The notes under the pieces: generated by a model
Seen by the model: the letters and a program-made list of their open reading frames with translations, nothing else
Told to the model about the DNA's origin: nothing
Database searches by the model: none
From: Symmachiella dynata
GTDB lineage: Bacteria; Planctomycetota; Planctomycetia; Planctomycetales; Planctomycetaceae
Assembly: GCF_007747995.1 (NCBI RefSeq)
Contig: NZ_CP036276.1
Location: forward strand, 4,827,001-4,891,000
Length of the DNA stretch: 64,000 bases
Reading direction: 5' to 3'
Program-made: the position numbers and the translations under genes
Part shown: in pieces, positions 1-64,000 of the stretch
Layout: each line of letters starts with the position of its first letter
Position numbering within the stretch: position 1 is the stretch's first letter

Positions 1-2
1 GG

Positions 3-674
3 ACCAACTGGCCGAGAAATCCTAGTTACGTAATTTTTCAATTGGAACTTCAGAAGTATCTCGCCGAATCGGCCGCAGCCGAAGCGAACTATATCACCGG
101 CGAACCAATCACAATCCCCATCGACCCTACGTTACACACAGGTGAAGCGGAGATCCGACTTCCCTCGGCCGGCGGAGCGGATGTGATTCGACTACGGGGC
201 GGCGAGGCACGGGCTGCGGACGACCAGGCTGAGAACACGACTGCTCAGAACGGTACCATCACTTATACCGATACCGATCTGCCGGGGATTTATGAGATCA
301 CCCGAACGCATCGGGACCAAACCACTGATGTGCGACGAAAGACGTATAATTTCCCGACCAGTGAGGAAAGCCCACTGGCGCTCGCGGAGACCGACGTGAT
401 GAAATCTCGGATCGGCAATGATGTCGAAGTCCACGTGCACGACGTCGGCGCATCGGGTTGGATTGATGGCGAGGAGGCGGGGCAGGAAATGCGCAACTGG
501 CTGTTGCGGATTTTGGTGTTTGTCTTGTTGGCCGAACAACTGTTGGCCAAACGGCTCAGCTTTCATTCGACGCAATCTGGCGTCGCTCCACTGCGTGGCA
601 ATCGCCCGACACCCACAAGCCGACCGCAACGAACTGCCGCGGAACCCGCGCCAACGACGGGAGCCTCCGCATGA
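3..674 (+). CDS. C-terminal part of a BatA-like membrane protein (5' end outside window)
   Basis: The reading frame is open from the first bases of the window, so this is the tail of a longer gene; the first in-window start codon, a TTG at 42, is probably internal. The visible part is a beta-rich extracytoplasmic region followed by one hydrophobic segment (WLLRILVFVLLAEQLLA) about 50 residues from the end and a short basic, Pro/Thr-rich tail. This matches the C-terminal layout of planctomycete BatA-like proteins that precede VWA proteins in MoxR/DUF58 operons, and it carries a QLELQKYL segment of the sort seen there. The stop overlaps the next start (ATGA at 671-674), so the two are translationally coupled. 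The family assignment rests on layout and neighbours, as the diagnostic N-terminal part is missing. Confidence 0.7.
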   Translation, partial: TNWPRNPSYVIFQLELQKYLAESAAAEANYITGEPITIPIDPTLHTGEAEIRLPSAGGADVIRLRGGEARAADDQAENTTAQNGTITYTDTDLPGIYEITRTHRDQTTDVRRKTYNFPTSEESPLALAETDVMKSRIGNDVEVHVHDVGASGWIDGEEAGQEMRNWLLRILVFVLLAEQLLAKRLSFHSTQSGVAPLRGNRPTPTSRPQRTAAEPAPTTGASA

Positions 675-3121
675 ACGAAAACTTGCTCAATTGGTTCAAC
701 CAAGCGACCAACTACTGGAATCGATTGGAATTCGGCCGCGAAAACAAATTCGCCTGGGTCGCCGCATTCGCCGCTGCCCTGCTAGTGGCTGTCTGGATCT
801 ACCGGCGCGACGCGCAGGAAGTGGGTCGCATTACGAAAATCTGGTTGATGTCATTGCGACTCTCGGTGCTCGCCATTTTGCTCGTGATCGCGCTGCAACC
901 AGAAATCCCGGACAACAAGATGTTGGTCAATCCTTCGCACGTGGCGGTGGTGATCGACACATCACTCTCGATGAGCATTCCCGACAAGGTCGTCCCCGAT
1001 CCTGTGGAGGCGCCCACAACCACAGTCCGTCGCCCGCGTGAAGAACTCGTCAACGAATTGTTCGCCAATTCTGATTTGATCGAAGACCTACGCGCCCAAC
1101 ACGATCTAACGATTTACACGTTTGACTCCAAACTGACCGAGCAACAACGGCTAGCACGGATTCCGGCAACACAACCCGAGACGACAGCGACCGATCCTAC
1201 GATTGCCGAAGGCGAAGTCGCCGAGCCGATTTCGATTGACTGGCCGGCGATTTTGAAGCCGCGCGGGTTGGAAACGCGGATGGGTGAAGCGTTGCTCGAA
1301 GCGATCCGCCGTGAAGCGGGACCGACGCTTTCGGGATTGGTCATCGTGACCGATGGAGTTTCCAACACAGGCGTGGAACCGCCCAACGCGATCAAATCGG
1401 CCGCTGCTGCGGAAGTCAAACTGTTTTCTATCGGCGTGGGCAGCACGGAAAAACCGGTGAATCTGCAAGTGGCTGACGTGCAAAGCCCCACGACTGTGCA
1501 TGTGCGTGACGGTTTTTCTATTACGGCGCACATTCGTGGCGAAGGGTTGGACGGCAAAGATGTCCGCGTGGAGTTACTGTCCAAACCCGAAGGTGCCGAA
1601 GGGGATCCGGTGTTGGTTGAGGAGGATGTGCAACCGCTTCCCGAAGACGGCCAACCGATTACGTTCACATTCGACTACACGCCCAGCGATTCGGGTCGCC
1701 GCGAATTTTTCATTCGCGCTCGCCCGGTCGAACCGGTTGAAGAGATCATAGCCGAAGACAATGAATCGAAGGTGACCGTCGAAATCAATGAACGCAAGGT
1801 GAAAGTCCTACTCGTAGCCGGCGGTCCTATGCGGGATTATCGCTTCGTCCGCAATTTGCTGTTCCGCGATTCTTCGATAGATTTACACGTCTGGCTACAA
1901 ACTGGTGAAATCGGCATCAGTCAGGAATCGGATGAGTTGCTGTTTCAATTCCCGGAAACGCGCGAAGCTCTGTTTGGTTACGATGTGATCATTGCCTTCG
2001 ACCCCGATTGGAGCAAAATCCCGCCACCGCAGATCGACAACCTGATGGATTGGGTGTTTGAACATGCGGGGGGGCTCATGATTGTCGCTGGTGAGGTCTA
2101 TACCCCGACCGTCGCCTCTCTGGAATCGGACGACCCGCTGGCCAAGCTCAAGGATTTGTATCCGGTCGAATTGGAACCACGGGTGTTCAATTCTCCATTG
2201 GCCGGCGAAGAGTTCACCCAGGCCTGGCCCCTGAGTTTTACTCCCGAAGGACTGTCGGCCGGGTTCTTGCAATTGGACGACAACCCCGCCTCGTCGGCGA
2301 ATCTGTGGAATGAATTTTCCGGTGTGTTTCGCACCTATATGACCCGCGGACCAAAGGCCGGCGCGACTGTGTTTGCGTATTTCTCCGATCCCCGCTACGG
2401 CGAAGGAAACGATCGCCCGATTGTGCTGGCTTCTCAGTTTTATGGGGCGGGTCGCGTAATCTATTTGGGTAGTCCCGAAATGTGGCGGCTGCGGGCTTCG
2501 GATGAAGATTTTTATGAACGCTTCTGGGTCCAAGCGGTCCGTGAAGTCGGCCAAGGCCGCTTGTTGCGGGGGACGACGCGCGGCGTGTTGCTCCTGGAAC
2601 GGGACCGTTATCCCCTGGGAAGCACGGTGCAGGTCAGTGCCCGCGTGTTGGACGCTCAACTCAACAAACTGACCGCAGACAGCGTGGCGCTGGAAGTCTT
2701 CGATCCCGATGGCAAACCGCTCACCCCGGTCGTGCGGCTCAATGGCGAACCGTCGATGCCCGGTTATTTCAAAGGGGGCTTTCCCGTGACCCGTGCGGGA
2801 ACATATCGCATGGAATTGCAAGTTCCCGAATCCAAGGAACAGATCGTCAAACGGATCGAAGTCAAATTCCCCAACCTCGAACGGCAGCGACCGCAACAGG
2901 ACGTGCAACTGCTGCGATCGATGGCCCGCGACACAGGAGGGGAATACCTGCCGATCGCTGAGGCGGCCGAGCAGTTGCCTCAATTGCTCAAAGACCAAAG
3001 TATCACCACCGTGCAAACCGGCTTCCCCGATCCTCAATGGGACGAAGCTTGGGTGATGTATTTGCTCGTTGGTTTACTCGGCTTGGAATGGCTCACACGA
3101 AAATTGTTCAAACTGGCATAG
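671..3121 (+). CDS. VWA-domain membrane protein with amidotransferase-like fold
   Basis: A large 816-residue membrane protein. Two hydrophobic segments lie at about residues 28-43 and 60-76. A von Willebrand A domain follows with the MIDAS motif DTSLSMS at 96-102 and a second metal-site region around VIVTDGVSNTG. A central domain beginning near KVLLVAGGPMRDYR (about 378) resembles the class I glutamine amidotransferase-like fold found in this planctomycete family. A last membrane helix (MYLLVGLLGLEWL) is at the C-terminus. The bulk should be periplasmic. It overlaps the preceding BatA-like gene by four bases. VWA proteins in such operons are thought to act with a MoxR AAA+ ATPase in envelope maintenance, but no MoxR gene is in view, so the role is inferred. 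Confidence 0.85.
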   Translation: MNENLLNWFNQATNYWNRLEFGRENKFAWVAAFAAALLVAVWIYRRDAQEVGRITKIWLMSLRLSVLAILLVIALQPEIPDNKMLVNPSHVAVVIDTSLSMSIPDKVVPDPVEAPTTTVRRPREELVNELFANSDLIEDLRAQHDLTIYTFDSKLTEQQRLARIPATQPETTATDPTIAEGEVAEPISIDWPAILKPRGLETRMGEALLEAIRREAGPTLSGLVIVTDGVSNTGVEPPNAIKSAAAAEVKLFSIGVGSTEKPVNLQVADVQSPTTVHVRDGFSITAHIRGEGLDGKDVRVELLSKPEGAEGDPVLVEEDVQPLPEDGQPITFTFDYTPSDSGRREFFIRARPVEPVEEIIAEDNESKVTVEINERKVKVLLVAGGPMRDYRFVRNLLFRDSSIDLHVWLQTGEIGISQESDELLFQFPETREALFGYDVIIAFDPDWSKIPPPQIDNLMDWVFEHAGGLMIVAGEVYTPTVASLESDDPLAKLKDLYPVELEPRVFNSPLAGEEFTQAWPLSFTPEGLSAGFLQLDDNPASSANLWNEFSGVFRTYMTRGPKAGATVFAYFSDPRYGEGNDRPIVLASQFYGAGRVIYLGSPEMWRLRASDEDFYERFWVQAVREVGQGRLLRGTTRGVLLLERDRYPLGSTVQVSARVLDAQLNKLTADSVALEVFDPDGKPLTPVVRLNGEPSMPGYFKGGFPVTRAGTYRMELQVPESKEQIVKRIEVKFPNLERQRPQQDVQLLRSMARDTGGEYLPIAEAAEQLPQLLKDQSITTVQTGFPDPQWDEAWVMYLLVGLLGLEWLTRKLFKLA

Positions 3122-3167
3122 TGACAACTTTTTGCATCCTAAGATTTCATAAAAACTGCGTTGATTG

Positions 3168-5588
3168 ATGGCTGACAAAACATCTCACGAATCACTGAGA
3201 CCGGAAATCCCCGCCGTGCTGACGCGGCTGCAGGGACGAATCCGCCGCTACGTCTTTTGGGAAGGCATGGCGACGGTGTTGGTGGTGTTGAGCCTGTTTT
3301 TCTGGGTCAGTTTGGCTTTGGATTACGGGTTTTCCGTGATTTTCAAAATGGAATTCTCGCGCGATTTTCGGGTTGTCATCGCACTGATTGCCATTGGATT
3401 GGCGGTGGCAGCGCTGGTGACGCGCGTGCTGGCCCGCATGTTCCGCGACTTTCACTACGAGGCGTTGGCGCTGGTCCTCGAACGCCGTTTTCCACAACTG
3501 AATGACCGACTGATTACCAGTGTGCAACTGGCCAAACCGACGGCAGATCGTTCGCCGCTAACCGATGACATGCTGCATCGTGCGGTCGATGAAGTCGGCG
3601 ACATGGCCGATGGGTTGCCGCTGCGTGATGTGTTTGATTTTAGTCCCCTGAAAAAAGTAATGGCAGCGGTCGTGCTGCTGGCGGCCTCAATCATCGGATT
3701 TGCGATTGTTTTTCCCGGCGCGTTTACAACGTGGTACCACCGCAACGTGCTATTCGCCGATGAATTTTGGCCCCGCGCATCGGAGTTGGAATTGGTCGTC
3801 CTGGCCACCCCCGGCGAACGGGTGCGTCCGTTCCGCGATGGCGTTTACAAACATCCCCGCGGCGCGGATTTGACGTTACTGGCCAGCGTGCCGACGGGCA
3901 AAACCACTCCCGAGCGCGTGCGGATGAATTACCGATTCAAAAACCGTAGTGGCGGCGGGGACGGTTACTTTTCACAGTTGGGCGAATCGCAATTTCGCAT
4001 GACCGTCAAAGGGCTACAACACTCCTCGGAGCTAACGATCACCGGTGGCGACTACTACAATCGCCGTCCCTATGTGATCGAAGTCGTCGATGCGCCTGTC
4101 GTGGATCGCATTGTCTTGGACAGCCTTTACCCTCCGTATACGCGATTGAACGAGGTCAATGCCGATGGCACGGACTTTGTCCGCACGCCGGTCGCTGTTC
4201 AAGCAACGCGGCACGCATTGCCGGTGGGGACCGATGTGATCTTTCGGGCCGATAGCAACAAGCCGTTGACCGCCGCCCGCATCCAAACCGCATCATTCAC
4301 GCTCGACATCAATCCCGAGCAAGCCACGCTGATGATTCCATCCACCACCGAACAAGCTGATCAAGTGATCCCCATCGCGGCGGACCTTGCGAGCACATTT
4401 ATTGACTCAGAGGGCCAACGCATCGCCATTCCGTTGATCATCACCGGAGAAGCTGCGCCGCAGTTATTGACGGCGGAGGGGGAAGTCCGCTGGCCGTTGC
4501 CACTGCCGGTCGAATCGTCGCTGCTGATTGAACTGACCGACCAAGATGAAGTTGTCAGCCAGCAGCCAACGCGATTGGATCTAAGCGGCATCGTCGACGA
4601 GCCGCCGGTGGTGGAGACACGTCCTAAAGGAATCCGCAATGCGATCACCCGCCAAGCCGTGATTCCCATCGAAGGCAAAATCACCGACGACTACGGAATT
4701 GCCGAAACCAGGTTTGAGTACACGATCAACCAAGAGGCAGAATTTCGCCAACACCCCTTCAATTCCTCAGCCAATATGGACCGCGAGTTCGACGTCGACG
4801 AATCGTTTGACGTGCTGAATCTGGATTTGGCCTTGGGACAAAAACTAACGTTATCCGTGGTGGCGACCGATGGGGACAATTTGAATGGCCCCCACGAAAA
4901 ACGGAGCGAAGCGACGGTCTTTGAAATCGTCAGCCCTGACGAATTGCTATCGCTGATCAGCGCCCGAGAATTGAATCTGCGGAATCGTTTTGAACAAATT
5001 TTGCGAGAAGTCCAAGCACGGCGAACCGATCTGAGTGCTCACCGGGCAAAACTGCTCGCTGCCGAACCGTTGCGGGGAACGACTCCGCCGCCGGAACAGG
5101 CTGACGAGGTCCGCAAGCAACTCCGCGAACTAGACATTTCGGTGGAAACTGTCGCACAGCGTTCTCTGTTGGACATTCGAAAAAACGCCAACGAAACAGC
5201 TTCGATCGAAGAGGCTTTTGCGGATATCCATGCGGAATTGATCAATAACCGGGTCAAAGCCCAACGAATGCTGGACCGTATCGAAGAAGGCATCTTAAAA
5301 CCTCTTAACCTGTTGAACACATTCCACTATAATAACGTGGACGAGTCGTTGGGCCTGTTCAAGCTCGCATTGGAACGCCAGCAAAGTCCTTACGAACCGT
5401 TGGATAAGTGCATCGCCGATTTGGACAGCACGATCGCTCAGATTGAAAAGATCTTGGCGGCAATGCTCAAATTGGCGACAATCAACGAAGCCCGAGAACT
5501 GCTGCGGGCTATACTTGAAAAACAAGAAGAACTGAAAAAGCAAACCGAACAAGAACGAAAACGTAAGTTGATTGAAAGTCTGAAATAA
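3168..5588 (+). CDS. DUF4175-like membrane protein with long coiled coil
   Basis: An 806-residue protein. ATG at 3168 is preferred to the in-frame TTG just before it. Three hydrophobic segments are visible in the first 200 residues (around VLVVLSLFFWVSLAL, VVIALIAIGLAVAAL and AVVLLAASIIGFAIV). A beta-rich extracytoplasmic region of about 400 residues follows, then a highly charged helical region ending in a Lys/Glu/Gln-rich coiled coil. This is the layout of the DUF4175-type proteins found in BatA/VWA operons. It follows the VWA gene by 46 bases in the same direction, and the coiled-coil end suggests a partnership with the next product, also a coiled-coil protein. The molecular function is unknown. 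Confidence 0.75.
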   Translation: MADKTSHESLRPEIPAVLTRLQGRIRRYVFWEGMATVLVVLSLFFWVSLALDYGFSVIFKMEFSRDFRVVIALIAIGLAVAALVTRVLARMFRDFHYEALALVLERRFPQLNDRLITSVQLAKPTADRSPLTDDMLHRAVDEVGDMADGLPLRDVFDFSPLKKVMAAVVLLAASIIGFAIVFPGAFTTWYHRNVLFADEFWPRASELELVVLATPGERVRPFRDGVYKHPRGADLTLLASVPTGKTTPERVRMNYRFKNRSGGGDGYFSQLGESQFRMTVKGLQHSSELTITGGDYYNRRPYVIEVVDAPVVDRIVLDSLYPPYTRLNEVNADGTDFVRTPVAVQATRHALPVGTDVIFRADSNKPLTAARIQTASFTLDINPEQATLMIPSTTEQADQVIPIAADLASTFIDSEGQRIAIPLIITGEAAPQLLTAEGEVRWPLPLPVESSLLIELTDQDEVVSQQPTRLDLSGIVDEPPVVETRPKGIRNAITRQAVIPIEGKITDDYGIAETRFEYTINQEAEFRQHPFNSSANMDREFDVDESFDVLNLDLALGQKLTLSVVATDGDNLNGPHEKRSEATVFEIVSPDELLSLISARELNLRNRFEQILREVQARRTDLSAHRAKLLAAEPLRGTTPPPEQADEVRKQLRELDISVETVAQRSLLDIRKNANETASIEEAFADIHAELINNRVKAQRMLDRIEEGILKPLNLLNTFHYNNVDESLGLFKLALERQQSPYEPLDKCIADLDSTIAQIEKILAAMLKLATINEARELLRAILEKQEELKKQTEQERKRKLIESLK

Positions 5589-5708
5589 AACTCTCGGTGT
5601 GCCGCGACGAACTAATTTCCCCGCCTCGGCCACTTTCACGTGATGGCGACACTTTACGTTTAAAGGAAGTGTCGAACGCACCTGACGCATTAGAGCGGAG
5701 CAATTCCC

Positions 5709-7406
5709 ATGCGATTTCGCCACTTCGTGCTGATCGTGGCGGTCATCGCCGCTTTCCAGGGAACGTTCCTGGCCAAGGAGGGTCGGCAGGCCCGCGTCCA
5801 CGCTCAGGAAGCCGCCTCAGAGCCGGCCAGCGATGAAACAACGCAGAACAACGCCGGCAGCAGTTTAGATTCGACCCAGCAAGCCATTTCTCGGCGCTAC
5901 AAGCGCTTTGAAGAAACGTTGCTGAAGATGGCCGAGTTGATGCGCAAGACCGATCCCGAACGCGCCGAGTTACTGAGGCGGGTGATCGGCAAAAGCAAAG
6001 AGCAATTCATCGCCATCCGGATGGATAAACTGGTCGAGCTTTTGGAAAAAGAAAGCTTCGGCAATGCGATCGAACAACAAGACGAACTGGTGCTCGAATT
6101 GACCGCCCTGTTGGACTTGCTGGGCAGCGAAGATCGGGCCAAAGAGATTGAAGAGGAAAAAAAGCGTCTGCAGGACTTAATCCGCAATGTCGATGCACTC
6201 TTGGGCAAACAAAAAGGCCTCCGCGCCGACACCGAACGGGGCGCGGGCGAAAAAGGGTTGCAAGAACGCCAGCGCGATCTGGAAGAACGGACCCAAAAGT
6301 TGGGCGAGAAAATTGATCGGCAAGATCAGAAAAAAGCTCAGGACTTACAGGGAGACCAGGAGCCCGGCGGAGAAAAGTCCGACGGCCAGAAAACGGATGC
6401 AGAAAAATCCGATGGGAAAAAACCCGACGGTGAAAAACCTGACGGTGAAAAGTCGGACGGTCAAAAATCCGATGGGCAAAAATCCGATGGGCAAAAGTCC
6501 GATGGGCAAAAGTCGGACGGTCAGAAGTCGGACGGCCAGAAATCCGACGGTCAAAAGTCAGATGGACAACAACAACAACAACAACAACAACCTTCCACGC
6601 CGGGTCGCCAAGAGGTCGAACAGGCGCGGAAGGCTATGCAGGATGCTTTGGACAAGCTCAAAGAGGGTCAGCGCGACGATGCCTCGCAAGACCAGACGGA
6701 TGCCATTGCCAAATTGCAGCAAGCCAAAGAGCGGCTTGAGGAAATTCTTCGCCAATTGCGGGAAGAAGAACGCGAGCGGATGTTGACGAAACTGGAAGAT
6801 CGTTTCCAGCAAATGCTAGCGGTGCAGATCCTGATTTATGACAACACGGTCCCCTTGGGAAAAATCCCCGAGGATCAACGCGAAACGCGGCATATCTCCA
6901 AGGCCAAGGAACTTGCCCGCAAAGAAGCGGAACTTGCTCTGGAAGCCGAAAAGGCGTTGACGCTTCTCAAAGACGAGGGCTCTTCCGTCGCTTTCCCCGA
7001 AGCGGTCGAGCAGATGCGCGACGATATGCGAACCGTGACGACGCGGCTCGAAGCGGCTCAGGTGGGCGAACTGACACAGGGGATTGAACAGGACATTATC
7101 GAAACGCTGGAAGAATTGGTTGAAGCACTTCAGCGAGAAATTGAGCAAGGCAAAACCAAACCGCAGGATCAAAAGAAACAGCAGCAACAAAAACGAAAAG
7201 AGGAGTTGCTGAATAAACTGGCTGAACTCAAAATGCTGCGTTCGCTGCAATTACGCATCAATCGCGGCACCAAACGACTGGGACGGCTGTTCGATGGGGA
7301 ACAGGCCGAACAGCAGGATATTCTCGACCAACTGCGGATTCTCGGCGAACGTCAACGTCGTGTCCAAAAAGCGACGAACGACATCGCCACCGGAAAGAAT
7401 CAATAG
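5709..7406 (+). CDS. Secreted coiled-coil protein with KSDGQ repeats and a Gln tract
   Basis: 565 residues with a signal peptide (HFVLIVAVIAAF, likely cut near HAQEA at about 32-35). Residues 55-215 are charged and helical. Residues about 222-287 are a run of degenerate five-residue units of the form E/Q-K-S-D-G (variants EKPDG, KKPDG, QKTDA), followed by eight glutamines. Another long helical, Glu/Gln/Lys-rich region runs to the end. I do not recognise a catalytic domain. It sits between the DUF4175-like gene and another secreted helical protein, so a structural or scaffolding role in the envelope is plausible. The repeat tract is encoded by 15-bp tandem units and may vary in length between strains. 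Confidence 0.8.
   Translation: MRFRHFVLIVAVIAAFQGTFLAKEGRQARVHAQEAASEPASDETTQNNAGSSLDSTQQAISRRYKRFEETLLKMAELMRKTDPERAELLRRVIGKSKEQFIAIRMDKLVELLEKESFGNAIEQQDELVLELTALLDLLGSEDRAKEIEEEKKRLQDLIRNVDALLGKQKGLRADTERGAGEKGLQERQRDLEERTQKLGEKIDRQDQKKAQDLQGDQEPGGEKSDGQKTDAEKSDGKKPDGEKPDGEKSDGQKSDGQKSDGQKSDGQKSDGQKSDGQKSDGQKSDGQQQQQQQQPSTPGRQEVEQARKAMQDALDKLKEGQRDDASQDQTDAIAKLQQAKERLEEILRQLREEERERMLTKLEDRFQQMLAVQILIYDNTVPLGKIPEDQRETRHISKAKELARKEAELALEAEKALTLLKDEGSSVAFPEAVEQMRDDMRTVTTRLEAAQVGELTQGIEQDIIETLEELVEALQREIEQGKTKPQDQKKQQQQKRKEELLNKLAELKMLRSLQLRINRGTKRLGRLFDGEQAEQQDILDQLRILGERQRRVQKATNDIATGKNQ
6372..6590 (+). repeat. 15-bp tandem coding repeats (KSDGQ units) and CAA tract
   Basis: About thirteen 15-bp units coding K/E-S/P-D-G-Q variants, ending in a run of CAA/CAG codons. 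Units differ mostly at third positions, which suggests an old expansion kept under protein-level selection. There are no spacers, so it is not a CRISPR array. Confidence 0.9.
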
Positions 7407-7431
7407 TTTTCTGTTTTTCTTGGAAATGCAT

Positions 7432-8487
7432 ATGAAATCACGAATCGCGACATACTGCATCGCATTGACTGCCGTATGGGTTCTCGTACCGCGGCCGGTT
7501 ATCGCAGTCGAAACGCCGAGCGTTGCCGTCTTAGCCGCTCCCGCAGCTGACGTGGTTCAGCAACGCGTGCAAGATTGGCTGAGCACAGTCAAAGACCTGC
7601 CACCGGAAACGCAGCAGCAGATCGATGCCTTGTGGCGAGTTGAAGGCGAACTCCCCGCGGAAAAATTATTAGAGCGGGTCATCGCCACCTTTAGTCTCGT
7701 CGACGCGCCGACGAAAGCGCTCGTCGAGGCCTGCCGCTTTCAGGATGTGGGCGTCCATCCTCCCGACGCGGAGTTGTTGGACACTGAGAACCTCGATTCG
7801 TTTTACACCAATAACCTGCGGTTGTTCTACGGTCGTTACCTCACACAGCGGCGGATGTACGAAGAAGGCTTGGCCGTTTTCGACAACATTGCCGTGACAG
7901 AGGTTGTCGATCCGGCGACCTATTTGTTTTTCAAAGCCGTCTGCCAACATCATCTGCTGATGAAGCAAGACGGACTAAAAACCATCGAACAATTGACAAC
8001 GCGCACTGAGGGCGTCCCCTCGCGTTACAGCACCGTTGCGACGCTGATGCAGTACGACCTGGAAGGGCTGAAAGAGAAATCGCTCGACGAAATCTCTCGT
8101 AAAATGCTCGACGTGGAGCGGCGTCTTGACCTGGGACGGTCGGGGCAGAAGGTTCAAAAAGTCGAAGAGGAAATCATCGCCGGCCTGGATGAGATCATCA
8201 AGAAAATCGAACAGCAATCCGGCGGGGGCGGAGGTGGTGGCGGCCAGGGTGGCAACAGCAACAACCCCGCAAACGGGGCTGACGATAGCAGCGTGAAGGG
8301 CGCAACCGCACCGGGCACCGTCGATCCCAAGGACATTAAAAAAGGGGGCAAATGGGGCGGCCTGGATGACAAGGCTCGTTCCCGGATCAAGCAACTGATT
8401 GGCCGCGATTTCCCCAACCATTACCGCCGCGCAGTGGAAGAGTATTTTCGCAATGCCGCCAAACGGACGGTGCCGACCAATAATTGA
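7432..8487 (+). CDS. Secreted helical protein with Gly-rich linker, function unknown
   Basis: The frame is open from 7294, but the start is placed at ATG 7432 because a signal peptide begins there (SRIATYCIALTAVWVLVP) and a GGAA sequence lies six bases upstream; ATG 7426 is the alternative. The product is 351 residues. A helical region around 90-230 (FYTNNLRLFYGRYL, LFFKAVCQHHLL) looks like helix-turn-helix repeats of TPR type. A linker of about eight glycines follows near 265. A conserved-looking C-terminal segment ends RIKQLIGRDFPNHYRRAVEEYF, which resembles the terminal motif of several planctomycete envelope-operon proteins. Its start lies 25 bases after the coiled-coil gene, so the two are likely co-transcribed. 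No enzyme motif is visible. Confidence 0.75.
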   Translation: MKSRIATYCIALTAVWVLVPRPVIAVETPSVAVLAAPAADVVQQRVQDWLSTVKDLPPETQQQIDALWRVEGELPAEKLLERVIATFSLVDAPTKALVEACRFQDVGVHPPDAELLDTENLDSFYTNNLRLFYGRYLTQRRMYEEGLAVFDNIAVTEVVDPATYLFFKAVCQHHLLMKQDGLKTIEQLTTRTEGVPSRYSTVATLMQYDLEGLKEKSLDEISRKMLDVERRLDLGRSGQKVQKVEEEIIAGLDEIIKKIEQQSGGGGGGGGQGGNSNNPANGADDSSVKGATAPGTVDPKDIKKGGKWGGLDDKARSRIKQLIGRDFPNHYRRAVEEYFRNAAKRTVPTNN

Positions 8488-8573
8488 TGCCTCGTCCCCG
8501 CCCCTACCGCCCTTGACCCTGATGCCCCTGTGATTGAACTCCCCCCTCGTTCCATTAGTGTATTGAAGAGATT

Positions 8574-9737
8574 ATGAGCGTTTGGTTCCTGCTTACGGCT
8601 GCAGTCCTGCTACAACAACCCCAGGTGGAATTGCAAACACTTGAGGGCGCTCCCCAGATCGGGAGCTTGTCGCAACTCACTGCCGATGGAGCAGTTATCA
8701 CGACCGGTGAGGGAGGAGCAACCGTTAGTGCAGAGGACCTGTTGGAAATCCGTTTTCCGGGACGAAAACCGATACTCCCCTCGCGGGATTCCATTCATGT
8801 CACATTGACCGATGGATCGCATTTCGCATGCAAGTCGTTCGCACTGGCCTCCCAAAGAGCACAGCCAACAATCGAAGGCCTTGAGCCGTTCAGCTTTTCG
8901 TCGCGGTCATTAGCAACGATCCGCTTAGCGCCGGCCGAGGGTGCGATTGCTGAACTGTGGAGCGACATGCAAAAACGCGATTTCGAGACCGATGCGCTCA
9001 TCATCCGCAAAGGAGATATTCTGGACTACTTGACCGGTGTCATTGGCGACATCGATGACAAGACCGTGAAGTTTCTCATCGACAATGACGAATTGGAACT
9101 TCCCCGCGAAAAAGTATTCGGCCTCATTTTTTATCACCGGACGCCGCGTAAAACGAGATCTGCCTGCGGGATTTCCCTGACGGATGGCGGATTGTTATTG
9201 GCCCGTTCGGTCGAATTGATGGAATCAAAACTGAACGCGCGGCTCTCGGTCGGCGGCTCACTGGAGCTGCCGCTCAGCAAGATTACCAGCCTGGATTTCA
9301 GCAACGGCAAAGTGGTTTATCTCGCCAACATGGAACCGCGCGACGTGCAATACGTCCCCTATTTCGACATCACTTGGACCTACCGTCGCAACAGCAACCT
9401 GGATGGGGGACCGATTCGCCTGGACGGAAAGACCTACTCCAAGGGGCTTTCGATTCACAGCCGCACGACATTGAAATATCGACTGCGCGGCGACTACCGG
9501 CGATTTCGCGCTGTGATGGGAATCGACCAAATCGTCGAAGGTCGCGGAAATGTGAAGGTAGTCATTTCGGCTGACGACAACGTTCTATTGGAAACAACAG
9601 TCAAAGGAACCGATAAACCGCAACCGCTGGACCTGGACGTGAGCGGCGCGCGGGACCTGACGATTCTCGTCGATTTTGGCGAGGACCTGGATATCGCCGA
9701 TCATCTCGACCTTGCGGACGCCCGGGTTACGAAATAA
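8574..9737 (+). CDS. Secreted NPCBM-domain protein
   Basis: 387 residues beginning with a short hydrophobic leader. The C-terminal third (about 265-385) has the features of the NPCBM/NEW2 carbohydrate-binding-like domain: GKTYSKGLSIHSRTTLKYRL, then RFRAVMGID, and a late VSGARDLTILVDFGEDLD. The N-terminal part is beta-rich with no recognised domain. NPCBM domains bind glycans or act as lectin-like modules in secreted proteins, so a cell-surface polysaccharide role is possible. It is the last gene of the envelope operon and is followed by a protease gene after a 63-base gap. Confidence 0.8.
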   Translation: MSVWFLLTAAVLLQQPQVELQTLEGAPQIGSLSQLTADGAVITTGEGGATVSAEDLLEIRFPGRKPILPSRDSIHVTLTDGSHFACKSFALASQRAQPTIEGLEPFSFSSRSLATIRLAPAEGAIAELWSDMQKRDFETDALIIRKGDILDYLTGVIGDIDDKTVKFLIDNDELELPREKVFGLIFYHRTPRKTRSACGISLTDGGLLLARSVELMESKLNARLSVGGSLELPLSKITSLDFSNGKVVYLANMEPRDVQYVPYFDITWTYRRNSNLDGGPIRLDGKTYSKGLSIHSRTTLKYRLRGDYRRFRAVMGIDQIVEGRGNVKVVISADDNVLLETTVKGTDKPQPLDLDVSGARDLTILVDFGEDLDIADHLDLADARVTK

Positions 9738-9800
9738 CGTTGAAGAGAGGGGGGTGGCACGATCGCGCCGCCCGACAATTCATCCTACACGGAAACAGAG

Positions 9801-11555
9801 ATGCCCATATTTTTCACCTCGCTGATTGCGGCCCTGTTGCTGATTGCGCAAATCCCGGCAGTCCCGGCCCATGCTGTTGAGCCGGCAGTCGCGCAAGCGG
9901 AACAACAACGCATCGAGGTAATGGCCCGTGCCGCTTCGACGGTGGTTGCCGTATTCGGCGCCGAAGGGGCTGGCGGCGGCTCAGGAGTCTTGATCACGCC
10001 CGATGGTTATGCGCTGACGAATTTCCACGTAGTGCAAGGCGCCGGCAATTTCATGAAATGCGGTTTGGCCGATGGAATCCTGTATGACGCCGTGATTGTC
10101 AGCATCGATCCCACAGGCGACGTGGCCTTGATCAAACTGCTGGGGCGGGACGATTTCCCTGCTGCCCCAATGGGCAACAGCGATTTGCTCCATCAAGGAG
10201 ACCCCGTGTTCGCCATGGGCAATCCCTTCCTGTTGGCGACCGATTTTCACCCGACGGCCACGTTTGGCATCGTTTCAGGCATTCACCGCTACCAATATCC
10301 CTCGGGCACGATTTTGGAGTACACCGACTGCATTCAAACCGACGCTTCGATCAATCCGGGCAACTCCGGCGGCCCGTTGTTCAACATGGCTGGTGAAGTG
10401 GTGGGAATCAACGGACGTATCTCTCTCGACAAACGCGGCCGCGTCAATGTGGGGGCGGGCTACGCCATCTCGATCAATCAAATCAAACATTTCATGGACC
10501 ACCTCCGCAGCGGACGCATCGTAGACCATGCCACGTTGGGCGCGATCGTCTCCACAAATCAGGATGGAGCGGTCATGGTTGATAACATCTTGGAGGAGAC
10601 ACCGGTCTATCGTCGGGGCTTGCGATTGGATGATGAAATCGTTTCGTTTGCCGGGCGACCAATTCGTAGTGTGAATCAATTCAAAAACATCCTGGGGATC
10701 TACCCCAAAGGGTGGAAGTTGCCGCTCGCGTTTCGTCGGGAAGTCGACGGCAATATCGAAACCCACGAGATCATCGTCCGCTTAGAGGCATTGCACCGTA
10801 GCAGTGAATTGACGCTCGACAAACCTGCTAAAAAACCGCGTGGCCCCCAACTGCCTAAAAATGAACGAAAGGAACCACGACCGGACCCGGCAAAGACATC
10901 GCCGGAACTGGCAAAATACTATCAGAAAAAACCGGGGTTCCTGAATTACTATTTCAATGAACTCGAACGCGACCGCGCGCTGCGAGGGCTGGCCGATCTG
11001 GGTGATTTTTCCGAGACAAGCAGTCGCTGGATCGTCACCGGCAAGACGGAAACCAGTGAAGATTTCCGCATTGTCTTCGCCTCCACGGGAATGGGAATGC
11101 TCCTGGGCGAGAACGCCTACTTACAGCCGTTGGGCGAAGATGCCGCGACCATCGATGAACCGCCGGGGAGCGGCGGGTTGTTGGCCGGTTTGAACCACTA
11201 TCGTCGACTACTGACGATGGGAGCTGCCGGTTTTTCTGAGTTCTATTACGTCGGCAGCACCCCGCTGGATGGTGTGGGTGAGCGTGTTGATATTGTCGAA
11301 GCAGAATTGAATGCCGGGCGTTCGCTGTGGTATTTCCACAAGGGGACGGGCGAATTGATGGGGTTTGACTTTTGGATCCATGACCAAGCCGATCCTTGCG
11401 AAGTTCGTTTTTCGGGCAGGCGAGACTTCCAGGGACGAATCTTACCCGCACGGTGGACCGTCAATCACGCCGACAAAACTTTCGTCACATTGAATATCGA
11501 AAACTGTGAGTTTCCAACGTCCGACGATGAGACTGTCAAGGAGGTGGGCCGATGA
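9801..11555 (+). CDS. Trypsin-like serine protease (S1C/HtrA-like) with PDZ domain, triad intact
   Basis: 584 residues with a signal peptide (SLIAALLLIAQIPAVPAHA). The protease domain shows the full triad: His76 in LTNFHVV, Asp107 in PTGDVALIK and Ser189 in NPGNSGGPLF. A PDZ domain follows at about 240-325. The last 250 residues, after a Lys/Pro-rich linker, match nothing I recognise; they look like a beta-rich extension. The protein should be periplasmic and act on misfolded or secreted substrates, as in the DegP/DegQ family. The stop overlaps the next gene by four bases (ATGA), tying it to a degenerate paralogue. It is the only one of the three neighbours expected to have protease activity. 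Confidence 0.9.
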   Translation: MPIFFTSLIAALLLIAQIPAVPAHAVEPAVAQAEQQRIEVMARAASTVVAVFGAEGAGGGSGVLITPDGYALTNFHVVQGAGNFMKCGLADGILYDAVIVSIDPTGDVALIKLLGRDDFPAAPMGNSDLLHQGDPVFAMGNPFLLATDFHPTATFGIVSGIHRYQYPSGTILEYTDCIQTDASINPGNSGGPLFNMAGEVVGINGRISLDKRGRVNVGAGYAISINQIKHFMDHLRSGRIVDHATLGAIVSTNQDGAVMVDNILEETPVYRRGLRLDDEIVSFAGRPIRSVNQFKNILGIYPKGWKLPLAFRREVDGNIETHEIIVRLEALHRSSELTLDKPAKKPRGPQLPKNERKEPRPDPAKTSPELAKYYQKKPGFLNYYFNELERDRALRGLADLGDFSETSSRWIVTGKTETSEDFRIVFASTGMGMLLGENAYLQPLGEDAATIDEPPGSGGLLAGLNHYRRLLTMGAAGFSEFYYVGSTPLDGVGERVDIVEAELNAGRSLWYFHKGTGELMGFDFWIHDQADPCEVRFSGRRDFQGRILPARWTVNHADKTFVTLNIENCEFPTSDDETVKEVGR

Positions 11556-12574
11556 AACATCTCTTGCGTAGCTGCATAATGATTTTGCTGGTTTGTGGGA
11601 GCATGCCTCTCGCAAACGCCCAAGACGAGTTGTCACCCATCCAGGAAGTTCAAACACGACTTGTGAAAATCTTCGGTGCCGGCGGCATTGGCGGACTGCA
11701 TTCCTATAGCACCGGTTTCATCATCTCACCCGACGGATATATCGCCACGGTCTGGAGTCACGTGTTGGATCCCGACGTGGTCACGGTCGTGCTGGGCAAC
11801 GGACTCAAACTGGATGGCCGCATTGTCGGGGCCGAGCCGCAATTGCATTTGGCGATTCTCAAAGTCGATGCCGATGACCTGCCTTATTTTGATTTAGACG
11901 ATGCTGCCTCCGCCGGGACCGGACAGCGCGTCCTGGCCTTTGGCAATATGTACAAAGTGGCCACCGGCGATGAACCGGTCTCGGTCATGCAAGGCGTGAT
12001 TGCCGCCAAGACGCGGTTGCGTGCGCGGCGGGGCGCGTTTGAGGTCCCCTTTGACGGGCCCGTTTATGTCGTCGACGCCATCACCAACAATCCCGGTATG
12101 GGGGGCGGCGTGTTGACAACCCGCGACGGCCGGTTGCTGGCGATGATCGGCAAGGAACTGCGTAATGCCGAAACCAATACCTGGATCAACTATGCCATCC
12201 CGGTGGATGAGTTGGCTGATGTCGCCCATCAAATCAAATCCGGAACATTTCGCCGCAGCGATACCCCCAAAAGCCGAACTGCTCCTCCGCAAAACTACCG
12301 CGCGATCGACTTTGGCATCGTGCTAATTCCCGACGTGCTGAACCGCACGCCGGCCTATATTGATAGCCTCCTTCCCGGCAGCGATGCCGCCCAACAAGAC
12401 CTACGCCCCGATGATCTGTTGCTGTTCATCAACGGCGAACTCATTCAGTCCTGTAAGGAGTTGGAGGCAGAATTGGGTCGGCTGGAAGAGTCGGATATTG
12501 TCCAATTGGTCGTCCGCCGCGGAGACAGTTTAGTCTCTGTGGAGTTAGAAGCCCCTGAAAAAGACGAACCGTAG
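11552..12574 (+). CDS. Degenerate S1C protease-like protein with PDZ (pseudoprotease)
   Basis: 340 residues with signal peptide and a trypsin fold plus C-terminal PDZ (about 250-335). The His site is kept (His70 in VWSHVLD), but the Asp site reads QLHLAIL, with His99 in place of Asp, and the Ser site reads NPGMGGG instead of NPGNSGG, with Gly184 in place of Ser. It should therefore lack protease activity. The frame is intact with normal codon use, so it appears to be maintained rather than a decaying pseudogene. Four-base overlap with the active protease upstream suggests co-translation and perhaps a shared complex where this subunit binds or regulates. That last step is inference. Confidence 0.85.
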   Translation: MKHLLRSCIMILLVCGSMPLANAQDELSPIQEVQTRLVKIFGAGGIGGLHSYSTGFIISPDGYIATVWSHVLDPDVVTVVLGNGLKLDGRIVGAEPQLHLAILKVDADDLPYFDLDDAASAGTGQRVLAFGNMYKVATGDEPVSVMQGVIAAKTRLRARRGAFEVPFDGPVYVVDAITNNPGMGGGVLTTRDGRLLAMIGKELRNAETNTWINYAIPVDELADVAHQIKSGTFRRSDTPKSRTAPPQNYRAIDFGIVLIPDVLNRTPAYIDSLLPGSDAAQQDLRPDDLLLFINGELIQSCKELEAELGRLEESDIVQLVVRRGDSLVSVELEAPEKDEP

Positions 12575-12677
12575 TCCAACGAATTTGGGTGGCGCTGAAG
12601 GATCGTCCCGCATTGCATACTGCTATTCACGCCACCAACAGTTCGTGCCTCATTAACAATCGCTGAACCACACAATC

Positions 12678-14678
12678 ATGCCGAATCATAAACCACGGCT
12701 GACCATTCTCGCGCTATTGAGCAGCGCCCTCCTAATAAGCGTGGCGTCGACAGCCGCAGCGCAAGCGGACGGTAAATTGGCTGTCTTGGAAGAACGCGCG
12801 CTCAAACAAGCTGCGGCGATTGTTGCTCCGTCGATCGTGCGGATTGAAACCGTCGGGGGTTTAGAGCGCGTCGATGAAATCCTGGCTGGAACGGGACCGA
12901 CCACAGGTGTGGTGGTTTCGGCCGACGGGTATATCATTACGAGTTCCTTCAATTTCGCTGCCAAACCATCGTCCATCTTGGTATCGTTGCCCGATGGTCG
13001 CCGCTTTGCCGCGCGACAGGTCGCATCCGACAATCTCAAGATGCTGACCTTGATCAAAATCGACGCCGAGAATTTGACGCCGGCCCCTGCCGCCCCGCGC
13101 GACAGCGTCCGTGTCGGACAATGGGCCATCGCCCTGGGGCGAACTTATGAAACTCCGTTTCCCAGCATGTCGGTGGGCATCGTCAGCGCGCTCAATCGGA
13201 TCTGGGGCAAGGCGATTCAAACCGACGCTAAAGTCTCGCCGGTGAATTACGGAGGCCCGTTGGTCGACATCGAAGGCCGCGTGCTGGGCGTGTTGGTTCC
13301 ACTCTCACCGCAAGGAAAATCTGACGCCGCAGGTGTCGAATGGTACGATGCCGGGATCGGCTTTGCGATTCCCATGTCCGACATCTATGACGTTCTCGAT
13401 CAACTCAAAGCCGAGAAAGATCTGCACAGTGGTTTGTTGGGCATTACGTTTCAAACCAAAGATCTCTACAGCACGCCCCCGATGGTCGACCACGTCTGGT
13501 ATAACTCCCCCGCACAGAAAGCCGGGATCAAATCAGGTGACACGATCGTCGAGGTCAATGGTGCGGCGACGACACGAATTTCCCAAGTTCGACACGCACT
13601 AGGCAACGCCTACGCCGGAGATAAGATTGCCTTAAGCGTCGATCGCGACGGTGAAACGATCAAGGTGGACTTCGAGTTGGCCGCGAAATTAGAGCCCTAC
13701 GAATCCGCCTTTTTAGGAATCTTGCCCGAACGTCTTTCGACCGTCGAACCGGCCGAAGCCGCAGCGCCCGCTGGCGTGGGAGTACGTTACGTCTATGCCA
13801 ACAGCCCGGCAGCTGCCGCAGGACTACAGCGTGGCGATCGCATTACGAAATTCAATGACGCACCGCAAAACTCCGCGATCGAGTTACGCGACGCGCTCAG
13901 CCGCACGCGTCCGGGCGAGAAAGCGGTTCTCACTTTTCTGCGCAACGGGGAACCTCAAACAGCTGAGGTGGAATTACAAAAGATCACCGCTGAGATTCCG
14001 GCAGACTTACCACGCTCTCCCATTCCTTTGCCGGCAGAGAAAAACGATGATTCTGAAAAAACAGGACGGTTGGCCGAGACGCTGGAAACGCATGCGCACG
14101 ATTTGTGGGCCTTCGTTCCGGATGATTACAACCCTGACTACCAGTACGCACTCTTGGTGTGGATTCATCCGTCGCGAAACACTATGGAAGCTGAGATGCT
14201 TAAACGTTGGAAGCAGATTTGCCGAGAGCGGGGTGTGATTCTGTTGGCCCCCAAGGCGGGTACGGCTGAGACATGGACGCCTAACGAAATCGGCTTCATC
14301 AAAGCGGCCGTCGAATCGTTTGTTGAGCGATATTCCATTGACCCACAGCGGATCGTATTGCACGGTTTCGAAACGGGTGCAGCCTTAGCCCAACAGTTGG
14401 CCTTTAAAGAACGCGAACTGTTCCCGGCCCTCTGTCTCGCCGGAGCCCCGCTAGCCATCCAGCCACCTGAGAATCGACCCGACTTCCCCTTGCAGTGGGA
14501 TTTCGTGTATGGCGAAGACGACCCGCAGGGCCGCAAAATCGAGGCCTCAATCAAGGCCCTGGAGAAAATGCGGTATCCGGTCAGCCATCGCGCTGTGCCG
14601 GGATTGGGTCAAGACTATCCGCCGGAACCAGCCATTGAAGAGGTCGGACGCTGGATCGACGCGCTGGACCGCATCTGA
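12678..14678 (+). CDS. Pseudoprotease with two PDZ domains fused to an alpha/beta-hydrolase-like domain
   Basis: 666 residues with signal peptide. Residues about 35-240 align with the trypsin fold of the two preceding genes, but all three catalytic positions are changed: Phe91 for His (ITSSFNF), Met122 for Asp (NLKMLTLIK) and Tyr191 for Ser (VNYGGPL). Two PDZ domains follow (about 250-335 and 345-435). The last 190 residues have an alpha/beta-hydrolase/esterase layout (YALLVWIHPSR, GVILLAPKAG, RIVLHGFETGAAL), but the nucleophile elbow GxSxG reads GFETG, with Glu565 in place of Ser. Both enzyme domains appear inactive, which points to a binding or scaffold role. The frame is intact throughout. 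Confidence 0.85.
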   Translation: MPNHKPRLTILALLSSALLISVASTAAAQADGKLAVLEERALKQAAAIVAPSIVRIETVGGLERVDEILAGTGPTTGVVVSADGYIITSSFNFAAKPSSILVSLPDGRRFAARQVASDNLKMLTLIKIDAENLTPAPAAPRDSVRVGQWAIALGRTYETPFPSMSVGIVSALNRIWGKAIQTDAKVSPVNYGGPLVDIEGRVLGVLVPLSPQGKSDAAGVEWYDAGIGFAIPMSDIYDVLDQLKAEKDLHSGLLGITFQTKDLYSTPPMVDHVWYNSPAQKAGIKSGDTIVEVNGAATTRISQVRHALGNAYAGDKIALSVDRDGETIKVDFELAAKLEPYESAFLGILPERLSTVEPAEAAAPAGVGVRYVYANSPAAAAGLQRGDRITKFNDAPQNSAIELRDALSRTRPGEKAVLTFLRNGEPQTAEVELQKITAEIPADLPRSPIPLPAEKNDDSEKTGRLAETLETHAHDLWAFVPDDYNPDYQYALLVWIHPSRNTMEAEMLKRWKQICRERGVILLAPKAGTAETWTPNEIGFIKAAVESFVERYSIDPQRIVLHGFETGAALAQQLAFKERELFPALCLAGAPLAIQPPENRPDFPLQWDFVYGEDDPQGRKIEASIKALEKMRYPVSHRAVPGLGQDYPPEPAIEEVGRWIDALDRI

Positions 14679-14839
14679 AAGAGCACCCCGACCAGCGGTT
14701 GACTGAGTGCCGAGACGGCCAAATGCGCTCTGGGCTGGTTTTCTTCGCAGAACCGCTTTGCTAAACTTTGGACCACCGTGGAATCTGTGATTCCCCAGTC
14801 CCCTGGTTCTAATCTTTATCTCGAAAAGCATTTCATTCC

Positions 14840-15730
14840 ATGAGTAATAATTCCCTGCTGCAAAGTTCCATTCCCGGTATGAAAGCCCACCAAGGCAAAG
14901 TCCGTGATGTGTACGAATTTGGCGATAAACTGTTATTCGTTGCCACCGACCGCATTTCTGCCTTCGACTGGGTTCTGCCCACCGGCATCCCGGACAAAGG
15001 CCGCGTGCTGACACAAATGAGCAAGGTCTGGTTCGACCGATTGGACGTACGCAACCATCTGATCAGCATGGACATGGGGGACTTGGATCTGCCCGATGGC
15101 GTTGACGTCGAGTCACTCGACGGACGAAGCATGGTCGTGCTCAAGACCGAGGTATTTCCGGTCGAATGTGTCGTGCGGGGCTATCTGTCAGGCTCGGGCT
15201 GGAAGGAATATCAAGAAACCGGTCGTGTCTGCGGCATCCAACTTCCGTCGGGAATGAAGGAAAGCGACAAACTCGCCGAGCCGATCTTTACCCCCGCCAC
15301 CAAGGAGACCAGCGGACACGACATCAACATCTCCTTCGAACAGATGTGCGAAATCATCCCAGCCGAGACAGCAAAGAAGCTCCGTGATTTGAGCTTCCAG
15401 GTGTATCAATCGGGTGCGGACTACGCGGCGAAGGAAGGGATCATTATCGCCGATACAAAATTCGAGTTCGGGCATCTGGATGGTGAGATCATTCTCATCG
15501 ACGAAGTCCTCACCCCCGACAGCTCACGGTTTTGGCCGGTCGATCAGTACGAACCGGGCAAGTCGCAACCCTCCTTCGATAAACAATTCGTGCGGGATCA
15601 CTTGGTGGCGTGTGGCTGGGACCGCAACAGCGAACCCCCGGCTCTGCCCGATGACATTGTCGCCAAGACGCGTGCGAAATACGTCGAGGCCTATGAAACA
15701 TTGGCAAAATCTGAGTTCCCGTGGAAGTAA
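14840..15730 (+). CDS. purC: Phosphoribosylaminoimidazole-succinocarboxamide synthase (PurC)
   Basis: 296 residues. It joins CAIR and L-aspartate with ATP to make SAICAR in purine biosynthesis, in the cytoplasm. Family motifs are clear: [10 protein letters not shown] near the start, [35 protein letters not shown], and [14 protein letters not shown] toward the end. The length matches the longer PurC type (about 290-310 residues). Start ATG 14840 gives the expected N-terminus. It stands alone, 160 bases after the pseudoprotease gene, with no other pur gene nearby. Confidence 0.97.
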
Positions 15731-15892
15731 TTCTCCGCATGAAGCTTTCCGCGAGGGCGAGGCTCCTGCCGAGCTGCATTTGACCAAAACGCTTGCCCTG
15801 GTTCACAACCACAGGCTGCGTGCGGACATCGCCCCGCGGCGCTTCGTGTTGTTGCTGAATATGGTACAATGCCGTATTCGTGCAAATTCGCA

Positions 15893-15922
15893 GGGTGCCA
15901 CTGGCGGCTTGTTCGCCAGTGC
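15893..15922. repeat. 30-base hairpin repeat, copy 1
   Basis: Contains CACTGGCG (15899-15906) and its complement CGCCAGTG (15914-15921) around a seven-base loop. It is the inverted partner of 15969-15998, with paired base changes that keep both stems intact. Confidence 0.85.
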
Positions 15923-15968
15923 GGTGACAGGGCGAGCCTTTCATTCTAAACGCCGCCAAGCGATGTGC

Positions 15969-15998
15969 GCACTGCTGGACAAGCCAGCAGTGGCACCC
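15969..15998. repeat. 30-base hairpin repeat, copy 2 (inverted)
   Basis: CACTGCTGG (15970-15978) pairs with CCAGCAGTG (15984-15992) around ACAAG. The reverse complement matches copy 1 except at positions that change together on both sides of the stem. Confidence 0.85.
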
Positions 15999-16066
15999 GA
16001 CCTCCGCACGTCAGGCAAATTAATTTCGCGTGGACGTATTCAGCCATATCACAATTCAGGGCGCAC

Positions 16067-17191
16067 ATGACGGGCAATTCTTTTGGACAGGCATTTCGGA
16101 TCACCACCGCAGGCGAAAGCCACGGGCCGGGGAATGTCGTGATTATTGACGGTGTTCCACCGGGGTTGGAGTTGTCGGTTGAGGACCTGATGGTCGATCT
16201 CGATCGACGTCGTCCCGGGCAAAGTAAAATCGTCACACAGCGCAATGAAGCCGATCTGCCGGAAATTCTCGCGGGCGTCTTTGAGGGGCACACCACTGGT
16301 ACCAGCTTGGCGATCCTCATCCGCAATACCGATCAACGCAGCCGGGATTACAGCGACATCCAGGACAAATACCGTCCCGGCCACGCGGACTATACCTACG
16401 ACGCCAAATACGGTTTTCGCGATTATCGCGGCGGAGGGCGTTCCAGCGCCCGTGAAACAACGGCCCGCGTCGCTGCCGGTGTTGTTGCCAAAAAACTAAT
16501 CGCTGCTGCATTCGGCGGACAGGTCGTCGGTTATGTTTCACAGGTCGGCGACATCCGCGCCGAAATTCCCGACCCGGCGGCGGTCACGCTCGATGCAGTA
16601 GAAAAACTGCCCGACGGGGAACCGAATATCGTCCGCTGCCCCGACATTGCGGCAGCGACGAGGATGATCGAGCTGATCGAATCGATCCGCAAGGACGGGG
16701 ATTCGATCGGCGGCGCGGGGGAAATTGTCGCTTCGGGCGTTCCGGCAGGATTGGGAGAACCGGTGTTTGACAAAATCAAAGCCGATCTTGCCAAGGCACT
16801 CTTCAGTTTGCCGGCCGTACTCGGAGTAGAATACGGAATCGGCTTTGGATGCGTCGGAATGCGGGGAAGCGAGAACAACGATCTGTTCACCGCAGGCCCA
16901 GCGGGCCACGAAGCGGAAATCACAACCTCGTCGAATCGTCATGGCGGAATGTTGGGCGGGATCACCAGTGGACTGCCCATCGTGTTACGCGCCGCTGTGA
17001 AACCGACCAGCAGTTTGCCGATCGCACAAGAGACCGTCACGCGTGACGGCCAACCGACCACGATTCAAACCAAGGGCCGCCACGACCCGTGTCTACTACC
17101 GCGGTTCATTCCTATGGCTGAGGCAATGGTGGCAATCGTACTCGCCGACCACTGGCTGCGGCACGCCGGGCAAAACTCGCTCGACCTCTAG
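16067..17191 (+). CDS. aroC: Chorismate synthase
   Basis: 374 residues from ATG 16067; the frame continues upstream but the family N-terminus (SFGQAFRITTAGESHGPG) starts here. It converts 5-enolpyruvylshikimate-3-phosphate to chorismate using reduced FMN, the last common step of aromatic amino acid synthesis. Signature motifs are GESHGPG, RPGHADYTY, GRSSARETTARVAAG and the late KGRHDPC. The length is normal for the bacterial enzyme (about 350-400). It has no other aro neighbours and converges with the DUF11 gene. Confidence 0.97.
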   Translation: MTGNSFGQAFRITTAGESHGPGNVVIIDGVPPGLELSVEDLMVDLDRRRPGQSKIVTQRNEADLPEILAGVFEGHTTGTSLAILIRNTDQRSRDYSDIQDKYRPGHADYTYDAKYGFRDYRGGGRSSARETTARVAAGVVAKKLIAAAFGGQVVGYVSQVGDIRAEIPDPAAVTLDAVEKLPDGEPNIVRCPDIAAATRMIELIESIRKDGDSIGGAGEIVASGVPAGLGEPVFDKIKADLAKALFSLPAVLGVEYGIGFGCVGMRGSENNDLFTAGPAGHEAEITTSSNRHGGMLGGITSGLPIVLRAAVKPTSSLPIAQETVTRDGQPTTIQTKGRHDPCLLPRFIPMAEAMVAIVLADHWLRHAGQNSLDL

Positions 17192-17204
17192 CTAGTTGCC
17201 GTCG

Positions 17205-17222
17205 GGTGCATCGCGACGCACC
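17205..17222. repeat. GTCGCGA palindrome repeat, copy 1
   Basis: Near-perfect 18-base palindrome with half-sites GGTGCATCG / CGACGCACC, followed by TTTCTGGGTAGGACGG, a flank shared with the copy at 56174. Confidence 0.85.
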
Positions 17223-17324
17223 TTTCTGGGTAGGACGGCTGATTCACCCAACCAAACCGACTCGGCATAACTTCACCCATGCGCGATGGGATATCGCTTG
17301 GTGTGCGGAAACCCTCACCCCTGC

Positions 17325-17345
17325 CCCTCTCCCAGAGGGAGAGGG
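17325..17345. terminator. Hairpin between convergent aroC and DUF11 genes
   Basis: CCCTCTCCC and GGGAGAGGG form a perfect 9-bp stem with loop AGA. It lies between two convergent genes and could end transcription from both sides. No strong T run follows on either strand, so it may only be a repeat of the CCCTCACCCC...GAGAGGG type found in many bacteria. Confidence 0.45.
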
Positions 17346-17379
17346 AGTTGGTTTTGGAGTGTCTTGATGACGGGAGGGT

Positions 17380-20300
17380 TTAGTTTTGCTCGCCGAAGAT
17401 CACGGTGGCGGTTTCGCGACTGAGTGGCTTTTTCATTTGGTCGCTTTGCACTTGGACGTGCAGACGCGTGTCGCCGGGGGCCGTTGCCTCTAGCAAGAGG
17501 TCGACGGCGATATGCTTGTTGGGGGCCAAATCGGCGATCGGACTGAAGTCGATTTGCTGCTCAGTTTGCTGGTGCTCCAAAGGTCCTTTGATGCTGATCA
17601 TCTTCATTTCCTCCGGCAACAACGTCGAGACCAGCACCCCTGTCGCCGCTTCGGTGCCGCGGTTTTGGATTTCAATGCGGTAAGAAACACGCTCACCAAT
17701 CACCACAGGTTGATCGGCCTGTGAGATTTTGATGTCCAACAGTGCGAATCCACGGATCGCTGTCTCAGTGGTCGTCGATCCAATCTGTCCCGACTCGCCG
17801 AAAACACGAATCAAGCTTTCTTTAGTTCCGGGAACCTCAGGCAGCAGCATCACACTGACATCTTCGGATTCTTCTCCGGCAATCTGTCGAATATTCCAGG
17901 TCACGGTTTTCTTCCGGGGATCAAACGTTCCACCCTGCGAGGCTTTGAGGAACTTCATGCCTTCGGGAATTTGTTCAACAACCACAATGTTCTGAACGGG
18001 CGATTTGGATTTATTGCGGATGGAGTTGGTGAACGAAGTTGCGCGGCGCAGTAGGCGACTTTTCGGGCCCACGCGACTGATTGAAACCCCTTGGTCCAGG
18101 ATTTTCACTTCGGCTTCAGCTTTGATGGAAATGTCCCCATCGGCTGTGACAATCGCTTGATTGACCCCTGCACCGACCTCGGCGGCTGTGAGCGTGAGTT
18201 GCACGTCGCGTGTTTGCCCACCCGCCAGATCGCCAATTTCGTATTCCAAATCCTTTCCGCCGGGATGCGTGAAGTGGCTCGGCAGAATGTCTCGCAACAC
18301 GACCTTTTTAGCGACCATCGTCCCCAAGTTGGAGACTTTGAATTGAAACACAACCGGTTTGCCCAGCGGTGCCTCTTTGGGGGCATTGATGGAGACTTTC
18401 AGTTCCGGTTTTTGCACCACGGTCTGGGCGGCGACTTCCGCCACGAAATTGACGGTTGCGACGCTGCCAATCGGCCCTTCGGCAATCGGGATCACGCGGA
18501 TCGAAATCTTACGTTCCTGATTCGGCTGCAGCGTACCGAACTTCCAGATCAGTTTTTTACCAACCAACTCAGCTTGGGGAATCGTGCCGGTCAGTTTGGC
18601 GCCGCGGGGAATTTCATCTTCCACGGTCACGTGGCCCGCGGGACTTGACCCCACGTTTTTAATCAAAATCGAATAGATAAACGGTTTGCCCAACACCGCT
18701 GTGGGGGGCGATTGTTTATCAATGGTCAGTTGCGGCCGTTGCTCGCCCCGCGGGGAATCTGCGTCGATCGTCCCGTCGCCGATGACATCCTCGCTGACGA
18801 CATCCTCATCGGCCGCGGGCTGAGATTCGACCGTCTCGGAATCGGTTGCTGGAACGTCCTCGTTCGGTGCACGCGCCGGTACCGGTTCGGCGGGTAATAA
18901 CTCCGGTTCTGGTTCAGCGACCAATTCCGTCGTCAAATCTTCAACAGGCTCTTCGGCCGGTTCTTCAAGAGTTTCCGTGAAGGTCTCTTCAACCTCGGGT
19001 ACGAGGGTCGGCTCAGTGTCGGGAGCAGCAACAGGTCCTTCTTCGCTGTCGGTCGATTCCGTAGCGACTGGCTCGGTTTCGTCGGTGAGCATTGCCTCAG
19101 GTTCAAGGACGTCTGTCTCGGGAAAACTCGGCAGCGGCGGCGTTTCGTTGACAACCTCTTCCGTGGCCAGTTCGCGTGCCTCAAACGGTTCTTCGACAAT
19201 GACGGCAGGTTCTTCCACTGCCGGAAGAGTTTCGCTGAAATCGTCGGCCAACATCTCCTCCGGTTCAATAGCCTCAATAGCCGGAGGGTCTTCGTTGTAT
19301 TCAAGCGTTGTGTCGCCAGCTGGTTCTTCCAGTGCCGGCTCTTCGATGAGCGGTTCTTCGGCAACAATTTTATCAACGGCTTCTTCAAGTGGAAGCTCAG
19401 TCAGTTCCGGCGACTCTGGAGCGGCCTCTGCAGCTTCGATCTCTTCTGGAGGCGTCAAAGCCTCCGGCTGGAACGGCTCAATCACCTCGATGGCGTTGTC
19501 TTCTGCAAAATCGTCACCCAGCGGAAGCAATTCTTCTGTTTGTTCTTCAAACTCCGTTGCATCAAGCTGCACCTCGTCGAGCGGGGCATCCTCGTCCCCG
19601 GCGGTTGGCAGGCTGACATCGCCTGCAAACGGATCCGTTTCTTCAGATGTAAAATCAAACAACTCTGTTTCAACAGCCGGTTCCGTTTCAACTGCCGGTT
19701 CCTCAACTGAAGAGGCTTCGAACGGGTCGATTTCGGTGATCGCTGTCTCGGTTTCAGCTTCAGCCGGCATCGCCAATGGCTCGGTCGACTCGTCCAGAAA
19801 AAAATCGTCATCCGTGGCCGGTAATTCCTCCGGCACGATTTCTACAATCTCTTCTTCGTTGGAGAATTCGTCGGCGGCAGATTCCTCAGTGGCAGCTTCC
19901 TCCGTGGCAATTTCTTCCGTAGATGCCGCGGCGGCCGCATCAAAAATACCGATGGAGCTTTCCACTTCGGTATCGTCAAACGCAGGGATTTCTTCCAGTG
20001 GTTCTACCACCTCGGTATCGACTGCGACTTCCGCCTCAGACGGGTCGTCCCACAACTCAGGGACGGCATTTTCTGCTTCGACGGCGGTCCCGGCAACCGG
20101 TTCGTCTTGTCCCGACAGTGGCAGCCCTTCGTCGCCCAGTGGTCGCGGTTCGACTGCCTCATTCTCTCCGAAAGGATCTTCCACAGGTACCGCTGCTCCC
20201 GTTTGAGCCAGATGCGGATATTCTGTGGAATCATCGTGGACGTGCGGCACACGCGCGACCGTATTGCCGGTATTCTCATGCGGAGTCGCCGCGGGTTGAG

Positions 20301-20478
20301 CATCCCCAAGGATCACTTGATTAGATTCGCCCTCTGAAGGGTCTTCTACTTTCGTGTCCTCATTTTCCGCAACGCCTTGAGACGAATTGGTCATGTCCTC
20401 GCGAGCATGATCGATGACCAATAGGCAGAGCGCGACGACGCCGGTAATAACGGCGAGTTTCCACAAGGAACTTTGCAT
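17380..20478 (-). CDS. Membrane-anchored acidic protein with DUF11 repeat domains
   Basis: 1032 residues from ATG at 20478; the upstream extension of the frame lacks protein-like sequence, while a transmembrane anchor (LAVITGVVALCLLVI) starts right after the chosen Met. Residues about 25-600 are extremely acidic and rich in Glu, Val, Pro, Ala and Thr, with no fold visible. The last 430 residues contain about four DUF11-type beta-sandwich repeats with recurring patterns such as GKPFIYSILIKNVG, ITVEDEIPRG-like segments and SYRIEIQNRGTEAATGV. DUF11 proteins are usually cell-surface or wall-associated. Likely an extracytoplasmic protein anchored by its N-terminus with the acidic stretch as a spacer. 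The function is unknown. Confidence 0.85.
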   Translation of the reverse strand: MQSSLWKLAVITGVVALCLLVIDHAREDMTNSSQGVAENEDTKVEDPSEGESNQVILGDAQPAATPHENTGNTVARVPHVHDDSTEYPHLAQTGAAVPVEDPFGENEAVEPRPLGDEGLPLSGQDEPVAGTAVEAENAVPELWDDPSEAEVAVDTEVVEPLEEIPAFDDTEVESSIGIFDAAAAASTEEIATEEAATEESAADEFSNEEEIVEIVPEELPATDDDFFLDESTEPLAMPAEAETETAITEIDPFEASSVEEPAVETEPAVETELFDFTSEETDPFAGDVSLPTAGDEDAPLDEVQLDATEFEEQTEELLPLGDDFAEDNAIEVIEPFQPEALTPPEEIEAAEAAPESPELTELPLEEAVDKIVAEEPLIEEPALEEPAGDTTLEYNEDPPAIEAIEPEEMLADDFSETLPAVEEPAVIVEEPFEARELATEEVVNETPPLPSFPETDVLEPEAMLTDETEPVATESTDSEEGPVAAPDTEPTLVPEVEETFTETLEEPAEEPVEDLTTELVAEPEPELLPAEPVPARAPNEDVPATDSETVESQPAADEDVVSEDVIGDGTIDADSPRGEQRPQLTIDKQSPPTAVLGKPFIYSILIKNVGSSPAGHVTVEDEIPRGAKLTGTIPQAELVGKKLIWKFGTLQPNQERKISIRVIPIAEGPIGSVATVNFVAEVAAQTVVQKPELKVSINAPKEAPLGKPVVFQFKVSNLGTMVAKKVVLRDILPSHFTHPGGKDLEYEIGDLAGGQTRDVQLTLTAAEVGAGVNQAIVTADGDISIKAEAEVKILDQGVSISRVGPKSRLLRRATSFTNSIRNKSKSPVQNIVVVEQIPEGMKFLKASQGGTFDPRKKTVTWNIRQIAGEESEDVSVMLLPEVPGTKESLIRVFGESGQIGSTTTETAIRGFALLDIKISQADQPVVIGERVSYRIEIQNRGTEAATGVLVSTLLPEEMKMISIKGPLEHQQTEQQIDFSPIADLAPNKHIAVDLLLEATAPGDTRLHVQVQSDQMKKPLSRETATVIFGEQN

Positions 20479-20705
20479 GGGATTCCTTTCCCGGTCGACA
20501 ACGACGCTCTCAGAGTAGAGAGCGGGGGGAATTTGAACGATAACTTTCAGCGCATCGCGACCCAGAATCCCGTCTTGGGGAACTCGATGACGATGCACGC
20601 TACGTTTCTTAGCAAATTCCGCCGAACCGGGAAAGGGGAGTTTGAGATAAGTACGCGAAACCTACAGCGATTCACGGCATCTCAAAATGAACATAGGGTT
20701 TCCAT

Positions 20706-22802
20706 TCACTTTTTTTCATCCTTCTGCTTCTTCACAGGAATCAATTGCACCGCATCGATCACAACATATCCGTTGGTTCCCTGATTTGAGATGGTTACGC
20801 TTCCCGCTTCCCCCGCTTTGAACTCAAAACGGCCGAGCGAATTAAATGCGCCGCTCCGGGGCGGTTTTCTCTGATTCAATGTCAGGGATTTTTCCCCGGC
20901 GGCACTTTTGACGACAACAGGGACGTTGCTGGCGCGGTTGGAATTGGGTGTATAGGCAATGCGGACTTCATACGTTCCGCTGCGAGGAATCATCGGGCGA
21001 AACACTGCCGACATTTCGCCGTTCCGCTGATCTTGGTCATGCCGATAACCAGTCCCCACAAATTCGCTGACCGATCGACTCGGCTTCCAAACGCCCGTCA
21101 CCTGAGCATCCAAGTCGTCGACGACGATTCCCGGCAGCGTACTGGGATCAATCGGCGGTTTGCGACGCGGACCGGTCCAGACGAGAACCTGTCCATCGGC
21201 CAACAGTTTTTCTTTCAGCTTCGCATAATCGACTTTCTGCACACTCACTCCTTGATCGATCGCCTGACAAGCCGCCGTTGCCGCCGACTGCCCTAAAACC
21301 ATGAACACCGGTTCCATACGAATCGAACCATAGGCGATGTGCGAAGCGGAGAGCGCGACCGGGGCCAACAGATTGTCGCACTCGGCTTCTCGGGGGCGAA
21401 TCGAACGATAGGAAATCGGATAGGGGGAAAATCCGCCGACTTGCACATCCCCTTCATTGACCACCTGGCCTTCGCGCACATACCGCTGAATGTTGTGCGA
21501 ATCCATCGTATAGGCGGCCAATCCAACGGCATCGTCGACAGTGCGCGTGCCAATACAATTATTTTCGGTCATCACATAATCAGAAATCATGCGGCGGGCT
21601 TCACGGATGTAAAGTTGATGCGGCCAATGCTCGGTCTCCACAAATTCATCCTTGGCCAATCCCCACGTTTGAAATTCCTGGCGAATTTCCGCAGGTACGC
21701 GGGGGTTGTTGGCCAGCGTCCACATCAGACCTTTTTGATAGTCGAGATGTGCTTGAATGATCTCCGCCCGCCGTTGGTAATCCCCATCGGGATAGTCGTA
21801 ATTGGCGCCGATGTAGTCGGTCGAAATGGCGAAGTTGTTATTCACATCGGTTTTGCGATTGGGCATCGGCGTCGGATGCCAGGGGACGCGATGATCACCC
21901 GCTTCGAAATTGCGCAACAGCAACTCATAATCCAGCGGATCGTACCCGTCCGGCTTGGTCCACGGCACGCGGTTTTCTGGAATATCGGTGGTACACATCC
22001 GGAAGCAGTAGGCCTGCACGCCACGATCTCCCGCCCCTTCTTGGCCGGGACCATCGCTGGGAATTCCCGGCAATAACCCACTGGAAGGGTCACCTGGTTT
22101 GATGTAGGGGTCGACCGGTTTGACAAATTGATGATGGACCGCATTGCGGGTCTGCACGCCGTTGATCGTCTCGCCGTAGGTCGCATTGCTTTCGCGTCCG
22201 ACGTGATAGGAGACGCCGGCGACGGCCAACAGGTCGCCTTCATAAGTCGCATCAATGAACATGTCAGCAGCAACTTGCAGTCCGCTTTCCATCACGATGG
22301 TATCAATGTGCGAGTCGGTTTTGTTTACGCCGTTTTTCAAATCCAACCGCTCTTCGAATCGCACGGGGATTTTGTATTCCGCCAGCCAATCGCGAAACGT
22401 TTGCTCGGCAACGTGCGGCTCAAACGTCCACATTTCGGTTTTATTTCCCTTGCGACGGCTACGAAACTCTTCCCGCTTTTGCCAATTCCAAGACTCCGGC
22501 TGTGCGTAGTGCGCCCCCAGCTTGCGATAGAAATCGCGTGACAACCCGCCGATGGCCGCTTTATTGCCAATGTCGGTCGCTCCCAGTCCGCCGGCGGTCA
22601 ATCCGCCCAGATGTCGGCCCGGTTCAATGAGCAGCACCGATTTGCCCATCCGCGCCGCCTGCACCGCAGCAACCACACCCCCCGACGTTCCGCCATAGAC
22701 GATAACATCGTACTTCTCCACCGGTGCCTCCACCGGCGCGTTCGCCCCAACGAGCAATATCGCAGCGAATAATAATCCAACAATCCCTAGACCAGTTTTC
22801 AT
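20706..22802 (-). CDS. Secreted FAD-dependent oxidoreductase with golvesin-like C-terminal domain
   Basis: 698 residues with a signal peptide (GIVGLLFAAILLVGANA). The FAD-binding Rossmann motif reads YDVIVYGGTSGGVVAAVQAA, followed by LLIEPGRHLGGLTAGGLG, typical of the FAD_oxidored family (PF12831) common in planctomycetes. The region after about 560 (GVWKPSRSVSEFVGTGY to GYVVIDAVQLIPV) looks like the golvesin C-terminal beta domain seen on xanthan lyases. Substrate unknown; a sugar-related oxidation outside the cytoplasm is likely. It is a paralogue of the next gene upstream, which lacks the C-terminal domain. Confidence 0.88.
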   Translation of the reverse strand: MKTGLGIVGLLFAAILLVGANAPVEAPVEKYDVIVYGGTSGGVVAAVQAARMGKSVLLIEPGRHLGGLTAGGLGATDIGNKAAIGGLSRDFYRKLGAHYAQPESWNWQKREEFRSRRKGNKTEMWTFEPHVAEQTFRDWLAEYKIPVRFEERLDLKNGVNKTDSHIDTIVMESGLQVAADMFIDATYEGDLLAVAGVSYHVGRESNATYGETINGVQTRNAVHHQFVKPVDPYIKPGDPSSGLLPGIPSDGPGQEGAGDRGVQAYCFRMCTTDIPENRVPWTKPDGYDPLDYELLLRNFEAGDHRVPWHPTPMPNRKTDVNNNFAISTDYIGANYDYPDGDYQRRAEIIQAHLDYQKGLMWTLANNPRVPAEIRQEFQTWGLAKDEFVETEHWPHQLYIREARRMISDYVMTENNCIGTRTVDDAVGLAAYTMDSHNIQRYVREGQVVNEGDVQVGGFSPYPISYRSIRPREAECDNLLAPVALSASHIAYGSIRMEPVFMVLGQSAATAACQAIDQGVSVQKVDYAKLKEKLLADGQVLVWTGPRRKPPIDPSTLPGIVVDDLDAQVTGVWKPSRSVSEFVGTGYRHDQDQRNGEMSAVFRPMIPRSGTYEVRIAYTPNSNRASNVPVVVKSAAGEKSLTLNQRKPPRSGAFNSLGRFEFKAGEAGSVTISNQGTNGYVVIDAVQLIPVKKQKDEKK

Positions 22803-23124
22803 GTTGTGTCTCTTTTCGTGTTTTTCCGTGCTACTAACGTTTCAATGTTTTGCATGTTGCGCAAATTTTTGTGTGGCGAGGCCTTTTGATGTTCCGGTGC
22901 ATAGCGGTCATTTGAAAAATCGATGCTGAACGATCCGACAGGTTGTTTTGCGTCGGAAACATTCGGCCACCGTGCTCGACAAGGAGCGCCGTGCACGACG
23001 GCAAGCTGTCGGTTTGGGACTTAGCAGTTTCACGCCCGCGAATCTGTGTTTGATCTGTGTTTGATCTGTGGCTAAAAATATCGTCGTTTGGGTTGCGGCT
23101 CCGCTGCGCTGGGTTCATCCGTGG
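22803..23124. other. Intergenic region between paralogous oxidoreductase genes
   Basis: 322 bases without a convincing gene. It contains a short tandem repeat, ATCTGTGTTTG twice and then ATCTGTGG (about 23042-23071), of the CACAGATCAAACACAGAT type that recurs between genes in planctomycetes and relatives. No terminator or promoter could be assigned with confidence. Confidence 0.6.
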
Positions 23125-24822
23125 CTATTTTTTTGTTTTCGGTAGGGGCCACTTTAGAATCTGGGCATCGGCGAGCAATCGTTTTTTCAATTTTGCATAG
23201 TCGACTTGCCCAACGGTTACATCGTCGTCGATGGCGATGCAGGCGGCGGTGGCTGCGGACTGGCTGGTGACCATCAATACCGGTTCCATGCGGATACTGC
23301 TAAAGGCGGTGTGGCTGGCGGAGAGTGCGAAGGTGACCAGCAGGTTATTGCATTCCGCGGCTTTGGGAATGATGGCGGCATAGCCGATCTGGTACGGCCC
23401 AAAGCCACCGCGGCCGGTGGCGGTCTTGCCTTCGCGGGTGACGACGCCATCTTTGACGATCCGGCGAATCTCGTGCGTGTCGGTCCCGTATGATCCTAGT
23501 CCAATCGATTGCGAAGCGATCTTTCGCCCGAAGGTGTGATGTTCGGTCATCACAAAATCGCTGACCATGCGCCGGCCTTCACGAATATAAATCTGGTGCG
23601 GCCAGCCGCCGTTGTCCGTAAATTCATCCGACGGCAAACCGAACCGCCGCATGTCGTCGCGGACTTTCTTCGGTACGCGCGGATCGTTTGCCAGAAAATA
23701 GAGTAGTCCGCGGTGATAGTGTTCAATCTGGCTGGCGATCACGGCTCGCTCGTCGTAGCTGGCCTCGGGCCAACCCCAGCTGGCGCCGGGTAGATTGCCG
23801 CCAAACGTCGCTGTATTGAAATCCCATTTATCATTGGGGAGTGGGTCGTGTTTGCTAAACCAGCGGAGGTCCATGTCGTCGCCGTTGGCCAAACAAGCTT
23901 TGATGAATCGCACGACCAACTCATATTGTTTCGCGTCGTAGTTTGGTGGCGGTTCGATCGGCAGGCGGTCGGCGGCGGTCGTTAAGCAGAGCCGAAAACA
24001 ATAGGCCTGGATGCCGGGCGCCGGGTCTCCCGGCACGCCCGGTTCACCAGCTTGCACCAACGGGAGCAGCCCGCTCGACGGATCGCCGGGGACGACATAG
24101 GGATCGAGCGGAAAATCACGGTCCCACGCCCCTTGCCCACCCGCAACACGTCCATTGGCTCCAGGCACTTTATGGTTCAAGCGCGGTTTGTACCCAGGGC
24201 TATAGTAAATGCCGTTGAATTTTTCACCGTACTTGGCATTCCCTTCGCGCAGCAGCGTATATTCCACACCCGCAGCCGCCATCAAGTCGCCTTCATACGT
24301 TGTATCTATAAAGACTTTCCCACTGATCGTGCTGCCATCCTCGAAGCTCAGTTCGTCGATCCGCGCGCCGCTTTTGTGCACGGCTTTGAGTCGCAAATTG
24401 CGCAGAACAGTTACCCCGGCTTCCCGCGCCATGTCATCGAAGACGCGTTCGCCGACGTGCGGTTCGATCGAATACGCCCCTCCGGTGGCGGGGCCTGAAC
24501 CTTTTTTAAATGGTTGGTCCCAGTTGAGTTCTTTTCCATAACGGGCAACCAGCCGGGTGAAATACTCACGGGTTACGCCGCCGATACTCCGTGGATCACC
24601 AATGTCGACGGCGCTCAGACCGCCGGAGGTCATGCCGCCTAGGTGCGCGCCCGGTTCGATCAACGCGACGGACTTACCCATCCGCGCCGCCTGCACCGCC
24701 GCCATCACGCCCCCCGATGTCCCGCCATAAACGACAACATCGTAGCGCGCCGGCGGGGCTTCCGCAGCACAGAGCTGTGTGGCCACCAACAACAATCCGA
24801 CAAACCAACCGCAGAGTTTCAT
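23125..24822 (-). CDS. Secreted FAD-dependent oxidoreductase (paralogue)
   Basis: 565 residues from ATG 24822, where a signal peptide begins (LCGWFVGLLLVATQLCAAEA); the frame is open further upstream but without a leader. The FAD-binding motif YDVVVYGGTSGGVMAAVQAA and following LIEPGAHLGGMTSGGLS match the downstream paralogue almost word for word, as do later blocks such as HQIYIREGRRMVSDFVMTE and AFSSIRMEPVLMVTSQSAA. It belongs to the FAD_oxidored family and ends without the golvesin-like domain carried by its neighbour. The pair probably arose by duplication and then diverged. The substrate is unknown. Confidence 0.88.
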   Translation of the reverse strand: MKLCGWFVGLLLVATQLCAAEAPPARYDVVVYGGTSGGVMAAVQAARMGKSVALIEPGAHLGGMTSGGLSAVDIGDPRSIGGVTREYFTRLVARYGKELNWDQPFKKGSGPATGGAYSIEPHVGERVFDDMAREAGVTVLRNLRLKAVHKSGARIDELSFEDGSTISGKVFIDTTYEGDLMAAAGVEYTLLREGNAKYGEKFNGIYYSPGYKPRLNHKVPGANGRVAGGQGAWDRDFPLDPYVVPGDPSSGLLPLVQAGEPGVPGDPAPGIQAYCFRLCLTTAADRLPIEPPPNYDAKQYELVVRFIKACLANGDDMDLRWFSKHDPLPNDKWDFNTATFGGNLPGASWGWPEASYDERAVIASQIEHYHRGLLYFLANDPRVPKKVRDDMRRFGLPSDEFTDNGGWPHQIYIREGRRMVSDFVMTEHHTFGRKIASQSIGLGSYGTDTHEIRRIVKDGVVTREGKTATGRGGFGPYQIGYAAIIPKAAECNNLLVTFALSASHTAFSSIRMEPVLMVTSQSAATAACIAIDDDVTVGQVDYAKLKKRLLADAQILKWPLPKTKK

Positions 24823-25136
24823 GCTGCGAGCTTTCCTCAATGCGAACCGAAATTTTCTGCGAACGCTTCCCCACACTTTGCGTTCGCTTCCGATCACATT
24901 GTATCAGCCGTAGGTTGAGCGCGGCTACCAAGCGGGGGGAATGGCGTGCGCGAGCGGCGCAATTTGCCATTCAGTCCGGCAGCAATGTGCGGTCGGACTG
25001 AATCGGAAAGCCTGTTGCGTCAGTTTGGCTTTTGGTCGCCATCAGCTTGTGGAGACAAAGACGTTTACAGCGCCATAGTCATGGGCGGAGTCTTTTGTCC
25101 TATGCGAGCAAGGTGCGTCGCGACGCATCCAACGTT
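24823..25136. other. Intergenic region, contains palindrome repeat copy 2
   Basis: 314 bases between two minus-strand genes. The GTCGCGA palindrome at 25112-25130 lies near the end of the HtrA gene. I see no gene or clear terminator. Confidence 0.55.
25112..25130. repeat. GTCGCGA palindrome repeat, copy 2
   Basis: GGTGCGTCGCGACGCATCC, palindromic around GTCGCGAC, just downstream of the HtrA-like gene. Confidence 0.8.
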
Positions 25137-26612
25137 CTACGGATTCATCAATACCAGGTGGCTGGTGGATTTTCCGTTGGTTTGGCGGCGGACTTTTAGC
25201 AACAGTGGTTTTGATTCGCTTGTTTGCAGTGCTGTTTGAAAGGCGTCGACCGAATCGACTGACTTGCGGGAGACCTCTTCGATGACGTCATACAACTGCA
25301 GGTCAGCGGCGGCCAACGGGCTGTCGGCATCGACGTTGAGGACCAGCAAACCGGCCGTCCCCGTGCCATAGCCCAATTGGTCGGCCAACGAATCGTCCAG
25401 CGGTTGCAGCGACAATCCGAGGTCAACTTTCGGAGCTTCTTGGCCGGGAATCACGGGAGTCGACATTTCGGCGCTCCGATGCGAGCGGTCCAGGTCGATT
25501 ACTTTCAACTCCGCACGCACCCGTTTGCCCTCGCGAAAAACGACGAGGTTTACCGAGGTGCCAATTTCTTTGAGGCTGATCAAATTGATCAGGTGATTCA
25601 GGTCATGCACGTCGACGTCATCCACACTAAGGATCACGTCCTCACGCTGCAAATTAGCATCCGAAGCGGGCGTATTGGGATAGACGATCAACACATGCGC
25701 GCCGCGGACACGGTCCAATTTCAACTTGCGGGCGACGTCGATATCGAAATCCTCGTTCAGCCGGACACCGATGTAGGCGCGACGGACTTGTCCATATTCC
25801 AACAGATGCGTCACTACGCGGCGGACCAAACTGCTGGGAATGCTAAAACCGATTCCTTCGTTTCCACCACTGCTAGAAGCAATCGCCGTATTGATCCCCA
25901 CGATTTCGCCGCGGAGATTCACCAACGGGCCGCCGCTATTTCCCGGATTGATGGCAGCGTCGGTTTGCAAAAAGTTTTGATTCAAAATGCGGGATTCTTT
26001 GCCAAGATTCAACGACCGGCGCGACTTCGCGCTAACAATACCGAAGGTCACCGACTGGCTGAGTCCAAACGGACTTCCCAGGGCTAAGACCATGTGCCCG
26101 ATATCCAAGACTTCGCTGTTGCCCCAACGCGCGGTTTGCAGGTTGTCGGCTTCGACTTTCATTACGGCAATATCAGACCGTTCATCGCTCCAAACTTGCA
26201 AGGGCTGCAATTCGCGACCGTCGAACAGACGGATGTGAATTTCGTTGCGAGGCGTTCCACGAATCACGTGTAGGTTGGTGACCACAAAAGTCCCCCGCGC
26301 CTTGGTCGTGTCATTGCGGATAATGACACCCGATCCGGTTTCCTCAACGGTGCGACCGCTGACGTGCCGCACGCATTGAATGTGCACCACGCTGGGCATC
26401 GTCAATCGGGAGACCTCGGCGATCCGTTCGCTACCCTGTAGAATCGGGCTGTCGGTTTGGCTCAATTTTGCGTAGGTCTCATCCGCCGTCAGATAAATCG
26501 GCGATTTGGCCTGCAGCGAATTCGAGGGTGCCCAACCGTTGAAAGAAGCGCCCACAATGATGCCGCTCAACAGGCAACCGATGCTCGCGATGATACAGGT
26601 GGATCGTTTCAT
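25137..26612 (-). CDS. HtrA/DegQ-like serine protease with two PDZ domains
   Basis: 491 residues from ATG 26612, chosen because a signal/anchor segment follows (CIIASIGCLLSGIIVG) and a GCGAGG ribosome site lies just upstream; the longer frame lacks such support. The catalytic triad is complete: His115 (VVTNLHVIRG), Asp147 (DERSDIAVMKV) and Ser226 (NPGNSGGPLV). Two PDZ domains follow, at about 265-345 and 400-490, the usual DegP/DegQ order. It should act in the periplasm on unfolded proteins. It stands apart from the S1C cluster at 9.8-14.7 kb and is closer to classic HtrA in length and layout. Confidence 0.92.
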   Translation of the reverse strand: MKRSTCIIASIGCLLSGIIVGASFNGWAPSNSLQAKSPIYLTADETYAKLSQTDSPILQGSERIAEVSRLTMPSVVHIQCVRHVSGRTVEETGSGVIIRNDTTKARGTFVVTNLHVIRGTPRNEIHIRLFDGRELQPLQVWSDERSDIAVMKVEADNLQTARWGNSEVLDIGHMVLALGSPFGLSQSVTFGIVSAKSRRSLNLGKESRILNQNFLQTDAAINPGNSGGPLVNLRGEIVGINTAIASSSGGNEGIGFSIPSSLVRRVVTHLLEYGQVRRAYIGVRLNEDFDIDVARKLKLDRVRGAHVLIVYPNTPASDANLQREDVILSVDDVDVHDLNHLINLISLKEIGTSVNLVVFREGKRVRAELKVIDLDRSHRSAEMSTPVIPGQEAPKVDLGLSLQPLDDSLADQLGYGTGTAGLLVLNVDADSPLAAADLQLYDVIEEVSRKSVDSVDAFQTALQTSESKPLLLKVRRQTNGKSTSHLVLMNP

Positions 26613-27334
26613 AATACCTCGCCCGAACTCTAACCGGAAAAGTGACCGCGTTGTTTTTGAATTGCTTGTCGGTTCGCTGCGCAAGTCGCAAACGACGTGA
26701 CCAACCGTCATGCACAACAGATCGAAAAGGTGTCTCACTTGGCGAACAATCATTCGCTGCTGTCAGACAAGCTGTCCTCAAACGCCGATGTCGTACTAAA
26801 AATCAGATGCAGGATTCTTAACAACTGCAGTATACATTCTGACGTGCGACGGGCGAGAATAACAGAGGAATCTTGCGGAGACTACCACGATCTGTGCGAG
26901 AATGGACGTTATGACCAAGGTAATCGGCAAGCGACCGTAACATATCCACGACCGGCACAGTCGCCCGTTTCGCCAAAAATTCGCTGCAACTCAAGGCCGT
27001 TTGAGTCACCATCCAATCAGTCCGTTTATCGCGCAGCCTCGTTACGACTTCGCTAGTGTGCATGCTCCTCAATGTTTGACAGATTCACGGCGATTCGCAA
27101 AACCCGCCCAACCGACAGCTTTCCACGATACGTCCATCCGAGCTGCATTTATTCTACAAGTAGTTTCAAAACCCTCTGACGCATTCCACTGACACTGCTC
27201 TGTAAGTTCCTGTAACAAGCGCAACCGGGTTTTGAAACTGGTTCTAGTCAACGTGAACAATCGGAGGCGTCGCGTCGGAGACTCTCCAAACGCGAGCGCG
27301 GACTCTCCACGCAATGCAGAACCGGTTTGCCGCA
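26613..27334. other. Long intergenic region with 76-nt inverted-repeat element (copy A)
   Basis: 722 bases upstream of the htrA-like gene and downstream of the DksA-like gene. Apart from the 76-nt element at 27163-27238 nothing coding is convincing; short frames here lack ribosome sites and family-like sequence. The part next to the protease start probably carries its promoter, which I could not pinpoint. Confidence 0.6.
27163..27238 (+). repeat. 76-nt inverted-repeat element, copy A
   Basis: Ends are GTTTCAAAACCC (27163-27174) and its perfect complement GGGTTTTGAAAC (27227-27238). The 52-base interior shares blocks TCTGA, GACACTG, TCTG and CAACC with copies B and C at the same spacing. Confidence 0.9.
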
Positions 27335-27781
27335 TCATTTCAAATCTAAGTCGCTGATCGACAAATCACGATCTTTGTTCGAACCCTCGAGTTCAAACAC
27401 GGATTCCCAATCAGCGTCGAAATCATCGAAATCGGTGCCGAGCAATTCGCGTTTACGTTGACAATCTATACACAACGGTGTGTACGGCAATGCTTTGAGG
27501 CGTGCGACAGGAATCTTCGTTTCGCAATCCTCACACATCCCATAGCGTCCCAAGCGAATGAGCTTGATCGCGGTTTCGATTTGCGTCAATTCGCGACTTT
27601 CTAACGCAGCCAGTTGGGAATCGATTTCTTTTTTCGATCCCTCCGAAGCTTCGTCACAGATGTCGCCCGGCGACGTCGAGGGCCCCAGCGAACTGAGATC
27701 CTCGGCTAACTTTTCGCGGAGGTCATCCCGTTTCTGCATCAAGTTTTCGTGCAATCTAAGTAGTGCGTCTTTGCGAGTCAT
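27335..27781 (-). CDS. DksA/TraR-type C4 zinc-finger protein
   Basis: 148 residues from ATG 27781, with a GGGAGAG ribosome site about ten bases upstream; the frame extends further but without support. A helical coiled-coil N-terminal half precedes a four-Cys zinc finger, CEDC at 83-86 and CIDC at 104-107, in the sequence order of the DksA/TraR family (R-x-G-x-Y-G-x-C then LPYTPLCIDC). Members bind RNA polymerase through the secondary channel and change promoter response, often with ppGpp. The acidic tail is longer than usual (FDDFDADWESVFELE). Acidic coiled-coil tip residues cannot be assigned safely, so the exact subtype is open. Confidence 0.88.
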   Translation of the reverse strand: MTRKDALLRLHENLMQKRDDLREKLAEDLSSLGPSTSPGDICDEASEGSKKEIDSQLAALESRELTQIETAIKLIRLGRYGMCEDCETKIPVARLKALPYTPLCIDCQRKRELLGTDFDDFDADWESVFELEGSNKDRDLSISDLDLK

Positions 27782-28151
27782 GTCTAGTCTCTCCCAATGT
27801 GGAGAACAAGGTAGCGCGGATACGTTCCTACTATGCATACGTCCGGCCACCCCAAAACGTTAGTTTCCTGTTCAAGGTGTATATCTTCGCAAACTATAGC
27901 TCCGATTTATGCAGCCGTGGGGAACGACATGAAACAATTTAAAACGTGTGCTATGTTGCGCGGGCGCGCAGGGGGAAACGCCAACCTCTCTGCGCACGCA
28001 AACGCATTGGCAGCAAAGAGTTGCGACTGAAGCTCATTGCAGGAGTTGCAGAGCGTCGAAAACCGCAATCAAATCCGCACGACCGGAATCGCTAATACAT
28101 AGCGAACAGGACACACCCAGAAATTACGGCCCTGTGTAGCGAAATTGAGCG
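27782..28151. other. Intergenic region, nothing identified
   Basis: 370 bases between the DksA-like and ceramidase-like genes. Short frames on both strands look random. No hairpin with a T run was found. Confidence 0.5.
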
Positions 28152-29513
28152 TTATTCAGAAACCTGTTTTACCAACCGACGGATGCCCCCCATCACGGTC
28201 TCTTCCACCGATGGAGTGAAGGGAGTCGGCGTGAGTTGATGCACAATCCCCGTCCGCCCCTCATAGCCCCCTTCGAGCAGCACACGCTGCGAAGGCAGAT
28301 ACGCGAACACATCGGTGCAATAACCGGCGACCCAGACCATCGGTCCGGCGAACTCCAGCTTCGAAGTGCGGGAATAGTCCACAACCGTTTCGCCGCTGAT
28401 GGCAACGAACAGCAACTGATCGCCGAACCGCGCCACGGTCAATGGACAGGGCTGTTCGGTCATCACCTTCCCGTGGGTATCAAGTTCGTTGAGCAGGTAT
28501 TTTGCCTTGCGCTGCTTATAGGCATTTGCGGAGGTCGCCTCGCGTTCGAGTTGTGCTCGCGGCGGCAACGGCTCTAAAGCCAACGGCACCGTTTCATGCG
28601 CCACCCGCAACGGACCGTGCACTTCGATCGGCTCGGCTTGAATGGCGCGTTCCACAGCATCGGCAAGTTCCCGTCCGTGTTGCCGACAATACTCCAGCCC
28701 TTTCGGTCCATGGCGGGGATAGGGATTTTGATCTCCGCCGCAGCCCATCATGAACAATCCAATCGCCCCGGGGTGCGCCGCCTCGACATCGTACTGAGCA
28801 AAGCCCGCATAGTCGCCGCAATACTTGTAAAAATCGAGCGTCGTATTGTGGCAAGCATAGCCGAACATCACGGCCCGCAACTTGCCATCCGGGGCGACAA
28901 CTTGCATGACCGGGACATCATCGTCGGTCACTCCCTCGTCGTTCTGGCGGTTGACGAAGCCATCTTCGGTTGGAAATCGCCGGGATTTGCCAAAGCTCGC
29001 GGTCGATTGGCTGACCAAGATCTTTGCCGGGCTGAGGTCGTCGAGCGCTTGGCCAACCAGAGTCGTCAACTTGGGAACCAATTGCTGTTCGATGTAGTCC
29101 ACAATTGCCGCTTCGGATTCGTCGGAGAGGCTATAAAACACAGGGCGTTCGGCGGCGATTTCCGGCGCGCAGTGCGTATGCGATACATTGATGATTAGAT
29201 TGGCTTGCGGAAGTTGATGTTGCTTTTCGATCGCCGCAGCCACCGGACGCACGATCCCGTAATGCATGGAACCCAAGTCGCACGTCACCAACACCAACCG
29301 CGTCCCGTCACTCGATTCAAAGGCCAACGCCTTGGCGTACAAATCATGCACCTTCCCTTGTGCCGGTTTATAGCGACTGCCATAGCCCGACAACCATGTC
29401 GGCGATTCGGGGGTAATTACGATTTTAGAAACGCCCACGTTCCACTCAGCCGCCTCGGCCGAGCAAGTTGTCGTGACAAGTACCAATAAACCCAACATCA
29501 ATGAACGATACAT
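28152..29513 (-). CDS. Neutral/alkaline ceramidase-like secreted protein
   Basis: 453 residues with a signal peptide (LMLGLLVLVTTTCSAEA). It matches the N-terminal domain of neutral/alkaline ceramidases (PF04734): VGVSKIVITPESPTWLSGYG, LVLVTCDLGSM, LIINVSHTHCAPE and FGYACHNTTL occur in order. The metal-binding His of SHTH is visible. Planctomycetes have many such short members lacking the C-terminal immunoglobulin-like domain, and their real substrate is unknown; ceramide hydrolysis should not be assumed. It lies 83 bases upstream, in transcription order, of the Tat protein gene's end, so it is transcribed after that gene. Confidence 0.85.
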   Translation of the reverse strand: MYRSLMLGLLVLVTTTCSAEAAEWNVGVSKIVITPESPTWLSGYGSRYKPAQGKVHDLYAKALAFESSDGTRLVLVTCDLGSMHYGIVRPVAAAIEKQHQLPQANLIINVSHTHCAPEIAAERPVFYSLSDESEAAIVDYIEQQLVPKLTTLVGQALDDLSPAKILVSQSTASFGKSRRFPTEDGFVNRQNDEGVTDDDVPVMQVVAPDGKLRAVMFGYACHNTTLDFYKYCGDYAGFAQYDVEAAHPGAIGLFMMGCGGDQNPYPRHGPKGLEYCRQHGRELADAVERAIQAEPIEVHGPLRVAHETVPLALEPLPPRAQLEREATSANAYKQRKAKYLLNELDTHGKVMTEQPCPLTVARFGDQLLFVAISGETVVDYSRTSKLEFAGPMVWVAGYCTDVFAYLPSQRVLLEGGYEGRTGIVHQLTPTPFTPSVEETVMGGIRRLVKQVSE

Positions 29514-29596
29514 CGCGTTTCCCTTACAGTCTCGTGGGTGAGATTTCCAATTGCTTTACCAGTTACCAGCACACAGTGGCGAGCGACACGGGTCGT

Positions 29597-30877
29597 CTAC
29601 GTTCCCAGTCGCGCCGTCGGATCAGAGAGCAGGTTGGGATGCGGGGCGTGTGGGTAATCGACCGGTTGATAACTGATCGCTAACTCGGGCGTCTGCAGCC
29701 GTTGATGATCCTGAGCCATCGACGTTAATGCTCGGTCAAGAATTCCGCTGGCCAGCAACGTCCGCTCGACTGGGTAACTGGGACGGCCGGTGTGCATCAT
29801 CCGCTCGATTCCTTTGAGCAAATACGCAAAGTGCGGATGCCGCGGCTGCAGCCGTTCTTCGAAATTCGTCGCTAGCGGTTTGGCTTGCCCTTTGAGTTTG
29901 ACCGCTGCGGAAATCCCGCCTAGATAGTCGGGCAGCATGAACACCGCGCCTTGAAAACCATCGGTATAATGAAACAAGAACAATGCCGCGCGCTCGCTAT
30001 TGCGCAGCTTGGGCGACGATTGTTTTGGCGTGACCTGCATTGCGGCCTCCAGCACCTCTTTTGAGACCGTGCCGTCATCGACCGCCTGCCACATCGCCGG
30101 CCCCTGCAGGCATTGCACCCACTCCACACCAACTCCGCCTCCGCGGCGGCGTTCGACCAACGACTGTAAGCAGTCCAAGGTGTGGCTGCCGTAGATGTCA
30201 TTTCCCGAATACCCGACGGCGACAGCGGCCTCGATTTCACAATCCATGGGAATAGAAATATCCGGCCGACGATAACTGACCGGCAATGACGAACCGGCCA
30301 TGAAGGGGATTTTCATTTGCCGGGCGCGATCGTACATCCACTTCGCATCGTCCCATTGCGGCCCGAGATGTTTGTCGTTGAAGACCGGAACGACACGGTC
30401 ATGTTTTTCAAACGTATCGCTGATCTCTTTGAAGAATCGCCGACGCGGATAGAGGTGCTGTCCTTTGTCGTTCCACGGATAATCACCATGTTCGCCAATG
30501 CTAATCACGCCATCGACCGTGATTTCATCGCCGCCGGTGGTGACTGCTTGCTCAATCGTGTCGAAAATCGGGATGTTGTATTTCTCAGCCATGGGCCGCG
30601 CGAGATCGCCGGCGGGGAATTGATCGACATACATCCCGGCAAGTTTCAGCGCCGGTCCCGGACCGCCATCCTGCTTCCAACCTTCCAGAATTTTTCCGAT
30701 CAACACATCGGCGTGCAGTCCTTTGCTATAGGCAGTGAGAACCGCGACGACCGACTTGGGTGGGATGGCCTCGGATGACGTAGCGGCACGGGAACCATAA
30801 CTCAGACTCCCGACCATTGTTCCTGCGGCGAAGGCTTTGAGGCAATCGCGTCGCGTAATCCGTCCGTTGTTCGTCAT
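29597..30877 (-). CDS. Tat-exported protein of unknown function
   Basis: 426 residues from ATG 30877, preceded by an AGGATTGG ribosome site. A twin-arginine signal is visible (TRRDCLKAFAAGTMVG, Arg9-Arg10). The mature part contains recurring segments such as VVAVLTAYSKGLHADVLIGK and VDGVISIGEHGDYPWNDKGQ, with no domain I can name; planctomycetes carry several related proteins labelled hypothetical. Tat export suggests a folded or cofactor-bearing protein. It is followed after 83 bases by the ceramidase-like gene on the same strand, so the two may be co-transcribed. Confidence 0.75.
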   Translation of the reverse strand: MTNNGRITRRDCLKAFAAGTMVGSLSYGSRAATSSEAIPPKSVVAVLTAYSKGLHADVLIGKILEGWKQDGGPGPALKLAGMYVDQFPAGDLARPMAEKYNIPIFDTIEQAVTTGGDEITVDGVISIGEHGDYPWNDKGQHLYPRRRFFKEISDTFEKHDRVVPVFNDKHLGPQWDDAKWMYDRARQMKIPFMAGSSLPVSYRRPDISIPMDCEIEAAVAVGYSGNDIYGSHTLDCLQSLVERRRGGGVGVEWVQCLQGPAMWQAVDDGTVSKEVLEAAMQVTPKQSSPKLRNSERAALFLFHYTDGFQGAVFMLPDYLGGISAAVKLKGQAKPLATNFEERLQPRHPHFAYLLKGIERMMHTGRPSYPVERTLLASGILDRALTSMAQDHQRLQTPELAISYQPVDYPHAPHPNLLSDPTARLGT

Positions 30878-31037
30878 TCCAATCCTCGCCGATTGTTTTA
30901 CAGTCACCTTAGGTCGCGCATGCCTCCCGAATCCGCCAGCAGAAACAGGCGGGTTCGAAAGGTCCCTGCATTCTAAACAGCGAAGCCGCGGATTTCATAC
31001 CGTCTCTGCGAAACGAAAGCCTCCTCCGCGCATGCAG

Positions 31038-31069
31038 AGAGGCCGCCCGATTTGATCCGGGCGGCCTCT
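31038..31069. terminator. 12-bp hairpin downstream of the His-rich protein gene
   Basis: AGAGGCCGCCCG (31038-31049) and CGGGCGGCCTCT (31058-31069) are perfect complements with an eight-base loop. It lies after the stop of the minus-strand gene at 31124, so it probably ends that transcript. The T-rich tract is weak. Confidence 0.6.
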
Positions 31070-31123
31070 ATTTATGATGAACAGCTTGAGCTGGTTATTG
31101 TGACCGTTCCTGTCAGTCGCGTT

Positions 31124-31681
31124 TTAGAAACGAATGTTGAATACCGGACGCGGCGGTACGATGGCTCTGTTGCGAAACTTACGTTGGCGATATTCATAGA
31201 AAACCGGGGTCGGCACCATGTGCAGGTCCTCTTGCAAGTGATGCAACGTAGAATTGATCCGGCGTAACGTCCGACGCAGGTGGCGAGTTTCCGCACGTCC
31301 TAAGGTGTACGCATTGCCGCGGTATCCGTGGCGGGCCCGGTATTTGGCGACACGGTCCATCTCGTCGACAAGTCCTTCGACGTGGTGGTAGATTTTATCC
31401 AGTTGAGCCAAGTCCAAGATAATGTGTCGCCGAGCAGACGTGTGGTGTGCAACAGTGTGAATGTGACGAGCCAGTCGTTGCATTTTACGAGCATCGTTGG
31501 CTAAGTGGCGATAACTTGGGGTCGAACGGAAGTGATGCTCAATTTCGTCCCCGAATTCGGCCGTTTCACGCTGCAGCTGAGCTGCCAAATCATCGATATG
31601 TAAATCGGAAGCAGCACTGGCCGTCCCGGTGAATAGGCCCAAGGTCGCGATTGCAAAGGCAAAGGTAAGAGTTGTTTTCAT
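31124..31681 (-). CDS. Small secreted helical His/Arg-rich protein
   Basis: 185 residues with a clear signal peptide (LTFAFAIATLGLFTGTASA). The rest is helical and rich in His and Arg (HIHTVAHHTSARRH, RHGYRGNAY, HLRRTLRRINSTLHHL). No domain is recognised. The His spacing could bind metal, but that is speculation. It lies alone, with a terminator-like hairpin after its stop and a divergent EF-hand gene upstream. Confidence 0.7.
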   Translation of the reverse strand: MKTTLTFAFAIATLGLFTGTASAASDLHIDDLAAQLQRETAEFGDEIEHHFRSTPSYRHLANDARKMQRLARHIHTVAHHTSARRHIILDLAQLDKIYHHVEGLVDEMDRVAKYRARHGYRGNAYTLGRAETRHLRRTLRRINSTLHHLQEDLHMVPTPVFYEYRQRKFRNRAIVPPRPVFNIRF

Positions 31682-32029
31682 TTCAAAAGTCTCCTGGGCA
31701 AGTGGATATTCGTGGGATAAGTTTCATTCGCATCTGCAGTGAGTAAACGCACTTCGCGTGCCAAACCGTGAACCAAACCAGTAAAAATCCACACAAACAC
31801 TTACACACAAAAACTTTACAAATCCAACCAATCCCCGTGGGCCCTTAGATGTATTGAGCATCCACAAGCCAGGGTGTCCACATATTGACACACCGTAAAT
31901 CACAACGACGACACCCAGTCCAGCACGGCATTTGTGGAATTTGGGTTTGCAAGAACGTTCCACGTTCGGCAAAATCTAAGCTGTGCTTAGGAATTATCCA
32001 TTTGTCGATTGACCGCCAAGGAATCTGTG
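31682..32029. other. Divergent intergenic region
   Basis: 348 bases between the start of the small secreted protein (minus) and the start of the EF-hand gene (plus). It is more AT-rich than its surroundings and should hold both promoters, but no -35/-10 pair is clear enough to mark. Confidence 0.5.
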
Positions 32030-33103
32030 ATGCGCTTTGCCTGGGGAGTGGTGATCGTCCTCGTCGTCTCTTGTACGGCCAGCCCGTGCCTCGCACAACG
32101 TGGCGGGCCTTCGCCTGAACGATTCTTTCGTATGCTCGACAACGATGGAGACGGCACGATTCGTGGCAGCGAATGGGATCGCATACCGCGGCTGCGGGGC
32201 ATGCTGGAAGATATGGAGATCGACCCCGAACGCGGCGTGAAACTGGAGGAATTTGAAAGCCTCTCCGGCGAAATGATGCAACGTATGCGCGACCAGGGAG
32301 GTTTTCGTGGTCGCGGTCGGCGTGGGGACCGTGATGGCGACGAGGGACGCGATCGTGGCTATTCCCGAGGACGCTCGGGAGAATCAGATTCGGACGGAGA
32401 CAGACGCGACTATGGACGTCGCGGAAGATCGCGTTTTGATCGGTCGTCGCGTGATAGCGATTCGAATGACGAGGAGGACAGGGACTCGGGACGACGTGGT
32501 TTTGGTCGCCGTCGCTCAGACGGCGGCGATTCCAGCGATGACAACAGACGCTCGCGAGGCTCTCGACGTCAGGAAAGACAAGACCGTAACGCAACGAATC
32601 GCAGTAGCAGCAATCAGCGCAATTCCGGGGACGAACCAAGACCGCGTGTGACCCTGTCGCTTCCAGCCGAGTATGCCTCCCGAGACCAAAACCGCGACGG
32701 TCAACTCGGTTTGTATGAATGGCCGCAAACGGATTTTTCGGCATTCGCCCGCTTAGATCACAATGGCGACGGATTTTTAACGCCGCGGGAATTGCAACGG
32801 TCTGACCGGCCAACCAGCAATCCCTCTGTCGTGAGCGTCGCCGCTCCACCGGCCCGCCCAAGCCGCACCGTAGCAAAGCCAGCTAGCGCATCGAGTTCGG
32901 ACCAAGATGGTTCGAAATACCAAAAGTCAGCAGAATATGCGTTCCGCGCGCTGGATCGCGACAAGGATGGTGTGGTCGCGGTCGAGGAATGGAAACGGAG
33001 CCGATCCACACGGCCGCTGTTTGAGAAGGGGGGCGTGGACATTTCGCAAACCATGTCCCGCGAAGACTTTATCGCAAATTACATCCGTTTGCGTTCTCAG
33101 TAA
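32030..33103 (+). CDS. Secreted EF-hand protein with Arg/Asp/Ser-rich region
   Basis: 357 residues from ATG 32030, where a signal peptide starts (WGVVIVLVVSCTASPCLAQ). Four EF-hand-type calcium loops are visible: LDNDGDGTIRGSEW, RDQNRDGQLGLYEW, LDHNGDGFLTPREL and LDRDKDGVVAVEEW, all with Asp at positions 1, 3 and 5. Between the first and second lies a low-complexity stretch rich in Arg, Asp, Ser and Gly (about residues 95-210). EF-hand proteins of this kind are numerous in planctomycetes and are thought to be calcium-binding surface or periplasmic proteins. It lies 370 bases before the secretin-like cluster, in the same direction. Confidence 0.85.
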   Translation: MRFAWGVVIVLVVSCTASPCLAQRGGPSPERFFRMLDNDGDGTIRGSEWDRIPRLRGMLEDMEIDPERGVKLEEFESLSGEMMQRMRDQGGFRGRGRRGDRDGDEGRDRGYSRGRSGESDSDGDRRDYGRRGRSRFDRSSRDSDSNDEEDRDSGRRGFGRRRSDGGDSSDDNRRSRGSRRQERQDRNATNRSSSNQRNSGDEPRPRVTLSLPAEYASRDQNRDGQLGLYEWPQTDFSAFARLDHNGDGFLTPRELQRSDRPTSNPSVVSVAAPPARPSRTVAKPASASSSDQDGSKYQKSAEYAFRALDRDKDGVVAVEEWKRSRSTRPLFEKGGVDISQTMSREDFIANYIRLRSQ

Positions 33104-33472
33104 GACGCCTTCTCAACGACTCGCTCGGCTTGGCCCAGAAAACGCTGCTTTTCGCAGCTGCTGCGCGGTATTATCGCCTGTACACAGCTAAATCGAAAAA
33201 AAACGATGTCAGGGCGACTTATTCTTGGTTTTTGCCGACCGGATTACCCCGTTGCGGTGTTGAATCTTAGTGACGTCCGAGAAAAATCGGAAAATGCGTC
33301 ATAAGTTATTCGGAGGCAACGAAGTAGGGCTCACGGCCACACACCCTCTCTTGTGCCTGCTTTTATGCTCCCGGTAAAATTCCAGTAGTCCATGATTAGT
33401 CATTCCGAGCAACACACGCCGAAAGGCGACAGCCGTCGTTCGACTCGCCCTTTGTCCGAAGGCAATATTTTA
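33104..33472. other. Intergenic region before the gsp cluster
   Basis: 369 bases. The downstream frame is open from 33392, but the leader-like sequence starts at 33473. Nothing else was recognised; the promoter of the cluster may lie here. Confidence 0.5.
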
Positions 33473-36400
33473 ATGCGCGAATTTTCAACACGACTCACGA
33501 TCCTGATGGTGCTGGCGTTGTTCCAGGTACTGGCGTCCCAAACGATCGAGGCTCAGGAACGGGGCGGGCGGCGCGGGGGCGGATTCAATCGCGGCGGCGG
33601 AATGGGCCGCGGAGGCTTTGGCGGCGGCCGGAGTGGATTACTCGGCGCATTGTCGCGGGAAGAAATCCAGACCGAAATCAATCTCACCGCCGAGCAATCT
33701 GAAAAGTTCGAAGCACTCCGGGACAAGGTGAGCGAGCAGAGTCGAGAACTGTTTTCCGGTATGCGTGACGCTTCACCCGAAGAACGACAAGAACTCTTTG
33801 AGAAAGCACGGACCGCAGGGCAAAAACTGCAGGCAGAGGCCGATGCCGAATTAAAAACGATTCTGACAGCTGACCAAGCGACGCGGCTGCAACAAGTCTC
33901 GTGGCAATTGCAAGGGGCACGGGCGCTCGACAACGAGGAAGTGAATTCCCAATTGAAATTGTCGGCGGAACAACTCAAGCAGATCTCCGCCATTGTCGAG
34001 GAAGCCAACGAATCGCGCCGCGGCTCATTCGGTGGTCGGCGGCGTGGTACGGGCGGAGACCGTCCCAGTCGCGAAGAACAGCGTGCTGAGTTGGACGCCA
34101 AATTGGTGGCCGTCTTGACGCCAGAACAGCAACAACAATGGACGGCGATGCTCGGACCGACAGTCGAGGGTTTGAACGAATCCCGCAGGCGCGGTGGCAA
34201 CTCCAGGAGAAACCGATCTGATCGGGACCGGTCCGAGGAGAAACCGGACAAGCCGAAACGGACTCAGACAGAAGCCGCAACACCTTCGAATCTCGCGCCC
34301 ACAGACGGGACCGTCGTGGCCGACCTCTCCGCTGCCCCGAAGACACCGGAAGTGACGGAATCGGCCCAGCCTGCGGACGACGAGAATTTGCTGTCGTTTA
34401 ATTTCCGCTACGCGCCGTGGGAAATGGTGCTGCGACGATTTGCCGAAGAAGCACAACTGAACCTCCAGATGGATGTCGTGCCGCCGGGGACGCTCAACTA
34501 TTTTGACAAGGGGCGTTATACGCCGACTCAAGCGCTGGACGTGCTGAATGGATACCTGTTGCAAAAGGGGTACTTGCTCGTCAGACGGGATCGCTTTCTG
34601 GTGGTCGTCAACATCGACGACGGTATTCCACCGAATCTGGTGCCGCAAGTGACGGTCGAAGAGTTGCAAAACCGCGGCAACAATGAGTTGGTCTCGATCG
34701 TGGTTTCCCTGCCGGGGACCGATACGGAAACCGTGTCTGAAGAAGTCACTGCCATGCTGGGACCGCAAGGCAAAGTGGTTCCCATGGCGAATCTGTCGCG
34801 GTTAGTCATCACCGATACGGGTGGAAATCTGCGACGTATCCACCGCTTGTTGGTGGGAGACAATGACGGGCCGAAAAAATCGCAGAAGTTCCGCGCATTT
34901 CCGTTGAAATACGTCTCTGCCATCGATGCGGATAAGATTGTGCGAGATTTGTTTGGCTTGCCCGCAAGGGGATCGGCCAATAACGTCAGTGCGGCAAGTT
35001 CCTCAAACTCCGCCAGCGATCGTTACAGCCGTTTTCGTGGCTCACGGGATCGCGGGCGCGACGATCGTCGTGAATCCTCCCGAACGCCACCAGCGCCGGC
35101 ATCAACAACCGGCGATGCCGTCCGCTTGGCGATTGACGAACGAACCAATAGCCTGTTGGTCACCGCATCGCCTGAGAACTTGCTGATCGTTGAAGAGGCA
35201 CTGCAATCGGTCGACGTTGGAGAAGGTCCGGGGGGCGTGGCCATCGGCGGCAGCTCGAACCGGCCCCAATTAGAAGTTTACGAAGTCCAATCGGCCGACC
35301 CGCGTGAAGTCACGAAAACACTCGATGCACTGTTGCCGGGTGTGGTGGTGAATGAAGATGGCCGCGCGCGTCGCATTCATATTCTGGCCACTCCAGATGA
35401 GCATCGGCAAATTCGCGCGATCATCGATCAACTCGATGGAGCGGGGAGCGGACAAGGTGTCACGGTTGTCAACCTGACTCAGTTGGATCCCTTGGCGGCT
35501 GCTGGAACGTTGCGGTCGTTGTTTGAAGGAGATGGGGACAGCATCCCGACCATTGAACCGGATCTTGCCGGTCGCCGGCTGTTGATCCGCGGGACGACGG
35601 AGCAATTGGCGCAAATCAAAACGTTGTTGGCACAATTGGGCGAGGATGGGACGCGACAAGTTGGTACTGGCTCACCGGATCGCGGACCGATCCGCACGAT
35701 TTCTCTTGGCGGCCGAGACGGCGGGGAATTGATCAAGCTGTTGCAACAGGTTTGGGGAGAATCCAGCAAGAATCCGATTCGCGTGGTCGTTCCCTCGGCA
35801 GTCGCACCGACGATGCGTTCAGAATCACCTGAGCAATCGAAACGGAAGCCGGTGCAACCAGTTGATGTGGAACCGGCAGTCTTGCGTCGAGAAAGCACTG
35901 AGGCCGACGTGGATGAGTCGTTGGAAAATGAATCGTCAGAGAGTGACTTGGACGAGGACCTCGATGCCTTTCTCGACGAACTGGAAGAAGGCGTGGATGC
36001 CGAGTTCAATGATGCCGAGACCAATGACGAAGTCGCTGTCGCACCGACCATGGAAGAATCAACAACCCAAACGGGCGCCCCCATCGTGATCGCCCCTAAC
36101 GGCGGGAATTTGATCATTGCTTCGGAAGATGCCGAAGCCCTCAATCGCGTGGAGAATTTGATCGAAGCCTTGGCGCGTGCAGCTCCTCGCAAACGACAGT
36201 GGACGGTGTTCTATCTCCGTTCATCAGATGCACTCGAGACTGCCAGTACATTGGCTGAGTTATTCCCGGCTGGCTCGGTGGCGGCTCCCGCCGCTGGTGG
36301 GGGGACGAGTCTGGTGGGCTCGCTTTCATCGCTGGGTGGAAGTTTGATGGATATGTCCGGTCTATCCTCGCTGGGAGCGGGAACCGAATCGTTGCGAATC

Positions 36401-37144
36401 ATTCCTGAACCGCGACTGAATGCCCTGTTTGTCAGCGGGCCGGCTGCGCAAATTGATGAAATTGAAAACGTGCTTAAAATTCTCGATGGGGGCGACTTGC
36501 CCGAATCGCTACGGGAGCGTCTGCCCCGACGGATCGCGCTGGAACACGCCGACGTCAATGAAGTCGCTGCGATTGTCCGTGAAGTCTACAAGGACTACAT
36601 GGAAGAACCGGATCGTGGCAGACGAGGGGGTGGCGGTGGCAATCCGCTGGCCATGATGCTCGGGGGTGGTCAACAACAAGCCTCCGCACCGGGGGCAGGA
36701 ATCAAACTCACGCTGGGTGTGGATGCCCGGACGAATACTTTGATTGTGGCTGCCAGCAACGCGTTGTTTGAGCAAATCGCAGAGATGGTGGAATCGATTG
36801 ATCAATCGGCCGCCGATGCGCAGCAGACGGTGCGTGTGGTCCCGATCGACGCCAATAGTGCACCGTTGATTGAGCAATCATTGGGATCGCTGTTTGGGAA
36901 AATCAAAGTCAGTACAACCACCGGCAGCGCTCGCGCCTCCAAACCGGCGGAATCGACGAAAAGCTCGTCGTCAGGCTCTGCCGATGAGCAGCGCAGCAAC
37001 GAAATTCGCCAATTTTTCGAGCGGCGCATGCGGGAACGCATGCAGGGTGGAGGCGACCGTGGGCGAGGAGGTCGCGGGCGGCGATCTGAAAGAAGCGGAG
37101 GCAGGGGTGGTTTTTCTGGCGCACGTGGCGAACGAAGTCGTTAG
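33473..37144 (+). CDS. Giant secretin N-domain protein lacking the pore domain
   Basis: 1223 residues from ATG 33473, preceded by GAAGG and followed by a signal peptide (LTILMVLALFQVLASQTIEA). A Gly/Arg-rich stretch, a helical region with two related motifs (LTAEQSEKFEAL, LSAEQLKQISAI) and a charged linker come first. Several repeats of the secretin N1/N2 (NolW-like) domain follow; typical lines are KYVSAIDADKIVRDLFG, DERTNSLLVTASPENLLIVE and DARTNTLIVAASNALFEQIA. The C-terminus is basic and Arg/Gly-rich, with no trace of the secretin barrel. It may form a periplasmic ring or adaptor working with the true secretin encoded at 48114. This partnership is inferred from shared domains and co-direction. 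Confidence 0.82.
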   Translation: MREFSTRLTILMVLALFQVLASQTIEAQERGGRRGGGFNRGGGMGRGGFGGGRSGLLGALSREEIQTEINLTAEQSEKFEALRDKVSEQSRELFSGMRDASPEERQELFEKARTAGQKLQAEADAELKTILTADQATRLQQVSWQLQGARALDNEEVNSQLKLSAEQLKQISAIVEEANESRRGSFGGRRRGTGGDRPSREEQRAELDAKLVAVLTPEQQQQWTAMLGPTVEGLNESRRRGGNSRRNRSDRDRSEEKPDKPKRTQTEAATPSNLAPTDGTVVADLSAAPKTPEVTESAQPADDENLLSFNFRYAPWEMVLRRFAEEAQLNLQMDVVPPGTLNYFDKGRYTPTQALDVLNGYLLQKGYLLVRRDRFLVVVNIDDGIPPNLVPQVTVEELQNRGNNELVSIVVSLPGTDTETVSEEVTAMLGPQGKVVPMANLSRLVITDTGGNLRRIHRLLVGDNDGPKKSQKFRAFPLKYVSAIDADKIVRDLFGLPARGSANNVSAASSSNSASDRYSRFRGSRDRGRDDRRESSRTPPAPASTTGDAVRLAIDERTNSLLVTASPENLLIVEEALQSVDVGEGPGGVAIGGSSNRPQLEVYEVQSADPREVTKTLDALLPGVVVNEDGRARRIHILATPDEHRQIRAIIDQLDGAGSGQGVTVVNLTQLDPLAAAGTLRSLFEGDGDSIPTIEPDLAGRRLLIRGTTEQLAQIKTLLAQLGEDGTRQVGTGSPDRGPIRTISLGGRDGGELIKLLQQVWGESSKNPIRVVVPSAVAPTMRSESPEQSKRKPVQPVDVEPAVLRRESTEADVDESLENESSESDLDEDLDAFLDELEEGVDAEFNDAETNDEVAVAPTMEESTTQTGAPIVIAPNGGNLIIASEDAEALNRVENLIEALARAAPRKRQWTVFYLRSSDALETASTLAELFPAGSVAAPAAGGGTSLVGSLSSLGGSLMDMSGLSSLGAGTESLRIIPEPRLNALFVSGPAAQIDEIENVLKILDGGDLPESLRERLPRRIALEHADVNEVAAIVREVYKDYMEEPDRGRRGGGGGNPLAMMLGGGQQQASAPGAGIKLTLGVDARTNTLIVAASNALFEQIAEMVESIDQSAADAQQTVRVVPIDANSAPLIEQSLGSLFGKIKVSTTTGSARASKPAESTKSSSSGSADEQRSNEIRQFFERRMRERMQGGGDRGRGGRGRRSERSGGRGGFSGARGERSR

Positions 37145-37542
37145 AATATATTGATCCGGCCGACGAATTCCAAACAAAAGTCGCCGTTCAGGAGATCTTA
37201 TTCCTGTGGGCCAACGTGCCCAAGGCGATTCGAGTCAGCCGTTAAAATGCGTTCTCATTATCTCAGTCGAAGTTGAAAGTCATTCATACCGTCATTCCTC
37301 CGCGACCTTGCCAGCGTATCGGCGTTCTCTGCTCCGCCGAGCCTCAGGCTGGTGATCACGTCACGGAAAAGTTTCCCTACAAGTCGTTTCAAAACCCTCT
37401 GACGCGTCTCACTGACACTGATCTGAACGTTTCGAAAACAAACACAACCGGGTTTTGAAACTGGTTTTAGACAATCAAATCGCGATGTCACCGCGGAAGT
37501 CCGCTCGATGTCGTCCAACAAATCGGGGTTTGTGTTGCCACC
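37145..37542. other. Intergenic region with 76-nt element (copy B)
   Basis: 398 bases between the N-domain protein and gspE. The 76-nt inverted repeat occupies 37386-37461; otherwise nothing coding was seen. The element may separate the transcripts of the two genes. Confidence 0.55.
37386..37461 (+). repeat. 76-nt inverted-repeat element, copy B
   Basis: GTTTCAAAACCC (37386-37397) and GGGTTTTGAAAC (37450-37461) are perfect complements. Same orientation and total length as copy A; the interior keeps TCTGACGC, CACTGACACTG and CACAACC. Confidence 0.9.
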
Positions 37543-39225
37543 ATGGATATTGGAAACATTCTAGTCGGTCACGGATTGCTCAGCGACAGCCAACTCGAAA
37601 CCGCCACAGCACAAGGGGCGGGCCAGCGCGTGGACCGCGTCGCCGTCGAGATGGGATTTGTCAGCGAAGAAGATGCGCTCAAAGCGTTCGGCGACGAGTT
37701 GGGCATGCGTTTTGTTGACCTAAAAAAGGTCGAGGTCGATCCCGAGTTCTTGGCCGGGTTTCCCGCTCGCGAAATTTTCCGGCACACCGTCCTGCCGTTG
37801 GAACGCGAAAATGGGCACGTGTTGGTCGCCACCAGCGATCCGTTCGACTTGGAAGCGATTGACGAATTCAGTTCGGCCTCGGGTTGCCGTATCGAACCGG
37901 TCTTGGCCCGTCATGCGGACTTGTTGGAATTGATCAAAAGCAACCTGGGAGTCGGCGGCGATACGATTGGTCAGTTGGTCGCGCAGCGCAGCACCGAAGA
38001 AGTGGAACTGCTGGAAGGTATCGAGGAGGACGACAGCGAACTCGCGCAAATGGCCCAACAGGCCTCGGTGATCAAGTTGGTCAATGACCTGCTCATCGAT
38101 GCGCTGGATCAGCACGCCAGTGACGTGCATCTGGAACCGACCGAACAGGGGTTCATCATCCGTTGCCGTGTCGACGGCATGTTGCGGGTGCAACCTGTTC
38201 CGCCGGAGATCAATCAATTTCAAGCCGCCATCATCAGCCGTTTGAAAATCATGGCGCGGATGAACATTGCCGAGAAACGTTTGCCCCAAGATGGTCGGAT
38301 CAAGTTGCGGATTCGCGGACGCGAAATCGACGTGCGGGTTTCGATCATTCCCATGATGCATGGCGAGGGGGTCGTGTTGCGGTTGTTGGACAAACAGGCG
38401 ATGACCTTCGACTTGGGTCACGTCGGTTTTCCGGAAGATTTGCACGCGATTTTCAAAGACATGATCAAACTGCCGTACGGGATTATTCTCGTGACAGGCC
38501 CAACCGGGAGTGGTAAAACGACCACGCTGTACTGTGGACTCAACGAGTTGCGTAGTACAGCGACCAAAATCATTACAGTCGAGGATCCGGTGGAGTACCA
38601 CCTGCCCGGCGTGAATCAAATCCAGGTGCATGCCAAAATTGGTATGACGTTCGCTGCGGGATTGCGGAGTATTTTGCGACACGATCCGGACGTGATTCTC
38701 ATCGGCGAAATCCGCGACGGCGAAACGGCCAACAGCGCAATTCAAGCGTCGTTGACGGGGCACGTTGTGTTCAGCACGCTACACACCAACGACGCTGCCA
38801 GCGCCTTTACGCGATTGGTCGACATGGGCGTCGAACCGTATCTGGTCGCGAGTACAGTCGAGGGTGTGTTGGCCCAACGTTTGATTCGCAAGTTGTGTCC
38901 GCTGTGCAAAGTCGCCTATCGACCGGACCCGGAGGAGATCCCCAGGGATATGGCGGCGGGGATGCCGGAAGAGATCTACAAACCTGCCGGTTGCCGCGAA
39001 TGTCGCGACACGGGATATTCGGGCCGGACAGGTATTTTTGAATTGCTCCGCAGTGACGTGGGCGTGCGGCAATTATGCGTGGAACGCGCCAGTTCCGATC
39101 AGATCCGGCATTATGCGATGCAAAATGGATTTCAGACATTACGACACAGTGGATGGCAACGCGTGTTCGACGGAACGACCAGTATTGAAGAAGTGAACCG
39201 GATTACTAAAGCCGACCCTGTGTGA
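37543..39225 (+). CDS. gspE: Type II secretion/type IV pilus ATPase GspE/PilB
   Basis: 560 residues. The hexameric cytoplasmic ATPase powers pseudopilus assembly. An N-terminal GspE-N type domain (about 1-140) precedes the motor domain with Walker [10 protein letters not shown] at 319-327, the Asp-box region around [12 protein letters not shown], and Walker [13 protein letters not shown] at 385-396. A zinc-binding tetracysteine motif, CPLC and later CREC, lies at about 445-485, as in GspE and PilB. It is followed at 114 bases by gspF. All key residues are present, so it should be active. GspE and PilB are hard to tell apart from sequence alone; the gene order with pseudopilins G-K favours GspE. 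Confidence 0.95.
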
Positions 39226-39338
39226 TGCGAACAGTGTTGGCGATTCGCAGCGGCGGACACAGCGACGCTTGCAGTTGAGAATAATTTTGTCGGGACGATA
39301 TCACCGGCCCTGTGCCATGTGCATTTTCATGAACCATT

Positions 39339-40550
39339 ATGCCTGAATTCCAGTACATTGCCCGAGAGTTGAGCGGAACGGAAGTGACGGGTGTCATTAC
39401 CGCCGCGAGCGAACATGAAGCTGTCAGTTCGCTGTCTCAGCGTGCGCTGTTTCCCGTTCAGGTGAATGCCACCGAAGATGCATCGAAACGCAAACGGGGT
39501 TGGGGCAACAAAGTTCGCAATCGGCATTTGGCGATGTTGTTTTCGCAACTCGCCGACTTGTTGCATTCGGGCGTGCCGCTGCTGCGATCACTTGAGATTT
39601 TGCAGCAACAAAGTTCACAAGCCGCGCTCTCGGCCGTGCTGGGGGATATTCGCGAGCGGGTGGCGGACGGAACGCCGTTGGCCGATGCCGTGACCGCGCA
39701 TCCGGATGTGTTCAACGACTTAACGGCCAGTATGATCCGTGCCGGTGAGGAAGGTGGCTTCTTAGAGGATGTGCTCAAACGGATCGCGCAGTTCACCGAA
39801 CATCAAGAAGATCTGAAAAGCCGCGTGGTGGGGGCGATCGCGTATCCCGCTTTCTTGGCCGTGATGGGATCGATCATTGTCACGGGGATCATCGTCTATT
39901 TTGTCCCCAAATTCGAACCGTTGTTTCAACGGCTGAAGGATCGCGGTGGACTCCCCTGGCCGACGACAGCACTGATGGCGCTCAGCGATTTTCTGGGGAG
40001 TTACGGGTTGTGGCTGATCGGAGCGATTGCGATCGTGGTTTGGTGGCTGAATCGCTATTTTGACACCGAAGCGGGCCGGCGGCGGATGGACTATTGGAAG
40101 CTGCATGTCGTCGGCGCCGGGCCGATCATTCGCAGTCTGGCGGTCTCCCGTTTTTGTCGTATTTTGGGAACCCTGCTGCACAACGGCGTACCCATTCTGC
40201 GATCCCTGCAGATATCGAAAGACGCAACCGGCAATGTGATACTCAGTGAAGCGGTTGGGTTGGCGGCGGAAAACATCTCTGCGGGAAAATCGCTGGCGCA
40301 ACCACTTAAGAAAAGTGGTCAGTTTTCGACGGAGGTCGTGGAAATGATCGCTGTCGGTGAAGAGGCGAACAGCTTAGAAACCGTGCTCGTCGACATCGCC
40401 GATAACATGGAACGACGCACGAACCGGCAATTGGAGTTGTTCGTGCGACTGTTGGAACCGGTGATGTTGTTGGCCATGGCCGTGGTGATTTTATTCGTGG
40501 TCATTGCATTGTTACTGCCGGTCTTCAAAGGGGCGGGCGCGCTACAGTAA
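39339..40550 (+). CDS. gspF: Inner-membrane platform protein GspF
   Basis: 403 residues with the two-domain T2SSF layout: two repeats, each ending in hydrophobic segments (VMGSIIVTGIIVYFVPKFEPLF and the final MLLAMAVVILFVVIALLLPVF, each described here by position rather than in full at about 168-190 and 375-396). The motif LLRSLEILQQQ and its second-half partner ILRSLQISKDA mark the internal duplication. It is the polytopic membrane core that couples the GspE ATPase to pseudopilin assembly. Position right after gspE and before gspG is standard for the cluster. Confidence 0.95.
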   Translation: MPEFQYIARELSGTEVTGVITAASEHEAVSSLSQRALFPVQVNATEDASKRKRGWGNKVRNRHLAMLFSQLADLLHSGVPLLRSLEILQQQSSQAALSAVLGDIRERVADGTPLADAVTAHPDVFNDLTASMIRAGEEGGFLEDVLKRIAQFTEHQEDLKSRVVGAIAYPAFLAVMGSIIVTGIIVYFVPKFEPLFQRLKDRGGLPWPTTALMALSDFLGSYGLWLIGAIAIVVWWLNRYFDTEAGRRRMDYWKLHVVGAGPIIRSLAVSRFCRILGTLLHNGVPILRSLQISKDATGNVILSEAVGLAAENISAGKSLAQPLKKSGQFSTEVVEMIAVGEEANSLETVLVDIADNMERRTNRQLELFVRLLEPVMLLAMAVVILFVVIALLLPVFKGAGALQ

Positions 40551-40682
40551 ACTGTCATTTCGGTAAGTGGCAGCGGATACGAATACAAGATCGGGCACTC
40601 TGCCCTCTAGATAAAAACAATCAATCGGACAAAACAGACAATCAAACGTATTGATCACAGTACAGGAAAAGGAACAGTGACG

Positions 40683-41144
40683 ATGAATTCCCCCAAACAA
40701 ATCACGATCCAGCAACCACGTCGCGGCTTCACGTTGATCGAAGTCTTGTTGGTACTGGCGATCTTAGGCGTGATCATGGCGCTGGTTGTCCCGCAGCTGT
40801 TGGGCACGCAGCAACAAGCAAATATCGACGCGACGAGATTGAGTATCAAAGGTGTCGAACAGGGATTGCAGATGTACGCTCTGGATCACGACGGACAATT
40901 GCCGACCACCAGTGAAGGGTTGCAAGTCCTGATCGAGAATCCCGGGAACGACACGAAATGGAAAAAGCCCTATTTGGATGACACAACCATGTTGCCCAAA
41001 GACGCCTGGGGCAATCCGTTTCAATACGAGTTTCCCGGCCCCAACCATCCCAACAATTTGAAGGCCGACATTTGGTCGTTCGGCCCGGACAAACAGGACG
41101 GCACGGATGACGACATTGACAATTGGACGGTACAATCCGAGTAA
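40683..41144 (+). CDS. gspG: Major pseudopilin GspG
   Basis: 153 residues from ATG 40683, with GGAAC about eight bases upstream; a GTG at 40677 is an in-frame alternative. The prepilin peptidase motif reads RRGFTLIEV, with cleavage expected after Gly15, followed by the usual hydrophobic helix (LLVLAILGVIMALVVPQLL). The C-terminal half carries the GspG signature: LPTTSEGLQVL, WKKPYLD, PKDAWGNPFQYEFPG and FGPDKQDGTDDDIDNW, the last being the calcium-binding loop. It is the main subunit of the pseudopilus. Confidence 0.96.
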   Translation: MNSPKQITIQQPRRGFTLIEVLLVLAILGVIMALVVPQLLGTQQQANIDATRLSIKGVEQGLQMYALDHDGQLPTTSEGLQVLIENPGNDTKWKKPYLDDTTMLPKDAWGNPFQYEFPGPNHPNNLKADIWSFGPDKQDGTDDDIDNWTVQSE

Positions 41145-41160
41145 TTGTGATCGGAATCCC

Positions 41161-41790
41161 ATGCTGAGACCCCGCTACCACCAGACATCCCGGAGGCACC
41201 GCGGCGGATTTACGTTGCTCGAAGTGTTACTTGTGCTGACGTTGCTGATTGTGATTTCGGCGGTGATTTGGCCGTCACTGGGTCGCATGTTCAGTCGTCA
41301 GAATATGGAACGTGCCCAGAGTGACGTGCAGGTCCTGTTGGCCGCCGCGCGGATCCGCGCCACCGAAGCGGGCGCCTCGTACCAATTTCGCTACGAAGTT
41401 GGTGGGCGACGGTATGTGTTGGTTCCGGCCGATGGAGCGGAATTGGTGGCGGTCGCCGATACACCAGGAACCGACCTCGCCACGGCGGCAAGTGAGGCCT
41501 GGAAGCGATCGGGCGAACTTCCCGAATCGGTGACCTTTCAACTACCAGCCGGATTATCCACCGACGCCGGCGGCGAACCGATCTCTGCGGAATTGCTGAC
41601 TGGACTGCTCGATACCGATGCATTGTCGCGGGTGGCATGGGGACCGGCGATCTTGTTTCATCCCGACGGCACGGCATCGGACTCGATTTTTCTGATCGTT
41701 GATGATGTCAACGACGAGTCGACGACCATTACAGTGCGCGGTCTGACCGGTGCTTCGCATGCGACGGCGACACTCGTGGAGGAACAATAG
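41161..41790 (+). CDS. gspH: Minor pseudopilin GspH-like
   Basis: 209 residues from ATG 41161. The prepilin motif is RGGFTLLEVLLVLTLLIVIS, with the processing site after Gly16. The rest is beta-rich and less conserved, as usual for GspH. It lies between gspG and gspI with a 16-base gap from gspG, so order supports the call. A prepilin peptidase gene (gspO/pilD) is not in the window. Confidence 0.85.
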   Translation: MLRPRYHQTSRRHRGGFTLLEVLLVLTLLIVISAVIWPSLGRMFSRQNMERAQSDVQVLLAAARIRATEAGASYQFRYEVGGRRYVLVPADGAELVAVADTPGTDLATAASEAWKRSGELPESVTFQLPAGLSTDAGGEPISAELLTGLLDTDALSRVAWGPAILFHPDGTASDSIFLIVDDVNDESTTITVRGLTGASHATATLVEEQ

Positions 41791-41793
41791 ATC

Positions 41794-42258
41794 ATGCGAT
41801 CCGCTTCCTCACAATTAGTGCTGCCCACAGCCAACCGCGCACCACGCAGCGGATTGACGTTGTTCGAGGTGTTGTTGTCGTTGGCGATTCTGGCTGCGGC
41901 CATGGCGGCGATCGCACAACTGGTCTCCAGCGGTGTCCAAGCTTCGGTGCGAGCGCGGCTGCAATCCGAGGCGATTATTCGTTGCCAAAGCCAATTGGCG
42001 GAGCTGATCGCCGTTGGGGATCCGCTGTCAGCGGTCGCCGATCAGCCGTTTGCCGACGATCCCGCATGGACGTGGAGCATCAGCGCCGCGGAAACCGATC
42101 AACCTGGTTTGGTGCAACTTGTGATGACCGTCACGCATGATCCCGGAGACGGTTTTGGCGACGTTTCGTATACCATCCCGCGGTTCTATCGCGACCCGAT
42201 TGCCGCAGCCAGTCTGGCCGTCACTGAGCCTGAGGACGATACGGGAGAGACGCCATGA
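41794..42258 (+). CDS. gspI: Minor pseudopilin GspI-like
   Basis: 154 residues. The prepilin motif is RSGLTLFEVLLSLAILAAAM, processed after Gly20. The small size and the position between gspH and gspJ fit GspI, the tip subunit that starts the I-J-K complex. Three bases separate it from gspH and its stop overlaps the gspJ start (ATGA at 42255). Confidence 0.82.
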   Translation: MRSASSQLVLPTANRAPRSGLTLFEVLLSLAILAAAMAAIAQLVSSGVQASVRARLQSEAIIRCQSQLAELIAVGDPLSAVADQPFADDPAWTWSISAAETDQPGLVQLVMTVTHDPGDGFGDVSYTIPRFYRDPIAAASLAVTEPEDDTGETP

Positions 42259-43160
42259 TCCGTTCTCCCCATTCCCATAAATCGCACGCGCGTTCGGCTT
42301 TCACGTTGTTCGAAGTGTTGGTCGCTCTAGCATTGAGCACACTGTTGATCGCGGCGGCCTATGCGGCGCTCGAATTGTATTGGCGGCTCCGCACCGCCAG
42401 CGAAGACGAGGTGGAACAGGCGCAAGTCGCGCGGGCCGTAATGCAGCGTATCGAAGCGGATTTGTTGGCAACGACCTTTCAAGCAACCGCAGCCGGGGAC
42501 ACCACCACGCAGGCGGATTTGTCCTACGACGATGAGGACGCTCCTTTGGTTGAGGTCATCGATCCGGCGGACTCCAATGACGGCGGCAATAGTGGGCTGA
42601 TTGGGGACGCGACGAGTGTCGTGTTAAGCGTGAGTTTGCCGCGATCACATGCCACGTATGCGGCGGTCTCCGACGGACCCATCGGCTTGCCGACCAGCGA
42701 CCTAAAATCGGTGACCTATTTGTTAGCCGGCCCAGGTATGAGCGCATTGGCGCAAGCGGTGGCGGACCGTTTTCCGGATTCCAATTCAGGCGGATCGACC
42801 GTCGTCGGATTGTCGCGTATCGAGGGGGATCGGCTGATGTTGGCGCAAGCCGATGCCGTTGCCGATGTCGAGACGATTGCCTCAGAAGCGCAGTTGCTCG
42901 CACGGGAAATCAAATCGCTGCAATTTCAATACACCGATGGCTTGGATTGGTATGACAGTTGGGACAGCACGATTTACGGCTCACTGCCCCGCGCGGTGCG
43001 GATCACGGTTAGTTTTCAAGAACTGGATACCGCAGCGATTTCGGGAGGCAGCCAACCGGCAAAGTTGTATCAACTGGTCGTGGTCTTACCGCCGTCTGAT
43101 CCGATTTCTGGTGGGGCAGCGAGCGATTACGAATCGGAGGAGGAAGACGATGCGGAGTAA
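42255..43160 (+). CDS. gspJ: Minor pseudopilin GspJ-like
   Basis: 301 residues. The prepilin motif reads RSAFTLFEVLVALALSTLL, with Ala15 rather than Gly before the cleavage site. The later segment LAREIKSLQFQYTDGLDWYDSWDS matches the GspJ pattern around the conserved Tyr-Asp-Gly region (quoted as key residues Y-x-D-G and W). It overlaps gspI upstream and gspK downstream, the latter by 11 bases. It pairs with GspI and GspK at the pseudopilus tip. Confidence 0.85.
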   Translation: MIRSPHSHKSHARSAFTLFEVLVALALSTLLIAAAYAALELYWRLRTASEDEVEQAQVARAVMQRIEADLLATTFQATAAGDTTTQADLSYDDEDAPLVEVIDPADSNDGGNSGLIGDATSVVLSVSLPRSHATYAAVSDGPIGLPTSDLKSVTYLLAGPGMSALAQAVADRFPDSNSGGSTVVGLSRIEGDRLMLAQADAVADVETIASEAQLLAREIKSLQFQYTDGLDWYDSWDSTIYGSLPRAVRITVSFQELDTAAISGGSQPAKLYQLVVVLPPSDPISGGAASDYESEEEDDAE

Positions 43161-44949
43161 TCACCTGAATTTCACGCGCTGTGCTCAGTCCACGCCCCAC
43201 GGCGGCCAACCGGCGGGCAGCGTGTTGTTGATTGTGCTGGTGGTGATCGTCTTTTTATCACTGGGCGCGTATACGTTTTCGGAGATGATGCTGATCGAAG
43301 CACAGTCGGCGAATTTGTATGGCCGCCGGGTCCAAGCCCGCGCCTTCGCCGATTCGGGGTTGGATTATGTCACCTCGCTTTTGGATAACGACCTGCCGGT
43401 CGGCACTTTGAATACCTATAACGACGCGACTCTGTACCGCGACATCATCGTGCAACCCGGCGATACTCCTCGAGCCCAAGGACGGTTTTCGATCATTGCC
43501 GCTTCGGAAGCGGATCTCTCACGCAAATCGATTCGGTTTGGATTGATGGATGAGTCGGGAAAACTCAACATCAATGCGTTGTCGCAACATAGCACGAGCA
43601 CCGCCCGCACGATGCTGATGGGGATCCCGAATATGACCGACGAAATCGCTGATTCCATTTTGGACTGGACCGACCAAGACGATACACCGGGCGACTATGG
43701 GGCGGAAGAAGATTATTATCTGGCACTGCCGACTCCGTATGCGATAAAGAATGGTCCGCTGGAATCGCTCGATGAATTGTTATTAGTAAAAGGCATGACG
43801 CCGCAATTGTTGTACGGAGAAGATGCCGACCGCGACGGCATGCTGGATTCGGGAGAAGATGATGGTGACCTCTCGCATCCACCCGATGATGCCAACGGTG
43901 AGTTGGATTTGGGGTTTTCGGCATTCTTAACCGTCGATAGCCGCGAAGCAAATCTCCGGTCCGATGGCACACCACGGATCAACATCGCCTCTGACAAATT
44001 GGATGAGCTGTACGATCAATTGCTGGAAGAGTTTGATGAGGAGACAGCAAAATTTGTCGTCGCCTACCGGTTGTTTGGTCCCGCGGTTGATCCGTCGTCA
44101 CAGCGCGGCGGAGGGTCCAGCGGGGGACGGACAGCGTCGAATTCGAAGAGCACAAGCCCCGGCGTGGGAACCGGTTCCTCCGACGGAGCAGACACGGCAC
44201 AGACACTACAGCAAGACGATGTCGTGGGCACCGGGCAGTTGGGCGGACAAACGGGTGAACAAGGGGCGTCAACGGGTCAGTCTGGCGGATCGTCCTCGAA
44301 AAGCGGCGCCGTTGCGGCCGGCAAAGCGATCTTTGGTGGGCAGGGACAAGTGACTCGTGGCGGGATGGAACTCAGTGGCGGAGCAAAGTTTCCCGTGCGG
44401 TCGATCTTCGATCTGGTGGGAGTTTCGGTCAACGCACAAATTGATAAGACGCAAAAGACACTGGAAAGCCCTTGGGCGGATGATCCCGGCGAGATGCGGG
44501 ACTATATCTCGGCGTTGGACGATACGGTGACGACCTTGAGCGAAGAGAATCTTGCGGGACGTATTAACATTAACGAAGCGTCAATTGAAGTGATGCGAGG
44601 CTTGCCGGAATTCACCGAGGAATTGGCGTATGACATCATCTCACGACGCAAGACCAGTTTGGACGGGCAATCGCTTTCGGCTTTGGCACAGGGCCGGGAT
44701 TCGGTCGGCTGGCTGTATACCGAGAATGTGGTGGACCTGGAGACGCTGCGAAAAATCGCGCCGCTGCTGACCGGCGGCGGAGACGTCTATACAACACAGA
44801 TTATGGGCTATTTCGATGCCGGCCCTCCGCTGGTGAGAATTGAGGCGGTGATCGATGCGACACAAAAACCAGCGAAGGTGATCAAAGTCCGCGAAATGAC
44901 TCCGCTGGGAATCGGATATCCGCGGGACCTGTTTTCGACAGCGGAGTAG
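43150..44949 (+). CDS. gspK: Minor pseudopilin GspK with disordered insertion
   Basis: 599 residues from ATG 43150, where the prepilin-like leader begins; the frame is open upstream inside gspJ. The N-terminal helix (GSVLLIVLVVIVFLSLGAY) lacks the Glu at +5, as is normal for GspK. The T2SSK pattern is present: LMDESGKLNINAL, ILDWTDQDDTPGDYGAE, SLDELLLVKGMTPQLLYG, and a second helix-hairpin-helix-like segment RININEASIEVMRGLPEF. A Gly/Ser/Thr/Gln-rich insertion of about 90 residues (about 315-405) splits the globular part and is not typical. The protein is nearly twice the length of common GspK proteins. Confidence 0.88.
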   Translation: MRSNHLNFTRCAQSTPHGGQPAGSVLLIVLVVIVFLSLGAYTFSEMMLIEAQSANLYGRRVQARAFADSGLDYVTSLLDNDLPVGTLNTYNDATLYRDIIVQPGDTPRAQGRFSIIAASEADLSRKSIRFGLMDESGKLNINALSQHSTSTARTMLMGIPNMTDEIADSILDWTDQDDTPGDYGAEEDYYLALPTPYAIKNGPLESLDELLLVKGMTPQLLYGEDADRDGMLDSGEDDGDLSHPPDDANGELDLGFSAFLTVDSREANLRSDGTPRINIASDKLDELYDQLLEEFDEETAKFVVAYRLFGPAVDPSSQRGGGSSGGRTASNSKSTSPGVGTGSSDGADTAQTLQQDDVVGTGQLGGQTGEQGASTGQSGGSSSKSGAVAAGKAIFGGQGQVTRGGMELSGGAKFPVRSIFDLVGVSVNAQIDKTQKTLESPWADDPGEMRDYISALDDTVTTLSEENLAGRININEASIEVMRGLPEFTEELAYDIISRRKTSLDGQSLSALAQGRDSVGWLYTENVVDLETLRKIAPLLTGGGDVYTTQIMGYFDAGPPLVRIEAVIDATQKPAKVIKVREMTPLGIGYPRDLFSTAE

Positions 44950-45179
44950 AGGAATGTTTGCGTTGTAACGGTCGCACGGCTCATGGGGGCGGTCTTGCGG
45001 TCGGTGGAGCGGTCGAGTTTTTGGCCCGCTACAAGCGTTGCCCCATCGCCACGGATCTGGCAGTAAGATTTTTTTGGGAAAGTGGTTGCCCGCGGTCGAC
45101 CGGGCGGCGATGATGGAATGAGTCGCGGAGTGATTTTATTCCGCCGACGATGCGCTCAGTTTGAAAAGTCAGGGGAGCT

Positions 45180-46769
45180 ATGCCCGATTTATTGGCGTTG
45201 GAATTCGAATCGAATAAAGTCCTGGGGATCGATGCGCAAGTCTCACCGACGGGCGTGCGGATCCGCAAATGCTTTGAATTGGAAATTCCTGAGTCGCTGG
45301 ATCTCGCCACCAATCCCACGGAGGCGGGGGAGTGGCTGAAACAACAACTCAAAGACTTAAACGTGCAAGCCACTCAAGCGGTGGCGACGCTTCCACGTGA
45401 AATTGCCGTCGCGCGGCATATCGCGATGCCGGATGTGCCGGATGAGGAATTGCCCGAGTTGGTGAAATACCAAGCGGGTCTGAAGTCGGCCTTACCCTTG
45501 GACCAATTGGCGCTAGATTTTTTACCCTTGCCCAAAGCCGAGGGCGACGACGCCCGGGATGTGTTGATTACGACCGTGCCGAAACAAGCACTGCAGGAAA
45601 TCAAAGCCATCACCGAGGCGGCGGGGTTGCAGGTCACCAAAGTGGGGCTCAGTCCGGTTTCGGCAGCCGAGGTGGCCTTGCGATCGGCTGACCATTCGAC
45701 AGATACAGCGACGGGATCGCTGGTGGTCACCCGGCACGGGCCGCGCGTGGAGATTTCGATCGTCAAAGGGGCCAACGTCGTCTTCTCGCATTTCACACAA
45801 ATTGCGAGTCCGACCGAGTCGGATGCCAACCCAGCCATCATTGCGGCAATCGCCCGCTCGATGATGGGACTGACTGGTCCGATCACCAGCCAGGAAGTCG
45901 CACATGCGTGGTTGCTCGGTTCGCAAGAGGAATTCGGAGCGTTAGCGCCTGCCTTGGAAAAACGGCTCAATCCCAGCGTGCAGATTCTCGATCCTTTTGA
46001 GACATCGGGAGTCACCGTCCGCACGGAGCTACCCCTCAACCGGTCGGCGTATTCGGCTCTCGTTGGAAGCTTGCTGGCGCAATCGCAACCGCTGGCGGCT
46101 CCGGTCGACTATCTCGCACCGCGTCGTCCACCGGTCAAACCCAATCATGCCCGACGCCGCGCGATTATTGGAACCGTCGTTGCAGCCTGTCTCGCTATCG
46201 CGGTGGGCGGGACCATGTATTTTAAGATCAACAAGTTGAATAAAACGATCGCCGACATGCGAGCTGACAAGAAACGGCTCGACGAACTTGCGGAACGTGG
46301 GGAGCCGATTTTAGAAAAGGTCCAACTCCTGGATGAATGGACGGCCGACCGCCAACTTTGGTTGGACGAGATGGCCGCGCTCAACAGGTATTTGCCTCCC
46401 ACAGATCGGGCATTTTTTAATCAAATCCAATTCAACTTAGGGACTGGCAACAATCCTCCCAAGATTTCACTGGACGGATTCTCCCGCCAGCGCAGCGATG
46501 CGATTGAATTGGGTGAGCGGATAATTCGACATCAAGATCAGCGGTACGGATTGTTTCAAGATGGACAAAAGCCGGACGACAAAGATCCTTATCATCCGTG
46601 GAAGTTCGACATGGAACTGCTACTGAATGAGGATGCCCCGGCGGTGAAACTGACGACGGCAAAACCGAAAGCCGATTCTAAGACCGAAGCGGTTACCCCG
46701 AAGACACCCGCCGACGCCCCGCCGAGCGGTCCTGCTGCTGAAGAAAAAACGGAGGAAACCGCATCATGA
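45180..46769 (+). CDS. gspL: GspL-like protein (PilM-like domain joined to PilN-like domain)
   Basis: 529 residues from ATG 45180, with a strong AGGGGAG site. The first 310 residues have the actin-like fold of PilM/GspL cytoplasmic domains (LALEFESNKVLGIDAQ, VATLPREIAVARHI, LVVTRHGPRVEISIVK). A single transmembrane helix follows (IIGTVVAACLAIAVGG, about 325-345), then a periplasmic coiled coil and a small domain like PilN/GspL-C. It ends in a Lys/Thr/Pro/Glu-rich tail. GspL recruits the GspE ATPase to the membrane. The four-base overlap with the next gene supports a GspL-GspM pair. Confidence 0.85.
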   Translation: MPDLLALEFESNKVLGIDAQVSPTGVRIRKCFELEIPESLDLATNPTEAGEWLKQQLKDLNVQATQAVATLPREIAVARHIAMPDVPDEELPELVKYQAGLKSALPLDQLALDFLPLPKAEGDDARDVLITTVPKQALQEIKAITEAAGLQVTKVGLSPVSAAEVALRSADHSTDTATGSLVVTRHGPRVEISIVKGANVVFSHFTQIASPTESDANPAIIAAIARSMMGLTGPITSQEVAHAWLLGSQEEFGALAPALEKRLNPSVQILDPFETSGVTVRTELPLNRSAYSALVGSLLAQSQPLAAPVDYLAPRRPPVKPNHARRRAIIGTVVAACLAIAVGGTMYFKINKLNKTIADMRADKKRLDELAERGEPILEKVQLLDEWTADRQLWLDEMAALNRYLPPTDRAFFNQIQFNLGTGNNPPKISLDGFSRQRSDAIELGERIIRHQDQRYGLFQDGQKPDDKDPYHPWKFDMELLLNEDAPAVKLTTAKPKADSKTEAVTPKTPADAPPSGPAAEEKTEETAS

Positions 46770-47770
46770 ATCGCCGCGAGAAAATATTAGCGATTGTTTT
46801 GCTTTCCGCCGTCGGCTTGTGGGGCGCCCGCTCCCTGATCTCCGATGTGCTTTTAGCACCGATTAACAACCGGAAAGCTGAAATCACCTCACTGCAATCG
46901 CAGATTGACAAACAAAACGACCAGGTTAATACCATCCTGGCAGCCACGCGCAAATTGGCCAACTTGAAGCAACAAAGTTTGCCACCCGACCATTACGAAG
47001 CGGCTGCGCTGTATAAAAACTGGTTGCTGGAGCAGGCGGAACAGGCGGAATTTAAGAACATTCATGTCACGAGGACTCGTATTGTCCCCACCAAAGAGAC
47101 GTACGCCATCATCGGCATGACGGTCGCTGCTCAAGGCACCTTGAAGCAGGTTGCTGATTACTTATTCGCGATCCAGCGGGCGGACTTATTGCAAAAGGTC
47201 CGCAAGGTCGACCTGCAATCCGACAAACACGAAGGGGAGCCGGCACTTGAAGTGATGATCGTGATTGACGCTTTGGCCATCAATGACGCAACACCGCGCG
47301 AGACATTGTTTGAAGAAGGACGTGCTGAAGCGGTCTCGGAACTAATGGATGGTAAAACGCGTGAACAGTATGCGTTGATCACGGATCGCAATCCGTTTGT
47401 CCGCGGCTACAACGGACCTCCGCCTCCCAAAGTCGTCGAAAAGCCGCCGGAAAAAGATCCAGAACCGGAAAAGCCGGGCATCGATGCGGCGGAGCATGTC
47501 TATCTCGTTGGCACGGTGGCCAAAGGGGACCAATGGGACGCCCTGCTGTATGATCGCACGACCAACAGTCGTACATCGTTGCTCGAAGGGAAAGGTTTTG
47601 AGGTAGCGGGAATTAAGGGGACCGTCTTAAAAATTGGTTCCGATTATCTGACCCTTCAAATCGACGACGCTGTTTGGCGATTGGAATTGGGACAGAACCT
47701 GCGGCAAATCGAAAAAGTCGAAGCCGTGGAGGCGAAACCAGAAACGCCGACGACCGCGTCCGTCGAGTAA
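46766..47770 (+). CDS. gspM: GspM/PilO-like protein with a GspC/PilP-like C-terminal domain
   Basis: 334 residues. A membrane helix at about 5-25 and a coiled coil, then a ferredoxin-like domain (about 70-180) give the PilO/GspM layout. After the segment ITDRNPFVRGY and a Pro/Lys/Glu linker (about 205-235), the C-terminal 90 residues (HVYLVGTVAKGDQWDALLYD, then LLEGKGFEVAGIKGTVLKIG and WRLELGQNL) look like the HR domain of GspC or PilP, which contacts the secretin N0 domain. No separate gspC gene is in the cluster, so this fusion would supply the inner-to-outer membrane link. The HR assignment is by pattern and needs a profile search. Confidence 0.75.
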   Translation: MNRREKILAIVLLSAVGLWGARSLISDVLLAPINNRKAEITSLQSQIDKQNDQVNTILAATRKLANLKQQSLPPDHYEAAALYKNWLLEQAEQAEFKNIHVTRTRIVPTKETYAIIGMTVAAQGTLKQVADYLFAIQRADLLQKVRKVDLQSDKHEGEPALEVMIVIDALAINDATPRETLFEEGRAEAVSELMDGKTREQYALITDRNPFVRGYNGPPPPKVVEKPPEKDPEPEKPGIDAAEHVYLVGTVAKGDQWDALLYDRTTNSRTSLLEGKGFEVAGIKGTVLKIGSDYLTLQIDDAVWRLELGQNLRQIEKVEAVEAKPETPTTASVE

Positions 47771-48113
47771 ATCCGCGCTGCCCGGTCCCAGGCTGCGATT
47801 CTTCGCATCTTGAATTCGGGCTGCTGCGCGTCTTGAAATCCAGTTGTTGCTCAACTGTTGACCCCAGCTTCGCATCGGGTCTGCACGCGCGCCTTTTTAC
47901 GGCTGCAATTGTGCGATTTTGCCTCTCTCAAATCCGTCTCATTTCAGGAATTCGTACTGGGAAACTGTTGTTTCCTCATAAGCCTGGCAAACTTTGACGA
48001 TAATAACGTTAATCCCGATTGTGAGGATTGTATGTCCGTCCGAAGCGCCATTGCTCAATCGGCTCGTTTTCGATTCAGCGCGGCGGGTATCAGTATCAAC
48101 CGGAGTCGTTTCC
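47771..48113. other. Intergenic region before gspD
   Basis: 343 bases. The gspD frame is open from 47994, but that part lacks a leader and its first start is a weak TTG. No other gene or clear terminator was found. Confidence 0.5.
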
Positions 48114-48116
48114 TTG
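48102..48116 (+). promoter_or_regulatory. Ribosome site and TTG start that define gspD
   Basis: GGAG at 48102-48105 stands eight bases before TTG 48114. The leader encoded from this TTG is a standard signal peptide, whereas starting at 47994 would place 40 residues in front of it. Confidence 0.6.
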
Positions 48117-51100
48117 ACCTTCTCAAAACTCAAACTGCCGCTCGTTTGTGTGATCACCCTAGCAACAGCATCATGGCTGCTGCCTTCCTGGGCTGTTTTG
48201 GCCGCGGAAAAAGAGGGAAAAAGTCCGAGGACGCGTGAAAATGCACTTGATGTTGCGCGCTCGTTTCAGAACGAGACGGTCACCGAATCCGAGGCCACAG
48301 TCCGCCTGTTCTTTCTCAATGAGAAGTGGGAAAAGGTCCTCAGGGACGTGGCGAAATCGATGGATAAAACGTTGGTCGCCGATCAGGTGCCCCGTGGTTT
48401 TTATTCCCGTCGCGATGGAAGTATGCACTCACCCGAAACGGCGCTGAACATCCTCAATCGCGCGTTGACAAAAAAACATTTCCGGTTGGTGATCAAAGGT
48501 GAGTTTTTGGTGCTGTTGGACAAAAACTCCATCCGCAAAAAATACCGCCCCGCCACCGTGCCGGAGTATGATCCCGATACGGCCGAAGAAGCGGTCGCAC
48601 CACAGAAACCGACGCCCATCCGCCGGATCAATCATGAAGAACCAGTCGCACAACCGCTGTTCGACGACTATCAGCCGGAGGCGGCTGCCGAGCCAACCGA
48701 CGACGAACCGCAGATTGAGTCCGTCGCCATCCAACCGGGACGACGCCCAGCGGTGGGAATTGCCCGTGCAATTTTCAAAGCCTTCAAACCAGCGGCGCGA
48801 TTAGTGGACGCCGGTCCCTCGGGCTTGCCTGGTTTTGTGGTCACGCACCGCGTCACACAGGCATCACGCACCGGGAAACCACTGAAAACCACCGACCTGC
48901 GACTCGCTGTGGGGATTGATGCCACGCAGAACGAACTGGTCGTAGAAGGTCCACCGGAACAAGTCGAATCGATGTTGGATCTGGTCGATCAATTGGACGA
49001 ACTCCGCCTGCGTCGGAATGAAACCGTCCGACTCGTGGCCGGCACCAGTGATATGGGGCAAGTCAAACGCTCTTTGCAGCCAGCGCTGAAACGCTTGATT
49101 GCCCAAGTCGATCAGAATCCGGCCGACGATGCAAACAACAACCAACCGCCGCAAGACCCGCAACCGGGCGATGTTCCGGAGGAAGGTCAACCGGGCCTTT
49201 CGGACTTGGTGGGCGGACTAAAAGGAGACGTCGCCGTGGAATCGGTTCCCGGCATGGGGATCCTGATTCTCCGCGGGAACAAGGCCGACACCGAAGCGGT
49301 CATGCGGATTATTGAAGAGATTCAGCGACTGGGCCAAGGCGCTGCCCCGGACATCCAGGTGCTCACCTTACGACACGTTCGTTCCAAGGCACTCGCAGAT
49401 CTGTTGACACAATTGTATGAGAAATTGCTCAGCGGTCGCGCTGAGACGGCGCAAAAACTACAGCCGGCTATCATCCTGCCAGTGGTGACCCCCAACTCGA
49501 TTGTCATTCTGGCTCCAGCTGCCGACATGCAATCCATTCTGAAATTAGCCAACGAACTGGATCAACCAGTCGCACCGGGATCGCAGTTTCAAGTCTTCCG
49601 GTTGAAAAGCGCCGTGGCCTCGCAAGTGGTCGAAATCGTGAATGAGTTCTACGCCGAACGGGGTGGACTGGGTCCGGAAATTAAAATCACGGCTGACCCG
49701 CGAACCAATGCAGTCTTCTTGTTCGCCGGACCGCGCGATATGCAGGAAATTGGTTCGCTCATCGTCGAGATCGATAAGGAAGACTCCGATTCCATCAACC
49801 AAATGCGTTTGTTCCGCCTCGAGAACGCCGTTGCCGACGAATTGGCGGAGACGCTGAACACGGCCATCCAGAGCGCGCTCAGCCCGCAAACAACAACCGG
49901 TGGTGGCCAAGGTGGTCAGTTTGGCGGACAAGCTGGTGGCGGAGAAGGGACGCAAGAGATTCGCGGCATCCGCTCGACAATTTTGCAGTTTCTCAAAGTA
50001 GAAGAAGGACACGAGGAGCTGATTCGTTCGGGCATTCTTAGTGACATTCGCATCACAGCCGATCCGCGGACGAACAACCTGATGGTTGTGGCTCCCGAAG
50101 CCAGCATGCCGCTATTGGCGGCGTTGATCAAACGATTGGATCAACCTTCGCCATCGGTTGCGGATATTAAAATGTTTAAAATGATCAATGCCGACTCGAC
50201 AGCCGTGGTGCAGATTCTGGATACGCTGTTCCAAGTGCAGGAACAAGGGCAGGATCAGCAACTGGGCATTCAACTGGCCGGAGCGGAGGGAGCGGATAGC
50301 AATTTGATTCCGCTGCAATTCACCGCCGACGCCCGGACCAATACGATCATCGCCCGCGGCGGGAGTGAGGCGTTGCGTGTGGCGGAAGCCGTGATTTTGC
50401 GGTTGGACGCCGACAAGATCCGCGAGCGGGAGACCAGTGTCTATCGCTTGAAAAACAAACGAGCTGAAGACGTGGCAGAAGCCATCAACGAATTCCTGGC
50501 CGAACGGCAAGTCGTCGAAGAGGAACGGACGGAGTTGGGAAGTTTGTTTGCTCAAATCGAGCGCGAAGTGATCGTCGTGCCGGAACCGATCAGCAATACG
50601 TTGATCATCAGTGCCACGCCACGGTATTTCGAAGACATCAGCAGTCTCGTGGTGCAGTTGGACTCGCAACCCGAGGAAGTCATCATCCAAGCCTTATTGG
50701 TCGAAGTCCAACTCGAGAACACGGATGAATTTGGTGTGGAACTCGGCCTGCAAGACTCACTGTTGTTTGATCGTAGCATCATTTCTCCTGATGACATTAC
50801 GACGATCACGGAGACATTTGCCAACCCGGGTACTGGTGTGACGACCGAAACCCAACGGATCATTTCTCAAGCGAGCACCCCTGGATTTCCGTTCAACAAT
50901 GGCAATCAATTGGGAAACAATACGATCAACCCTGCGAGTGTGGGAACACAGGGGCTGAGCAACTTTGCCGTGGGACGCACCAACTCGGAGTTGGGCTTCG
51001 GCGGCTTGGTGTTGTCGGCCAGTTCTGAAAGTATCAGCGTGTTGATTCGTGCCTTATCGGAAGTCCGCAATGTTGAGGTGCTCAGTCGGCCGCAAATCCG

Positions 51101-51908
51101 CACGCTGGATAACCTGACCGCGGAAATCCAAGTCGGTCAAGACGTGCCCATCATTCAAGGGATCAATCAAACCGCGTTGGGGGCTGCCTATCCGATCGTC
51201 CAGCAGGACCGGGCAGGTATTATCCTGAGCGTCAAACCCCGGATTACTCCCGAGGGGAACGTGGTTATGGAAGTCCTGGCGGTCAAGAGTGCGTACGATC
51301 TGACCCCCGGCTCAGGCGTGCCGATCTTCACCGATGCCACAAATGGCAACGTGGTCGAATCCCCGGTGAAGACGATCACCCAAGCCAGTGCGGTCGTCTC
51401 CGCCAAATCGGGACAAACCATTGTCCTGGGTGGCATGATTACCAAAGACACGTCCCACATCGAACGCAAAGTGCCGTTTTTGGGAGACCTGCCGTTGTTG
51501 GGTAACGCCTTCCGGTATGAATTCGATCAGAACCGCCGAAGCGAATTGTTGATCTTCCTGACCCCGCGGATCATTCACGACGATTCGACCTCGGAATGGA
51601 TCAAGCAGGTCGAGGCAGAACGGATTCACTTCTTCACCGAAGAAGCAGAAGCGATTCAGGGTCCGCTCTACGCACTGCCTGAAGAAAATGCGATCTGCGA
51701 ACCGGAACTCGGCCCGACTCCCGACCATCAACTACCGCCGGCCGTACTGCCGCCACCCGAAGCGATCGATGAGGAAGGCGTGCCGACGACACGTATGCCG
51801 AGCCGATCCGAAACGATGAAATATGAGGATGCCTACAGCGAGGCCCCGCAGATGTTGCAGGTGGACCAGGAGTTCTCGGATGATGAGATGTTAGAATTCG
51901 CGAATTAA
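48114..51908 (+). CDS. gspD: Secretin GspD, large form
   Basis: 1264 residues if started at TTG 48114. That codon is chosen because CGGAG lies eight bases upstream and a signal peptide begins at once (LPLVCVITLATASWLLPSWA). Several secretin N-domains follow, with lines such as DVAVESVPGMGILILRGN, ITADPRTNAVFLFAGP and TADARTNTIIARGGSEAL. The C-terminal secretin barrel is complete: VEVLSRPQIRTLDNLTAEI, VGQDVPIIQGINQ, GQTIVLGGMITKD and VPFLGDLPLLGNAF, then LLIFLTPRII. It forms the outer-membrane channel of the system. It is about twice as long as a typical GspD because of extra N-domains. The acidic C-terminal tail after 1160 might bind a pilotin. Confidence 0.92.
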   Translation: MTFSKLKLPLVCVITLATASWLLPSWAVLAAEKEGKSPRTRENALDVARSFQNETVTESEATVRLFFLNEKWEKVLRDVAKSMDKTLVADQVPRGFYSRRDGSMHSPETALNILNRALTKKHFRLVIKGEFLVLLDKNSIRKKYRPATVPEYDPDTAEEAVAPQKPTPIRRINHEEPVAQPLFDDYQPEAAAEPTDDEPQIESVAIQPGRRPAVGIARAIFKAFKPAARLVDAGPSGLPGFVVTHRVTQASRTGKPLKTTDLRLAVGIDATQNELVVEGPPEQVESMLDLVDQLDELRLRRNETVRLVAGTSDMGQVKRSLQPALKRLIAQVDQNPADDANNNQPPQDPQPGDVPEEGQPGLSDLVGGLKGDVAVESVPGMGILILRGNKADTEAVMRIIEEIQRLGQGAAPDIQVLTLRHVRSKALADLLTQLYEKLLSGRAETAQKLQPAIILPVVTPNSIVILAPAADMQSILKLANELDQPVAPGSQFQVFRLKSAVASQVVEIVNEFYAERGGLGPEIKITADPRTNAVFLFAGPRDMQEIGSLIVEIDKEDSDSINQMRLFRLENAVADELAETLNTAIQSALSPQTTTGGGQGGQFGGQAGGGEGTQEIRGIRSTILQFLKVEEGHEELIRSGILSDIRITADPRTNNLMVVAPEASMPLLAALIKRLDQPSPSVADIKMFKMINADSTAVVQILDTLFQVQEQGQDQQLGIQLAGAEGADSNLIPLQFTADARTNTIIARGGSEALRVAEAVILRLDADKIRERETSVYRLKNKRAEDVAEAINEFLAERQVVEEERTELGSLFAQIEREVIVVPEPISNTLIISATPRYFEDISSLVVQLDSQPEEVIIQALLVEVQLENTDEFGVELGLQDSLLFDRSIISPDDITTITETFANPGTGVTTETQRIISQASTPGFPFNNGNQLGNNTINPASVGTQGLSNFAVGRTNSELGFGGLVLSASSESISVLIRALSEVRNVEVLSRPQIRTLDNLTAEIQVGQDVPIIQGINQTALGAAYPIVQQDRAGIILSVKPRITPEGNVVMEVLAVKSAYDLTPGSGVPIFTDATNGNVVESPVKTITQASAVVSAKSGQTIVLGGMITKDTSHIERKVPFLGDLPLLGNAFRYEFDQNRRSELLIFLTPRIIHDDSTSEWIKQVEAERIHFFTEEAEAIQGPLYALPEENAICEPELGPTPDHQLPPAVLPPPEAIDEEGVPTTRMPSRSETMKYEDAYSEAPQMLQVDQEFSDDEMLEFAN

Positions 51909-51982
51909 CTGGCTGAAAACCGCTAAACCGGACGGGCCGGTTGCCCATTTCAATTTTCCATTCCACCGTTCAGGTGATCGAT

Positions 51983-53254
51983 ATGACGCACTTCAAGCCG
52001 CTCTTTACCGCGATCGCTATCCTGTTACTTTCAATAACTGGATGCGCTAGCCTCGGATCCTTCTGGGAAAAAGCGCCCGCCTATCCCTTGGCGACCAAGG
52101 AACGTCCGGCGACACAAATCATCGCCATGTGGCGACCGTCGAATGGTACACACGACGGACGTCCCACGCGGGGATTTGCCGGGAACATCATGTTCTTTAC
52201 CTCCAAGGATACCATGCCGGCGTTGGTCAACGGCACCGTCCGGGTCTACGTGTTTGATGATCAAGGAACGCCCGAAGAACAAGCGAAACCGATTCGGCAA
52301 TATGATTTCCCTGGGCCAGTGTGGAATACGTATGCTGAACTCAGCAAAATTGGACCGGCCTACAACCTGTTCATTCCTTATCCACGACCGGGCAATCACG
52401 AAGCGACTTGTACGATTTCCATGCGGTTGATTCCCGACGATGGCGGACCGGCCTTGTTCTCTGAAGAGGCGCATATCACGCTTGACGGGAATCGAAATCC
52501 CGACAAACTGATCTCCCGCACATCAAGTCGCGTCAAGAGCAAACCTGCAGACAAAGAGACTCCCGTCGTGGAACAATCGTACTCCGTGACGAGCAAAACC
52601 ATCGTTCCCAAGCGTATCCAACAGGCCTCGGCAGAATCGATCACTCAGGGAAACAACATCCAGTTTTCTCTGGCACAAGAAGATGCGGATATCCCCCGGG
52701 ATGATTCGATCCAGCAGGTCGACTTCGAATCGATCACAGCCAACAGCCAGGCCGGCCAGGAACGCAACGAGCGAGCACACTTTGTCCGCTCGCGCGTTGC
52801 CGCACAACGGGCCAAGCGCCGCAGTCTGGCCAACAAGAAAACAGCGGCATCCCGGAACCGGCATCCATTGGACCAAGCCATGGATCCTGTCGATTTGCAA
52901 TACGAGGATAACGATGAACTGCTGAACAACGACGACTTTGCTGTTGTTGATGACGATGACTATGAGCGTGATGAATTCGACGAGTTATTGCGGAAGCGCT
53001 CGCGCAGCAGTCGTGCTAAGAAAAAGTCGAACCAGCACCCATTGGACAACGACGTCATTGCGGTCGATATGTCGAGCCTGCACCAGGTTTCCGCACCGCG
53101 CAACAAGCGTACAAATCGTCGGCAACGGCAAATGACTTCACGGCAGCGACATCCCTTGGCTGAGTGGGATGACGATTTCGAATCGAGCCGTGGCGAGGAT
53201 TTCTCGGAATTCGAAGATGACGAAGCGGATGAGGTTTTTCCGTTGACTCAATAA
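51983..53254 (+). CDS. Lipoprotein of unknown function
   Basis: 423 residues from ATG 51983. The signal peptide ends in a lipobox, LLSITGC, so the mature protein should be lipid-anchored. Residues about 40-190 form a beta-rich domain (ATQIIAMWRPSNGTHDGRP, GTVRVYVFDDQGTP); the rest is highly charged and looks disordered, with short repeats of the type RHPLDQAMDPVDL, QHPLDNDVIAVDM and RHPLAEWDDDF. It lies 74 bases after gspD in the same direction, so an accessory role (for example a secretin pilotin-like partner) is possible, though no pilotin family is recognised. Confidence 0.75.
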   Translation: MTHFKPLFTAIAILLLSITGCASLGSFWEKAPAYPLATKERPATQIIAMWRPSNGTHDGRPTRGFAGNIMFFTSKDTMPALVNGTVRVYVFDDQGTPEEQAKPIRQYDFPGPVWNTYAELSKIGPAYNLFIPYPRPGNHEATCTISMRLIPDDGGPALFSEEAHITLDGNRNPDKLISRTSSRVKSKPADKETPVVEQSYSVTSKTIVPKRIQQASAESITQGNNIQFSLAQEDADIPRDDSIQQVDFESITANSQAGQERNERAHFVRSRVAAQRAKRRSLANKKTAASRNRHPLDQAMDPVDLQYEDNDELLNNDDFAVVDDDDYERDEFDELLRKRSRSSRAKKKSNQHPLDNDVIAVDMSSLHQVSAPRNKRTNRRQRQMTSRQRHPLAEWDDDFESSRGEDFSEFEDDEADEVFPLTQ

Positions 53255-53383
53255 GAATCGCGGTCTCGCCATCATTTTCGCATTGCCGAGCCACTCTGAC
53301 GACGATATCATAGAGACCAGCGGTGCTGCCGTTTCGGACAGGGACCGGCAGTACGATCACCAAGTGCTCCAGGGGAATTTCAG

Positions 53384-54139
53384 ATGATGTCCATCTTGCG
53401 AAGCGGCGTCGGATTACTGTGCGCAGCGGTCCTCTTTTTGGCGGGCAACTGCGAAGTATTAGCGCAGGCGCAATCGCTGTACAACAAACAAGGTCCGGTG
53501 CGCGGTCAAACCAATTCGTTGCTGCCGCAAACCTCATCCAGCGGTGCGGGAAGAGCCGGAGCGGCCGGAAGCGGTTCGACGGCCTATGGGGGCCAAACGG
53601 CTGCGGCCTACAGTGGGACCTCGGTATTGCAACGGGGAAGCTTTGCCGGATTGGAAGATTCCCAATCGTTTGTCGGTATCGACCCCAATGCCTCGCAAGC
53701 CAATGGTAACACCCGCAATCGGAATACTGCCCGTAACCGGAATACGAATCGCGGTAATGCCAACCGGGGCAATGCCAACCGGGGCAATGCCAATCGCGGG
53801 CAAGGCGGAAATCAGAACTACCGGCGCGGCAATCAGGGTTCCAATAACCGTCGCCGCGCGATCCGTCCTCAACAACGGGTCAATTTTACTTTTCCCGCGC
53901 GTCCAAAATCCGAAGTGGTCACCGCCTTGCGCAGCCAATTCGCGGCACACGCTGAACGCTATCCGACCTTGGCCAACATCACCGTGCTGGAGGATGATGG
54001 CCGTATCGAACTGTTCGGCGAAGTCGACTCGCCTGAGCGCAGTCGATTGGCGGCGATGATTGTCCGCATGGAGCCGGGTGTAAGACAGGTCGTCAATCAT
54101 TTGACCGTACAGTCGCCGCCAGGCCCCACGTTAGAGTAG
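53384..54139 (+). CDS. Secreted BON-domain protein
   Basis: 251 residues with a signal peptide (VGLLCAAVLFLAGNCEVLA); two adjacent ATG codons at 53384 and 53387 are equivalent choices. The middle is Asn/Arg/Gly-rich with three exact NANRG units. The C-terminal 85 residues look like a BON domain: VVTALRSQFAAH, ITVLEDDGRIELFGEVDSPE and RQVVNHLTV, the classic 'V-x-L-x-G-x-V' pattern. BON domains bind membranes or lipids and occur in secretin-associated and osmotic-stress proteins. It follows the lipoprotein by 129 bases. Confidence 0.85.
   Translation: MMSILRSGVGLLCAAVLFLAGNCEVLAQAQSLYNKQGPVRGQTNSLLPQTSSSGAGRAGAAGSGSTAYGGQTAAAYSGTSVLQRGSFAGLEDSQSFVGIDPNASQANGNTRNRNTARNRNTNRGNANRGNANRGNANRGQGGNQNYRRGNQGSNNRRRAIRPQQRVNFTFPARPKSEVVTALRSQFAAHAERYPTLANITVLEDDGRIELFGEVDSPERSRLAAMIVRMEPGVRQVVNHLTVQSPPGPTLE
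53756..53800 (+). repeat. 15-bp tandem repeat coding NANRG
   Basis: Three units of AATGCCAACCGGGGC; the third differs at a few bases only. In-frame, so length changes would add or remove five residues. Confidence 0.9.
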
Positions 54140-54245
54140 ACTATTCGTGGGCCGGGATTCCATCGTTGTTCCGTGAGTGGACGACGGGGACGCCGCGTCG
54201 CGACGAATGGTACATTTCCGACTGATTCGCCTGGGGAGCGCACGT

Positions 54246-55919
54246 ATGCAACGCCGATTGAGGAAGTTGATCGCATTTACTGTCGTCGCCCTGCTCTGCT
54301 CAACATCGCTCTACAATCGGCTCTCTGCCGAAGAAACAACCGAGACCGTTGCGCCGCCACCCGAACAGCCCTTTGCCATTGTGGCTGTTGCCAGCATTGA
54401 ACGGATGTTGAATGCACTCGATTTTTCCTTCGAAGCGGCCGACCGCATGGCTGCTTCCGAGGCAATCGGCGGCTACATGGAGAAAGCCGGCGATCTTAAA
54501 GGGATGGACCAGCGGCAAGGCTTTGGCGTGATGATCTTCCTTGCCGGAATCACCCCCCAACCGATTGGTTTTGTTCCTGTCGAGAACATCAACGATCTGC
54601 TCAAGACGATCGAAATCGGCCCGTTTACCAGTAAGAAAATCGACGACGAACATTACGAACTGAAACAAAATGGCGAATCCATCTTTGTGAAGACAGTGGG
54701 CCGTTATGCATTCTTCAGCAATGATCAAACAGCACTCGACCGCGAATTCCCCGACCCGGCCCCAATGACCGCTGCACTGGCGGCCGAATACGACGTGGCG
54801 GCCATGCTGAATTTGGCGAGCTTGCCGGATGACAAACGGGATATCTTTGCCACGCTGCTCAAAGCGAGCGCTGATACCAATCTGCAGCGCCGAGACAACG
54901 AACCGGAATCGGCGCACCGGGTTCGCAAAGCGCTGGGCGAAAACAATGCGCGGTTGTTGGAACAAGTCCTGCGCCAATCGCAGGACCTGACGGTGGGCTG
55001 GAAAATGCTACCGCAACAACGCAAAGCGGCTTTAGAAATCCGCATCCGCGCCCGCCCCGGCAGTGAGTTGGCAACGATTTATGAAGAACTGCAAACCGGC
55101 CGGTCGCAATTCACCAACTTTCTTAAAGGGGATGCGCCTCTGACTTTTGCGTCGACCTGGAAATTAGACAAGCCGGGGCAGGAAGCCTTTGCCGAGATCG
55201 TCCAGGTGCTCGAAGATTCGATCCCGGCCGCCGCAGAGGAGGATGCTGCCGACGATCCCGTAGCGCGGCTGTTTCGCGCCGCCCGAGGTACCGTTGCAAC
55301 CGGCCAGTTGGATTTCGCATTGCGGTTTTTGGGTGAGCCGGGAGGCCCGTTTGTATTGGCTGGCGGACTGAAGGTGAAAGATGGCCGCGCGATGCGAGAA
55401 GGGTTGTCCGAATTGTGCCTGTATTGGTTAGAAACGGGCGCATTCTCCGACGTGGAAATCGAGGCTGATGAGCACAACGGAATTCAGTTTCACCGGTTGG
55501 ACGTTCGCGAAGGGGGCGGTGGAAGTGAACGTGTTTATGGGGGACCACCGAGCATGTATCTCGGTGTCGACGACACAACACTCTGGATGGCTATTGGCGG
55601 TGATACTGCGCTGCCGCGCTTGTTTGAACAAATTGACGCATTAGCCGAGCCGGTCGAGCAACCGCTGCCCGCCGTGCCGCTGCAATTTGTGGTCAACATC
55701 GCCGATTGGACCAGTCTGCGGGGCGACGATGAGGACGGCGAAAATAACCGGGGCGGCCGGTTTTTCGCGCGGGTCAATGAAGCTTTCTCTCAAGACAACG
55801 CCGCTTTGCGTATCGACATCAAGTCAATTCAAGATGGCGCGCGGCTGCGGTTGGAATTCGAAGAAGGCTTCATTCGCTTCTTCGGCATGTCCGTCGCACG
55901 CCGTTTGATGCGAGAATAA
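54246..55919 (+). CDS. Secreted protein of unknown function
   Basis: 557 residues from ATG 54246, with GGGGAG about eight bases upstream; an in-frame GTG at 54177 is less likely. A signal peptide follows (LIAFTVVALLCSTSLYNRLSA). The mature protein has a repeated alpha/beta feel with segments such as VAVASIERMLNALDFSF, YAFFSNDQTALD and SMYLGVDDTTLWMAIGGD, seen in planctomycete proteins labelled hypothetical. I recognise no catalytic motif. It is the last gene of the plus-strand run, and the following region is dense in repeats. Confidence 0.7.
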   Translation: MQRRLRKLIAFTVVALLCSTSLYNRLSAEETTETVAPPPEQPFAIVAVASIERMLNALDFSFEAADRMAASEAIGGYMEKAGDLKGMDQRQGFGVMIFLAGITPQPIGFVPVENINDLLKTIEIGPFTSKKIDDEHYELKQNGESIFVKTVGRYAFFSNDQTALDREFPDPAPMTAALAAEYDVAAMLNLASLPDDKRDIFATLLKASADTNLQRRDNEPESAHRVRKALGENNARLLEQVLRQSQDLTVGWKMLPQQRKAALEIRIRARPGSELATIYEELQTGRSQFTNFLKGDAPLTFASTWKLDKPGQEAFAEIVQVLEDSIPAAAEEDAADDPVARLFRAARGTVATGQLDFALRFLGEPGGPFVLAGGLKVKDGRAMREGLSELCLYWLETGAFSDVEIEADEHNGIQFHRLDVREGGGGSERVYGGPPSMYLGVDDTTLWMAIGGDTALPRLFEQIDALAEPVEQPLPAVPLQFVVNIADWTSLRGDDEDGENNRGGRFFARVNEAFSQDNAALRIDIKSIQDGARLRLEFEEGFIRFFGMSVARRLMRE

Positions 55920-55930
55920 ATCTCCCGTAA

Positions 55931-55948
55931 GGCACGTCGCGACGCACC
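55931..55948. repeat. GTCGCGA palindrome repeat, copy 3
   Basis: GGCACGTCGCGACGCACC, with two bases in the left arm changed from the palindromic form. Confidence 0.8.
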
Positions 55949-55987
55949 TTTCGATGCAGGGCGAGAGAAGAACCTCTTAAAAAAGAA

Positions 55988-56016
55988 CTCGCGCAAAGAC
56001 GCAGAGCCGCAAAGAA
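55988..56016 (+). repeat. GCAAAGACGCAGAG-type repeat, copy 1
   Basis: Reads CTCGCGCAAAGACGCAGAGC and then CGCAAAG. The same words return inverted at 56131-56159 and in degenerate form at 56269-56296. Confidence 0.75.
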
Positions 56017-56130
56017 GAAAAAGAGAAAGCTGTTGAGAACCCGTGTAGATAAATCAATAGCACTAGTTTCCAACCAAGCCGCAAGCGACTCCTCAATGTG
56101 ACACAACATCTTACTCTTTAGAAAGATAAC

Positions 56131-56159
56131 CCTCTGCGTCTCCGCGCCTTTGCGTGAGG
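56131..56159 (-). repeat. GCAAAGACGCAGAG-type repeat, copy 2 (inverted)
   Basis: On the minus strand reads CCTCACGCAAAGGCGCGGAG then ACGCAGAGG, matching copy 1 in the opposite orientation. Confidence 0.75.
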
Positions 56160-56173
56160 CCTGTCTTTCGTAG

Positions 56174-56191
56174 GGTGCGTCGCGACGCACC
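56174..56191. repeat. GTCGCGA palindrome repeat, copy 4
   Basis: GGTGCGTCGCGACGCACC, a perfect 18-base palindrome, preceded by CGTAG and followed by TTTCTCGGATAGGACGG as in copy 1. Confidence 0.9.
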
Positions 56192-56268
56192 TTTCTCGGA
56201 TAGGACGGCAGACGTACCTAATTGCGCCTTGGGTCCGCCTCAACACCCGGACATATCCGAAACAAATT

Positions 56269-56296
56269 CCTCACGCAAAGCCGCCAAGGCGCTGAG
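56269..56296 (+). repeat. GCAAAGACGCAGAG-type repeat, copy 3 (degenerate)
   Basis: Reads CCTCACGCAAAGCCGCCAAG then GCGCTGAG, a variant of copies 1 and 2. Confidence 0.7.
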
Positions 56297-56376
56297 AGCT
56301 AGAACCGACTGCTTTCCTTTTATGACGGTCCTTCGTTGCTACAAACTTGCTCAATTTAAGTATCGCAAAACAATAA

Positions 56377-56410
56377 GAGCCTCGCCTTTCTAACTGGAAT
56401 GGCGAGGCTC
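56377..56410 (-). terminator. Rho-independent terminator of the Gfo/Idh/MocA gene
   Basis: GAGCCTCGCC (56377-56386) and GGCGAGGCTC (56401-56410) form a perfect 10-bp stem with a 14-base loop. Read on the minus strand, it stands 30 bases after the stop and is followed by TTATTGTTTT, a U-rich tail. Confidence 0.8.
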
Positions 56411-56440
56411 CGCGATGGATACGCTGCGATGAGCTAATAC

Positions 56441-57751
56441 CTACGAAAACTGCGTGACGCCCGGCATGGCGATCGGGGCGACGTCCATGGAGACCCAGTC
56501 GTATTTCGGCGGGGTGAGGTTTTCCTTGGAGTTCATCGCATCTTCCCAAGTGATCGTCTTGCCCGTATAGGCGGACATGCGGCCCATGATGGCCAACAGG
56601 GTGCTGCGGGTCATGTACTCGCCGTTGTTGATCGGCGCGTTGTTGCGGATGCTGGAGAACAACTCTTCATGTTCGGTCTTGTACATGTTGTTGTTCTCGC
56701 CCTTGTACTTCCACAGCGGCTTACCGGCGAGGTCGACCGTCTTGTGGCCAAACACGTTGCAGATACCTTTGCTCCCCATCACAAAGTCGGTGACGTTGTT
56801 GTCGCACCCGTTTTGTTGACGACAGGAGGCAAAGCCTTTCACGCCGTTGGGGTACTCGTATACGGTTGAAAAGTGATCGTAGACGTTGCCGTATTTGGGA
56901 TCCGTCCGTGACAGGCGTCCGCCGATACCGGTCGCTTTAATCGGCGGCTCATCCCCCATGGCCCAGGCCATTTTGTCCAGACTGTGGATGTGCTGTTCGT
57001 TGATGTGATCGCCCGACAGCCACGTGAAGTACAACCAGTTGCGAAGTTGCCATTCCATGTCACTCCACCCCGGCTGGCGATCGTGATGCCACAATCCGCT
57101 GGTGTTGTAGGTGCACTGGATCGAGACCACATCGCCGATGCCGCCGGAGAGTACCTGATCGAGTGCGGCACGTTTGCCGTAGTGGTACCGCCAGCAGAGC
57201 CCGCTGACGACCGACAGGTTCTTTTCTTTGGCCTGTTTGCAAGTTTCCATCACCGCGCGGACACCCGGTGCGTCGACGGCCACCGGCTTTTCGGCAAAGA
57301 CATGCTTGCCGGCATCGATGGCGGCTTGCAGTTGTTGGGGGCGGAAGTGCGGCGGCGTGGTGAGTAATACCACATCAACATCCGTCGCCAGCAATTGCTT
57401 GTAGGCATCGAATCCGACGAACTTCATATCTTCGGCAACATCGACCCGGTCGGCAATTTTCTGTTTTTTCAACTCGGAAAGTTTGATTTCGATCTTATCA
57501 GCGAACGTATCGGCCATCGCCACCAATTTGGTATTGGGGTCGGCGCTCAATGCGTCCTTAGCGGCTCCCGTGCCTCGTCCACCACAGCCGATCAAACCGA
57601 CTTTCAAGATATTCGATTCCCCGGCATGAGCGCCGGTGGGAAGCATCAAATTTGCGGCCAACGCACCGGTCGTGACGGCGGCGGTTGAGGTTTTCAAAAA
57701 ACTGCGGCGGGACGGCTGTGCGGAGCCGGTGTGGGAGGCGTGGTCACTCAT
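56441..57751 (-). CDS. Gfo/Idh/MocA-family oxidoreductase with Tat signal
   Basis: 436 residues from ATG 57751. A twin-arginine signal is present (SRRSFLKTSTAAVTTGALAA). The NAD(P)-binding Rossmann fold follows with VGLIGCGGRGTGAAKDAL, and the family motif EKP occurs in HVFAEKPVAVDAPG. The C-terminal alpha/beta domain (about 190-400) binds the sugar substrate. Members oxidise or reduce sugars or inositols; in planctomycetes there are dozens of Tat-exported copies, and their cofactor is thought to be bound before export. The substrate is unknown. A good terminator follows. Confidence 0.9.
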   Translation of the reverse strand: MSDHASHTGSAQPSRRSFLKTSTAAVTTGALAANLMLPTGAHAGESNILKVGLIGCGGRGTGAAKDALSADPNTKLVAMADTFADKIEIKLSELKKQKIADRVDVAEDMKFVGFDAYKQLLATDVDVVLLTTPPHFRPQQLQAAIDAGKHVFAEKPVAVDAPGVRAVMETCKQAKEKNLSVVSGLCWRYHYGKRAALDQVLSGGIGDVVSIQCTYNTSGLWHHDRQPGWSDMEWQLRNWLYFTWLSGDHINEQHIHSLDKMAWAMGDEPPIKATGIGGRLSRTDPKYGNVYDHFSTVYEYPNGVKGFASCRQQNGCDNNVTDFVMGSKGICNVFGHKTVDLAGKPLWKYKGENNNMYKTEHEELFSSIRNNAPINNGEYMTRSTLLAIMGRMSAYTGKTITWEDAMNSKENLTPPKYDWVSMDVAPIAMPGVTQFS

Positions 57752-58048
57752 TGAGTTTTCTCTCCATTTGGATTTGCGGACAACCGGTTGCCGGGGCAAC
57801 CGACCCGAGTCCGAAAGTGGCGGGCAAAATCACTGCTGATGGGGAATCAGCAAAGCTCATTTTATTTTACAAGAACTGTGCGGGGCTTTTCTACGGTAAT
57901 TGTCCGTTTTACCTTCTATTGCTGCGACTTCTTCGAGACAGGGACTTGATCTGTCAGAGCGAGTCTCCAACAATTCCCTGGAATTGTGTAGCAAACAGAT
58001 CTATTTCCCTGATATCGCCTAAGCCTTTCAAAGATCGACATCCGAAAT

Positions 58049-58534
58049 ATGAGCATTATTGACACAACGACGAAACTTTGGATTTTCAATCGCGAGCGAA
58101 CGCTGGCCACGTTGGACACAATTGCCGAACTGGATGATCCCCAAGGAGCATTGAGCTATCGTCCCGGCACGGGGCGGGCTCACATTGCCTGGCAATTGAT
58201 GCATATTGGAGTCACTGAGCAAATTTTTGCCACGGAACGATTGAAAGGGACTCAGCCGAATTTCGCCGATTTGATTCCCCGCTTTCGTGGTGGAAGCACG
58301 CCGGATGATATCATCCCGACTTTAGATTCCATCCGCGAAGTCCTCTCCACCAGCCGCGAACAATTGCTGGAAACCGTCTCGGAAATCAGCGAAGACGATC
58401 TGGAGACGATTCCCGAGGCATTTCAGGATCGAGGCTGGACGCTGGGGACAATCCTGCAAATCGTCTCCTGGCACGAATGCCATCACCAAGGCCAAGCGCA
58501 TCTGACTTTGAACTTGTACAAGGCAGAGCAATAA
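58049..58534 (+). CDS. DinB-family protein
   Basis: 161 residues, the usual DinB/YfiT length. Four-helix bundle pattern with metal-binding His candidates in AWQLMHIGVTEQ (first helix pair) and SWHECHHQGQAHL near the end. DinB-like proteins bind a divalent metal; some transfer thiols such as bacillithiol or mycothiol, but most are uncharacterised. It stands alone between two minus-strand genes and converges with the sialidase gene, whose end is 36 bases away. Confidence 0.88.
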   Translation: MSIIDTTTKLWIFNRERTLATLDTIAELDDPQGALSYRPGTGRAHIAWQLMHIGVTEQIFATERLKGTQPNFADLIPRFRGGSTPDDIIPTLDSIREVLSTSREQLLETVSEISEDDLETIPEAFQDRGWTLGTILQIVSWHECHHQGQAHLTLNLYKAEQ

Positions 58535-58570
58535 TCCCTGTCGACAGATTTGCCGTCACAGAGGGTTCAA

Positions 58571-59749
58571 TCAATCGGTAATGCTCCACCGCGCCTGTCG
58601 CAACACCGCGTTGGGCGAACCTTTCATCAGTTCGTACCACACGGTGAGCAGCGTTCCGTCGTCGAGTTCGACCGTGGAAGGATATCCCAAATCGCCGCCG
58701 AGACCATCGGCGCTGATCGTCATCGGTTCCGACCACGTTTGACCATTGTCGCTACTGATGCGGGCTTGGTTGCCGTACGGTTTGCGGCGATAACCATAGG
58801 TCATCAACAACCGGCCATCCTTCAACCGCAACAAATGCGAGGGGAGTCCCCACACGCCGATCGTATGGGGAACGGTCCAGGTTTTTCCGCCGTCACTCGA
58901 TTCGCATTGCAGCGTCTCACGGTGATTGGTTTTGTTGTGATTGCGAATCTGGACGATGATGGTTCCATCAACTGCTTCGACACCATGCAGCTCATGGTAA
59001 TTCTGCGGATCGTCGCCGGGGCGTGTGGGAATGTCGGAGAGGAATTTCCAAGACTTACCGTCGTCGGTCGATTCGGCAACCGCCACACGAGCATCGGGCT
59101 TGAGGACTTCTTTGCCCGGATACAACAACCGCCCGTCAGACAGCAAAATTGGTCCGTGGGGGCTGTCGACCAAACAATTGGTGCGTGCCGAAAACGTCAC
59201 GCCGCCGTCGTCAGAGCGGACCATCCACCGGCCGATATCGTTTTTGCGCTGTGCATCGGAAATCCGCTCATGGGCGGCTTGCCAACGGGCCAGCTTTTCA
59301 GCCGACATCGCGCCGGCCTCTCCCGGTTTGGCTGCCAGCGCCCGCTTGAGAATCGGTTCATAGGCCAGCGAAGTGAATGTGGTGATCAGAATCGATCCGT
59401 CAGCGGTCTCCACAACGCCGGCGTCGCGATCATCGATCGGTCCGTCCAGGACCACGCGCGGCCAACTCCAGGTTTTGCCCCCATCGTGCGAACGCATCAA
59501 CTCGACACGTCCGAACGGGCAGACATGGTGTTCACGCCCCCCGGAATAGACCAACAGCAACTCCCCGTCGGCTCGACGCGCGAGCGTGGGCCAGCCATGA
59601 TAATACTCCGGCGTCTTGCTGATCACTTCGGTCGACTCGACAACCGCTTTCGGTCCGGCGAATGCGGAATTGCTCAAGCCCCAAACCATGGCCAATGCCA
59701 AAATGCCGGCGGTTTGCAGCATGCGGCGTCGCGTGAACTCCCCTGTCAT
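58571..59749 (-). CDS. Sialidase-like (BNR repeat) protein with Tat-type signal
   Basis: 392 residues with an Arg-rich export signal (TRRRMLQTAGILALAMVWG). Five Asp-box (BNR) repeats of S-x-D-x-G-x-T-W/F type are visible: RSHDGGKTWSWP, RSDDGGVTFSAR, ESTDDGKSWKFL, ESSDGGKTWTVP and SSDNGQTWSEP. This is a six-bladed propeller of the exo-sialidase superfamily. An N-terminal GWPTLARRADGELLLVYSGG segment matches the first blade. Whether it cleaves sialic acid is unproven; many planctomycete members probably act on other sugars or none. Confidence 0.87.
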   Translation of the reverse strand: MTGEFTRRRMLQTAGILALAMVWGLSNSAFAGPKAVVESTEVISKTPEYYHGWPTLARRADGELLLVYSGGREHHVCPFGRVELMRSHDGGKTWSWPRVVLDGPIDDRDAGVVETADGSILITTFTSLAYEPILKRALAAKPGEAGAMSAEKLARWQAAHERISDAQRKNDIGRWMVRSDDGGVTFSARTNCLVDSPHGPILLSDGRLLYPGKEVLKPDARVAVAESTDDGKSWKFLSDIPTRPGDDPQNYHELHGVEAVDGTIIVQIRNHNKTNHRETLQCESSDGGKTWTVPHTIGVWGLPSHLLRLKDGRLLMTYGYRRKPYGNQARISSDNGQTWSEPMTISADGLGGDLGYPSTVELDDGTLLTVWYELMKGSPNAVLRQARWSITD

Positions 59750-60064
59750 CGTCAGGTCCCTTTAGCGAATGAGATTCTGTTCGTCAGTGGTGTTTGTCTA
59801 GAATCCGTTTCAAAACCCGGTTGAGCCTGTTCTGGAAAGTTGCAGACCAGTGTCTGCGGGAAGCTTCAGAGGGTTTGGAAACGACTTACCAGACTCACCA
59901 CAGCCTATACGGACTAACACGGGATGAAAAGCCTGCCCACTCAATTGTTCACACAAACACTTAGGTGACGAACGGATACCGCGCGTTGTTCGAAATTTGC
60001 GGGACGCGTATACTCAATGGAAACATAACGTTGGGCGACAATTCAGACTGAAGGAATACAAAAA
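59750..60064. other. Divergent intergenic region with 76-nt element (copy C)
   Basis: 315 bases between the sialidase start (minus) and proC start (plus). The 76-nt inverted repeat occupies 59807-59882. Promoters for both genes should be here but were not assigned. Confidence 0.55.
59807..59882 (-). repeat. 76-nt inverted-repeat element, copy C (reverse orientation)
   Basis: Ends are GTTTCAAAACCC (59807-59818) and GGGTTTGGAAAC (59871-59882), one mismatch from perfect. Its reverse complement aligns without gaps to copies A and B. Confidence 0.88.
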
Positions 60065-60880
60065 ATGGGCGAGGCACAACCTCGAATCGGATTCATCGGC
60101 GCGGGGCGAATGGCGACCGCGTTGGCAGCCGGATTTACGGCGGCAAAAATCACCGCTGCCTCGGAAATCATCGCCAGCGACGTGCTGGCCGAGGGACGAC
60201 AGCGATTTTCCGACACGACCGGCGCAGCTGTTACCGAATCGAATGCCGATGTATTCGCTGCGGCGGATATTATTTTTGTGGCGGTCAAACCGCAGAGTTT
60301 GCCGAGCCTGCTCAACGAGATCCAGCCGTTTGTCAAACCGCAACATTTGTTGATTTCCATCGCCGCGGGCGTCGCAATGGAGACATTCCTTGGAACGTTG
60401 GGAACCGAAACGCGGTTGGTGCGGGTGATGCCGAACACTCCATGCCTGGTCGGCACATCAGCATCGGCCTTCGCACTGGGAGGGGCTGCAACGGCCGCGG
60501 ATGGCGAGTTGGTCCAACGGCTCTTGTCGGCAGTGGGCGTCGCTGTGGAGGTTTCAGAAAGCCTACTGGATGCCGTGACCGGGCTTTCGGGAAGCGGTCC
60601 GGCTTACGGGTATTTGATGATCGAAGCCCTCAGCGACGGCGGCGTTCGCATGGGCTTGCCCAGGGATATTGCGACTACGTTGGCGGCTCAGACGTTGCTG
60701 GGAGCGGCAAAAATGGTTCTGGAAACGGGTCAGCACCCCGGCGCGCTCAAGGATGCCGTCACCAGTCCCGGCGGGACCACGATCGCCGGTTTGCATGCTT
60801 TGGAAAATGGGGGACTTCGCGGCACCGTTATCAACGCCGTCGAAGCGGCAACACGGCGGTCCCAGGAACTTGGGCAGTAA
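60065..60880 (+). CDS. proC: Pyrroline-5-carboxylate reductase
   Basis: 271 residues. It reduces pyrroline-5-carboxylate to proline with NAD(P)H, the last step of proline biosynthesis, in the cytoplasm. Motifs: the Rossmann start [39 protein letters not shown], and the P5CR signature [20 protein letters not shown] followed by [15 protein letters not shown]. The length is normal (about 270). It is followed after 22 bases by the dehydrogenase gene, so they are likely co-transcribed. Confidence 0.96.
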
Positions 60881-60902
60881 TCTTTTTTCAGAGGGGCAAC
60901 CC

Positions 60903-61751
60903 ATGCAGGTGGAACATGTGGCAATTTTGGGCGCGGGGGCAATGGGCCGGGGCATTACCGAAGCGGCTGCCGTCCACGGCGTCCAGATCACTGTGATCGA
61001 ACCGGTTCAGGAACAGCGCACGTTAGCGGCCGCCCATATCAAAAAATCCGTCGAAAAGGGGATTCGTCGCGGGAAAGTGTCCGCCGAGTCACCAGAGGAA
61101 GTCCTGAAATGTATCCGTTGGACTGATCAACTTGAGGCGGCTCATGAAGCGGATTTTGTCATCGAAGCCGCTGTGGAACGGGAAGAAATCAAGACCGAAT
61201 TATTTCGGAAACTGGATGACCTCTGCGGTCCCGACACGATTTTAGCGTCCAATACGTCCAGCATTTCCATCACGCTTTTGGCCGCTGCGACGAAGCGCCC
61301 GGAACAGGTTGTGGGAATGCATTTTTTCAATCCTGTGCCCGTGATGGCGCCGGTGGAAATTGTCCGTGGACTGCAAACCAGTGCGGAGACAATCGCGACG
61401 ACAAAGACGCTGGCGGAAAAAATGGGCAAACAGGCGCTCATCGTGGCGGACAGTCCGGGATTTGTGGTGAATCGGATCTTGATGCCGCTTATCAACGAAG
61501 CCATCTTCACGCTGCAAGAAGGAATTGCCGACGAACAGACAATCGATTCGCTAATGAAATTGGGTTGCAACCACCCGATGGGTCCGTTGGAATTGGCCGA
61601 CTTAATCGGCCTGGATGTTTGTCTGGATATTTCAAAAGTTCTTTACAAAGAACTGGGCGATCCCAAGTATCGGCCTTGTCCATTGCTGGCACGGATGGTC
61701 GCTGCGGGGCATATCGGCCGAAAATCGGGGCGTGGATTTTACCGGTATTAA
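60903..61751 (+). CDS. 3-hydroxybutyryl-CoA dehydrogenase family protein
   Basis: 282 residues from ATG 60903, with AGGGG about seven bases upstream. It has the single-domain 3HCDH layout: NAD-binding [51 protein letters not shown] (catalytic His), then [17 protein letters not shown] and [17 protein letters not shown]. It interconverts 3-hydroxyacyl-CoA and 3-oxoacyl-CoA with NAD(P), the short-chain (butyryl) type being most likely from length. It follows proC directly. The exact chain length and direction are not determined. Confidence 0.93.
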
Positions 61752-61913
61752 ACGCTCGCGTGACATCGCCTCTTAAACCATCAACGGCGAACATGCGTGC
61801 ATTGTGTTGAGCCTCGACCGATCAAATTTTCGAAAAGAAAAAAGGGCATGCGTATTTTTTCGCACCGATGCCAATCAAGTTCGTGTTCCCATTACGACTT
61901 ACAACATGATCAC

Positions 61914-62069
61914 TCATATCGATTGCGCGGCTTTGTGATGCGAACGTTTTTTAGAATTATCAATTGTTAATTTCGGTAACTTGACTTTGCATCTGTATTC
62001 GATAAAACGGGATTCCTGAGAGGCGATCGTGTAACGGAGGCAGTTAAGTTCGGTGTCCTTATGGGACAT
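61914..62069 (-). CDS. Possible 51-residue basic protein
   Basis: Too short for confident calling, but ATG 62069 has an unusually strong purine-rich leader (AAAGGAGAGGGGGTCCTACC) on the minus strand. The product is Lys/Arg-rich (about 10 basic residues in the last 25), with two Cys (Cys10 and Cys27). No family is recognised. It lies 300 bases downstream of the reverse transcriptase gene on the same strand, so it might be part of that locus. Third-base use looks coding-like but this is weak evidence at such a length. Confidence 0.4.
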   Translation of the reverse strand: MSHKDTELNCLRYTIASQESRFIEYRCKVKLPKLTIDNSKKRSHHKAAQSI

Positions 62070-62328
62070 GGTAGGACCCCCTCTCCTTTTGCCGTTTCTT
62101 TCTCGCGCGGCACACGCTGAACGGCACAACTGGGCACTGAATACCGGTTGATGCACTGTTCCACACAGCCTCACGCTGTGCGTTGATTGCGAAGGCTCGC
62201 TGTGCGCTGGACGCGAATTTGTGGGAACGGAGTCCCACTCACGCGGCATTCCCGACTCCCCCACTTGCGTATTCAAGTCTTTGGGTGCAACGCATTCTGA
62301 TCGGGGAATTTTTCGTCCTCTGCGGAAA

Positions 62329-62346
62329 GGTGCGTCGCGATGCACC
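62329..62346. repeat. GTCGCGA palindrome repeat, copy 5
   Basis: GGTGCGTCGCGATGCACC, one base from the perfect form, followed by CTACG, the complement of the CGTAG that precedes copy 4. It stands 26 bases after the reverse transcriptase stop. Confidence 0.85.
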
Positions 62347-62372
62347 CTACGGGGACGTGGGATAATATCGCC

Positions 62373-63662
62373 CTAGCTGCGCCAATCGATGCGATCAAAG
62401 ATGGCCTGTAGCTTGCGTCCGCGATCGGGATGGATGCTCTGGACATGGCCGATGCGACCGCGCAGGTGCGCGGCAAAGTCCGCCCGCTGTTCACGGTTTT
62501 GCGTCGCTGCTCCGTGCCGGACGCAGTTCGTCAAAATCGCTTTGAGACGGTCGTAATCTTTGCGAGAAACATTCAGCCGCTCATTGACCACCACACCCGT
62601 GACACGTTGCTGTTGATTATTGCGAACAACTTTCCGTTTTCCGGCGTGAACGGTAAAGCGTTCGGACCGCACGATCTTTGTGACCAGCGGAATAAAAACA
62701 TTCAGACTATCGATTAGGTGTTGATCGCCCGAAAAGGTGAGGTCGTCGGCGTAGCGGGTGTAGGTGGCACCGAAAGCGCGGGCCATGCCGGCCAAACGCA
62801 GGTCCAATGCATAACAAGACAGATTGGCCAATGCGGGCGAGGTCGGGGCGCCTTGTGGCAAATGTCGCGATAAATAGGGACGGACCACGCTCCGATCACC
62901 GCCCGGCGCCGGCAGGCGCTCAGGTGGCAACGCAGTGGTTAGCCGTCCTAGCCAAATGGCTGCCTCGCGAGAAAATCCAATGCTGCGAAAAATAGCGACT
63001 ACGCGTGAGAAGCTAACGTTGGCATAGAAATTCTCGAGGTCGAATTTCAAAACCACGCGCTGCCCCACGTGCGGTTGGGCATTGGTACAAATCGATCGGC
63101 CGGCGACAAAACCATGTGCTGCGTTGTGTAGTGGAATCCGATCAAGAATTTCACGAAGGATTTTTCGTTGGATCGCCTTGAGGATCGGTTTGGGCGCCTC
63201 AACGAGCCGATACCCACCGCCCCGTTTTTTTAACCAACTGTAATGATAATGGGCCTGCGGAACATGCGCTGCGCGGCCACCATCGTCAAAGCGATGAATC
63301 AGCCATGCCAAGCGGCCGCAGGGCATCTCCAGCCAATTAGCGATGTCGCTGGGCGTGCAAAGCTGGGGCAAGCCGAATTGGTGGAGACGTTCGGGGTTAC
63401 TATCTTTGCTGAGATCGCGGTATTCGCCGTAACCTCCAAAACGCGCAAAGCGGTAGGGAGATTCGGCGGATTCCTCACCAGCATCCTCTGCTGGATCTGT
63501 GGCACGCGGGCCTTGCCGGCGACGCAAGGGGACCATGTAGATGTGTCCCAAACGGCCGCGACGGCGACGGAGTTTCCCACGCCGTTCATTAGCGCGATCC
63601 TGCCCCGTGGGGGGCGTTTTTTTCAATCCGAGCCAGCGGAGAATGGAATCGAAGAAGCTCAT
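62373..63662 (-). CDS. Retron-type reverse transcriptase with long N-terminal extension
   Basis: 429 residues from ATG 63662; an in-frame TTG two codons earlier is possible. RT hallmarks in order: the retron NAxxH motif as NAAH (180-183) within LHNAAHGFVAGRSICTNA, first catalytic Asp208 in KFDLENFY, QGAPTSP (270-276), YADD (304-307), HAGKRK (339-344) and the retron VTG (354-356). The thumb region ends near FDRIDW. A 130-160 residue N-terminal part is unusual for short retron RTs: a basic Arg-rich stretch, then FGLPQLCTPSDIANWLEMP and KKRGGGYRLVEAPKP. I recall a similar layout in myxobacterial Mx162-type RTs. It should copy a structured RNA into msDNA; retrons act in anti-phage defence. No effector gene was recognised. 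Confidence 0.88.
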   Translation of the reverse strand: MSFFDSILRWLGLKKTPPTGQDRANERRGKLRRRRGRLGHIYMVPLRRRQGPRATDPAEDAGEESAESPYRFARFGGYGEYRDLSKDSNPERLHQFGLPQLCTPSDIANWLEMPCGRLAWLIHRFDDGGRAAHVPQAHYHYSWLKKRGGGYRLVEAPKPILKAIQRKILREILDRIPLHNAAHGFVAGRSICTNAQPHVGQRVVLKFDLENFYANVSFSRVVAIFRSIGFSREAAIWLGRLTTALPPERLPAPGGDRSVVRPYLSRHLPQGAPTSPALANLSCYALDLRLAGMARAFGATYTRYADDLTFSGDQHLIDSLNVFIPLVTKIVRSERFTVHAGKRKVVRNNQQQRVTGVVVNERLNVSRKDYDRLKAILTNCVRHGAATQNREQRADFAAHLRGRIGHVQSIHPDRGRKLQAIFDRIDWRS

Positions 63663-63668
63663 ATGCAA

Positions 63669-63980
63669 TTACGCCGCCGTTACTCGTGCCCGGTGCGGAC
63701 GAATGATTCTCCAACGTCCGCAAGATAACAGCCCGGCCGACGAATCACTGCCTGGTGACAGTCGGAAGCGACTGCCGGTGTTGATTCTTGACCATTCGAG
63801 AAATTTGCGCCGGAGGCGAATGTAGGGATTGTTCGTTGCACGATGTGCGAAACGCACGTCCTTGGACGCGGCGCCTGTCTCCTCAATGGGAACTTCGACT
63901 TCAAAAACTCCAGCCATGAAAAAACCATGACCGGCGGGCGGAACAACTGCTTCCTGTGGCGAATCGTGACTCACGTGCAA
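63669..63980 (-). CDS. Doubtful 103-codon frame abutting the RT gene
   Basis: An open frame from TTG 63980 (inside the loop of the terminal hairpin) to a TAA that immediately precedes the possible TTG start of the RT. An internal ATG at 63917 would give 82 residues. The sequence (EVEVPIEETGAASKDVRF, IRLRRKFLEWSRINTGSRF) is not recognised. It has no evident ribosome site and covers the same bases as several stable hairpins. Either it is a small partner protein translated just ahead of the RT, or the frame is fortuitous and the region is the retron RNA. Confidence 0.25.
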   Translation of the reverse strand: MHVSHDSPQEAVVPPAGHGFFMAGVFEVEVPIEETGAASKDVRFAHRATNNPYIRLRRKFLEWSRINTGSRFRLSPGSDSSAGLLSCGRWRIIRPHRARVTAA

Positions 63981-64000
63981 TCCACGTGAGTCACGATTCA
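63695..64000 (-). ncRNA. Candidate retron msr-msd leader region (extends past the window)
   Basis: The 340 bases upstream of the RT hold no clear gene but several stems. On the plus-strand coordinates: GCGGACG/CGTCCGC (63695-63701 with 63715-63721); a two-part stem with GAATCA/TGATTC outside (63742-63747 with 63782-63787) and CAGTCG/CGACTG inside (63759-63764 with 63769-63774); GTGCG/CGCAC around a three-base loop (TTT on the minus strand) near 63845-63857; and a perfect 17-bp inverted repeat at 63961-63999. Retron RNAs lie just upstream of the RT and contain such short stems plus a long msd stem. The a1/a2 pairing and the branching G could not be fixed, so borders are approximate. Confidence 0.4.
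63961..63999. repeat. Perfect 17-bp inverted repeat at the window edge
   Basis: GAATCGTGACTCACGTG (63961-63977) and its exact complement CACGTGAGTCACGATTC (63983-63999) with loop CAATC. Could be an msd-type stem of the retron RNA or the terminator of a gene beyond the window. Confidence 0.9.

Follow-up and report, generated by a model that had tools for sequence, protein, structure and literature searches.

What does a retron do when no effector gene can be recognised beside its reverse transcriptase? The question arises at the end of the window, the 64,000-nucleotide stretch of DNA analysed here (bases 4827001-4891000 of the 7.77-Mb single-contig genome of Symmachiella dynata), where a reverse transcriptase (RT) gene is read from the minus strand and its upstream DNA runs past position 64000. 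Most studied retrons have an effector, and some retrons without a clear link to proximal effector genes may have other functions, according to the accessible part of PMC8867640. A preliminary description of the window had named the element a retron and, seeing none of the standard effectors, had left three places where one might lie: beyond 64000, within the long N-terminal extension of the RT, or among the small frames nearby. The features on which the following argument relies are collected in Table 1.

Table 1. Features of the retron locus, in window positions; positions above 64000 lie past the end of the window
Feature	Position	Strand	Remarks
Retron RT gene	62373-63668	minus	open frame, profiles, fold; 431 aa if read from TTG, 429 aa from the more probable ATG at 63662
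Basic linker, predicted disordered	63486-63614	minus	codons 17-59; pLDDT <50
Hydrophobic N-terminal segment, MSFFDSILRWLG	63627-63662	minus	codons 1-12 from ATG; predicted helix at residues 3-10
T-run after a2, terminator-like	63919-63924	minus	
a2 arm	63927-63945	minus	partner a1 at ~64085-64103, past window end
msr-msd RNA, 3' part	63927-64000	minus	only part inside window; remainder past 64000
msd hairpin, 19-bp stem	63959-64000 in window (to 64001)	minus	from the fold of the window's RNA
Putative priming G	~64083, just after a1	minus	past window end
Promoter-like TTGACC and TACGAT	~64134-64139 and ~64112-64117	minus	past window end

A retron-type reverse transcriptase

The RT probably has 429 residues, read from the ATG that stands just after the TTG at 63668, because conserved sequence starts after that ATG. 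In the 431-residue numbering, FGLPQL begins at residue 98, NAAH at 182, QGAPTSP at 272, YADD at 306 and VTG at 356; all the motifs listed in the preliminary description are present, its NAAH at 180-183 and VTG at 354-356 being counted from the ATG. Both NAxxH and VTG belong to the motifs of retron-class RTs.

In Pfam the protein matches RVT_1 (E 7.6e-22), and its best models in PADLOC are RT_other (440 bits), RT_outgroup (retron, 416 bits) and RT_XIII (362 bits), the first two matches spanning only residues 88-430 and 95-429, so that the N-terminus lies outside both. Three retron models of NCBIfam score 186-194 bits (best 193.7) against 38.6 bits for the group II model, all under their own cut-offs, which for group II is 300 bits. 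Sequences of the PDB gave 14 matches at E <=1e-5, 12 of them named as retron RTs or retron proteins; the other two are named only as RNA-directed DNA polymerase, and one entry of each carries a retron title. An AlphaFold2 model of the RT (mean pLDDT 89.3) has the Ec86 retron RT as its closest fold, and the Foldseek search with this model returned retrons at every one of ranks 1-18, with a best E of 6.0e-23 compared with 4.6e-12 for the group II intron RT at rank 19, while the first RT of a diversity-generating retroelement (DGR) appeared at rank 25. Profile scores and Foldseek ranks thus place the enzyme outside the group II and DGR classes, and motifs, profiles and fold agree on the retron class.

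Measured against G001, the closest relative of the window species, the whole RT has a dN/dS of 0.08, with 0.27 in the linker and 0.056 in the core. As far as substitutions and similarity can tell, these data show a retron-type RT under purifying selection.

Anatomy of the msr-msd RNA

The DNA upstream of the RT had been described as rich in stems and without a convincing gene, and both points hold. A 177-nt RNA at 63927-64103 (L003:4928-5104, minus strand), about 260 nt upstream of the RT, folds at -97.5 kcal/mol (z = -8.0), and 0 of 200 shuffles folded as low. When the upstream regions of 26 loci of the clade to which this RT belongs, here RT-A, were compared by blastn, they revealed a common non-coding block, and complementary a1/a2 arms are present in all 23 loci where the block was anchored. 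The arm scores have a median of 47.0, against a mean of 26.7 and a maximum of 43.0 for mononucleotide shuffles (n=460); 18 of the 23 exceed the shuffle maximum and five fall below it, the lowest at 29.5. In the alignment across 23 relatives the fold comprises an a1/a2 stem and two hairpins, one conserved and one formed by the msd, and 25 of its 35 pairs have changed on both sides. The cells paired on this consensus structure amount to 94.0%, against 78.9% in shuffled alignments and 38.9-44.4% with the partners slid, and the covariation score is 0.466 against 0.187 (0/500 shuffles as high), values to be read with the caution that a structure taken from the same alignment favours the fit and that kin sequences can beat shuffles without structure. 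The CAAG(C/A) that follows a1 is nearly invariant in the alignment and resembles variants given in the accessible part of a review (PMC6868368). Identity to the closest relative of the window species is 97.7% for the RNA, 79.7% for the RNA-RT spacer and 90.5% for the RT gene.

Comparison of these sequences shows an msr-msd RNA: its a1/a2 stem covaries, its msr hairpin is conserved and an msd hairpin completes the fold. A covariance model built on it, R1, recovers the structure upstream of the RT in relatives, where the preliminary description had expected one. An msr-msd RNA near an RT that is nearest to retron RTs in profiles and fold is what characterises a retron, and the initial identification of the element stands. 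Searches at this locus and at that of a second RT of the same genome gave no Rfam match up to E = 1 and no tRNA gene.

Perfect pairing throughout the msd stem is not usual: the longest perfect run has a median of 8 bp (range 4-18). As a rule the stem is also conserved less well than the scaffold, for the most part through gradual change (medians in g56: scaffold 0.91, stem 0.87), in a comparison from which five of 57 RNAs were dropped as unsplittable and in which the stem identities of L222, L225, L228 and L229, split at a wrong 3' anchor, are inflated. A hypervariable msd insert was considered and rejected: among the 110 of 200 within-genus pairs whose scaffold identity is at least 0.9, stem identity is below 0.6 in one and below 0.65 in seven. 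In one genome (G106; L080, contig G106:C274) tandem RNAs at 3933-4081 and 4252-4400, on the minus strand, precede a single RT, their scaffolds 98% and their msd stems 43% identical, which hints that msd hairpins are replaceable as units.

Distribution and inheritance

R1, whose training left out L057 and L059, locates the RNA ahead of the RT at 25 of the 26 RT-A loci; matches on the opposite strand, which stem from the palindromic shape of the RNA, were left uncounted. Within the family of the window species the RNA occurs in 107 of 170 genomes and in 42 of 58 genera, mostly as one copy, and the RT (E <=1e-90) in 105 of the 170. Both are present in 103 genomes, the RNA only in four, the RT only in two and neither in 61 (Fisher p 1.2e-38, kinship ignored), the 103 including one genome (G095) whose RT (48% identity) and RNA (39.4 bits) belong to another clade. 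The counts of exceptions need some correction. G113, counted as RNA-only, does have an RT beside the RNA that the family search missed (its contig is identical to L127), and the other three RNA-only genomes (G087, G089, G125) are less than 90% complete; of the two RT-only genomes, G069 has an RT of another clade (45% identity) preceded by a 39.2-bit RNA when searched alone, and the RT match in G108 begins at residue 132. Across the phylum, strong RNA matches (E <=1e-12) were found in 17 of 294 genomes, all 17 of them in the same family.

These data bear on whether the element is still working. A decaying retron relic might be suspected where no effector gene is found alongside, yet an open frame with an intact YADD, a dN/dS of 0.08, compensatory changes in the RNA and both parts in 103 genomes make that reading barely credible.

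In a FastTree phylogeny of 121 RTs (midpoint root) the 41 RT-A rows stand on one side of a branch with a support of 97, and all 41 come from Planctomycetota records or from the family of the window species; outside lie the second RT of the window genome and RTs of Myxococcus, Pyxidicoccus, Burkholderiales, Acidobacteria and others. RT and rpoB distances correlate across 20 genomes (Mantel r 0.45, 0/5000; 0.41, 2/5000, with one genome per genus), while the two trees have six of 17 splits in common and three RT splits with support >=0.9 are missing from the rpoB tree. Strict vertical inheritance was considered and rejected on this level of split agreement; since distances correlate and splits conflict, inheritance looks mostly vertical, with conflict. 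Plasmid and phage records held no close copy of the RT, the best matches being 46% (plasmid) and 33% (phage) identical.

A domesticated retron without any part in defence, kept for a housekeeping role such as regulation, DNA repair or a task in the envelope, would fit much of this. It would be expected to sit, as the element does, in 42 of 58 genera of one family, mostly in single copy, with partial rpoB congruence and nothing closer than those distant matches on plasmids and phages, and at some of the loci its position looks ancestral, next to an M50 protease, a gene termed C3 and a MutL-like gene. Against this, absence from 61 of 170 family genomes means that the element is not essential, and the msd stem changes more quickly than the scaffold, in some cases abruptly, a pattern that also suits an arms race. 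We hold such domestication to be a possibility of the weaker kind. Wide spread and selection suit a long-kept function, and the 61 genomes without the element suit a dispensable, defence-like one.

The window genome also carries a second retron-type RT (L004:5143-6528; G000:C1:703142-704527), 44% identical to the first and belonging to the broad RT_other clade, before which the R1 score is not significant (13.8 bits, E 0.24). In 65 named non-RT-A loci (L132-L197, gaps at L157), R1 searched on the RT strand upstream of the RT gave matches in 46 at E <=0.1 and in 36 at E <=0.001, a few of them partial. Among three plasmid-borne relatives the RNA was found in one, from Burkholderia, and in neither Tsukamurella nor Methylobacterium. 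To judge from these matches, RTs of this wider clade in several phyla seem to have an RNA with the same architecture upstream.

The RNA as an independent unit

In 24 of 37 RNAs, as against 0.4% of random stretches, the 60 bases before a1 contain a promoter-like pair of boxes, TTGA(C/T) and, 14-21 bases further on, either TANNNT or CATAAT. The second box alone (TANNNT, at least 4 of 6 matches) is present in 27 of 37 (3.7% in random stretches) and a T-run after a2 in 22 of 37 (5.4%); the T-run and box tests were devised after the sequences had been inspected. In genus g4, RNA and RT lie on separate contigs in all three genomes. The three g4 RNAs (L075:5024-5189, L076:5057-5224 and L077:5070-5236) score 104.5 to 116 bits, and each lies between a sulfotransferase-like and a transporter-like gene, both named by eye; at the g4 RT loci (L054, L078, L079) R1 found no RNA, and the downstream gene C3 is kept. 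RNA and RT are also on separate contigs in four further genomes (G093, G104, G111, G132), whose assemblies are fragmented and have one or both parts near a contig end.

The promoter-like and terminator-like signals, together with the separation of the two parts in all three g4 genomes, indicate that the RNA is more than a leader of the RT gene. The opposing reading, in which it is a cis-acting leader of the RT messenger and no retron RNA, draws on the linked loci, where it lies just upstream on the same strand and in some cases overlaps the longest reading frame. It is contradicted by g4, where RNAs of that score are unlinked, and by the a1/a2 retron anatomy and the frequent T-run after a2, and we regard it as very improbable.

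Neighbouring genes and the search for an effector

Frame clustering over 42 loci, with names given partly by eye, recognised no adjoining effector at the RT-A loci. Beyond 64000 lie a divergent M50 protease (Pfam, 57.9 bits) and then glycerate-kinase-like and glycosyltransferase-like frames, the last two named by eye. Of the three places proposed in the preliminary description, the region past the window end has therefore yielded no recognisable effector, TOPRIM, NDT, PRTase and HTH included, and the small overlapping frames (clusters C13, C28, C29) recur only within the same genus. The third place, the extension of the RT itself, is a possible one and is the reading we prefer.

The recurrent neighbours of the 26 RT-A loci are the divergent M50 protease (12), C3 (10) and a MutL-like gene named by eye (4), counts that are lower bounds as some loci end at contig ends; cluster C1 consists mostly of frames that overlap the RT gene. 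The M50 protease, a divergent neighbour in 12 of 26 loci, is unlikely to be the effector. The downstream membrane-protein-like gene C3 was rejected in that role, as it also occurs in genomes that have no RT-A (G008, G009, G012, G027, G032) and is unlinked in the window genome. C3 (L041:6269-7072 and homologues) has no Pfam match above cut-off. Of 59 relatives 32 have it, and each of these belongs to the family of the window species. In the wider clade, the Burkholderia relative has no recognisable effector neighbour. On a Tsukamurella plasmid (L116, 4707-7054) a HAD-like gene stands directly downstream of an RT relative and an HTH gene comes next, an arrangement that may be an operon including an effector; more than one HTH gene lies in the vicinity.

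The element is probably a chromosomal retron of one protein and one RNA, without a dedicated effector gene. A classical tripartite retron could still be present if its effector were encoded elsewhere on the chromosome and kept inactive in trans by RT, RNA and msDNA. Effectors are typical of most studied retrons (PMC8867640, in the part accessible), g4 illustrates that the RNA itself can be unlinked from the RT, so that parts can be apart, and the hydrophobic N-terminal segment of the RT might be a docking site for a partner protein. The RT-A loci, however, have no recurrent neighbour that resembles an effector, and none was seen by eye at the three unlinked RNA loci; if toxin and antitoxin parts drifted apart, moreover, loss would easily separate them. 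An effector in trans is accordingly a rather unlikely arrangement in our estimation.

The RT N-terminus and a possible mode of action

A short hydrophobic segment (e.g. MGLFDFLLRLLG) was judged by eye to lie near the N-terminus of all 31 RT-A frames examined, each taken from the first start codon after the RNA, or from an ATG within 20 codons where that first codon was GTG or TTG; in L053, L058, L080 and L092 the segment begins 6 to 37 residues past the chosen start. In L046 and L059, from two genera, a longer stretch resembling a membrane span replaces it. An amphipathic helix was considered and is not shown, because only 5 of the 31 frames have a hydrophobic moment above that of shuffles at P <0.05, and 26 do not. 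Between the window species and G001 the first 16 codons, counted from the TTG, are unchanged; with neither silent nor amino-acid changes this pair is uninformative on selection there. The tree and the comparison of frames show the RT-A enzymes as one clade that shares a common type of N-terminus.

Our preferred reading starts from this shared segment. By analogy, it may hold the RT complex at the membrane, or at a partner protein, and it might conceivably be the output of the retron itself, acting on the membrane in place of a separate effector. The RNA would be transcribed alone from its own promoter and would fold, and the RT would bind the folded RNA, as known retrons suggest (PMC6868368, in the part accessible). 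The RT would then prime at the G after a1 and copy the msd into a hairpin DNA of perhaps 60-80 nt, a size estimated from the fold, while the N-terminal segment would place the complex at the membrane or partner. A phage that disturbed the msDNA might, at the most speculative step, cause that segment to exert a membrane effect. Taken as a whole, a membrane-tethered RT-msDNA complex with its output built into the RT, mostly vertical in the family, acting at the membrane through its N-terminal segment and served by a template RNA that is an independent gene able to work from another locus, is a tentative proposal. We read the retron more broadly as self-contained, mostly vertically inherited and probably membrane-associated.

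This planctomycete family is well suited to studying the role of retrons that lack an adjacent effector. It is a tractable case: 103 of 170 genomes have both RT and RNA, the R1 model locates the RNA, the parts are unlinked in genus g4, some relatives are free of the system, and the recurrent N-terminal segment lends itself to deletion.

Comparison with known retrons

The nearest company of the window RT is the RT_other/RT_outgroup clade, these being the best two models also for six of seven other RTs tested, among them those of Pyxidicoccus (L143) and Myxococcus (L171). RT-A differs from the rest of that clade by its separate position in the tree (support 97) and by its hydrophobic segment and disordered linker, whereas the N-terminal region of the others looks folded by eye. 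The score against RT_XIII, below those for RT_other and RT_outgroup, does not place the window RT in type XIII, whose N-terminal region differs; L074, which matches RT_XIII best, groups with RT-A in a midpoint-rooted tree whose root does not settle which is nearer. The closest solved fold is that of Ec86 (Eco1; 7v9x), at Foldseek E 6.0e-23, a TM of 0.83 over the target and 28% identity. Ec86 works by the same msr-msd principle. By the title of its entry, Ec86 was solved with a separate effector, and no such gene was found at RT-A loci.

Titles among the literature matches listed named no planctomycete retron and no membrane-anchored retron RT, and a 2020 retron classification, a 2021 review or a 1995 myxobacterial paper may already place the clade. 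In the accessible part of PMC6868368, the myxobacterial retrons Mx162 (Mxa1), Mx65 (Mxa2) and Sa163 (Sau1) are described with an extended RT N-terminus and an inferred vertical inheritance, and msDNA is recorded in 27 of 28 myxobacterial strains. To judge by that description, they share those two traits with RT-A. R1 gave 16.1 bits (E 0.057) at the Pyxidicoccus locus L143 and nothing at E 0.1 at the Myxococcus locus L171. Set beside these systems, the element described here is a genuine retron, distinctive in that no effector gene was found with it and in its family-wide spread, its autonomous RNA and the distinctive N-terminus of its RT.
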